Source: Hyphomonadaceae bacterium
GTDB lineage: Bacteria; Pseudomonadota; Alphaproteobacteria; Caulobacterales; Hyphomonadaceae
Reading direction: 5' to 3'
Assembly: GCA_947474455.1 (NCBI GenBank)
Contig: CANJIL010000029.1
Coordinates: 1 to 36,502, forward strand
Length of the DNA: 36,502 nt
Shown here one piece after another: positions 1-36,502 of the stretch; within the stretch, counting starts at the first letter, position 1, and every line of letters starts with the position of its first letter. The notes under the pieces were generated by a model, which was not told the DNA's origin, did not search any database, and saw only the letters and a list, made by a program, of their open reading frames with translations. A program made the translations under genes and the position numbers.

Positions 1-120
1 GAAATTACCGGCGCGGGAACATCTCTCGCCGGCAAGCTCTGGCTGTTCGACGGCCTCAGCGGAGACAGCCGCACGGTCGCACTGCCCGCCGACCCCGGCT
101 GCCCAGTGTGCGGCGAGTAA
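1..120 (+). CDS. moeB: C-terminal fragment of MoeB/ThiF-family adenylyltransferase
   Basis: The window opens inside a plus-strand reading frame of 39 codons ending in TAA at 118-120. The tail contains LAGKLWLFDGLSG followed by DPGCPVCGE. A 'L.G.L..FD.L....R...L..DP.CPVCG' ending is typical of MoeB/ThiF/HesA enzymes, which adenylate the C-terminal glycine of a small sulphur-carrier protein in molybdopterin or thiamine synthesis. The CPVC pair would be the second half of the structural zinc site; the first half lies outside the window. The catalytic ATP-binding part is not visible, so MoeB cannot be separated from a ThiF-like paralogue. The next 169 bases contain no gene I can support. Confidence 0.65.
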   Translation, partial: EITGAGTSLAGKLWLFDGLSGDSRTVALPADPGCPVCGE

Positions 121-289
121 TGCCGGATGGTCGGACGGATCACAACGACTCATCTCCGCTCATCTGGGCGAAAGCCGGACGAGCGCCGAAGCTTCTTCCG
201 GCCTTAAGCTGCAGCCTAAATTCGGAACGAGATTCATTTGCAGACTTGAGTCCCCGCTCTCGCCGGGACGAGCAGAGCAGGAGTTCGCC

Positions 290-1510
290 CTAAAGCCCAT
301 TCGTGCGAGCGATGCCGCCAAGCACTGCGGCCGACGGCTTGATCGTGCGGCGCTGGGTGGCGCGGTCAACCGCGATCAAGCCAAACTTCTGATCGTAGCC
401 GAGCAGCCATTCATAATTGTCGAGCAGCGACCAGTAGAAATAGCCCCGGATATCGACGCCGCTCTTGATTGCGGCATGAACATCCGTCAGCGCCTCGCGG
501 ATAAAAGCCGCCCGCCGGGCATCATCCTCTCCCGCCCAGCCATTCTCGGTGATGATGATCGGCGTTCTGGTTTGCTCCCACACATAGCGGCATGTCTCAG
601 CCAGCGCCTGCGGCCGGTCCTCATAACCCATGGTCGTCAATTTGTGACCGGGTTCCGGTCCGAACGTCGCGTCCTTGCGAACAATGACGCGGGTATAGGT
701 CTGCACGCCGATGAAGTCGTCGCCTGCTGCTGCATCCAGGAATGCGCCATAGAAATCCGCCCGCCGATGGTCGCGCAGCGCCTCGGCGCCAGGCTCGGCC
801 TGCTCATCCTGCAGCGCCAGCGTGACGCCCACTTTAACACCGGGATGATGCGCCTTGATGGCGTCGCGCGCCTGCCGATGCGCACGGACGCCGTTCGTCA
901 CCAGCGCCCGCCGAGGTGTTGCGAGAAAGAAATGCTGCAGCGATCCGCCAAGGACATTCTCGGCAGCCAAGCGCTTCGCCACGGCTTCCGCATCGGCCCC
1001 ATCCTTGATCATGCTATCGCCGAACATGACCGGCAGGTTGAGTTCGTTGAGCGTGCAGGCGATGTCGAAGCCGCGAAGCGCGCCTGCCGCATGATCGCAG
1101 AAGCGGGCGAAGCGATCGGCAAGCCCGGCATCGGTGAAGCCGCCACGCCGCGCCTGCCATAGCGGCAAAGTGAAGTGCTGGAATGTGAGCGCCGCCAGAA
1201 CGCCATGCGCAGCACACGCATCGATGCACCGCTGATAATGATCGAGCGCCGCTTGCGAGAAGAACCCCTCTTCCGGCTCGATCCGCGCCCATTCTATGGA
1301 GAAGCGATAGGCCCGCAGTCCGAGCCCCGCGAGGATCGCCACGTCTTCGCCAAAGCGGTGATACTGGTCGACCGCATCGCCGGAAGGCTCGCGGAAGAAT
1401 GAAGGCCGGGCATGTTCCAGCGCCCAACAATCCGAAGACACGTTGCCGCCTTCCACCTGATGCGCCGCCGTCGCCGCGCCCCAGATGAAGCCGTCAGGAA
1501 ACACCGGCAA
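290..1510 (-). CDS. Glycoside hydrolase family 1 (beta-glucosidase-like)
   Basis: This is a 406-aa cytoplasmic enzyme without a signal peptide. It starts FPDGFIWGAATAAHQVEGG, the usual GH1 N-terminus whose Gln and His contact the sugar in subsite -1. The nucleophile motif ITENGW lies near residue 321 and the acid/base region TLNEL near residue 155. GH1 enzymes hydrolyse beta-glycosides by a retaining mechanism with two glutamates, both present here. Two things are odd: the acid/base motif reads N-E-L instead of the near-universal N-E-P, and the protein is shorter than typical GH1 enzymes of about 440-480 residues. Such short forms occur in alphaproteobacteria, but the substrate cannot be read from sequence. 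The first downstream minus-strand gene starts only after a gap, so operon membership is uncertain. Start: ATG at 1510. Confidence 0.88.
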   Translation of the reverse strand: MPVFPDGFIWGAATAAHQVEGGNVSSDCWALEHARPSFFREPSGDAVDQYHRFGEDVAILAGLGLRAYRFSIEWARIEPEEGFFSQAALDHYQRCIDACAAHGVLAALTFQHFTLPLWQARRGGFTDAGLADRFARFCDHAAGALRGFDIACTLNELNLPVMFGDSMIKDGADAEAVAKRLAAENVLGGSLQHFFLATPRRALVTNGVRAHRQARDAIKAHHPGVKVGVTLALQDEQAEPGAEALRDHRRADFYGAFLDAAAGDDFIGVQTYTRVIVRKDATFGPEPGHKLTTMGYEDRPQALAETCRYVWEQTRTPIIITENGWAGEDDARRAAFIREALTDVHAAIKSGVDIRGYFYWSLLDNYEWLLGYDQKFGLIAVDRATQRRTIKPSAAVLGGIARTNGL

Positions 1511-1520
1511 GCCTCCTGCC

Positions 1521-2495
1521 TTACTTCTTCAGCTCGTTGTAGATGATCGTGACGTAGGTGTCGTCGCTGCCGGCCTGGGTCCCAAAGCGCGGCGTCCACT
1601 GCGCCAGCGGCTTGGCGGCGATGGTCTGCTCAAGCGTCTTGCCCGCCTTCACTTGTGCTTCGACGGCGGCACGAGCGCTCTTGTGCATGTCGGATGTCGC
1701 CTGCATGTCAGCCTTGGTGGCAAGTTCGCCGTGACCAGGGATGATCTTGGTGTTCGGCCCTGCGATCTGAAGCAGCCGTTCCAGCCCGGCGATGAAACCG
1801 GCCTGGTTGCCGCCCGCCCCGACATCCACGGTGGGGTACCGATCCTTCGTATAGACGTCGCCCGTGTGCAGGACATCCGCCTCGACGAAATACACAAACG
1901 TGTCGCCGTCCGTATGTGCGGGCATCGGCGCGCGAATGGCGCGGATGGTCTGGCCATTGAGATGGAAGTCGATGCCGCTGGTGAAGGTGACAACCGGCCA
2001 AGCCACTTTGGGCGGCAGCGAGGCCGGCGCAAATCGCCCGGTGGTGACGGTCTCACCGGTCAGGCGCTTGCGGGCATTGTCGCTGGCGAACACCATGGCG
2101 CCAGCGCCAGCGAAAACCGCGTTCCCGCCGGCATGGTCGCCGTGATAGTGCGTGTTGATCAGATATTTCGGCTTGCCCTTCGCGAGCTCCTCGACCTTCG
2201 CAAGATTGGCCACCGCGTTAGTGGCGAACTGGTCGTCAATCAGGAAGACGCCGTCCGCGCCGACGCTGAGGCCGAGATTGCCGCCTGCGCCGATCAGCAT
2301 CGAGATGCCCTGGCCCAGATCGTTGACGCGGGCGAAAGGCAGCGTGTTGGCGGCCGGCGGCGTTGCAACCGTAGGCGCGGCAGGGGCTGCCGCTGCCGGC
2401 GCAGCAGCAGTTGGCGCAGGCGCCGCCGTCGGCTCGGTTGTCGCACAAGCCGCCAGCGCGAACACTGCGGCCGTCGTTGAAAGAAGCATCCGCAT
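1521..2495 (-). CDS. Secreted MBL-fold metallo-hydrolase, copy 1
   Basis: A 324-aa protein with an N-terminal export signal (MRMLLSTTAAVFALAACA). The end of this signal, ALAAC, fits a lipobox, so it may be a lipoprotein. An Ala/Pro/Thr-rich linker of about 35 residues follows, then a metallo-beta-lactamase fold. Metal ligands visible in order are HYHGDH (near residue 115), the His of PAHTDGD, the Asp of HTGD and the His of IPGHGE. The Gly in HxHGDH differs from the paralogue, which has Tyr there. MBL-fold proteins of this type hydrolyse esters, amides or thioesters; the substrate is unknown and beta-lactam resistance should not be assumed. I chose ATG 2495, which has a GGGGGA stretch just upstream; an in-frame ATG at 2501 is possible. 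The upstream neighbour is a close paralogue on the same strand, 72 bases away. Confidence 0.88.
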   Translation of the reverse strand: MRMLLSTTAAVFALAACATTEPTAAPAPTAAAPAAAAPAAPTVATPPAANTLPFARVNDLGQGISMLIGAGGNLGLSVGADGVFLIDDQFATNAVANLAKVEELAKGKPKYLINTHYHGDHAGGNAVFAGAGAMVFASDNARKRLTGETVTTGRFAPASLPPKVAWPVVTFTSGIDFHLNGQTIRAIRAPMPAHTDGDTFVYFVEADVLHTGDVYTKDRYPTVDVGAGGNQAGFIAGLERLLQIAGPNTKIIPGHGELATKADMQATSDMHKSARAAVEAQVKAGKTLEQTIAAKPLAQWTPRFGTQAGSDDTYVTIIYNELKK

Positions 2496-2567
2496 CTGCA
2501 TCCCCCTGAATGTCCGAACCTGTTTTTCGTCTCTCAAAACTTTGCCAGCGCGCGGAACTCGCGAGCG

Positions 2568-3530
2568 TCAGCCCTTCGCCTTCAGCTCTTCGTAGATCAC
2601 CGTGACATAGGAATCCTCGTTGATGAAGCCGGTTGCGCCGCCGAAGCGCGCGGTCCACTGCTTCAGCGGCTTGGCCGCAAGCGTCTGCTCAATCGTCTTG
2701 CCTGCCTTCACCTGCGCTTCCACGGCGGCGCGCGCGCCCTTGTGCATGTCGAGCGCCGCCTGCAGGTCCGCCCGTGTTGCGAGTTCGCCATGGCCAGGGA
2801 TGATTTTGGTGTTCGGCCCCGCGATCGTCAGCATCTTTTCCAGCGCCGCGATGAAGCCGGCCTGTGTCCCACCCGAGCCGGTGTCGACATAAGGATAGCG
2901 ATCCTTCATGTAGGTGTCGCCCGTGTGAAGCACATCCGCCTCGACGAAGTAGACGAACGTGTCGCCGTCGGTATGCGCAGGCAGTGGCGCGCGCGTGGCG
3001 CGGATCGTCTGCCCGTTGAGATGGAAGTCGATGCCATCGACAAAGGTCACTACCGGATAGTCGGCTTTCGGCAGCGGCGCCGTCAGCGCCTGACGCCCGG
3101 TCGTCACCCTCTCGCCCGTGATCCGCTTGCGCACGTTGTCGCTGGCGAACACCGTAGCGCCCGCAGTCGCGAAGGCGCCGTTCCCGCCAGCATGATCGTA
3201 ATGCCAGTGCGTGTTGATGATGTATTTCGGCTTGCCCTTGGCGAACTCCTCGATCTTCGCGAGGTTGGCCGACCCATTCGTGACGAACTGGTCGTCGATC
3301 AGGAAAACCCCGTCCGCCCCGACACTGACGGCCATATTGCCGCCCGCCCCCATAAGCATCGAGATGCCCTGACCGAGGTCGATGACGCGGGAGAAGGCCA
3401 GCGTGTTGGCCGCCGGCGTCGCCCCGGCAGGGGGCGTCGCTGTCGGCGTTTGCGCCGCCGCCGTCGGTCCGGTTGCCGCGTAGGCCGACATTGCGAGCGC
3501 CGCAACTGCCGCCGAACGAAACATTCGCAT
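2568..3530 (-). CDS. Secreted MBL-fold metallo-hydrolase, copy 2
   Basis: A 320-aa paralogue of the next gene downstream. It has a cleavable signal peptide (MRMFRSAAVAALAMSAYAA), a Pro/Ala/Thr linker and an MBL domain with ligands HWHYDH, PAHTDGD, HTGD and IPGHGE. Long segments are shared with copy 1 (for example DGVFLIDDQF, IDFHLNGQTIRA, TDGDTFVYFVEADVLHTGD), so the pair is a tandem duplication. Unlike copy 1 there is no cysteine at the signal cleavage region, so this copy would be a soluble periplasmic protein while copy 1 may be lipidated. Start: ATG 3530 preceded by GGGGAAG; upstream in-frame codons have no signal-like character. Substrate unknown. Confidence 0.88.
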   Translation of the reverse strand: MRMFRSAAVAALAMSAYAATGPTAAAQTPTATPPAGATPAANTLAFSRVIDLGQGISMLMGAGGNMAVSVGADGVFLIDDQFVTNGSANLAKIEEFAKGKPKYIINTHWHYDHAGGNGAFATAGATVFASDNVRKRITGERVTTGRQALTAPLPKADYPVVTFVDGIDFHLNGQTIRATRAPLPAHTDGDTFVYFVEADVLHTGDTYMKDRYPYVDTGSGGTQAGFIAALEKMLTIAGPNTKIIPGHGELATRADLQAALDMHKGARAAVEAQVKAGKTIEQTLAAKPLKQWTARFGGATGFINEDSYVTVIYEELKAKG

Positions 3531-3651
3531 GCGCTTCCCCGTTTTGCAGAGCTTTTTTCGGACGCGCGACTGCAACGCCTGCTCTCGCGTCAGGGGAGCG
3601 CTCTTACCGCGCAACTTCAAGCGAAATCGTCGTGATCTACGCGGTGGTGCG

Positions 3652-4083
3652 TCAGCTCATTTCTTCGGCAACGCATCCCTCGCCCTCGAACCTCACGTCC
3701 TCAACCCGTCCGGCGCCCATAATGAAGCGGGTCGTGCAGGTCGAGCGATAGACCTGCGGCGGTTGCCACACCGGAAAGGTCTCCGAAATCGTCTCGGTCT
3801 TCTGCTTGCCGTCCTTGTCGGTAAGCGTGCGCTTAACCTCGCGGACTTCGTCGCGATAATAGCCCTCACGCTCGTCAACCGTTGTCTTGGTGTAGCTCCA
3901 CAGCTCGCGCCCGTCCGACATGTCGGTGCGGTTCTGCGGCGGACCCCAGCGGACGAGCACATCATCGGTCGACCGGCCCAGCTCCAGACTCATGTGCTGG
4001 CGATAACCTTCCTCGGTCGCACAGGCAGCGAGCGCCATGCCGGAAGCAGCAAGCATCACAAAGGCAAGCGTGCGGAAAGTCAT
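3652..4083 (-). CDS. Small lipoprotein, function unknown
   Basis: A 143-aa protein beginning MTFRTLAFVMLAASGMALAAC, a lipoprotein signal ending in the lipobox LAAC. The mature part contains ELGRSTDDVLVRWGPPQNRTDMSDGRELWSY, resembling the pattern in small outer-envelope lipoproteins of the SmpA/BamE-like superfamily (a G-pattern helix, then 'xWGPP....DG..LW.Y'). I do not assign BamE: the resemblance is structural and short. Two late cysteines (STCTTRF and GEGC) could form a disulphide. Start: ATG 4083, with GGGGAC upstream; a GTG at 4092 is also in frame. Minus-strand neighbours are also envelope proteins. Confidence 0.72.
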   Translation of the reverse strand: MTFRTLAFVMLAASGMALAACATEEGYRQHMSLELGRSTDDVLVRWGPPQNRTDMSDGRELWSYTKTTVDEREGYYRDEVREVKRTLTDKDGKQKTETISETFPVWQPPQVYRSTCTTRFIMGAGRVEDVRFEGEGCVAEEMS

Positions 4084-4188
4084 CGTCCCCACTCCAGGCT
4101 CATCCCCGGATCATCCCCGATCCCGGCTGAACGCAGATTGAATGAGACCACGGCTCAGCGCCAGTCCCGGCAGTTTCAGGGCCGAAGA

Positions 4189-4770
4189 TCAGTTGGAGCG
4201 AAGACCCGGCGGATCGCTCGGGCCTGGCAGATCCAGCGAAGGGCGCCCCGTACTGATCGGCGGCGGACTGACCTGTGAACTGGACGGCGGCGTGAGCGGC
4301 ACGGGCTGTGGATCGATCGGGATTGGCGCGGTGTAGGCTGGCGGCGTCGGCGTGTAAGCCACTTGCGGCGGCGTGGGCGCAGCCGGATCCGCTGGCGCAA
4401 GGGGAAAAACAGCCGCGGCCTGCCCCGAGCCACGCAACGGCGCCGAGGTGAGATCGGAACGGATGAAGGCTTTCTGTCCGTTGTTGAGCACGACCTGATA
4501 CCAGTTCCAGTCAGGCAGGCGAGCGATACCAACCACGTTCAGCGCCAGTCCCGTGCTCCCGCTGGAGAGCACCTGCGTCTGCGCGGCGGTGAACGGTTCG
4601 GCGCGCAGACGCACGCCCGTGCCCTGGATGGTGACCTGTGACGGCGGCGTGAATGGCTCAACCGTATAGCTTGTCCGCACCACGACCGGCTGGCCGCCCG
4701 GGATCTGTGCGAGGGCGGCGGCGCCGGAAGCCAGCACACCTGCGAGCACGCCCGAAACCACAACACGCAT
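4189..4770 (-). CDS. Exported SH3-like protein with proline-rich tail
   Basis: A 193-aa protein with a signal peptide (MRVVVSGVLAGVLASGAAALAQ) and an SH3b-like domain at about residues 45-105, in which VRLRAEPFTAAQTQVLSSGSTGL and the later DWNWYQVVLNNGQKAFIRSDL follow the usual bacterial SH3 pattern (V.LR..P....V.....G..L ... WY.V.L..G..G.I). The last 85 residues are rich in Pro, Ala and Ser, resembling a periplasmic spacer. SH3b domains often bind peptidoglycan or peptides in the envelope; the role here is inferred only. I prefer ATG 4770, which leaves a compact signal peptide; ATG 4788 is in frame and would add MNGWNP. Confidence 0.7.
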   Translation of the reverse strand: MRVVVSGVLAGVLASGAAALAQIPGGQPVVVRTSYTVEPFTPPSQVTIQGTGVRLRAEPFTAAQTQVLSSGSTGLALNVVGIARLPDWNWYQVVLNNGQKAFIRSDLTSAPLRGSGQAAAVFPLAPADPAAPTPPQVAYTPTPPAYTAPIPIDPQPVPLTPPSSSQVSPPPISTGRPSLDLPGPSDPPGLRSN

Positions 4771-4855
4771 GGGATTCCACCCGTTCATTTCGCGAACGCA
4801 AGCATGTCCGCCAGATCCGAATCTGACAGGCGACGGCGCCTAAACCATGGCGATC

Positions 4856-5848
4856 TTAGAGCATTGCGGGGATGACGCGGTCCGGCGGCTTGTGGCCGTC
4901 GGCGAAGGTCTTGATGTTGATGATCACCTTCTCGCCCATGTCGATCCGCCCCTCGATCGTGGCGGAGCTCATGTGAGGCAGCAGTACGACGTTGCGCAGC
5001 GCCTTGAGGCGCGGGTTCACATTGGGCTCGTTCTCGAACACGTCGAGACCTGCGCCCGCCAGCTCGCCGGCTTCCAGCGCCCGGATCAGCGCCGCCTCGT
5101 CGACGACTTCGCCGCGCGCCGTGTTCACGAGGTAGGACTCAGGCTTCATCAGCTTGATGCGCCTCGCGCTCAGCAGGTGAAAAGTCGCCGGCGTGTGCGG
5201 GCAGTTGATGGACACGATATCCATCCGCGCCAGCATCTGATCGAGGCTTTCCCAATAGGTCGCCTCGAGCTGTTCCGCCACCGGTTCACGCACCGGCTTG
5301 CGGTTGTGATAGTGGATCTGCAGGCCGAACGCCTTGGCGCGCCGCGCCACCGCGGCGCCGATCCGGCCCATGCCGATAATGCCCAGCCGCTTGCCGTAGA
5401 TCCGCCGCCCCAGCATCCATGTCGGCGACCAGCCGACGAACTGCCCTGAATGCATGGCGTTCACGCCGTCTACGATCCGGCGCGGCGCGGCAAGGATCAG
5501 CGCCATCGTCATATCGGCGGTGTCTTCCGTCAGCACGCCAGGCGTGTTGGTCACCGTGATCCCGCGCGAGACGCATGAGCGCACGTCGATATTGTCGACC
5601 CCCGCGCCGAACTGCGCGATCAGCCTCAGCCTGTCGCCTGCCCGCGCCAGCACGCGTCCGTCGATCTTGTCGGTCAGCGTCGACACGAGCACATCGCAAC
5701 GCCCCGCGGCGTCACACAACTGCTCGATGCTCATCGGCTGGTCGGTGGTGTTGAACTCGACGTCGAACAGCTCGCTCATGCGCGTTTCGACCGGCTCGGG
5801 CAGCCGACGCGTCACGACGACCTTCACCTTCGGGCGGGACGTAGGCAT
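4856..5848 (-). CDS. D-2-hydroxyacid dehydrogenase (glyoxylate/hydroxypyruvate reductase-like)
   Basis: A 330-aa NAD(P)-dependent enzyme. The nucleotide-binding motif GIIGMGRIGAAVARR sits mid-protein. The three catalytic residues of the family are visible: Arg in NTARGEVVDE, Glu in DVFENEP and His in LLPHMSSAT. The FGAGVDNIDV and NTPGVLTEDTADMTMALIL segments are also characteristic. Enzymes with these segments usually reduce glyoxylate, hydroxypyruvate or 2-ketogluconate to D-hydroxyacids. The exact substrate is not readable, so no gene symbol is given. Start: ATG 5848 with CGAGG upstream; the frame stays open to 5923 but that part overlaps likely promoter sequence. Downstream, at 4770, begins an unrelated envelope gene. 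Confidence 0.9.
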   Translation of the reverse strand: MPTSRPKVKVVVTRRLPEPVETRMSELFDVEFNTTDQPMSIEQLCDAAGRCDVLVSTLTDKIDGRVLARAGDRLRLIAQFGAGVDNIDVRSCVSRGITVTNTPGVLTEDTADMTMALILAAPRRIVDGVNAMHSGQFVGWSPTWMLGRRIYGKRLGIIGMGRIGAAVARRAKAFGLQIHYHNRKPVREPVAEQLEATYWESLDQMLARMDIVSINCPHTPATFHLLSARRIKLMKPESYLVNTARGEVVDEAALIRALEAGELAGAGLDVFENEPNVNPRLKALRNVVLLPHMSSATIEGRIDMGEKVIINIKTFADGHKPPDRVIPAML

Positions 5849-6076
5849 GCCTCGGAGCGTTCCTCTTGTTCTTAGGCGCGCGGGCTGCCCCGTCTCACCT
5901 TTCAGGCGGTGTAGCAAGGTCAACCGGCCGGGCCAACCGGCCGCGTTTTCCCGCCACGCCTTATTCGTACGGCAAACGCAGAATTCACCTCGATTTTCAT
6001 CGCGTGGTTAAGCGCGCTTTCACCACGGGGTGCTTTGTTGGCCTCACCGCCTCTCATCACGAGGAAATGCCGCGCC

Positions 6077-6643
6077 GTGAGCGAAATACGCATCCGCCTC
6101 GCCATTATTCTGTTCATTGCGCAGATTTTCGGCGCCGCTGGCGCATACGCGCAGTCGCAGCTCACGCCCGGCAGCTTCAAGGCCTATGCGCCCGAAAGCC
6201 TGGAGCCGCGGATGAGCGACTTTTCCGGGAAGCCTGTCCCCCGCTATGCCAGCCTGCGGCATGACAAGGTCAATGGCCGCGCCGGCCCTAGCCTCGACTA
6301 TCCGATCCGCTGGACCTACGAGCGCGCCGGCCTCCCCGTCGTCATCGTCCGGGAAAGCCAGGACTGGCGCAAAATCCGCGATCCGATGGGCGATGAGGTC
6401 TGGGTGAACAAATCCCAGCTCGCCGCAGAACGCACCGCCATCACCACCAGCGCCGGCGCTGTCTTCCGGGACGCCAACCCGCGGTCGCCCCACGTCGCCC
6501 AATTCGAAGCCGGCGCCGTGGTGTCGCTTGGCAAGTGCGCTGGAGTCTGGTGCAAGGTCGAAGCGGAGGGCCGCGAAGGCTGGATCCGCCAGGCCCTGCT
6601 CTGGGGCATCGATCCGCTGACCGCGATCCCCGGAAATCATTAG
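6077..6643 (+). CDS. Exported SH3-domain protein
   Basis: A 188-aa protein with a signal peptide ending AAGAYAQ and an SH3 region ([17 protein letters not shown]... [28 protein letters not shown]). A second, weaker SH3-like repeat follows ([36 protein letters not shown]). This matches a widespread alphaproteobacterial family of periplasmic SH3 proteins (DUF1058-type). The start is taken as GTG 6077, preceded by GAGGAAA about 12 bases upstream and immediately before the hydrophobic segment; the frame is open to 6035 but those residues do not look like a signal. The gene lies just upstream of fabA with an 83-base gap. The link to fatty-acid synthesis is positional only. Confidence 0.8.
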
Positions 6644-6726
6644 GGTTTTTGAGCCCGCGCTTCCGATCACCGCGCTTGAGCCCCCTATCCCCCCGTGTTA
6701 ACCGGCCTCTCCCTCCGGAGCGGCTT

Positions 6727-7269
6727 ATGACGCAGTCCCCAACCTCGCCCCACGCCTTTCACACGCCGCAGGCGTCCTACAGCTATGAGGACCTGCTCAA
6801 GAGCGGCCGCGGCGAGCTTTTCGGGCCTGGAAATCCCCAGTTGCCGGCCCCACCCATGCTGATGCTCGACCGCATCAAGGAGATCACCCTCGACGGCGGC
6901 GCCGCCAAACGCGGCCACGTCATTGCAGAACTCGATATCAACCCCGATCTATGGTTCTTCAAATGCCATTTCCCGGGGGATCCCGTGATGCCGGGATGCT
7001 TGGGGCTGGATGCAATGTGGCAGCTCGTCGGCTTCTGGCTGGGCTGGTCTGGTTCGCGCGGAAAAGGCCGGGCGCTGGGCGTCGGCGAGTGCAAGTTCAC
7101 GGGCCAGGTTACGCCGGACAAGAAGCTGGTGCGTTATGAGATCGACATCCGGCGGGCGATTCGGTCCCATCTGACGATGGGGATTGCGGACGGGACTGTG
7201 TTCCTGGATGGCGAAAAGATTTATCAGGCCAAGGACATGAAAGTTGGCTTGATCGTGCCTGCAGCCTAA
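6727..7269 (+). CDS. fabA: 3-hydroxydecanoyl-ACP dehydratase/isomerase FabA
   Basis: A 180-aa cytoplasmic enzyme of type II fatty-acid synthesis. It dehydrates 3-hydroxydecanoyl-ACP and isomerises trans-2 to cis-3-decenoyl-ACP, the branch point to unsaturated fatty acids. The catalytic His is in [14 protein letters not shown] (about residue 79) and the active-site Asp in [12 protein letters not shown]. Length and the N-terminal [17 protein letters not shown] are typical. Start: ATG 6727 with GGAG just upstream; the longer open frame from 6535 overlaps the preceding gene and is not used. It precedes fabB by 63 bases on the same strand, the standard fabAB arrangement. Confidence 0.97.
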
Positions 7270-7332
7270 AATCGGCGTCAGCCAGCACCGCGCAGACGGT
7301 GCGGTTGTAAATCACAAGGGAGCTGGATCGAC

Positions 7333-8574
7333 ATGGCCGCCAACGGCCCGGATCTTCGAAGGGTAGTCGTTACCGGGATGGGGATCGTCTCCTCCATCGG
7401 CGATACGATTCGCGAGGTCACTGACAGCCTCAAGCAGGGCGCGTCCGGCATCTCGTTCAGCCAGGAATATGCCGACAGGGGATTCAAATCCCAGGTCCAC
7501 GGCAAGCCCAAAGCCGATCCCGCCGACCATATCGACAAGCGTGCAATGCGCTTCATGGGCGACGGCGCCGGCTGGTGCCATATGGCCATGACGCAGGCGA
7601 TTGCTGATGCGGGCCTGGAAGAAAAGATCATCACCAATCCCCGCACGGGCCTCATCGTCGGCACCGGGGGACCCTCTACCCGCGCCATCGTCGCTGCGGC
7701 GGACTCGACCCGCGAGAAGGGCTCGCCGCGCCGCGTCGGACCGTTCGCCGTGCCCAAAGCCATGTCGTCCACCGCATCGGCGACTCTGTCGACGCTCTTC
7801 AGGATTCTCGGCGTGAACTATTCGATCTCGTCGGCCTGCACGACCTCGCTGCACTGCGTGGGCGCCGCAACCGAGCAGATCCAGTGGGGCAAGCAGGACG
7901 TGATGTTCGCCGGCGGCGGCGAGGAACTCGACTGGACGCTCTCCGCTCTGTTCGACGGCCTCGGCGCCATGTCCTCGAAATACAATTCCGAACCTCACCG
8001 CGCCTCGCGCGCCTTCGACGCTGACCGCGACGGCTTCGTGATTGCTGGCGGCGCCGGCATGCTCGTTCTCGAAGAGTACGAACACGCCAAACGCCGCGGC
8101 GCGACCGTCTACGGCGAAGTTGTCGGCTATGGCGCCACATCGGACGGCCACGACATGGTCGCCCCGTCGGGCGAAGGCGCTGCGCGCGCCATGAGGCTTG
8201 CCATGGAGCAAGCTCGCCGCGCGCCGGACTATCTCAACCCGCACGCCACATCGACGCCGGTTGGCGACCTCAAGGAGCTAGAGGCCGTCCGCGAAGTCTT
8301 CGGCCAGCAGGCTGCTGACCAGCCAATGATCTCCGCCACCAAGTCGATGACCGGCCACTCGCTGGGCGGCGCCGGCGTGCAGGAGCTGATCTACTCTCTG
8401 ATCATGATGAAGGAGCGTTTCGTTGCTCCCTCCATCAACATCGACAAGCTTGACCCCCTCGCCTACGGCGTCAACATCATCCGCGAGGCGCGCGAAGCCA
8501 TCGTCAAGATGGTGATGTCGAACTCCTTCGGCTTCGGCGGCACCAACGGCTCGGTGATGGTCGCGAAAGTCTAG
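7333..8574 (+). CDS. fabB: 3-oxoacyl-ACP synthase I FabB
   Basis: A 413-aa beta-ketoacyl-ACP synthase I that elongates both saturated and cis-unsaturated acyl-ACPs with malonyl-ACP. The catalytic triad is visible: Cys in SSACTTSLHCVGAA (about residue 168), His in NPHATSTPVGD and His in SMTGHSLGGAG. The C-terminal NSFGFGGTNGSVM glycine loop is present. Start: ATG 7333 with AAGGGAG about 12 bases upstream. It sits 63 bases after fabA, presumably co-transcribed; fabI follows later at 11029. The gene ends 8 bases before the convergent TPR gene. Confidence 0.97.
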   Translation: MAANGPDLRRVVVTGMGIVSSIGDTIREVTDSLKQGASGISFSQEYADRGFKSQVHGKPKADPADHIDKRAMRFMGDGAGWCHMAMTQAIADAGLEEKIITNPRTGLIVGTGGPSTRAIVAAADSTREKGSPRRVGPFAVPKAMSSTASATLSTLFRILGVNYSISSACTTSLHCVGAATEQIQWGKQDVMFAGGGEELDWTLSALFDGLGAMSSKYNSEPHRASRAFDADRDGFVIAGGAGMLVLEEYEHAKRRGATVYGEVVGYGATSDGHDMVAPSGEGAARAMRLAMEQARRAPDYLNPHATSTPVGDLKELEAVREVFGQQAADQPMISATKSMTGHSLGGAGVQELIYSLIMMKERFVAPSINIDKLDPLAYGVNIIREAREAIVKMVMSNSFGFGGTNGSVMVAKV

Positions 8575-8582
8575 GACCCGCC

Positions 8583-9581
8583 TCAGAATTTCGGCAGAGA
8601 GATGTGGCGCAGGTCGCGCCGGATACGCAGGCGCGCCGCCACAGCTGTGCAATAACTGACCATGGCGATCACCAGTGCAACACCCGAAGCCGCCGACAGG
8701 ATGACGGCCGGCGCCTGTACCCGCTCAATCCGCGTGAGATCGTATCCAAGCGAAACAGCGAACACCGCGCCCATCCCGCCGATCAGCACCGGCGCGATCA
8801 CCAGCCCGTTCCGGTCCATCTCGACGATCCAGTCGATGCCAGGCGCAAACGGCCGCAACAGCGGGTTCGATCTCGCCCGCGCCCGCGTCAGCAGCCGCAT
8901 CGACCGCCGGTCGCCCGGCGACAGCCTCAGCGCCTCGAGCGCCAGCTCATACGCCTCCAGATTCTGCCTTCGCGCCAATGCGCACTCCGCCAGGACCTGG
9001 AAAGCCTCAGGCCGCGTCGGATCAAGCTGCATCGCCCTCTGCGCCAGCGAAGCGGCCGCCTCATAGTTCCACTCCCTGAGGCGCATGCAAGCAACATTGA
9101 TCAGCTCCTGCGGCTCGCTTGCGAACCGCTCGGCATCGTCGATCACATCCCGCACGCCGACCAGGTGATCGAGCTGGCCCCGCCCTTTGGCCTTACGATA
9201 CTGGTTGGAGTTGAGGCGGGCGATGGCCAGATTGAAGATCAAATCGGAATCCTGCGGGCTCTCGGCTGCCGCATCCTCCGCCAGTTCGAGCTGCTCGTCG
9301 CGCGCAGCGAAGCCTTTGCCCGCCTGCTGAAGCGCATAGGTCAGAATCGAGCGCACCAGCGGATCATTAGGATCCTGCTTCGCCGCCGAGCGGGCGATTT
9401 CCAGTCCCCGCTTCTTGTCCTTCTCCCTGAACCGGCAATGCGCAAGCAGCGCAAGCGCGCGGGCGTCATTGGCGTTGCTCGCCAACATGTTACGCAGCCG
9501 CACTTCGGCCCCGCGGATATTGCCTGCCTCGATCAGCGCGCGTGCAGCGCACTCATGTGCGGCGCGCTCGAAGGCGTCCAT
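8583..9581 (-). CDS. TPR-repeat membrane protein, partner of the upstream AAA+ ATPase
   Basis: A 332-aa protein. Residues 1 to about 245 are helical tetratricopeptide-like repeats (for example NDARALALLAHCRFREKDK, NDPLVRSILTYALQQAGKG, TRPEAFQVLAECALARRQ, EAYELALEALRLSPGD). The C-terminus carries two hydrophobic segments (around VLIGGMGAVFAVSL and VILSAASGVALVIAMVSY) that should anchor it in the inner membrane with the TPR part cytoplasmic. I chose ATG 9581 rather than GTG 9587 because GGAGG lies 8 bases upstream of the ATG. That ribosome site overlaps the stop codon of the AAA+ gene, implying translational coupling. Function is not known; a scaffold or substrate adaptor for the ATPase is a reasonable inference. 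Confidence 0.82.
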   Translation of the reverse strand: MDAFERAAHECAARALIEAGNIRGAEVRLRNMLASNANDARALALLAHCRFREKDKKRGLEIARSAAKQDPNDPLVRSILTYALQQAGKGFAARDEQLELAEDAAAESPQDSDLIFNLAIARLNSNQYRKAKGRGQLDHLVGVRDVIDDAERFASEPQELINVACMRLREWNYEAAASLAQRAMQLDPTRPEAFQVLAECALARRQNLEAYELALEALRLSPGDRRSMRLLTRARARSNPLLRPFAPGIDWIVEMDRNGLVIAPVLIGGMGAVFAVSLGYDLTRIERVQAPAVILSAASGVALVIAMVSYCTAVAARLRIRRDLRHISLPKF

Positions 9582-9593
9582 CGCCACACCCTC

Positions 9594-10919
9594 CTATTTC
9601 GCATGCTTGTCGAGAAATGCCGCGACATCGTCGTAGAGCCCGCCTTCGTTCGAGTACTTCGCGTAGTTGCGCGCCTGACTCAACCATTCCAGCGTCGTCG
9701 GCTTTCGCGACTTCGCGGCCTCCGCCAGGTGCTTCTGACGGATCGGCGCCACCTCGCCGGAGTCGAGACTTTCTTCGATCGCGAAGTCGCACGCCTCTTC
9801 CACCAGCCCCACGAGATCGGCGCCGGAAAATCCCGATGTCGATTGCGCGATCGGCTCGAGATTCACCGCCTCCTGCGGTCTGCCCTGCAGCGCAAGTTGC
9901 AGGATCGCCGTCCGCGCCTCGCGATCCGGCGGCGGCACGAACACCACGCGGTCAAACCGGCCGGGCCTGCGGAAGGCAGTGTCGATCGCCCAGGGCACGT
10001 TGGTCGCCGCCAGCACGAGGATGCCTTCATTGGTGGCATTTACGCCGTCGAGTTCGTTGAGGAAGGTCGAGACCAGACTGGCGCCATGATCGGCATGACC
10101 AAAGCGGCGACGCGCCGCCAGCGCCTCGATCTCATCGAAGAACAGCACGCAAGGCGTCGACGCGCGGGCGTTCTCGAATGCCGCCGCCAGCCGCTTCTCC
10201 GACTGGCCAATATACATGTCGAGCACCTGGGCGATCTCGATCGAGATGAACCCTGCGCCAACCTCGCCAGCCGTCGCGCGCGCCATCATCGTCTTGCCGC
10301 ATCCCGGCGGGCCATAAAGCAGCACACCACCGCCCGCCTTGCGCTTGAACCTCGAGAACAGCGAAGGATTGCGGAATGGCTGGATGATCTTGCGCGTGAT
10401 GTCTTTCTTCACGTCCTCCAGCCCGCCGACATCGGCGAACGTCTTGATCTCGCGTCCCGTCCGGTTCAGCGGCGCATCCGCCGCCGCGTCCGTCGTCGCA
10501 GCTCGCGGCCCGCGCAGGTTCACCACATTGCCGCCAACCGACGCCTGCTTCGGCGTCAAAGCCGCTTCGAGCTCCTCCTCACGCAATGACGGATCGACAG
10601 TCACGCCTGCGCGATAGGCTTCCGCCGCCTCGCCCGTGCGGCCGGCCGCCTGCAGGATCCGCGCGCGGGCGAGGCACAGCGCGGGCTCCGGACCGCCGAT
10701 CCAGCCGATCGCCGCCTGGATCTCGCCGTGATCCTCGAGAAACTGCGCCGCCATCAAGCGCGTGTCAGCGTCAAACGGTCCCGGCTCGACGCCCATGAGC
10801 CAACGCGCCGCCTCCTCGGGCTCGACCGCTTCGTCCGCCGCACGAATAACGGCCCGCAACAGGCCATTCTTGCCTGGCGCCAGGCTGGCTGCCTCGATCA
10901 GATCGCTGAGTTCGCTCAA
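9594..10919 (-). CDS. AAA+ ATPase with N-terminal TPR-like region
   Basis: A 441-aa protein. The N-terminal 150 residues look like degenerate TPR helices (ALCLARARILQAAGRTGEAAEAYRAG). The rest is a single classical AAA module: Walker A GPPGCGKT near residue 203, Walker B VLFFDEIEAL near 260, then a second-region-of-homology segment TAFRRPGRFDR with arginine-finger candidates. This places it with the FtsH/Vps4/proteasomal-ATPase-type clade of unfoldases rather than with Clp or MoxR. There is no metalloprotease HExxH and no transmembrane helix. Start: the frame has no ATG near the beginning; TTG 10919 has AGGGA 9 bases upstream and avoids overlap with fabI, so it is preferred. It is followed at 9581 by a coupled TPR membrane gene. 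Substrate unknown. Confidence 0.85.
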   Translation of the reverse strand: MSELSDLIEAASLAPGKNGLLRAVIRAADEAVEPEEAARWLMGVEPGPFDADTRLMAAQFLEDHGEIQAAIGWIGGPEPALCLARARILQAAGRTGEAAEAYRAGVTVDPSLREEELEAALTPKQASVGGNVVNLRGPRAATTDAAADAPLNRTGREIKTFADVGGLEDVKKDITRKIIQPFRNPSLFSRFKRKAGGGVLLYGPPGCGKTMMARATAGEVGAGFISIEIAQVLDMYIGQSEKRLAAAFENARASTPCVLFFDEIEALAARRRFGHADHGASLVSTFLNELDGVNATNEGILVLAATNVPWAIDTAFRRPGRFDRVVFVPPPDREARTAILQLALQGRPQEAVNLEPIAQSTSGFSGADLVGLVEEACDFAIEESLDSGEVAPIRQKHLAEAAKSRKPTTLEWLSQARNYAKYSNEGGLYDDVAAFLDKHAK

Positions 10920-11028
10920 CTTCCATCCCTTTTGCTCACGCGCTGATCTTAGGCGCGGCGTGCAGGGGAGCAATGCTTGACGCTCCGCGCGGCCTCCCCT
11001 AACCCGCGATCTCAGCAAGGAGCCTCCC

Positions 11029-11856
11029 ATGGCCGACTGGATCTTCCCCAAAGGCGACCTGATGAAGGGCAAGCGCGGCCTCATCATGGGCGTCGCAAAT
11101 GACAAATCGATCGCCTGGGGCATCGCCCAGCAGCTAGCCGCCCAGGGCGCCGACATCGCCTTCACCTATCAGGGCGAGGCGCTGGAGCGCCGCGTGCGCC
11201 CGCTGATCGAATCGATCGGCATGAACACGATGATCTCGGCCGACGTCACCAATGACGCTGAGATGGATGGGGCATTCGCCACGCTCAGGGAAAAATATGG
11301 AACGATCGACTTCCTCGTCCACGCCATTGCCTTCGCGGGCAAGGATGAGCTGCAGGGCTCGTTCGTCGCCAACACCACGCGTGAAGGCTTCCGCCGCGCG
11401 ATGGATATCTCGGTGTTCTCCTTCGTCGACGCCGCGCGCCGCGCCTCCGAAATCATGAATCCAGGCGGATCGATCATCTCGATGACCTATCTCGGCGCCG
11501 AGCGGGTCGTGCCGTCCTACAATGTGATGGGCGTCGCCAAGGCCGGCCTCGAAGCCGCCACGCGCTATGCCGCGCGCGATCTCGGTCAGAAGGGCATCCG
11601 CGTGAACGCGATTTCCGCCGGCCCGATGCGCACGCTCGCCATGGCCGGCATCAAGGGCGGCAAGACGCTGATGAACACCGGCCGCGACTGGTCGTTGCTG
11701 AAGGAAGATACGTCCATGGAGGGCGTGGCGGGCTGCGCGCTCTACCTGCTCTCGCCGCTCGGCCGTTCGATCACCGGCGAAGTCGTGCACGTGGATGCAG
11801 GCTTCCACATCGTGGGCGTGCCTGACCTTCAGGACGGCGGCGGCTCGGCAGCCTAG
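11029..11856 (+). CDS. fabI: Enoyl-ACP reductase FabI
   Basis: A 275-aa NADH-dependent enoyl-ACP reductase, the final step of each elongation round. Features seen: glycine-rich coenzyme site GVANDKSIAWGIAQQLA, HAIAFAGKDEL, and the catalytic Tyr-x6-Lys in SYNVMGVAKAGLEAA, followed by RVNAISAGPMRTLA. FabI is the triclosan/isoniazid-type target; nothing here suggests a resistant variant. Start: ATG 11029 after a run containing AAGGAG. It is divergent from the AAA+ gene with about 110 bases between the starts. It completes the fab block begun at fabA. Confidence 0.97.
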   Translation: MADWIFPKGDLMKGKRGLIMGVANDKSIAWGIAQQLAAQGADIAFTYQGEALERRVRPLIESIGMNTMISADVTNDAEMDGAFATLREKYGTIDFLVHAIAFAGKDELQGSFVANTTREGFRRAMDISVFSFVDAARRASEIMNPGGSIISMTYLGAERVVPSYNVMGVAKAGLEAATRYAARDLGQKGIRVNAISAGPMRTLAMAGIKGGKTLMNTGRDWSLLKEDTSMEGVAGCALYLLSPLGRSITGEVVHVDAGFHIVGVPDLQDGGGSAA

Positions 11857-11903
11857 CTGGCGGGTCCGTCATACTGCAATCGTCCAAACCGTCATTCCTG
11901 CCG

Positions 11904-11918
11904 ACGCCCGAAGGGCGT
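11904..11918. repeat. Short hairpin in REP-like intergenic sequence
   Basis: ACGCCC-GAA-GGGCGT is a perfect 6-bp inverted repeat 48 bases after the fabI stop. It lies in a stretch starting GTCATTCCTGCC and continuing GTGAGCCCAGG, which resembles the 'GTCATTCC.GC...' intergenic repeats scattered in many alphaproteobacterial genomes. There is no following T-run, so it is a weak terminator at best. Repeat status cannot be judged from one copy. Confidence 0.35.
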
Positions 11919-11952
11919 GAGCCCAGGCGCCGGGCTCCAGCCTCTGCTTTTC

Positions 11953-12219
11953 CTATTGCGGGGGCGACGGACTCGACCCCGGAACCATCGGCGCTGGTCC
12001 GCCCGGGCCCGCCGTCGGCGCCATGTGTTCTACAGCCTGGTGGCCCAGCGTGACCGAATCGAAATGCCGCACCAGCATCGCGACATAGGCTGCAATGGCC
12101 AGCACGATACTCGCGATGAGCACCCAGATCATTCCCTTGACATTCCGGCCCTGCTGCGCGCCGTGGGCGGAAATGTTCTTCGTGGTCGGTTGATCGGGGT
12201 CCGTCCAATCTTGCGGCAT
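11953..12219 (-). CDS. Small single-pass membrane protein
   Basis: An 88-aa protein with one transmembrane helix (KGMIWVLIASIVLAIAAYVAMLV, about residues 28-50), a polar N-terminus (MPQDWTDPDQPTTKN) and a Pro/Gly-rich C-terminus. It has an excellent ribosome-binding site: GGAGGAAC just before ATG 12219. The longer open frame to 12348 lacks any start with this quality. I do not recognise a family. It is convergent with fabI and on the same strand as udk, though about 85 bases downstream of it. Confidence 0.6.
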   Translation of the reverse strand: MPQDWTDPDQPTTKNISAHGAQQGRNVKGMIWVLIASIVLAIAAYVAMLVRHFDSVTLGHQAVEHMAPTAGPGGPAPMVPGSSPSPPQ

Positions 12220-12252
12220 CTCGGTTCCTCCCGCGGCGCGCAAGCGCCGATC

Positions 12253-12284
12253 GGAATGGAGCGCGTTGCTCCGCGGAGCGTTCC
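12253..12284 (-). terminator. Possible udk terminator hairpin
   Basis: About 20 bases past the udk stop lies a GC-rich self-complementary stretch that includes the perfect 12-bp palindrome GCTCCGCGGAGC at 12268-12279, flanked by GGAA/TTCC at the ends. It could fold as a hairpin, but there is no U-tract, so intrinsic termination is uncertain. Confidence 0.35.
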
Positions 12285-12305
12285 AGCGAGGACAGATCGC
12301 AAGGA

Positions 12306-12995
12306 TTAACCTTGAGACGCCACGCCCATCTTCTGCAACTGCATCCACACTGGCGCTACCAGCCGCTCGACCGAGTCCGCATCCGGCGGCGCATCAAGGT
12401 CCGCCGCCGCCTCGCAGGCGACCACGATATCGCAGATATGCCGCACTGGATCGATGAACCGCGTCTGCGCCGTCCGCACAAAACGCAGATACTGCCGGAT
12501 CACACTCTCCGCACTTCTGCCGCGCTCGGCCTCATCCCGCCTAATTCGCCGGATGAGCCGCAGATCCGCCGGCGCATCCACAAACACAGTCAGGTCAAAC
12601 AACGGCTTGAATCCCGCGTCTGACAGCACATGGATCCCCTCGACGATCACCACGTCCCTCGCCTCAATACGCCGGACGGCCCCCGCTTTCCGGTCATGAA
12701 CCGAGAAATCATAAACCGGCTGCTCAATGCTTTCCCCACGCTTCAAGGCTTCGATGTCGCGGCGCAGATGCGCCATGTCCTTGTTCGCCGGATCGTCGAA
12801 ATTGAACGTGCGCTCAAGCTGCGCATGCTCCATCGTCAGCGCCGCGGGTCCGTAATGGGCGCGACCGAAATAATAATGGTCCTCTGTCAGAAGCTGGCAA
12901 GTCTGCGGGCCAAGCCTCGCGTGCAGCGCCCGCGCCAGCGTCGTCTTGCCCGAGCCCGAACCGCCCGTGACCGCGATCATGAACGACGCGGCCAT
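12306..12995 (-). CDS. udk: Uridine kinase
   Basis: A 229-aa P-loop kinase that phosphorylates uridine/cytidine in pyrimidine salvage. Walker A GGSGSGKTTLA is at residues 11-21. The family segments TEDHYYFGR, FNFDDPANKDM, EQPVYDFSVHDRK and VVIVEGIHVLSD are all present, and RRIRRDEAERGRS is a lid-like Arg cluster. Start: ATG 12995, preceded by GAGG; a TTG at 13004 overlaps the rbfA stop but gives no better signal. It follows rbfA by 5 bases on the same strand, so the two are probably co-transcribed and coupled. Pairing of rbfA with udk instead of truB is unusual. Confidence 0.93.
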   Translation of the reverse strand: MAASFMIAVTGGSGSGKTTLARALHARLGPQTCQLLTEDHYYFGRAHYGPAALTMEHAQLERTFNFDDPANKDMAHLRRDIEALKRGESIEQPVYDFSVHDRKAGAVRRIEARDVVIVEGIHVLSDAGFKPLFDLTVFVDAPADLRLIRRIRRDEAERGRSAESVIRQYLRFVRTAQTRFIDPVRHICDIVVACEAAADLDAPPDADSVERLVAPVWMQLQKMGVASQG

Positions 12996-13000
12996 GCGCC

Positions 13001-13384
13001 TCAATCCTTGTCCCGCGCGGCCAGATCACGCCGAACCCGTTCAGACGACAGCAGTTCTTCAATCCGCCGCGCTTCGTCGTAACTGTCGTCTGCAATGAAG
13101 CGCAGGATGGGCGTGTAGCGCATATCGATTTCGCGGCTCAGCCGGCCACGCAGGAAGCCTGCCGCACGGTTCAACGCGGCGACGGTCTTCGCCATCTCCT
13201 CCCCGCCCAGCGGCGCACAGAAGGCCGTGGCGTTCTTGAGGTCCGGCGAGATACGCACTTCCGTGACGGTAATCGATTTCCCGTACAGGTCGGGGTCGCC
13301 GAACTCCTCCCGCGCGAAGATGTCCATGAGCGCATGCCGGATCAGCTCTCCGGCGCGCAATTGTCTCTGGGTGGGCGGTTTCAT
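13001..13384 (-). CDS. rbfA: Ribosome-binding factor A
   Basis: A 127-aa protein with the family's KH-like fold. It starts PPTQRQLRAGELIRHALMDIF and contains VTEVRISPDLKNATAFCAPLGG, GFLRGRLSREIDMRYTPILRFIADDSYDEARRIEELL, all characteristic of RbfA. It helps mature the 30S subunit and processes the 16S rRNA 5' end. In most proteobacteria rbfA directly follows infB; here infB lies about 4 kb away and ends towards this gene, with other genes between. Start: ATG 13384. Confidence 0.95.
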   Translation of the reverse strand: MKPPTQRQLRAGELIRHALMDIFAREEFGDPDLYGKSITVTEVRISPDLKNATAFCAPLGGEEMAKTVAALNRAAGFLRGRLSREIDMRYTPILRFIADDSYDEARRIEELLSSERVRRDLAARDKD

Positions 13385-13517
13385 CGAACTTTCAAATGCC
13401 TGCCGCGGCCCGGTGTCAAGCGTGACACCGCTGAAGGTGATGTCGTTTTTCCGGCCGCACGCCCTGCCCCAGCCCCTAGCTTGAGGCTACACAAACGAAA
13501 CGTCACATGGGCCCCAG

Positions 13518-14582
13518 ATGCTGAACCGCCTGCCCGACCACGACAAGCTCTACGAACACATCCAGCGCCGCGATCCCGAGCTGGACGGGGTTATCTATGT
13601 CGGGGTGAAGACCACCGGTATCTTCTGCCGTCCGGTCTGTCCGGCCCGCACGCCGCTCTCGAAGAACATCACCTTCTTTGGCTCGCCCGACGAGGCGCTC
13701 GCCGCCGGCCTTCGCCCGTGCAAGCGCTGCCGCCCGCTGGACGACCCCAACGCCCCGGGCGTCGTGATCGACAAGCTATTGCGACTGGTCGAGGAAGATC
13801 CCTCGCGCCGCTGGAGCGAGGACGATCTGCGTGACCTCGGCATCGAACCGGCAACGGCCCGCCGCCAGTTCCAGAAGCGCTTCGACATGAGCTTTTCGCA
13901 GTACGCTCGCGCCCGCCGCCTCGGCAACGCCTTCAACACTATCAGGAAGGGGGACGCCGTGATCGAAGCCCAGCTCGATGCCGGCTTTGAATCCGGCAGC
14001 GGCTTTCGCGAAGCGTTCGCGCGCACCTTCGGCGACGCGCCCAACAAATCGCGCAAGGCGCTGACCTTCGCCATGGACTGGATCGACACGCCGCTTGGGC
14101 CCATGCTCGCCATCGCCGACGACACACACCTTCACATGCTGGAGTTCGTCGAGCGTAAGAAACTGCAGGATCACGTCGATCGCTATCGTAAGCAGTTCAA
14201 CGCCACGGTCCTGCCGGGCGAGACAAAGGCCCTGAGGCTGATCAAGCAGGAACTGGCAGACTATTTCGCCGGCACGACCCTGACTTTCAAATCAAGGATC
14301 GCCGGCGCCGGAACCGAGTTCCAGAATGAGGTATGGGACGAACTCCGCCGCGTGCCGCCCGGCGTCACGCGTTCCTATCAGGAAATGGCGATGCGCATAG
14401 GACGCCCCACCGCCGTGCGCGCCGTCGCCAATGCCAACCGGCTGAACCGCTGCGCCATCATCCTGCCCTGCCATCGCGTCATCGGCGCGGATGGTACGCT
14501 CACCGGCTATGCCGGCGGCCTGTGGCGCAAACAGTGGCTGCTGGATCACGAGCGGCGCCATACAGGCCAGACGCTTCTGTAG
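13518..14582 (+). CDS. ada: Bifunctional Ada: AraC-type regulator and O6-methylguanine-DNA methyltransferase
   Basis: A 354-aa protein with three parts. N-terminal zinc/methyl-phosphotriester domain: Cys ligands in GIFCRPVCPAR (about residues 37 and 41) and PCKRC (about 68-72). An AraC-like HTH follows (LRDLGIEPATARRQFQKRFDMSFSQYARARRL). The C-terminal MGMT has the acceptor Cys in ILPCHRVIG near 317. It repairs methylated phosphotriesters and O6-methylguanine and, when methylated, activates transcription of alkylation-response genes. Start: ATG 13518; the gene is preceded by a 133-base gap whose regulatory content I could not resolve. It is convergent with the RHH gene. Confidence 0.96.
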   Translation: MLNRLPDHDKLYEHIQRRDPELDGVIYVGVKTTGIFCRPVCPARTPLSKNITFFGSPDEALAAGLRPCKRCRPLDDPNAPGVVIDKLLRLVEEDPSRRWSEDDLRDLGIEPATARRQFQKRFDMSFSQYARARRLGNAFNTIRKGDAVIEAQLDAGFESGSGFREAFARTFGDAPNKSRKALTFAMDWIDTPLGPMLAIADDTHLHMLEFVERKKLQDHVDRYRKQFNATVLPGETKALRLIKQELADYFAGTTLTFKSRIAGAGTEFQNEVWDELRRVPPGVTRSYQEMAMRIGRPTAVRAVANANRLNRCAIILPCHRVIGADGTLTGYAGGLWRKQWLLDHERRHTGQTLL

Positions 14583-14583
14583 A

Positions 14584-14757
14584 TTACTTCGCGCCTTCAT
14601 CCTTCACGCTGACCCCGCGCTTCTTAAGCGCTTCGCGCAGCAGGAACTCGATCTCGGCATTCACCGAGCGGAGTTCCTGTGCAGCCAGACGCTCGATCGC
14701 GGCATGGAGCGCCGGATCGAGCCTGAGGGCGAAGGATTTTTTGCCGGGTGACGCCAT
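14584..14757 (-). CDS. 57-aa Arc/MetJ-type ribbon-helix-helix protein
   Basis: A short gene reading MASPGKKSFALRLDPALH, then a helix-rich segment (AAIERLAAQELRSVNAEIEFLLREALKKRG) and ending VSVKDEGAK. The pattern of one beta strand (KKSFALRLDP) followed by two amphipathic helices, with 'RSVNAEIEFLLREAL', is the hallmark of Arc-like RHH DNA-binding proteins. It has no toxin partner beside it, so it is not an obvious antitoxin. It lies 12 bases after the SPFH gene on the same strand, so is almost certainly co-transcribed and a candidate autorepressor acting on the palindrome at 15699-15726. ATG 14757. Confidence 0.85.
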   Translation of the reverse strand: MASPGKKSFALRLDPALHAAIERLAAQELRSVNAEIEFLLREALKKRGVSVKDEGAK

Positions 14758-14769
14758 CGGCCCGCTCTA

Positions 14770-15681
14770 TCAGTACAGTGAACCTGCATTGACCACCGGC
14801 GTCGTCTCGCGGTCGGCGCACAGCACCACCAGCAGGTTCGACACCATCGCCGCCTTGCGTTCGTCGTCGAGCGTGACGATGTCCCGTTCGGACAGTTGCT
14901 GCAGGGCGCTTTCCACCATCGACACAGCGCCGGTAACGATCTTGGCCCGCGCCTCGAGAACTGCCTCGGCCTGCTGCCTGCGCAGCATGGAGGAGGCGCT
15001 TTCCGGCGCATAGGCCAGGTGAGAAATCCGCGCTTCGTCGATCGTGACGCCCGCCACCGACACACGCTCATTGAGCTTCTCGCGCAGCATCTCACCGACC
15101 TTGTCCGCATCGGCCCGCAGGGTGGGCTCGGCTTCCTCGCCATGGTCGTAGGCGAAGTGCGAAGTGATCTCGCGCAGGGCCGTCTCGATCTGGATGTTCA
15201 CGAACGTCTCGTAATTGTCCACGTCGAACATGGCCTGCGCCGTGTCGACCACACGCCAGACCACGACGGCCGCGATCTCGATCGGGTTGCCCTTCTTGTC
15301 GTTCACCTTCAGCGTCTGCGAAGTCACGTTGCGCACGCGCAGCGAGATCTTCTTGCGCGAGTACCATGGCACAACCCAGCGCAGGCCCGGCTTCTTGTCC
15401 GTGCCCTTGTAGTTTCCGAACAGGGTGATTGCGCAGCTTTCATTCTGCTGCAGTGAATAGAGGCCGCACAGAATCAGGATGGCGACCAAGGCGACCGCCA
15501 CTGCGCCAATTATTGGCAGCACGGCTGAAAGGTCGTCGGCCTGGGTTTCGGCGAGCACGATGCCGCGGATCACCAGCCAGCCCGCGGCGATGAAGCCCAC
15601 CAACGCGAACACCAGAAGAACGCCGCCGCTGCCCGTGCTCGCTGCTTTCTCGATTGTCTTCTTGTGACTGATGACCGTCAT
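14770..15681 (-). CDS. SPFH/band 7 membrane protein
   Basis: A 303-aa protein with two N-terminal transmembrane helices (GVLLVFALVGFIAAGWLVI; AVLPIIGAVAVALVAILILCGLY). An SPFH domain follows, recognisable by LFGNYKGTDKKPGLRWVVPWYSRKKISLRVRN, VNDKKGNPIEIAAVVVWRVVDTAQAMFDVDNYETFV and REKLNERVSVAGVTIDEARISHLAYAPE. SPFH (stomatin/prohibitin/flotillin) proteins assemble oligomeric membrane platforms that organise lipids and proteases. The C-terminus includes a helical segment (VSMVESALQQLSERDIVTLDDERKAAMVSNLLVVLC). It is followed by an RHH gene and faces a divergent membrane-protein gene across a perfect palindrome. GGAG precedes ATG 15681. Exact role unknown. Confidence 0.9.
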   Translation of the reverse strand: MTVISHKKTIEKAASTGSGGVLLVFALVGFIAAGWLVIRGIVLAETQADDLSAVLPIIGAVAVALVAILILCGLYSLQQNESCAITLFGNYKGTDKKPGLRWVVPWYSRKKISLRVRNVTSQTLKVNDKKGNPIEIAAVVVWRVVDTAQAMFDVDNYETFVNIQIETALREITSHFAYDHGEEAEPTLRADADKVGEMLREKLNERVSVAGVTIDEARISHLAYAPESASSMLRRQQAEAVLEARAKIVTGAVSMVESALQQLSERDIVTLDDERKAAMVSNLLVVLCADRETTPVVNAGSLY

Positions 15682-15698
15682 TTGCGATCTCCGCGTCC

Positions 15699-15726
15699 AA
15701 TATCAAAGTGATATCACTTTGATATT
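15699..15726. promoter_or_regulatory. Perfect 28-bp palindrome, probable operator
   Basis: Positions 15699-15726 read the same on both strands, with half-site AATATCAAAGTGAT and its reverse complement. The palindrome sits 17 bases upstream of the SPFH ATG (minus strand) and 53 bases before the divergent membrane-protein ATG (15780). Sequence and symmetry show a dimer-of-dimers-type operator; the identity of the binding protein is inference. The nearby RHH protein is the natural candidate. AT-rich base composition contrasts with the surrounding GC-rich DNA. Confidence 0.8.
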
Positions 15727-15779
15727 TCCTGCGTGCGGAGTCGAGCACATTGTTGGATGTTGGACGCAGGAACCGGACA

Positions 15780-16073
15780 ATGAACACGGCGCTGATGCTT
15801 TGGCTGGTGTGCGCGGCCGCCGTGAGCGCCCTCATGATACTTGGCGCGGTCGTCGTGACGCGAAGCCTGGAGGCCGGCCGCTCCATCGGCAAAGTCGAGG
15901 TCACCGCCCTCGTGAAGGTTTTCGGGGAGAAGTTTGAGGCGTCGAAAGCCGAAGCCGGCGCAGACCTCCGGACCAACAGGCAGAAGAAGCAGACCAAGAC
16001 CCTGCTGGGCATCATCGGCTTGATCGGCGCTGTCGTACTGGTCGTCTCGGCTAGCGATGGCTTCGGCAAGTAA
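15780..16073 (+). CDS. Two-helix membrane protein
   Basis: A 97-aa protein with a transmembrane segment at each end: MNTALMLWLVCAAAVSALMILGAVVV (residues 1-26) and TLLGIIGLIGAVVLVVSAS (near 74-92). Between them lies a charged, Lys-rich linker (VTALVKVFGEKFEASKAEAGADLRTNRQKKQTK). Both ends would lie on one side and the linker on the other. I chose ATG 15780, which has AGGAA 8-9 bases upstream; ATG 15750 is in frame but lacks that signal and adds a non-membrane lead. It is divergent from the SPFH gene and probably controlled by the palindrome between them. I do not recognise a family. Confidence 0.72.
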   Translation: MNTALMLWLVCAAAVSALMILGAVVVTRSLEAGRSIGKVEVTALVKVFGEKFEASKAEAGADLRTNRQKKQTKTLLGIIGLIGAVVLVVSASDGFGK

Positions 16074-16204
16074 GAAGCGTCAGCCAGCTCCCGACTTACA
16101 GCGAACTTCAGGACGCGTTGGTCAACTCGCGCGATAGCGATTTGTTTCGCAGCATTCCGAATTTCATCCGCGGCCACGATTGCCGCCGCGGACGGCAGCC
16201 GCCG

Positions 16205-16378
16205 TTATTCAGGAGTGTAAACGGCTTGTTGAGCGAGCATTTCCGCCGGCGCATCGCTTGCCATCTGCTGCTCCGAAGCGGCAGGCGCGACGTCGTCGCG
16301 CGACATGTCCTGCATGGCGTACCATGCGCCCGCCATCGCCATCACGGCGGCGGTGAAGAGGATCGAAGCCTGGTGCAT
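16205..16378 (-). CDS. Small secreted or membrane-anchored protein, unknown
   Basis: A 57-aa reading frame that is too short for many gene callers. It begins MHQASILFTAAVMAMAGAWYAMQD, a hydrophobic signal-like segment. A polar, Met/Ala/Gln-rich tail (RDDVAPAASEQQMASDAP then EMLAQQAVYTPE) follows. Codons are GC-rich in third position and the stop is TAA at 16205-16207. No SD motif stands out, so it is supported mainly by the signal-like start and codon usage. No family recognised. It lies in a 393-base gap between the two-helix membrane gene and the YcxB-like gene; no other gene is seen there. Confidence 0.45.
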   Translation of the reverse strand: MHQASILFTAAVMAMAGAWYAMQDMSRDDVAPAASEQQMASDAPAEMLAQQAVYTPE

Positions 16379-16466
16379 GTGGGCCTCCGCGTGTTCCCCG
16401 CTTCAGCAGGGATTACCTTGGACCAACCATGCCAACCCTTGGTGAACATCCGGTTCAGCCAATGCG

Positions 16467-17018
16467 TCAAGTTTTACCGATCTTGCTGCGCGCCCGCGCC
16501 TCTGGCGTGAGTTTCTGAAGCATCCAGGCAAGAAAGTCGCGTTGCTCTTCCTCCGATTCGAACAGACGGCGGGGCAAGAAATGCGCGTTTGGCCCCAGCA
16601 TTATCAGCACCATGCCGCCTCGCCCGATGATGCGGTCAACGCCCGCCCATTTCTGGACGGCCTCGAAATGCTCGGTGCGGATGCGGATGCCCGTATCGTC
16701 GAATTCGTATGCGACCCGCCTGCCCTCCAAGCTGGCCGCTCCCGACAGGCGGGCAAGCTGCTTGCGGTTGAACCAGGGAGCTGCGAGGCGGATATAGGCG
16801 AGCATCACCATGCCGGATGCGACGATGACTGGCGCCGTCATGTCGCCAAGCCAGAGCGTGACATAGGCGTGTCCGGCAAACACGAGATAGACCAGCACAG
16901 GAGCGACCACGGGCCAGGGCGCGCCCCATTTCTGTCCGCCGTAAAGCGCACGCCTCAGCACCCGCCGGCTCAGCGCGGCTTCCGTGCCCCGATAGTCGAA
17001 CTGAAATCGTTTCTCCAC
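16467..17018 (-). CDS. YcxB-like membrane protein
   Basis: A 183-aa protein with two adjacent transmembrane helices (VVAPVLVYLVFAGHAYVTLWL; APVIVASGMVMLAYIRLAAPW). A cytoplasmic beta-rich domain follows: YEFDDTGIRIRTEHFEAVQKWAGVDRIIGRGGMVLIMLGPNAHFLPRRLFESEEEQRDFLAWM. The order '2 TM, then F..dgi......W..v..i......+.l.......++P++.f.s......F' matches the YcxB-like family found in many bacteria; its function is unknown. It has a stop at 16467-16469. It lies downstream of infB on the same strand with a hairpin between, so probably is a separate transcript. Confidence 0.75.
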   Translation of the reverse strand: MEKRFQFDYRGTEAALSRRVLRRALYGGQKWGAPWPVVAPVLVYLVFAGHAYVTLWLGDMTAPVIVASGMVMLAYIRLAAPWFNRKQLARLSGAASLEGRRVAYEFDDTGIRIRTEHFEAVQKWAGVDRIIGRGGMVLIMLGPNAHFLPRRLFESEEEQRDFLAWMLQKLTPEARARSKIGKT

Positions 17019-17052
17019 GCGCCGACTTTGCGCAATGTCGCCAGATGCTCAA

Positions 17053-17082
17053 GAGGCGCCATTCCGGTTGGAATGACGCCTC
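17053..17082 (-). terminator. Intrinsic-type terminator after infB
   Basis: The stretch GAGGCG-C-CATTCC / GGTT / GGAATG-A-CGCCTC forms a 12-bp stem with a C/A mismatch in the middle and a 4-nt loop, about 25 bases past the infB stop. Reading the minus strand it is followed by TTGAGCATCT, a weak T-run. It most likely ends the rimP-nusA-infB transcript and precedes the YcxB-like gene. Confidence 0.65.
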
Positions 17083-17107
17083 TCAGGATTTGAACCCGAA
17101 AGAGGGC

Positions 17108-19894
17108 CTATTCCAGCTTCCGCTCGATCAACTCGACCTGGAAGCACTCGATCTGGTCGCCTTCGCGGATGTCCTGGTAGTTGGCGAAGGCCATGCCGCA
17201 TTCCATGCCCTGCTTCACTTCCGCAACTTCGTCCTTGAAGCGCTTCAGGATGGACAGCGTGCCCTCGTGAATGACGACGTTGTCGCGCAGCAGACGCACG
17301 CCTGAACCACGGCGCACGATGCCCTCGCTCACGCGGCAACCGGCAACCTTGCCGACCTTCGAAATGTTGAAGATCTGAAGGATTTCCGCATAACCCAGGA
17401 AGGTCTCGCGACGCTCCGGCGCCAGCATGCCCGACAGCGTGTTCTTCACGTCGTCGATCAGGTTGTAGATGATCGAGTAGTACCGGATCTCCACGCCTTC
17501 ACGTTCGGCCAGGTCCCGCGCCTGCTTGTTGGCGCGGACATTGAACGCGATGATCGGCGCGTTGGCCGAGATCGCCAGCTGCACGTCGCTTTCCGAGATG
17601 CCGCCCACCGCGCCAAGCACAACCCGGGCGCGCACTTCGTCCGTCGACAGCTTCTCAAGCGATTGCGTGATCGCTTCGACCGAGCCTTGGACGTCGCCCT
17701 TGACCAGGAACGTCGCTTCCTTGAGCCCGCCGCCGGCAGCGCCGCCGCCCTCCTTGAGACGCGACAGCATCTGTTCGAGCGAGGTGCCAGGACGCGGAGC
17801 GCCGACTTTGTTGCGTTTGGTGCGCAGGCGGTAGTCGGTGATCTCGCGGGCGCGCGCTTCGCTATCGACCACCACGACCTGATCGCCCGGATCGGGCGCA
17901 CCATCAAGACCGAGGACCTCGACCGGCGTTGCGGGACGCGCGTCTTCCACCTGCTGGCCGCGCTCGTTGTTGAGCGCCTTCACCCGGCCCCACTGGCCGC
18001 CGGCGACAACGATGTCGCCGCGCTTCAGCGTGCCGCGCTTCACCAGCACCGTCGCCACCGGACCCCTGCCCTTGTCGAGCTTGGATTCGATGACCACGCC
18101 GTCGGCGTCGCGATCCGGGTTGGCCTTGAGTTCGAGAATCTCGGCGAGCGCCGAGATCGTCTGCGTGAGTTCGTCGAGACCCGTCTTCTTGAGCGCCGAC
18201 ACCCTGACAGCGGGCGTCTGGCCACCCATGGATTCGACCTGCACGTCGTACTGCAGGAGCTGGGTCAGAACCTTGTCAGGATCGGCGTCGTGCTTGTCGA
18301 TCTTGTTGACCGCCACGATGATCGGCGCGTTGGCCGCCTTAGCGTGGTGGATCGCCTCGATCGTCTGCGGCATCACCCCATCGTCCGCCGCCACCACGAG
18401 GATGACGATGTCGGTGGCGTTGGCGCCGCGGGCGCGCATGGACGAGAAGGCAGCGTGGCCGGGCGTGTCCAGGAAGGTGATCTTCTCGCCCGTTTTCAGC
18501 TGCACCTGATAGGCGCCGATGTGCTGGGTGATGCCGCCGGCCTCGCCCGAGACGACGTCGGTCTGACGCAGCGCATCGAGCAGCGACGTCTTGCCGTGGT
18601 CGACGTGACCCATGACCGTGACCACAGGCGGCCGCGGCTCCAGGTGATCGTCGTGATCGTCGTGGCCTTCAAGGCCGATCTCGACGTCGGATTCCGCCAC
18701 GCGTTTCACGGTGTGGCCGAACTCCTCGACGATCAGCTGGGCGGTATCGGCATCCAGCACGTCGGTCGAGCGAACGAGTTCGCCCTGCTGCATCATGAAC
18801 TTCACGACGTCGGCCTGACGCTCGCTCATCCGGTTGGCGAGGTCTGCGACCGTGATGTTCTCGGGCAGGATGACTTCGCGCGAGACCTTCTCGCTGCCGC
18901 CGCCGGCCATTTTCAGGCGACGCTCGCGTTCCCGCTCGCGGGCGCGCTTCACGGCTGCGTAGGAACGCTGTTTCTCATCATCGTCGCCGAGTGCGGCCGA
19001 AACAGTCAGCCTGCCCTGCCGGCGCTTGGGTTCGTCCTTGCGAGCCGGACGGACCTCGCCGCCTGGCGCATCATCATTACCGGCAGACTTGACGCGTTTG
19101 ACGCGTCCGCCGAGTTCACTCAGCGGCGTCAGTTCATCCGGATCGAGCGGCGCCAGGGGACGCGGACCACCGGGACCACGGCCGCCGGGGCCGCTCGGCC
19201 CACGGCCTGCGCCGCCGGGACCGCCCGGACGCGGCGGACCACGATCGCCACTGAAACCACCTGGGCGCGGACCGCGGTCTGCGCCCGGACCGCCGGGGCC
19301 GCGACCCGGACCGCCCGGAGCACGCGGACGATCGCCATCGGGGCGCACGCGAACGGCGCCGCCGGGGCCGCGCGGAGGCCCGCCGCGATCACCGGAAAAA
19401 CCACCTGGACGCGGAGGCGCGCCGCCACGGCCACGACCGCGCTCGCCATCGTCTTCTTCCTCGACAGGAGGCGCGACTTCGCCCCGTGCTGTCGCTTCCT
19501 GCCGGCGTTTTTCTTCCTCAGCGATCCTGCGCGCTTCGTCGGCGCGGCGCTTGTTCGCCTCGTCGACGGCTTCCTGCTCGATCTTGCGGCGCTCTTCATC
19601 GGCGCGGCGTTGGGCGATCGCCGCCTGACGCGCCTTCAGCTCGGCTTCCGAGAGTCCGGACTTCTGCAGCGCTTCCTGAGCAGCTGTTAGCTTGGGAGCT
19701 TCGACCTTCTCAGGCTCGGGCTTGATGACCTTCGGCTTGTCGCCGGGCGTCACCACCACGCGTTTTTTCTTCGTCTCGACGACGACCTGCTTCGAGCGGC
19801 CATGCGAGAAGCTTTGCTTCACGGTGCCTGTATCCGACCGCTTGAGAGTCAGCGGGCGGCGTCCAGTATTGTCCGTGTCCTTGGTATCGCTCAT
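17108..19894 (-). CDS. infB: Translation initiation factor IF-2
   Basis: A 928-aa GTPase that recruits fMet-tRNA to the 30S subunit. The N-terminal ~300 residues are low-complexity: a Lys/Glu-rich helical block, then a Gly/Pro/Arg-rich tract ([29 protein letters not shown]). A conserved IF2 N-domain ([22 protein letters not shown]) follows. The GTPase core has G1 GHVDHGKT near residue 430, G3 DTPGHAAF and G4 NKID. The C-terminus ([27 protein letters not shown]) fits the tRNA-binding end. It is the last gene of the rimP-nusA-ylxR/L7Ae operon. Start: ATG 19894. The G/P/R tract is typical of some Caulobacterales-like IF2 proteins and causes local extreme GC. Confidence 0.97.
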
Positions 19895-19923
19895 TAAGTC
19901 TCTTCGTTGTCAGGTCGCCAAAT

Positions 19924-20727
19924 TCAAACCGGCGTGTCCGGAGGATCGCCCCCGGAAACACGGGCCTGGGTATCTTCAGTCTGTCGCCCCGTAGCGCTTT
20001 TCGGTTGCCAACCGGGCAACCAGACGCGCCGGAACCCGGAAAGCCTTGCCAGCTCCCCACCCCAAGCGTGCGCTATACGGCTATATTTGACGCAAGCGTG
20101 TATCACACGCTCACGCCCTAAGGCCATGCCCAATTCATCGGCCGAAAAACAGCCTGCGACGGGCGGAAGCTCCTGGTTTCCAACCGGTATACCGGTCTCG
20201 TCGACCTCCGGGGTATAGAGCCCCCGAACCAACGCTAGGACTTTTCCCCGCTGATCCTCGGAACCGTCGGACGCCTCGATCAGGAAGGCCGGGGGGGCCT
20301 TGCGGACCTGCTCGCGCACCTGCTCGAAGCCCAATATGAGATCGCCGGCCCGCTTTACGAGGCCGAGCTGGTCAAGAATCCGCTTCGCAAGCAGCTGGTC
20401 GACCTGATCCGCCAGGTCCGGCGCGACTTTGACCTGCGCCTTGAACGCCCGATTGAAGGCGCCTTTCTTGACCGCCAGCCCGATCGCCTCCCGGGCTGAG
20501 GTAACCCACGCCCCCCGGCCCGGCAGCCTGGCGGCCAGATCCGGCGTCACCTGACCTTCGGGCGACAGAACGAAACGAACCATCTCGCCCTGTTCGCGCC
20601 GCTCCATCGTGACGATGCAGCGGCGCTCGGGCTCACGCGCACCTGCCTTGCCGGCGCGGGGCGGACCCGCGTCGGTTTCGGCAACTGGAATGCCGCTCAG
20701 CTCGCCATCACTGGTCGCTTGAGGCAT
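19924..20727 (-). CDS. YlxR/DUF448 protein fused to L7Ae-like RNA-binding domain
   Basis: A 267-aa protein. Residues about 33-110 carry the YlxR hallmark (EPERRCIVTMERREQGEMVRFVLSPEGQVTPDLAARLPGRGAWVTSAREAI... FNRAFK), where the family GRGA(Y/W)V motif is present. Residues about 115-225 resemble an L7Ae/L30e fold (LAKRILDQLGLVKRAGDLILGFEQVREQV...LIEASDGSEDQRGKVLALV), ended by an unusual basic tail rich in Gly, Pro and Asp. Both domains bind RNA; the fusion between nusA and infB is typical of alphaproteobacteria. It overlaps the nusA stop by 20 bases, so translation is coupled. Precise role is unknown, probably linked to ribosome or transcript maturation. Start: ATG 20727. Confidence 0.88.
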   Translation of the reverse strand: MPQATSDGELSGIPVAETDAGPPRAGKAGAREPERRCIVTMERREQGEMVRFVLSPEGQVTPDLAARLPGRGAWVTSAREAIGLAVKKGAFNRAFKAQVKVAPDLADQVDQLLAKRILDQLGLVKRAGDLILGFEQVREQVRKAPPAFLIEASDGSEDQRGKVLALVRGLYTPEVDETGIPVGNQELPPVAGCFSADELGMALGRERVIHACVKYSRIAHAWGGELARLSGFRRVWLPGWQPKSATGRQTEDTQARVSGGDPPDTPV

Positions 20728-22423
20728 TCGCCCCCTTCAGGTTGAACAGTTCATCGCCACGGCTGCGGGCCGTTCCGCCTTGCGCCTCGCCGCCAGCCGC
20801 ATCGAGCGCGGCTTCTTCCGCATCGAGCACGGCGGCTCGCGCCGCCAGCGCGTCTTCCAGCGCCTGCGGTTCGACCCAGCCGGCCGCAACACGCGCCTTG
20901 AGGATGAACAGCTCCGCGTCGTCGCGGCTCATCTCGCCCTTGCCGAGCAAGCCCGGCATCATCTTTGGCTTGCCGTCCGGGCCCGGCTCTTTCCAGCCGA
21001 CGAGATCGTCCGGCACCAGGCCAGCGAGATCGTCGATCGACTTGACGCCATTCTCGCCGAATTTCACGGCCATCTGCGGCGTGACGCCTTCCATGTCGGC
21101 AACTTCATCGGCGACGCCCAGCTCTTTCCGCTTTGTCACCAGTTCAGCCGTCAACTTCTCGAGGTATTCACGCGCGCGCTGTTGCAACTCGCTCGCCACT
21201 TCCTCATCGAAGCCTTCGATCGTGGCGAGGCCGTCGATCTCGACATAGGCAATCTCCTCCACCGTCTCGAAACCTTCCGAGGCCAGCAGCTGGGCCAGCG
21301 TCTCGTCGGCGTCCAGCGCCTTCTGGAACAGATCGGTGCGCTCCTTGAACTCGCGCTGACGGCGCTCGCTATCGGCAGCTTCCGTCATCAGATCGATCTG
21401 CCAGCCGGTGAGCTGAGAGGCGAGGCGCACGTTCTGGCCGCGGCGGCCGATGGCCAGCGGAAACTGGCTTTCTTCCACCACGACTTCCACCCGGCCTTCT
21501 TCCTCGTCGATCACGACCTTGGAGACTTCGGCCGGCTGCAGCGCGTTGACGATGAACGTCGCGTCGTCGCCAGACCACGGGATGATGTCGATCTTCTCGC
21601 CGCCGAGTTCCGACACCACCGCCTGCACGCGCGCGCCGCGCATGCCGACGCACGCGCCGACCGGATCGATCGAGTTGTCGTGGCTGAACACGCCGATCTT
21701 GGCGCGCGAGCCCGGGTCGCGGGCGCAAGCCTTGATCTCGATCACGCCCTCATAAACCTCAGGCACTTCCTGCGCGAACAGCGCGATCATGAAGCTCGGA
21801 TGGGCGCGCGACAGGAAGATCTGCGGGCCTTTCGCCTCCGCCGACACCTTGTAGAGATACGTGCGCACGCGATCGCCCGTGTTGAAGTTCTCGCGCGGGA
21901 TGCCGTCATTGCGGCGGATGACGCCTTCGGCCTTGCCAAGGTCGACGATCACATGGCCGTACTCGACGCGCTTCACCGTGCCGTTGATGATCTCGCCGAC
22001 CCGGTCCTTGAAGTCATTGTACTGGCGGGCCCGCTCGGCCTCGCGCACCTTGCCGGTGATGACCTGCTTTGCCGTCTGCGCCGCGACACGACCGAATTCG
22101 AAGGGCGGCAGCTCTTCGCGGAACTCGTTGCCGATCTCGGCATCGGCGTCCATTTTCTTGCCTTCGGCCAGCGTCAGCTGCGTGACCGGGTTCTCGACCG
22201 TCTCGACGACAGTTTGCACGCGCCACAGACGCGTTTCGCCGCTATCCGGATTGATTTCCGCGCGGATGTCATGCTCCAGGCCATAGCGCGAACGCGCCGC
22301 CTTCTGGATCGCTTCTTCCATCGCCTCCAGCACGATGCGCTTGTCGATGGATTTTTCTGTCGCGACCGCGTTGGCGATCTGCAGGATTTCCAGCCTGTTT
22401 GCTGAAACTGCTCCGGTAGCCAT
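20708..22423 (-). CDS. nusA: Transcription termination/antitermination factor NusA
   Basis: A 571-aa NusA. The N-terminal polymerase-binding domain (LEILQIANAVATEKSIDKRIVLEAMEEAIQKAARSRYG) leads into an S1 segment (VGEIINGTVKRVEYGHVIVDLGKAEGVIRR). Two KH domains follow (DPVGACVGMRGARVQAVVSELGGEKIDIIPW; FPLAIGRRGQNVRLASQLTGW). The C-terminus has acidic helix-hairpin repeats (LASEGFETVEEIAYV..., MEGVTPQMAVKFGENGVKSIDDLAGL). It controls RNA polymerase pausing and rRNA antitermination. It starts 5 bases after rimP and shares its transcript. Start: ATG 22423. Confidence 0.97.
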   Translation of the reverse strand: MATGAVSANRLEILQIANAVATEKSIDKRIVLEAMEEAIQKAARSRYGLEHDIRAEINPDSGETRLWRVQTVVETVENPVTQLTLAEGKKMDADAEIGNEFREELPPFEFGRVAAQTAKQVITGKVREAERARQYNDFKDRVGEIINGTVKRVEYGHVIVDLGKAEGVIRRNDGIPRENFNTGDRVRTYLYKVSAEAKGPQIFLSRAHPSFMIALFAQEVPEVYEGVIEIKACARDPGSRAKIGVFSHDNSIDPVGACVGMRGARVQAVVSELGGEKIDIIPWSGDDATFIVNALQPAEVSKVVIDEEEGRVEVVVEESQFPLAIGRRGQNVRLASQLTGWQIDLMTEAADSERRQREFKERTDLFQKALDADETLAQLLASEGFETVEEIAYVEIDGLATIEGFDEEVASELQQRAREYLEKLTAELVTKRKELGVADEVADMEGVTPQMAVKFGENGVKSIDDLAGLVPDDLVGWKEPGPDGKPKMMPGLLGKGEMSRDDAELFILKARVAAGWVEPQALEDALAARAAVLDAEEAALDAAGGEAQGGTARSRGDELFNLKGANASSDQ

Positions 22424-22428
22424 TTTTC

Positions 22429-23091
22429 CTACGTCCTCTCGTCTGCGTCGTTTTCTGCGTCGAGGTCTTCACCCTCGTCATCGACCTCGACATCGTCGAA
22501 GTCCTCTTCGGCGTCAGCGGACACGACGTCCGCCTCCGCCTCTAAATCTTCCGCGTCCTCGTCTTCATCGACCGCAACTTCCGCCGCAGCCAGACCCTTG
22601 GCCCGCGCTTCCTGGATGAGTTTTTCCGTCAGCACGAGCGTCGCCTTGCTCATGTCGTCGACCGCGATTACGGCGCTTCCGCCATCCTTCAGAGCCAGCG
22701 CAACAACGCCATCGGTCTCGCCGTTGATCACGCCGTGGAAACGCTTGCGTCCCTCCGCGTTCGGCGACGACAGCTCGATCTTCACCTCATGTCCCGGCCA
22801 CTTCGCGAAATCGCCCCGGCGCGTCAGCGGACGGTCGATGCCGGGCGAGGAAACTTCAAGATTGTACTCACCGGCGATCGGATCTTCCGCCTCTATTACC
22901 GGCGATATTGCTCGGCTCAACCGGGCGCAACGCTCCACCGTCATCGTCCCGTCCGGCCGCTCCGCCATGATCTGCAGGGTCGGCGTCTGCGATCCGGTCA
23001 CCCGCACGCGCACGATATCGAGGCCGAGGCTCGCGGCCACGGGCTCGATCATGTCGAGAATGCGGATTTCCAGTTCGTTCTGCGCCCGCAT
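22429..23091 (-). CDS. rimP: Ribosome maturation factor RimP with long acidic tail
   Basis: A 220-aa protein. Residues 1-150 match RimP: ELEIRILDMIEPVAASLGLDIVRVRV, TVERCARLSRAISPVIEAEDPI, YNLEVSSPGIDRPLTRRGDFAKWPGHEVKIEL. RimP assists 30S assembly. The last ~50 residues are almost entirely Asp/Glu/Ala/Val (AVDEDEDAEDLEAEADVV ... DVEVDDEGEDLDAENDADE), an acidic extension absent from the usual 150-170-aa proteins. It heads the rimP-nusA-ylxR/L7Ae-infB operon. A promoter and hairpin are visible upstream. Start: ATG 23091. Confidence 0.95.
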   Translation of the reverse strand: MRAQNELEIRILDMIEPVAASLGLDIVRVRVTGSQTPTLQIMAERPDGTMTVERCARLSRAISPVIEAEDPIAGEYNLEVSSPGIDRPLTRRGDFAKWPGHEVKIELSSPNAEGRKRFHGVINGETDGVVALALKDGGSAVIAVDDMSKATLVLTEKLIQEARAKGLAAAEVAVDEDEDAEDLEAEADVVSADAEEDFDDVEVDDEGEDLDAENDADERT

Positions 23092-23140
23092 GCGGGGTGC
23101 GTTTCCTTGGGCTTGGGCCCAAAAACAGGGCCGTAAATGC

Positions 23141-23174
23141 GAAGCGGCGGCCCAGTTCCCGGGGCCGCCGCTTC
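23141..23174 (-). promoter_or_regulatory. Strong leader hairpin before rimP
   Basis: GAAGCGGCGGCCC and its reverse complement form a perfect 13-bp stem closed by an 8-base loop. In the transcript (minus strand) it lies about 50 bases before the rimP ATG and about 18 bases downstream of the predicted start point of transcription. No U-tract follows at once; a T5 run appears about 16 bases later (CCCTGTTTTTGG). It may stabilise or control the nus operon leader; attenuation is only a possibility. Confidence 0.6.
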
Positions 23175-23198
23175 GATGTGAGAACTAGTTCGAGCGGG

Positions 23199-23227
23199 CA
23201 TATAGGCGCGAAAGCAGGCCCTGTCGA
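23199..23227 (-). promoter_or_regulatory. Sigma-70-type promoter for rimP operon
   Basis: On the minus strand a -35-like TCGACA and -10-like TATATG are separated by exactly 17 bases. They lie about 108-136 bases before the rimP start codon. Match to consensus is good though the -35 has one difference (TCGACA versus TTGACA). The transcript would begin near 23192 and contain the leader hairpin. Confidence 0.55.
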
Positions 23228-23293
23228 GGGATATCTGCTCTGCCCCCACCCACCGCCCGTGATGACCATACGCAGACCGGGCGCGTGACGAAA

Positions 23294-24232
23294 TCAGCCC
23301 GGCTGGTGCGCCAGCGCCGCGCGCAACACGTCCGGGTTGTAAAGAGACCCTGCCTGCCGCCTTTCAACCAGAGCCGCGGCCTGCACAAGCTGCCTGTCCG
23401 TCTCTGCAAAGATGCGTTCCTTCTCAGTCTTGCTATCGGTTTGCGTGATCCAGACTTCAATCGACCGGCTGGCGCTGACCAATGCTTCGCGCAGATCGAC
23501 CTGATCGCGCGATACGAACCTCTCATGCACCGCGCCTAGCCGCGCTGCTTCCCGCTCCCCATTGTCTTCGAGCAGGCTGGCGAGCCTCATGGCCTCGCGA
23601 GCTTCAGCAACATCGCCGCCCGCGCGCACCGCTGTCCGCGCCGAGGGATCGGCGCACTTCGACACATCCTGTGCATTCATGAAGCTGATCAGGGCATCAA
23701 ACACAAGCTTGGGCGGCTCCTGCCCATCGAACTCCTCGACGACTAGTCCATTAACCTTTATGCGAAATTCCGGACTCAACCGGTCGCGTATCTGCTTTCC
23801 GTCTTTCTTTGCGAGGTCGGGAATGGGCGCAGGATTGAACACACTATCACCCGGCACCTTCGACAGGAGGTTGGAGGTGACATCAGCCCTGCCCGGCGCA
23901 TCGGACAGACCTTCGAGGAAAAAGTCCGTATTGTCCCGGCCAGTTGGATGACACGATCAACAGGACAATCCCATACGTCCAGCCGCCCCGCCCAGCAGAG
24001 CCGGGCTTTCGAACGCCAGCCGCCCGATCTCATAGCGTTCGTGATTGCCAATCTTCGCGCACGCAGCGTCCGACGCCGCGCTTTCTTGCGCGTCAGCGCA
24101 ACCAACCGGCCGCGTGGTCAGCGCCTTCACCCTGTACGCGCCAGGCGCCAGCCACCGCAGCGCGCGAAGATCCCATGCCTTCGGCGCGTCATCCGCTTCC
24201 GGCGTGCTCACGCACGCGCTGATCACTTGCAC
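23294..24232 (-). pseudogene. c-type cytochrome-like gene with in-frame TGA inside CXXCH
   Basis: The frame runs 24232 to 23294 with a single TGA at 23959-23957. Upstream of TGA it ends ALLGGAAGRMGLSC; downstream it continues SCHPTGRDNTDFFLEGLSDAP. The codons TGT-TGA-TCG-TGT-CAT therefore spell C-stop-S-C-H, exactly where a CXXCH haem motif is expected, and the flanking GLSC..CHP.GR.N..F..GLSDAPG..D and EFDGQEPPKLVFDAL are typical cytochrome-c/peroxidase-like segments. Both sides keep coding character over 91 and 221 codons. The annotated start is GTG 24232; there is no hydrophobic signal, although ISAC fits a lipobox, so the N-terminus looks lost as well. The TetR gene ends only 24 bases upstream in the same frame. 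TGA is used as a normal stop elsewhere in the window (for example nepR). Likely decayed gene or a sequence error; readthrough/selenocysteine is unproven. Confidence 0.72.
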
Positions 24233-24256
24233 CGGTGTAAAGTGACGCCAACGGCA

Positions 24257-24883
24257 TTACGCCGGGGTCAGGGCCTTCAGAACACTCTCCACCAGCCGCC
24301 GCGAATAGACCTCTGGCACCGGTCCCCGCATGGCGATCAGCCTGTGCCAGACCGGCCCGAACAGAAGCTCGGTCGCAAGATCGATGTCCCAGTCACGCCG
24401 CACCACGCCCTTCAACGCCTGCTCCGCCAGGATGTGGCGCAAAGGGATCTTCACGCTCTCGGAAAACCAGCCGCGGAAGATTTCGCCCGCGTCGCTGTCG
24501 TCCGCCGCCGCGAGAAGCGCGCCGCGCCATGCATGGGCGCCATCGCCCGTGCGCACCGCCACCAGCATCGGTTCGATAAGGGCTGCGACCCTGTCACGAA
24601 TGTCGGCGTTGGTTGGAACAGATGCCGGTTTTTCCGCCAGGGTCGCCAATGCAGCGTCCACCGCGAGGCACGCTGCCGATTTCCACCAGCGATAGATCGT
24701 CTGCTTGGAGGCCTTGGCGTTCTTCGCAACCCGATCGACCGAGAACCCGCGCCAGCCATGCTCGGACAATTCAGTATAGGCCGCTACCAGCACGGCGTTG
24801 GTCGACGCCTCGCTGCGGCGCGGCCCAACGCGCCGCTTTTGGGCCTCTTCGGCGTCAGCAGGCGGAACATCGTCTTCAGCCAT
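24257..24883 (-). CDS. TetR/AcrR-family transcriptional regulator
   Basis: A 208-aa protein with an N-terminal HTH: AYTELSEHGWRGFSVDRVAKNAKASKQTIYRWWKSAACL (residues about 35-75). The TetR signature 'G...A..+vakrAGvsK.tlY+hw.sK..L' is clear in SVDRVAKNAKASKQTIYRWW. The C-terminal ligand domain (PTNADIRDRVAALIEPMLVAVRTGDGAH...) is unspecific. It lies divergently to the carbonic anhydrase and just upstream of the broken cytochrome-like gene. An inverted repeat in the intergenic region is a possible operator. Start: ATG 24883. Confidence 0.88.
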   Translation of the reverse strand: MAEDDVPPADAEEAQKRRVGPRRSEASTNAVLVAAYTELSEHGWRGFSVDRVAKNAKASKQTIYRWWKSAACLAVDAALATLAEKPASVPTNADIRDRVAALIEPMLVAVRTGDGAHAWRGALLAAADDSDAGEIFRGWFSESVKIPLRHILAEQALKGVVRRDWDIDLATELLFGPVWHRLIAMRGPVPEVYSRRLVESVLKALTPA

Positions 24884-24940
24884 GACAGCCTCGTCTCGGC
24901 GGCTCTCGCCGCGATTACCGGCACGGTCTTGTCGAGATCT

Positions 24941-24958
24941 AACGGAACTGTTCGTTCC
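24941..24958. promoter_or_regulatory. Candidate operator in tetR / carbonic anhydrase intergenic region
   Basis: AACGGAACTGTTCGTTCC contains the inverted repeat GGAAC-N5-GTTCC (24944-24958) and, overlapping, AACG/CGTT ends. It lies 58 bases upstream of the TetR start and about 90 bases before the carbonic anhydrase. TetR proteins commonly bind such repeats, but binding is inference only. Confidence 0.4.
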
Positions 24959-25047
24959 TTGTCAGTCAAACTCATGGTCCGAGTCAATCAGGGCAGAACC
25001 AACAGCGTTTGCATCCGCCAACGATCTTGGCTAGGCGACACGCCACC

Positions 25048-25725
25048 ATGATCGACTTTGCTGACGACGCTCAGGATCTGTTCGCCGGCTACCGCCGTTT
25101 CCGGGCCCACCGCTATCGCGAGGCCCGCGACCTATTCTATCGCCTGCGCGACGGGCAGGAGCCTGCGACGATGATCATCGCCTGCGCAGACAGCCGCGCC
25201 GATCCCGCCATGATCTTCGACGCCGCCCCCGGTGAATTGTTCACTGTCCGCAACGTCGCCGCCCTCGTCCCGCCCTATGACGCATCGGGCGGTCTGCATG
25301 GCGTCTCCGCCGCTCTCGAATTCGCAGTCACGCGGCTCAGGGTGAAGCAGATCGTGGTGATGGGCCATGGCGGCTGCGGCGGCATCGCCGCTTCGCTTGC
25401 CGCCGCCGCGGATCGCCCGGTCGGCCGTTTCATCGCCCCCTGGGTCGAGCTTGCCGCCGAAGCCCGCGACGCTGTCCTGCGTGATGAGCACATCCCCCGC
25501 GCCGATTGGCAGGAAGCCGTTGAGCATGGCGCGGTAGGCCAGTCGCTCACCAACCTCATGACCTTCCCCTTCGTTCACGAAGCGATCGAAAACGGCGGTC
25601 TCAGCATGAGCGGCGCCTGGTTCTCCATCGGCAAGGGCGAGCTGCACTGGCGTGATCCCGATACCGGCCAGTTCTCGGTCGTCGCCGCCGAGGACCCATC
25701 GGCCGATCAGGACAACAAAATCTGA
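25048..25725 (+). CDS. Beta-class carbonic anhydrase
   Basis: A 225-aa zinc enzyme that interconverts CO2 and bicarbonate. Ligand motifs are clear: CADSRADP (Cys and the Asp-Arg dyad, about residue 45) and VMGHGGCGGI (His and Cys near 106-110). FTVRNVAALVPPYD and ALEFAVTRLRVKQIVVMGH are the standard surroundings. It lacks a signal peptide. Start: I take ATG 25048; a TTG upstream at 25009 extends the frame but has no better signal. It is divergent from TetR and 45 bases upstream of a small membrane gene, possibly in the same transcript. Confidence 0.93.
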   Translation: MIDFADDAQDLFAGYRRFRAHRYREARDLFYRLRDGQEPATMIIACADSRADPAMIFDAAPGELFTVRNVAALVPPYDASGGLHGVSAALEFAVTRLRVKQIVVMGHGGCGGIAASLAAAADRPVGRFIAPWVELAAEARDAVLRDEHIPRADWQEAVEHGAVGQSLTNLMTFPFVHEAIENGGLSMSGAWFSIGKGELHWRDPDTGQFSVVAAEDPSADQDNKI

Positions 25726-25770
25726 TCGGTTTCAATCGCCCTTCCGCTTTCCCGTGAGAGGGCGCGCCGC

Positions 25771-26241
25771 ATGACCGAAATACTCGTCTACGTCGTTGTC
25801 GGTCTGGTCGGCCTCGCGATCTATTTCGGCGCGAAAGCCGCAGCCGCGAAATTCGGGCCGGGTAACGAGGCGATCGCCCGCGCTGCGTTCGAGGACATGC
25901 CGGGTTTCGCGCCTGCCGCAACGAACACCTATCTCGGCAGCTCCATTGCTTATGATCCCATCGGCAACCGCATCGCCATCTGGGAAAAGTCTGGCGGCGC
26001 GCGCCTTGTCGATCCTAACGGCGTTGCTGTCTGGCATGCCGGTATCCTGCTCACGCTGGTGCTCAGCCGCACGACCGCCACGCCGATGATCCAGCTCTAT
26101 GCCCGCGAGAGGGATGCAAAACCCTTCTTCAAGGTCGGCGTGTTGAAGAAAACTGACGCAGCCGCCTGGCGCGACCGCCTGCAAGCGGCGTTCGGCGGCG
26201 AGAAAGAGCGCGAAGTCGACGTACGGGTCGCCGGCGTCTAG
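25771..26241 (+). CDS. Hypothetical membrane-anchored protein
   Basis: A 156-aa protein with one N-terminal transmembrane helix (ILVYVVVGLVGLAIYFGAKAAAA). A soluble beta-rich part follows (SSIAYDPIGNRIAIWEKSGGARLVDPNGVAVWHAGILL, LYARERDAKPFFKVGVLKKTDAAAWRDRLQAAF). The hydrophobic Ile/Leu spacing and the 'YDP..NRIAIWE' pattern suggest a small beta-sheet domain. No family recognised. ATG 25771 follows GAGAGGG. It is 45 bases after the carbonic anhydrase on the same strand. Confidence 0.65.
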   Translation: MTEILVYVVVGLVGLAIYFGAKAAAAKFGPGNEAIARAAFEDMPGFAPAATNTYLGSSIAYDPIGNRIAIWEKSGGARLVDPNGVAVWHAGILLTLVLSRTTATPMIQLYARERDAKPFFKVGVLKKTDAAAWRDRLQAAFGGEKEREVDVRVAGV

Positions 26242-26287
26242 CAGCTTATCGGGCCGGGTGGGCCACGTTTGTCAGGCCCGTGGTTTC

Positions 26288-27559
26288 TCAATCGATGGCC
26301 GGCTTCCGCAACAGCAGCAACGCCACAAGACTGAGTCCTGCCGCCGTGCTCAAATAGAAGCCCACGAAAGACAGCCCGCCCTGCTCGGCCAGCATCTGCG
26401 CCGCGACCGGCGTAAAGCCCCCGCCGATCACACCGCCCACATTGAACGCCACACTCGCGCCTGTGTAGCGCACGCGCGCAGGGAACAGCCCCGGCAGCCA
26501 CGCGCCCACCGGCCCGTACACGAACCCCATCAGCAACAGCAGGATCGACAAGAGCCCGCCCACCAGCAGCAGGTCCGCCGATCCCATCATCGGCGCGATC
26601 AAGAAGCCCCCGCACACAGCCAGCGCGGATCCCACGGTCAGCACCAGCCACGGGCTCTGCGCATCTGCCCAGTATCCCGCCCACACGATCCCCCCCGCCA
26701 TGAACAGGATCGCCACCAGCTGCACCTGCAAAAAGGTTTCGCGCGGAATGCCCAGCGTCGTTGTGCCATAGCCAAGCGCAAACGCCGTCGCGATGTAGTA
26801 GACGCAGAAACACGCCACCACGCCGAACGTGCCGCCCAGCGTCTCCTTCCAGTGATCGCGGAACAGCTCGCCCAGCGGCACGCTCGGCGGCTTCTCTTTC
26901 TCCAGCACCGCCTTGAACGCCGGCGTCTCAGTCAGCTTCAGCCGCACCCACAGCCCGATAATCACCAGCAGCGCGCTCGCCAGGAACGGGATGCGCCAGC
27001 CCCACGCCAGGAAATCCGCGTCCGAGAGCCACAATCCCAGCAGCAAGAATAATCCGTTCGCCGCGATGAACCCCACCGGCGCGCCCAGCTGCGGAAACAT
27101 GCCGAACCGCGCCTTCCACCCTGACGGCGCATTCTCCACCGCCAGCAGCGCCGCCCCGCCCCATTCCCCGCCAAGCCCCAGCCCCTGCCCGAAGCGCAGC
27201 ACGCACAGCAGCAGCGGCGCGATCCATCCCGCCATCGCATAGGTCGGCAGGAAGGCGATAGCCATCGTTGATCCGCCCATCAGCATCAGCGACCACACCA
27301 GCGTCGCCTTGCGCCCTGTTCGGTCCCCGAAATGCCCGAACACCACCGCACCCACTGGCCGCGCAATGAACGCGATCGCAAACGTCGCATACGACGACAT
27401 CAACTGCGCGCTCGGCGAATCCGAAGGAAAGAACAATGTCGGAAACACGATCGAGGCCGCGGTCGCGTAGATATAGAAATCGTAGAACTCGACAGCCGTG
27501 CCGACGAGACTCGCGGTCAGCACCCGCCCCGCAGGCGCCCGCTCGGTCGATGTTGTCAT
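26288..27559 (-). CDS. MFS transporter, metabolite:H+ symporter (MHS) type
   Basis: A 423-aa membrane protein with about 12 hydrophobic segments. The start LTASLVGTAVEFYDFYIYATAASIVF, the loop FGHFGDRTGRKATLVWSLMLMGGSTMAIAFLPTYA and GLGLGGEWGGAALLAVENAP are characteristic of the MHS subfamily (citrate, proline/betaine, shikimate and dicarboxylate symporters). Substrate cannot be read. I chose ATG 27559; the frame stays open to 27775 but those residues show no protein-like character and overlap the next gene's promoter region. The gene is convergent with the preceding hypothetical gene. Confidence 0.9.
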   Translation of the reverse strand: MTTSTERAPAGRVLTASLVGTAVEFYDFYIYATAASIVFPTLFFPSDSPSAQLMSSYATFAIAFIARPVGAVVFGHFGDRTGRKATLVWSLMLMGGSTMAIAFLPTYAMAGWIAPLLLCVLRFGQGLGLGGEWGGAALLAVENAPSGWKARFGMFPQLGAPVGFIAANGLFLLLGLWLSDADFLAWGWRIPFLASALLVIIGLWVRLKLTETPAFKAVLEKEKPPSVPLGELFRDHWKETLGGTFGVVACFCVYYIATAFALGYGTTTLGIPRETFLQVQLVAILFMAGGIVWAGYWADAQSPWLVLTVGSALAVCGGFLIAPMMGSADLLLVGGLLSILLLLMGFVYGPVGAWLPGLFPARVRYTGASVAFNVGGVIGGGFTPVAAQMLAEQGGLSFVGFYLSTAAGLSLVALLLLRKPAID

Positions 27560-27708
27560 GCACACGCCCCTCGGCTCGCACCCAAGGCGCGCGTTACGCC
27601 AGAAATCAAGCCTCAAGGCAACCTGGACCGCCCCGGGCATAGCTGCTTCCCGCTGAACCGACTCCCCGCTATCCTTTCGCGGCGCCGGAAGCTGAATGGG
27701 GAAAACGG

Positions 27709-28248
27709 ATGCTCTGGAAGACCGCAGGCGCGGCTGCCTTGCTCGCGACAGGCCTGCTCGCAGAAGCGCCCGCATCCGCGCAGGTTCCGGCCCACAATGC
27801 CAAGAAATTCGGGGAGGTCTACGCGGAAATCGAGGAAGTCTTTGGCGGCCCCGAGAGCTTCCAGAAGGCCTTCGAGAATGCCCGGGCCGAGTACGCCCGC
27901 ATGGAGGGCGCTCTGCAGCTGAGCCTCAACCTCGAAGCGCGCCTGCGCGTCAACAACTCGGCGAAGTCAGCCGACATCTATCTCAACGCCGGAAATGCCC
28001 TGCGGCCGTCCGTCGAACATCTGCGCACCGTGTTCGCGAAGTTCGACGCGCTGGAAACCGCGCTCGATGAGGCTCGCGCCAGGGCCGCTTACGACCACGT
28101 CGTCGCCGATCATGCCGCCCTCTTCCAGCGTCCGATGACCGAGCAGTTCGAGTACAGCAAGACGCACCCACTGACCGCAGAACCGCTCAAATCCTTCCAG
28201 ATTGCCGCCGAAACCCTGATCGCGGTCGCCACACGCAAGCCAGCCTGA
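27709..28248 (+). CDS. Secreted helical protein, unknown
   Basis: A 179-aa protein with a signal peptide (MLWKTAGAAALLATGLLAEAPASAQ) and a highly helical mature part (VYAEIEEVFGGPESFQKAFENARAEYARMEGALQLSLNLEARL ... SVEHLRTVFAKFDALETALDEARARAAYDHVVADHAALF). There is no CXXCH, so it is not a c-type cytochrome despite the helical character. No family recognised. GGGGAAA precedes ATG 27709. It is divergent from the MFS transporter and convergent with rlmN, leaving 12 bases before rlmN's stop. Confidence 0.72.
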   Translation: MLWKTAGAAALLATGLLAEAPASAQVPAHNAKKFGEVYAEIEEVFGGPESFQKAFENARAEYARMEGALQLSLNLEARLRVNNSAKSADIYLNAGNALRPSVEHLRTVFAKFDALETALDEARARAAYDHVVADHAALFQRPMTEQFEYSKTHPLTAEPLKSFQIAAETLIAVATRKPA

Positions 28249-28260
28249 TAAAAACGGCCG

Positions 28261-29436
28261 CTACTCCAGGCCCGCTTCCTTCTCGGCCAGCCGGCGCTTC
28301 AGCGCTTCGCTGGCTTTCTCCTTAACGCTCTCCGAGCGCAGCTGACCGCAGGCGGCCAGGATATCCCGCCCGCGCGGCGTGCGGATGGGCGAGGCATAGC
28401 CCGCCCGGTTCAGCACTTCGGCGAACGCCTCGATCGTCTCCCAGTCCGAGCACTCGTACTTCGTGCCCGGCCACGGATTGAACGGGATGAGATTGATCTT
28501 CGAGGGCAGGCCCTTCAGCAGCCGCACCAGATCCTTCGCCTCCGCCAGCGTATCGTTGACGCCCTTCAGCATCACATACTCGAACGTCACGCGCCTGGAA
28601 TTGGACAGGTCCGGATAGGCCCGGATCGCGCCGAACAGTTCCTTCAGGTCGTATTTCTTGTTGAGCGGAACCAGCTCGTCCCGGAGGTCATCGTTCGTGG
28701 CGTGCAGCGAGATCGCCAGCATCGCGCCCGTGCGCTGGCCCAGCTCTGGAATCTTCGGCGCGACGCCAGCCGTCGACACTGTGATCCGACGCTTGGAGAT
28801 CGAGATGCCGTCGCCATCGCCGATCGTGTCGAGAGCCTCAACCACATTGTCGAGATTGTAGAGCGGCTCGCCCATGCCCATGAAGACGATGTTGGTGAGG
28901 CGACGGTCTTCGTTGGACGTTGGCCACTCCTCCAGCGCATCACGCGCCACCATCACCTGGTTTACGATCTCGGCCGCTGTCAGGTTCCGAACCAGCTTCT
29001 GCGTGCCCGTGTGGCAGAAGGTGCAGGTCAGCGTGCAGCCCACCTGAGACGACACACAGAGCGCGCCCGCCTTGCCCACATCGGGGATATAGACGCATTC
29101 GGCCTCGGCGTTGGGCCCGTAGCCGATCAGCCATTTCCGCGTCCCGTCGACCGAGGTCTGCGCCATGCTGACTGGCGGACGCTCCAGCACGAACGTCTCT
29201 CCCAGAACTACCCGCAGCTCCTTCGCCACGTCGGTCATCTTTGAAAAGTCTGTCACGCCGTAATGGTAGATCCAGCGCCACAGCTGGGTCGCGCGCATCC
29301 GCGCCTTCTTTTCTTCGACCCCCGCGCCGATCAGCGCCTGGCGCAGCCTTTCCCGCCCCAATCCTGCGAGATTGGAAACAACCGGCGCGCCCGGTTTCCG
29401 GGTAAGGTCGAGTTCGACGGACATTCGCGGGCTCAT
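28261..29436 (-). CDS. rlmN: Dual-specificity rRNA/tRNA adenine-C2 methyltransferase
   Basis: A 391-aa radical SAM enzyme that methylates A2503 of 23S rRNA and A37 of several tRNAs. The SAM/iron-sulphur motif C-x3-C-x2-C is seen as [14 protein letters not shown] (about residue 132). Other hallmarks: [74 protein letters not shown] and [12 protein letters not shown] catalytic Cys near the C-terminus is consistent with [13 protein letters not shown] chose ATG 29436, preceded by GCGG; ATG 29424 is a second option. The frame is open to 29562 with no better start. Confidence 0.95.
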
Positions 29437-29811
29437 ACCGCAAACCGGCAAACCACGCGATACCCCGCACTGCGCAGGCGAAAAGATCCGCTGCCGCCAG
29501 TGAATCGCGCGTGGGATCCCTCCAACCCGACGAGCTTGAAAAATACACACGCGGCGGGACATCAGGAGAGCTGAGCGTGGCCAGGCATGCTGCGCCGACC
29601 TGTGTGACGAAATCAGCGGTCCTGAAAAATTCTTCGGTTCAGCGTTGACCAGACCGCGCGCACCGTCTGGCGACGTCAGCGGTCTCGCCTCTGCTCTCGC
29701 GGCGCATCAGCAGACGCTCCAAGCCCGCTGTCGTGAGGCCGCCAACGCCCTCGCTCGTCTCCAGACCCTCCGCGAAAATCTGGCCGGGACGCTGGACCGG
29801 CGCTGGACGTT
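29437..29811. other. Intergenic stretch, no confident gene
   Basis: Between rlmN and the hairpin at 29812 only one plus-strand reading frame (TTG 29645, 89 codons) has moderate codon bias. It reads [20 protein letters not shown] and on in a helix-like way but has no clear ribosome site, and its end runs through the hairpin, so I do not call it. No tRNA or repeat is seen; the region presumably carries the rlmN promoter. Confidence 0.4.
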
Positions 29812-29853
29812 CGCGCCCGGACGGAAGGCGTCATCGCCATCCCTCCGGGCGCG
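29812..29853 (-). terminator. Strong hairpin downstream of DUF1428 gene
   Basis: CGCGCCCGGA and its perfect reverse complement TCCGGGCGCG enclose an inner GGCG-TCAT-CGCC hairpin. It begins 12 bases past the stop codon of the minus-strand DUF1428 gene. No U-tract follows, so it may work as a Rho-assisted or 3'-end-stabilising element. Confidence 0.55.
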
Positions 29854-29864
29854 GCCAGATAGCT

Positions 29865-30245
29865 TTACTCCTTCGCAGGCTCAGACGCGGCGTGCATCTC
29901 GATCATCGTCTTGAAGCCGCCCCAGAACATGCGCTTGCCGTCGAATGGCATGGTGGCCGGATCCATCTTCATGGCTGGATCGGCCATCACCTTTTTCATG
30001 ACCTCGTCGCGGTGCTTGCGGCTCTTGTAAACCGCGAAGGCGAACACCACCGTCTCGCCATCCTTCTTCTTCACCGCCTTGTGGAAGTCGGTCGATTTGC
30101 CCACGGGCACATCGTCGGCCACCGACTCCCAGTATTGCAGCGCGCCGTGCTTGATCCAAGCTTTGCCGGCCTTCCTCGCGTCCTTCTTGTAGGCTTCGAG
30201 ATTTCCTTCGGGCACAGGAAGAATGAAGCCGTCGACATAGGCCGT
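29865..30245 (-). CDS. DUF1428 family protein with putative ACG start
   Basis: The frame codes for AYVDGFILPVPEGNLEAYKKDARKAGKAWIKHGALQYWE..., GETVVFAFAVYKSRKHRDEVMKKVMADPAMK and MPFDGKRMFWGGFKTMIEM, matching DUF1428. In this family the protein starts at M-(T)AYVDGF. Here the codon before AYVDGF is ACG (30243-30245), and reading further back gives only GARA, then an in-frame TGA; there is no ATG, GTG or TTG. A GTG at 30215 would cut off the first conserved strand. A G-run (GGGGG) about 8 bases upstream could serve as a weak ribosome site. So the start is either ACG, a rare codon, or mutated. Function of the family is unknown. Confidence 0.75.
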   Translation of the reverse strand, partial: TAYVDGFILPVPEGNLEAYKKDARKAGKAWIKHGALQYWESVADDVPVGKSTDFHKAVKKKDGETVVFAFAVYKSRKHRDEVMKKVMADPAMKMDPATMPFDGKRMFWGGFKTMIEMHAASEPAKE

Positions 30246-30364
30246 GGCGCGCGCCCCCGCTGCTGGATTTCAGATAGGGACACTAGATGACGAGACGAGC
30301 CCTGCAAGACATTCGGCGTGATATGAAAATCACTTGATCGCGCGCCGGCCAGGCAAGCACCTCG

Positions 30365-30862
30365 CTACTTGCAGAGCGTCCGCGCCTTCTCGATCGCTTC
30401 GCGCGACCCCTTGAGCGAGAAGTGATAGGCTGTGCGAGCGTCCTTCACCGACGCTGCTTCAACACGCAGCTCCGAGCCCTTCTTCATCGCCTCGATCAGC
30501 GGCTTCTCACGCCCATCCGGCACGAAGGCTTCCTGCCCGGCCGCATACATCGGAAAGCGCTCGCGCCCGATGATCGCCGCCGGCGCAAGGTCCGTGCGCA
30601 GCGTGTAGCCGACGCGCAGGCTCGGCTGGCCGGCCGCCGCACCCGACTTGAACGCCGCGACATAGAAGGTCACCTCGCCATGCTCGGCCGCCTTGGGCGC
30701 CTTGTCTGACGCCTCTACCGCAGCAAAGCAGACCATGGCCCGCCCCTCCCCCTCGGTGTAGACGCGCCAGTCGTTATACCGCCCGATCGCCTTCGACTGC
30801 GCGATGGCGGCCGGCGCCGCCGCCAGCATCATCATCGCCATGAAGGGAACCAGTCGAGCCAT
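30365..30862 (-). CDS. IalB-like (invasion-associated locus B) secreted protein
   Basis: A 165-aa protein with a signal peptide (MARLVPFMAMMMLAAAPAAIAQ). The mature part (AIGRYNDWRVYTEGEGRAMVCFAAVEASDKAP, FYVAAFKSGAAAGQPSLRVGYTL, SLKGSREAIEKARTLCK) matches the IalB family: a beta-sandwich-like protein with two conserved Cys (in MVCF and TLCK). Such proteins are widespread in alphaproteobacteria and probably act in the periplasm. The name derives from Bartonella and does not imply pathogenicity here. Start: ATG 30862. Confidence 0.8.
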   Translation of the reverse strand: MARLVPFMAMMMLAAAPAAIAQSKAIGRYNDWRVYTEGEGRAMVCFAAVEASDKAPKAAEHGEVTFYVAAFKSGAAAGQPSLRVGYTLRTDLAPAAIIGRERFPMYAAGQEAFVPDGREKPLIEAMKKGSELRVEAASVKDARTAYHFSLKGSREAIEKARTLCK

Positions 30863-30976
30863 AGTCAGATTCTCCAGTCCGTCAGACTAGACCTGATTAC
30901 GGATGAAATTTGACGCAAGATTTAATCCAGCTGCGCCTTTCGTCCTGCCTGCGTGAGTCGGGGGCAGTTTCTGCGG

Positions 30977-31543
30977 CTATCGCGGCGCCCGCTTGGCCAG
31001 AATGCGCTGCAGCGTGCGCCGGTGCATGTTCAGCCGCCGCGCCGTCTCGGAGACGTTGTGGTTGCAGAGCTCGTACACCCGCTGGATGTGCTCCCAACGC
31101 ACCCGGTCAGCCGACATCGGGTTCTCCGGCGGCTCGGGCCGGTCGGACCGGCCGGTGAGCAGCGCGTTCACAACATCGTCGATGTCCGCCGGCTTGGGCA
31201 GATAGTCGATCGCCCCCGCCTTCACCGCAGCAACAGCCGTCGAGATGGCGCCATAGCCGGTCAAGATAACCGCATGCGTATCCTCGCGCACACGCTGTAG
31301 CGCCTCGACCACTTCCAGGCCGGAACCATCCTCCAGCCGCAGGTCCACGACCGCGAAGGCCGGCGCCTGCTTCTTGAGGTGCTCCCGCGCCTCTGCAACC
31401 GAGCCCAGCGAGGTCACGTCGAAACCACGTTGACCCAACGCCCGCGCAAGGCGTGCGCGGAAGGGAGCATCGTCGTCGAGCACCATCAGTGTGCGATCTT
31501 CCAGTGCGGCCACCCGCGGGTCGGACTCAACAGGTTCTTCCAC
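30977..31543 (-). CDS. regA: Response regulator RegA/ActR/PrrA
   Basis: A 188-aa two-domain redox response regulator. The receiver has acidic pocket DDD (MVLDDDAPF), phospho-Asp in VVDLRLEDGSGLEV, and Lys in DYLPKPAD. The C-terminal Fis-type HTH, NVSETARRLNMHRRTLQRILAKRAP, is the hallmark of RegA/ActR. It activates photosynthesis, respiration, nitrogen and CO2-fixation genes in relatives when RegB phosphorylates it under low oxygen. It is downstream of regB on the same strand but separated by 113 bases containing a TTATATAA stretch, perhaps its own promoter. Start: ATG 31543. Confidence 0.95.
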   Translation of the reverse strand: MEEPVESDPRVAALEDRTLMVLDDDAPFRARLARALGQRGFDVTSLGSVAEAREHLKKQAPAFAVVDLRLEDGSGLEVVEALQRVREDTHAVILTGYGAISTAVAAVKAGAIDYLPKPADIDDVVNALLTGRSDRPEPPENPMSADRVRWEHIQRVYELCNHNVSETARRLNMHRRTLQRILAKRAPR

Positions 31544-31656
31544 CCTGAAACTCTCCCGCAGACGCTGTCGATGACAGTTATATAATCGGCTGTGGCTGCT
31601 TAGGCCACCTGATTGATTTCTGTCTACCCGCGCTGGGAACTTTCGCCTGACGGCGC

Positions 31657-33042
31657 CTAACCACCGATCCAGCCCTCTGGCGCTTCAATAGCGGCCCTCG
31701 GCCAGACGATTCGCACCACAGCGCCCTTCGCGGGCAATTGCCTGTTATAGGGTGTAACGCGCGCACCCGTGCGCTCGAGCAGCGTACACGCTATGAAGAA
31801 GCCCAGCCCCATGCCCCCGCCGCGCTGCTCGATCCGACGCTCCGAGAAATAGGGCTCCCCCAGCTTGGCCAGCACGCTCGGCGCAAACCCCGGCCCGTCA
31901 TCGGTCACATAGATCCGCACTTCTTCGTCCGACCATCGCGCGTTGACGCTGACTCCCTTCGTGGCGAAGCTCACCGCATTCTCCACGAATGCGCCCAGCG
32001 CGTGAATAATCTCCGGCTTGCGGATCACGTCAGGCGGCTTATCGCCGCCGCCCCCGCCCGCCAGCGGCGAGCATGAGCACTGCACATGGATGCCTGATCC
32101 GTTGTGCGGCTCGGCAGCCTCCTCGATCAGCCCCGGCAGCGTCGCGCGCGCCATCGCTGCGTCCGTCATGTGACGCCGCTGCGAGATCTGCTTCAGGATC
32201 GCACGGCAGCGCTCCGACTGTTCGATGATCAGCTCGACATCCTCGCGCGCCGGATGTCCCGGCTTCACGCTACGGCCCAGCTCCTTCGCTGCGATGTGGA
32301 TCGTCGCCAGTGGCGTGCCGAGCTCGTGCGCGGTAGCCGCCGCCAGCGCGCCCAGCGCCGACAATTGCTGCTCGCGCGCCAGCACCGCCTGCACCGCGTC
32401 GAGCGCCGAGACGAGGTGCGCCTCGTCGCGCCCCGTCCGCCATGACGACACGGCGAAAAACACCAGCCCGATAGCCACCGCCGCCAGCTGCCCGCCCTGA
32501 TACAGCGGCGGCAGCTGCAGCGGCTCGCCCTGCCAGGGCAGGTCCAGCCCCCAGAACCACATGAAGCAGCAGCACACAAGCGCCAGCAGCGAGAGCAGCA
32601 TCGCATAGGCCGGCAACAGCCGCGATGCGCCGACAGTGACAGGCGCGAGGATCATCAGGAGAAACGGATTCTGCAGTCCGCCGGTCAGCCCGATCAACAC
32701 CGAAAGCTGCACTGTGTCGAACGCCAGCTGCCCTGCCGTCTCCGCAGGCGAGGACAGGTGTTGCGTCGGGAACACGGCCATCAGCGCCACATTCAGCCAG
32801 GCCGAAGCGCCGATGGCCGCAAGGCACGCCACCAGAGGCAGATCGAACCCCAGCAGGAAGTACACGAACAGTACGGCGGCAAGCTGTCCCGCGATCGCCA
32901 TCCAGCGCAGCGTAACCAGTGTGCGCAGACGTGTCCGTCCGAACGCCGAGCCGACGCTGCGCAATGCCTCGCGCGCCGGATCGTCCGGCGCCGCGGGCGT
33001 CGACAGGTTCTGCGCCTTGGGCAAGATCTGCGGATCAGCCAT
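31657..33042 (-). CDS. regB: Redox sensor histidine kinase RegB/ActS/PrrB
   Basis: A 461-aa membrane histidine kinase. Six hydrophobic segments occupy residues about 45-205. The quinone-site motif GGLQNPF lies near residue 119. The H-box ATAHELGTPLATI is near residue 239. The redox-active Cys expected in 'SERCRAIL' is present near 278. The ATPase domain has DDGPGF and GGGMGLGFFIA. RegB senses quinone redox state and oxidation of this Cys and phosphorylates RegA. Divergent from senC, upstream of regA. Start: ATG 33042. Confidence 0.96.
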   Translation of the reverse strand: MADPQILPKAQNLSTPAAPDDPAREALRSVGSAFGRTRLRTLVTLRWMAIAGQLAAVLFVYFLLGFDLPLVACLAAIGASAWLNVALMAVFPTQHLSSPAETAGQLAFDTVQLSVLIGLTGGLQNPFLLMILAPVTVGASRLLPAYAMLLSLLALVCCCFMWFWGLDLPWQGEPLQLPPLYQGGQLAAVAIGLVFFAVSSWRTGRDEAHLVSALDAVQAVLAREQQLSALGALAAATAHELGTPLATIHIAAKELGRSVKPGHPAREDVELIIEQSERCRAILKQISQRRHMTDAAMARATLPGLIEEAAEPHNGSGIHVQCSCSPLAGGGGGDKPPDVIRKPEIIHALGAFVENAVSFATKGVSVNARWSDEEVRIYVTDDGPGFAPSVLAKLGEPYFSERRIEQRGGGMGLGFFIACTLLERTGARVTPYNRQLPAKGAVVRIVWPRAAIEAPEGWIGG

Positions 33043-33121
33043 GCACGGTGCTCGCGCAAACGCGCTGCATTGTCATCAGGCCGCAGTTTGCTTTTTGTCG
33101 CGTGCATGCGATTTTTCTCTT

Positions 33122-33790
33122 ATGCACACCATCATTTCTGCGCGCTGTATGACGGTTCTGGGCTGCGCCGCTCTTCTGGCGCTTGCCGCCGGATGCTCGC
33201 CCTCCGGGGAAAGACCCGCCCAGGGCGGCGTTGTTGCCGGATCGGGCGTTGTTTCCTCGGGCATGCCCGCCGAGGAGGAAAATTGCGGCAACCGCTCGTC
33301 CGATGCGATCGGGGGCCCGTTCCGCCTTACTTCGCATACAGGTTCGCCCACTACGGAAGAGAGCCTCAGGGGCGAGAAGTCGCTGGTCTTTTTCGGCTTT
33401 ACCCGTTGCCCGGATGTCTGCCCCACCACGCTGTTCACGCTGGGCAAAGCGATCAGCCTCCTGCCCCCAGGAAAGAAGGCGCCGCGCACGGTCTTCATCT
33501 CGGTCGACCCTGCCCGCGACACCCCCGAGGCGCTGGCCCAGTACATTCATTCGAACAGTTTCCCGGAGGATATCATCGGTCTCACCGGCACGCTTGATGA
33601 ACTCCAGCAAACCGCCGCCGGGTTCAAGACCACATTCACCCGGGATGAGGAAACCGATGGCGCATCGGGCTATCTGGTCAGCCACTCCTCCATTCTCTAC
33701 CTGATGGACGAGAACTGGAAGCTGCAGACCTATTTCGGCCCCGGCGAATCCGCCGAAGCGATCGCCAGCTGCCTCGCCAAGCTCGGCTAA
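33122..33790 (+). CDS. senC: SCO1/SenC/PrrC copper-chaperone lipoprotein
   Basis: A 222-aa protein with a lipoprotein signal (MTVLGCAALLALAAGC within the first 40 codons, lipobox LAAGC). A thioredoxin-like SCO domain follows, with copper-binding CPDVC (FTRCPDVCPTT, about residue 96) and the third ligand His in LVSHSSILYL (about 187). SCO proteins deliver copper to the CuA site of cytochrome c oxidase. It is encoded divergently to regB with 79 bases between, as in Rhodobacter clusters. Start: ATG 33122 is taken, but ATG 33149 is in frame and immediately precedes the signal; it may be the true start. Confidence 0.93.
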   Translation: MHTIISARCMTVLGCAALLALAAGCSPSGERPAQGGVVAGSGVVSSGMPAEEENCGNRSSDAIGGPFRLTSHTGSPTTEESLRGEKSLVFFGFTRCPDVCPTTLFTLGKAISLLPPGKKAPRTVFISVDPARDTPEALAQYIHSNSFPEDIIGLTGTLDELQQTAAGFKTTFTRDEETDGASGYLVSHSSILYLMDENWKLQTYFGPGESAEAIASCLAKLG

Positions 33791-34201
33791 ACCGGGCGAT
33801 GAATGATTGCCGCCGCTGTGCAGGACGCGCGAGCTTCACCTGACACCCAAGCCTTCGCGCTGGCGGGGCGGAAAGACATCGATCACAACAGAAACACGCG
33901 GCGCGACAGGCTCGAACTTGATCTGAACGCTCTTGCGGCCGGCGATTTAGCTTGCCGGCTGAGCGTAAAGGAAGCTCATATTCGCCAAAGCAGGCTCATG
34001 CGCATGGACGGCCTTCTGACGGATTCCGCGCAAAAGCGCGCCGGGTGGCGTCGCGACCCTTTTCGCCGCCTGTTTCAACATGAGTCTCCGGCCCGCTGCG
34101 CCGTCATTAGGCTGCAGGCCATATTCGTAGTATGAAATGGCGACCGGCAACCTTGAGGGCGCGCCTTCCAGCCCCTCTACACTCCCGGCCCAGGCAAAAA
34201 A
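33791..34201. other. Gene-poor 411-base gap
   Basis: Between senC and the HWE kinase there are moderate-length open frames on both strands (plus 33803-34135, minus 33947-34261), but neither resembles a known family, neither has a convincing ribosome site, and they overlap each other. I see no tRNA, hairpin terminator or EcfG-type promoter. Part of it could be a degraded gene; the kinase's promoter should lie near its right end. Confidence 0.4.
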
Positions 34202-34912
34202 ATGTTCGACACGGCGGGTTCGGCAACGCAGCCACACGCAGGACGAAGCGAGAAACGCCATCTCCCGGCCGAGCTTGCAATCGATCTCGAAGCCGACAAT
34301 GCGCTTTTACGCACGGCGCTTGCCAAATCCGAAGGCGCAGGCGCACGGCGCGAACTCGTCACCCAGGAACTCAAGCACCGCATCGGCAACCTGCTCGCCG
34401 TGGTCCAGGCGATCGCCCGCCAGACCTTCAACTCGGCCGACGCCGTCAGCCTTGAAAACTTCAACGCCCGCCTGCATGCGCTTGCCGAGGCGCAGAAGCT
34501 GCTGATCGACAGCGAGACCCGTCCCGCCTTCCTTGCGGAGGTGGTCACAGCCGCCCTGGCCCCGCATTGCGTGGACGGCGATCGCGCCAGGATCTCGGGC
34601 CCTAAATTCACCCTTAACGGCCGCCGCGCCCACGCCCTTACACTGGCCCTGCACGAACTCGCCACCAACGCCACAAAGTACGGCGCCCTCTCGACGGCGG
34701 GCGGCTGGATCGAAATTATCTGGAGCATCGAGGATGGCAGGCTCGACTTCCTATGGCGCGAACACGGCGGCCCACCCATCGTCGCGCCTGCGCGCCACGG
34801 CTTCGGCTCGCTCTTGATCACCCGCAACCTCCGCGTGGCGTTCGCCGGCGAGGTTGATCTCAAATTCAACGAAAGCGGCCTCACCTGCCGCCTGACCGCT
34901 GCGACTGGCTGA
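34202..34912 (+). CDS. HWE-family sensor histidine kinase, no sensory domain
   Basis: A 236-aa cytoplasmic histidine kinase. The H-box region ELKHRIGNLLAVVQAIARQTF carries the phospho-His. The ATPase region has HELATNATKYGALS, and the HWE-defining WREHGGPP is present. The C-terminal FGSLLITRNL completes the family signature. HWE kinases in alphaproteobacteria often phosphorylate PhyR in the general stress response. A short N-terminus (about 45 residues) contains no PAS, GAF or transmembrane region, so its signal is unknown. It sits two genes from ecfG-nepR. Start: ATG 34202. Confidence 0.93.
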   Translation: MFDTAGSATQPHAGRSEKRHLPAELAIDLEADNALLRTALAKSEGAGARRELVTQELKHRIGNLLAVVQAIARQTFNSADAVSLENFNARLHALAEAQKLLIDSETRPAFLAEVVTAALAPHCVDGDRARISGPKFTLNGRRAHALTLALHELATNATKYGALSTAGGWIEIIWSIEDGRLDFLWREHGGPPIVAPARHGFGSLLITRNLRVAFAGEVDLKFNESGLTCRLTAATG

Positions 34913-34944
34913 CCGGCGCTCGCCGCCTTACAACGGAGATTTTT

Positions 34945-35211
34945 TTGACAACCCGCATGGTCACCAGCATGGTCACCTTCAACCGCCCGTTCGTGCTGGA
35001 CGAGATCGACAGCGAGCTTCCTGCCGGGACCTATCGCGTGGAAACCGAAGAAGAAACCCTCGATAACATCTCCTTCATCGCCTATCGCCGCGTCGCGACT
35101 CACTTCTTCGCGCCCTCGCGGCCCGGCGTCTCCAGTACGGCGCAGATGTGGATGATTCACCCTAAAGGACTTGAGCGAGCCCTGTCGCGCGACAAGGCCA
35201 ACGCCATCTAA
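34945..35211 (+). CDS. 88-aa protein of unknown function with TTG start
   Basis: The protein begins (as M) TTRMVTSMVTFNRPFVLDEI and continues DSELPAGTYRVETEEETLDNISFIAYRR, ending KGLERALSRDKANAI. It has a conserved-looking 'FNRPF.L..ID..LPAG.Y.VETEEE' core seen as a small unknown protein in alphaproteobacteria. The preferred start is TTG 34945 because GGAG lies 7 bases upstream; ATG 34957 is in frame but lacks such a site. It follows the HWE kinase by 32 bases and is probably co-transcribed. The TAA overlaps, by two bases, the TAG of the convergent ecfG. Confidence 0.7.
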   Translation: MTTRMVTSMVTFNRPFVLDEIDSELPAGTYRVETEEETLDNISFIAYRRVATHFFAPSRPGVSSTAQMWMIHPKGLERALSRDKANAI

Positions 35212-35828
35212 ACCTGATTGCGGGGTTCCTCGCGCGCCTGCATCGACGCAGCATCCGCGATGATCGCTCCGAATACATGCGCGGCAGGCGTGGTCGCTCG
35301 CGCGCGCTGGCCATGCTCCATGCTGCTGAGGATTGCCTGCAGTCCGGCGCGAGCGCGACTGACACGGCTTTTCACAGTCCCCTCGGCGCATTCGCAGATC
35401 GCCGCCGTCTCCTTGTAGGAAAGCCCCGCCGCTCCAACCAGCGCCAGCGCCTGGCGCTGTTCGAACGGCAGTTGCAACATCGCATTCCGTACGTCGACCA
35501 GCTCTTCGCTCGCATGCGGATTGTCGTTCGCGGTCAGCACGGTTTCCGCGATTTCCGGATCAAGCGGCTGGGACCGCCATGAACGGCGCGCTCCCGAAGT
35601 ATACTGGTTGCGCAGGATCGTGAAACACCACGCCTTGAGATTCGTGTCCGGCTCATAACTCGCGCGCGCCTTCCAGGCCCGCAGCATCGCGTCCTGCGCC
35701 AGATCTTCCGCCTCAGCCGAACGCGCGATGCTGAACGCAAAGGCGCGAAGGTGCGGGATCAGCTTCACCAGCGCCTTCTTGAAGGCGTCATCCTCGGCAA
35801 CCGAGAGAATCCGAACGACTGGTTTCAC
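35208..35828 (-). CDS. ecfG: General stress ECF sigma factor, EcfG-type
   Basis: A 206-aa ECF sigma factor. Region 2 is seen in LIPHLRAFAFSIARSAEAEDLAQDAMLRAWKARASYEPDTNLKAWCFTILRNQYTS. Region 4 is seen in MLQLPFEQRQALALVGAAGLSYKETAAICECAEGTVKSRVSRARAGL. A C-terminal extension of about 38 residues follows. The combination resembles EcfG (ECF15). The upstream overlap with nepR makes this assignment much stronger than domain content alone. Start: GTG 35828, overlapping the nepR TGA in GTGA (coupled translation). The longer open frame to 36002 is the nepR region in another frame. Convergent with the 88-aa gene. Confidence 0.88.
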   Translation of the reverse strand: MKPVVRILSVAEDDAFKKALVKLIPHLRAFAFSIARSAEAEDLAQDAMLRAWKARASYEPDTNLKAWCFTILRNQYTSGARRSWRSQPLDPEIAETVLTANDNPHASEELVDVRNAMLQLPFEQRQALALVGAAGLSYKETAAICECAEGTVKSRVSRARAGLQAILSSMEHGQRARATTPAAHVFGAIIADAASMQAREEPRNQV

Positions 35829-35998
35829 CCCTTCCGCTTGTGATCCGCCTGCTTGAGCAGGGGCAGAATGCTTTCGGGCGTAGGCCGTGCTGCGACGTCC
35901 GCGCAAAGGATTCTCAATCGCGCTCCGATGACCTTTTGCAGGCGCCGACCTGCCCGCAGCGCTGACGGCGGAGGTTTGGGATTTTCTGGGTTGACCAC
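35825..35998 (-). CDS. nepR: NepR-type anti-sigma factor
   Basis: A 57-aa protein: NPENPKPPPSALRAGRRLQK, then VIGARLRILCADVAARPTPE and SILPLLKQADHKRKG. The core 'IG..LR.LY.DV...PIP......LL...D' of NepR is matched (IGARLRILCADVAARPTPESILPLL), with Cys and Ala where Tyr and Glu are usual. In the general stress response NepR binds EcfG and is titrated by phosphorylated PhyR. Start: GTG 35998, with GAGG about 14 bases upstream; its 5' UTR contains a near-perfect palindrome. Because of its size and GTG start, automatic tools may miss it. It overlaps ecfG by 4 bases. Confidence 0.82.
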   Translation of the reverse strand: MVNPENPKPPPSALRAGRRLQKVIGARLRILCADVAARPTPESILPLLKQADHKRKG

Positions 35999-36016
35999 GC
36001 AATGTCGCGCCTCGCG

Positions 36017-36038
36017 CGTGACACGCACGCGTGTCACG
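36017..36038. promoter_or_regulatory. 22-bp inverted repeat in nepR leader
   Basis: CGTGACACGC-AC-GCGTGTCACG has two perfect 10-bp arms separated by two bases. It starts 19 bases before the nepR GTG and lies about 50 bases downstream of the predicted EcfG promoter -10, so it is in the transcribed leader. Either a DNA operator or an RNA hairpin that could hide the ribosome site. Confidence 0.7.
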
Positions 36039-36094
36039 GATTTTGAGCTGGACCGTCGACAGACAGGGAAAGGGCGCGCGGCCCTAGCGTTCTG

Positions 36095-36120
36095 ATACGC
36101 GGAGGATTTGCGTCGGTTCC
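36095..36120 (-). promoter_or_regulatory. EcfG-type promoter for nepR-ecfG
   Basis: On the minus strand GGAAC is followed after exactly 16 bases by CGTAT. The alphaproteobacterial EcfG consensus is GGAAC-N16/17-CGTT, so the -35 is perfect and the -10 differs in the fourth base (A instead of T). The position about 100 bases upstream of nepR fits autoregulation of the stress sigma factor. Confidence 0.65.
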
Positions 36121-36167
36121 CGCCGCCGGCAGTTTTTTGTCCGGCGTAACCAAACCTCCAAAAACAA

Positions 36168-36196
36168 TCGGGCGGCCCTCTATGAAGGCCGCCCGA
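36168..36196 (-). terminator. Rho-independent terminator
   Basis: TCGGGCGGCC and its perfect 10-bp partner GGCCGCCCGA are separated by nine bases. Reading the minus strand the stem is followed by TTGTTTTTGG, a T-rich tail. It lies about 150 bases downstream of the partial gene at the window end and separates it from the nepR promoter. Confidence 0.75.
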
Positions 36197-36343
36197 GCTA
36201 ATCGAGGCCATGGCCGCTTTCCCGGGGGGAGGCAGGGGGGGACGGATAGGAAGGCGTCCATGACAAAATCAAAATGCGCATTCGCGCGTCGGGTTGCACG
36301 ACCCTCGAACTTATCGCATCGATTTTTGGGCTCTGAGCCCTCG

Positions 36344-36502
36344 CTAATTTGGCGCGGCCTGCGCTGCTGGCGTAAACGTCGCCGCGAAGCCGAGATTTTC
36401 CTTGGTCAGCGGCGTCATCATCGCCGACACCATGCCCACGGGCGTCTTCGGCTTGATCTGGATGCGCAACGTGCCCGGCCCGCCGAGAAAGCCCGCGATC
36501 GC
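36344..36502 (-). CDS. 3' end of unidentified gene
   Basis: An open frame of 52 codons runs into the window from the right and stops at TAG (36344-36346). It reads AIAGFLGGPGTLRIQIKPKT, then PVGMVSAMMTPLTKENLGFA and ends ATFTPAAQAAPN. Codon choice is typical of real genes here. Family cannot be assigned from this fragment; it shows no receiver-domain or PhyR features. The downstream hairpin at 36168-36196 is its likely terminator. Confidence 0.6.
   Translation of the reverse strand, partial: AIAGFLGGPGTLRIQIKPKTPVGMVSAMMTPLTKENLGFAATFTPAAQAAPN

Follow-up and report, generated by a model that had tools for sequence, protein, structure and literature searches.

An in-frame TGA in a CXXCH haem motif of a Hyphomonadaceae bacterium most probably marks a recently formed pseudogene

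Can a stop codon that falls inside a haem-binding motif belong to a working gene? The question is raised by a locus on the minus strand of a 36,502-nucleotide contig (the window) of a Hyphomonadaceae bacterium, one of the contigs of an assembly of 3.29 Mb in 103 contigs that is 99.94% complete. A first-pass annotation, made from the letters alone, had placed this stop between two coding segments of one frame and had proposed gene decay, a sequencing error, read-through or recoding as selenocysteine (Sec). Our analysis indicates, with a probability that we put at about 95%, that a gene for an exported CXXCH (c-type haem) lipoprotein has recently become a pseudogene here and that its TGA acts as an ordinary stop. 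As full accounts of the locus, we disfavour selenocysteine, read-through and sequencing error.

One gene interrupted by a single TGA

The sequence bears out the codons that had been reported. Positions 23962 to 23948 of the minus strand read TGT TGA TCG TGT CAT (C-stop-S-C-H), and the CXXCH haem motif at 23948-23962 is thus interrupted by the TGA at 23957-23959. Translation in one frame across the stop gives GRMGLSC-stop-SCHPTGRDN, with no indel at the TGA. The segments on the two sides share the frame, as had been claimed: 91 codons are open from a GTG at 24232 (5' half, minus strand, 23960-24232), and they are followed after the TGA by 220 codons and a terminal TGA, ending at 23294 (3' half, minus strand, 23294-23956). 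The remaining two frames at the locus are broken many times. Because each half separately aligns to the same orthologous gene (for example, side by side in locus L020, with 54% identity for the N-terminal half and 48% for the C-terminal half), the two flanks represent one gene and not a chance arrangement. The gene is single-copy in its own genome.

Two other readings were considered and rejected. Two adjacent genes in a shared frame do not account for the locus, as a single continuous gene spans both halves in relatives, and a reassigned code does not fit a window in which TGA terminates 10 of the 28 ORFs checked. The interrupted frame still has a gene-like composition by codon position: its GC3 is 0.70, and the 28 window ORFs span 0.69-0.87. 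In codon usage it scores 0.55, which is low within the 0.53-0.77 of the same ORFs.

The intact family and its residue at the TGA site

We looked for intact relatives using the downstream half as query. At E <= 0.001 there were matches in 16 of the 100 other genomes; one of these (L018) is a chance match, leaving 15 orthologues with 31-52% identity to the window gene. Scanning GTDB genomes with a sequence pattern yielded 60 named loci, 12 of them shared with the first set and counted once, for a total of 63 distinct orthologous loci (L018 and L019, the second stretch of the gene of L017, were left out of the counts). Their titles point to Hyphomonadaceae, Caulobacteraceae, Sphingomonadales, Parvularculaceae and Xanthomonadaceae, among others.

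In all 15 orthologues examined, a hydrophobic stretch occurs close to the start and a single CXXCH falls at the corresponding alignment position; several also carry a lipobox-like cysteine. An intact member of the family would be an exported CXXCH lipoprotein that presumably binds haem. Beyond these features, the family resembles little that is described. Neither half of the window gene matched Pfam at E up to 1, and NCBIfam gave for the two halves only one irrelevant match (E 0.22). No convincing match was found to Pfam in 16 family members or to NCBIfam in 29, and a PDB sequence search returned nothing significant (best E 0.36). A model predicted for L082 (with 28 other sequences, covering 29 of the 60 named loci) reached a mean pLDDT of 91.5 and ends in a C-terminal run of long helices; a fold search of the PDB with this model gave 0 significant matches at E <= 0.001. 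A literature search on tetratricopeptide, MauG-like and His-Xaa-Ser combinations found no paper.

Among described proteins, the family can be compared with the MauG/cytochrome c peroxidase group, to which similarity is very weak: PF03150 reaches E 0.07 in one of 16 members and TIGR03981 is matched in three of 29 (best E 0.005), and models of unrelated proteins reach similar scores in these searches. These matches suggest that the haem part of the family may be MauG-like. Proteins of the MauG di-haem family have two CXXCH motifs, whereas the present family has one; it also has a C-terminal helical part, and its predicted fold finds no significant counterpart among PDB structures.

We then asked which residue the relatives carry where the window has its TGA, the first X of CXXCH. 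The alignment to orthologues that the first-pass annotation had called for gave a standard and variable residue at all 63 distinct loci: Ala in 21, Glu in 18, Asn in seven, Ser in five, Asp in five, Gln in four, Gly in two and His in one. A TGA or a Cys occurs at this position in none of the 63. With these eight different sense residues among the loci, the position looks unconstrained in the alignment and does not look like a conserved Cys site at which Sec could replace cysteine. The motif itself is intact in 62 of the 63 loci.

Two members deserve a separate mention. In L128, a copy in a Henriciella MAG (match at 3001-3795), CAACQ replaces CXXCH, so that the haem histidine is lost with the frame still open; this may possibly be another decaying or repurposed copy. 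L093, on a contig titled Pseudanabaena biceps plasmid, bears a pair made of a tetratricopeptide (TPR) gene and the CXXCH gene that is otherwise found in Proteobacteria, and is probably a contaminating contig.

Loss of the start, the partner gene and internal codons

We also compared the rest of the locus with the intact family. Homology to the intact lipoproteins starts at about the lipobox (ISAC, codons 24223-24212), and the stop of an upstream TetR-family regulator gene (24257-24259) lies 33 bases ahead of it; the start and the signal peptide are therefore missing. This tetR gene (minus strand, 24257-24883; PF00440, PF16859) has an intact frame and served as a synteny anchor on one side of the junction (24224-24256). 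On the other side the anchor was the gene that we take to be rimP (minus strand, 22429-23091), also intact and the first of a presumed rimP-nusA-ylxR-infB series, names that we assigned from protein sequence and gene order. Ahead of the mature part, the peak 12-residue hydropathy is 1.40 in the window compared to 1.57-2.86 in the 15 orthologues, in agreement with the earlier remark that a signal peptide is missing.

The partner gene is missing as well. All 60 named loci have a TPR gene upstream of the haem gene and on its strand, by our estimate within 300 bases in 59 of them and at 336 in one. No TPR gene was found in the window, where residual TPR sequence gave nothing better than E 0.5, and in the whole genome the sole match at E <= 0.001 has 30% identity over 106 residues. 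One same-genus genome, G011, shows the order tetR, TPR gene, haem gene, with about 1.1 kb at the place that is reduced in the window to the 33-base junction; it is the only relative found in which tetR is the left neighbour of the pair.

The neighbourhood is variable across the genus. Strong tetR matches (78-90% identity) are present in 12 of the 14 other same-genus genomes. The tetR-rimP interval is empty in G009, G014 and G002, where the two genes are directly adjacent, and holds other genes in G012. In G010, G001, G006 and G005 tetR is followed by what is presumably trmB, and some 3 to 6 kb separate rimP from the pair of TPR and haem genes. The five same-genus holders of the haem gene are titled Hyphomonadaceae bacterium (four) and uncultured Alphaproteobacteria bacterium (one). 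The gene is missing from the other nine of the 14, three of which (G007, G012 and G003) are 73%, 77% and 94% complete, respectively. These absentees include the first and second genomes by tetR score (G012 and G003), and the third, G011, has the gene. In G012 the tetR-to-rimP stretch is on one contig and shows no trace of the haem gene. Absence from nine of 14 relatives therefore indicates that loss of the gene is tolerated and common in the clade.

Two further sequence elements were observed in this neighbourhood. A near-palindrome around TTTACACCGGTG at 24227-24241, directly behind the tetR stop, has a chance expectation of 0.02 in the window at up to one mismatch, and resembles a TetR operator. 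Upstream of rimP, at 23141-23174, there is a hairpin-like repeat rich in GC (GAAGCGGCGGCCC...GGGCCGCCGCTTC). Around 200 bases that include this repeat and extend into rimP are 80-90% identical in the same-genus genomes of L020, L022, L023, L024 and L071, and 68-74% identical in three more of the genus. The five Rfam matches of the neighbourhood were all under the gathering score, and the repeat itself matched at a sub-threshold level only.

The 3' half carries a lesion of its own. Between GEREAA and RLGAVHERF, nine codons are gone from a conserved helix in which none of the 15 orthologues has a gap; when the set was widened to 29 orthologues, 28 were gap-free there and one had a single gap. 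Conserved residues have changed too. Of the 29 columns invariant in the 15 orthologues, the window keeps 26, and it also keeps both haem cysteines and the histidine; in the other three, Y stands for D, P for R and F for Y. In the wider set only the Y is invariant (29/29), with D kept in 21 and R in 26 of the 29. At columns kept in at least 28 of these 29 orthologues the window changes three of 32 (A to G, T to R and Y to F); when the wider orthologues are left out in turn, 27 of the 29 differ at no more than two conserved columns, with a maximum of four of 35. At the near-invariant columns of the first set, the window differs at 5/36, the five same-genus orthologues at 1/37, 3/39 (L004), 0/36, 0/36 and 0/36, and distant ones at up to 12/45. 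Intact members, too, depart from the consensus at some of these columns, so the residue changes by themselves are suggestive and not conclusive, and it is the remaining lesions that bear the weight of the decay reading.

Compared to its intact orthologues, the locus shows several disabling changes, namely a truncated 5' end, an in-frame stop, an internal deletion and changed conserved residues. By sequence it is the same gene as the TPR-paired lipoproteins, with homology along the frame and, in G011, the same place behind tetR. It lacks, however, what its relatives have, that is, the sense codon that completes the motif (63 of 63 loci), the export signal (all 15 examined) and the upstream TPR gene (all 60). 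Gene decay, among the options proposed initially, is accordingly the best supported: the 5' end and the signal peptide have been deleted, the TPR partner has been lost, nine codons are gone and conserved residues have changed.

We propose that a deletion or rearrangement just behind tetR would have taken out the partner TPR gene together with the start and signal-peptide codons of the haem gene, and that the remaining frame would have gained, in any order, the TGA, the nine-codon deletion and the changes at conserved residues. The TGA would then work as an ordinary stop, and presumably no useful product would be made. Against decay stands a frame that, the TGA aside, runs open for 311 sense codons with most invariant residues kept. 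Together with the gene-like composition, these features suggest that the gene died recently or, with lower probability, that some function is left.

Could the TGA be an error of sequencing or assembly in a gene that is otherwise functional? The assembly is a draft in 103 contigs, and one wrong base is enough to create a stop; in this respect the option stands as it was first put. Correcting that base would not rescue the gene, however, as the missing start, signal peptide and TPR partner, the nine-codon deletion and the changed residues would all remain, and an exported haem protein would still not be expected. We consider this explanation very unlikely.

Similarly improbable is that leaky translation past the UGA by a near-cognate tRNA, or a restart downstream, yields a useful shortened or cytoplasmic protein. 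The 220 downstream codons are open, most invariant residues are kept, and a GTG at 23857 could begin a product of 187 residues. Against this, the stop is present in none of the 63 relatives, the conserved helix is shortened, and a restart at 23857 would leave out the CXXCH. In c-type cytochrome maturation, haem attachment needs export, so that a product lacking an export signal would not be expected to carry c-type haem.

Selenium genes and the selenocysteine reading

An attractive reading of the locus has Sec incorporated at the UGA, so that the haem motif would be Cys-Sec-Ser-Cys-His. It draws on the position of the TGA within a redox motif, on the presence of selD in the genome and on precedents. 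The method paper PMC1914089 describes a Geobacter c-type cytochrome as a selenoprotein candidate (GSU2937 + GSU2936), which resembles our locus in having an in-frame TGA in a CXXCH-bearing gene; there, the TGA recurs among relatives and five CXXCH motifs lie in the N-terminal part. The review PMC13188914 counts the multihaem cytochrome ExtKL among the selenoproteins. In the window, unlike in the Geobacter candidate, the TGA lies inside the motif, is found in no relative and is not accompanied by Sec machinery. We take GSU2937 + GSU2936 and ExtKL to be the same protein.

The search for selA, selB, selC and selD that the first-pass annotation had suggested found selD only. For selA there were zero matches in this 99.94% complete genome; the same search matched four of 14 control genomes including E. 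coli, one of them over the cut-off. For selB no match was over the cut-off and eight were below it, the best of them in a 398-residue frame, which has the size of EF-Tu and may encode it, and another being the window's own infB; in the controls, selB matches were found in all 14 genomes, two over the cut-off.

Matches to tRNA-Sec need more attention. With 150 of 486 candidates scored, the genome gave at least 11, two of them (51.3 and 47.4 bits) above the Rfam gathering score of 47, which speaks for the Sec reading. All 14 control genomes also matched, five over the cut-off. ARAGORN read eight of the 11 matches (three weaker ones were left out), and all eight are ordinary tRNAs: both above-threshold matches are tRNA-Ser, and the other six are tRNA-Leu, Ser, Gly, Leu, Trp and Tyr. 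Genes for tRNA-Sec nested in selB do occur in Alphaproteobacteria including Caulobacterales, as the review PMC9312934 describes; this precedent does not help here because no selB is over the cut-off.

The presence of selD (426 bits) has another explanation. On contig C77 of the same genome (L044), selD and a 2-selenouridine synthase gene (349 bits) are divergent neighbours, and the adjoining synthase gene accounts for selD. Considering this pair and the lack of Sec machinery, selenium in this bacterium most likely goes into tRNA and not into protein; the genome shows the selenouridine trait and no indication of the Sec trait.

We also asked whether the RNA around the stop folds distinctively. 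By general folding against shuffles, as distinct from a dedicated bSECIS model, the 60 and 100 nt from the UGA gave z-scores of -0.24 and -0.72 and a stretch across the UGA 0.55, so the RNA from the TGA onward folds no better than shuffled sequence. Relatives give no help to the Sec reading either. A conserved in-frame stop has been used as separator of read-through genes from pseudogenes (PMC1914089), and a Cys/Sec-pair criterion for selenoproteins is described in PMC13188914; over the 63 loci, our locus shows neither the recurring stop of the former nor the paired cysteine of the latter. Of the Sec machinery selD alone is present, Cys or TGA homologues number 0 of 63, and the product would have no export signal. 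With no selA, no selB over the cut-off, ordinary tRNAs, no distinctive hairpin and no TGA or Cys relative, the proposal of Sec recoding is left unsupported, and we regard it as vanishingly improbable, the least likely of the explanations considered.

A tRNA other than tRNA-Sec could in principle decode the TGA to useful effect, and the remnant would then serve in the cytoplasm as a regulator or binding protein, having given up haem and export. No suppressor tRNA with a UCA anticodon was seen among the nine tRNAs at the eight loci read, and we consider this extremely unlikely. If it were true, the TGA within the haem motif would be the sign of a new role and not of a death.

In conclusion, the tempting reading of selenocysteine in a haem motif turns out to be a clear negative, and the pseudogene that we favour carries a more general lesson: a TGA in a redox motif needs Cys or TGA relatives, a SECIS element and Sec genes before recoding is invoked. 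Moreover, the intact family behind this remnant, a TPR gene paired with a CXXCH-lipoprotein gene at every named locus, in Alphaproteobacteria and Xanthomonadaceae, would be a little-described redox pair of mild interest in its own right.
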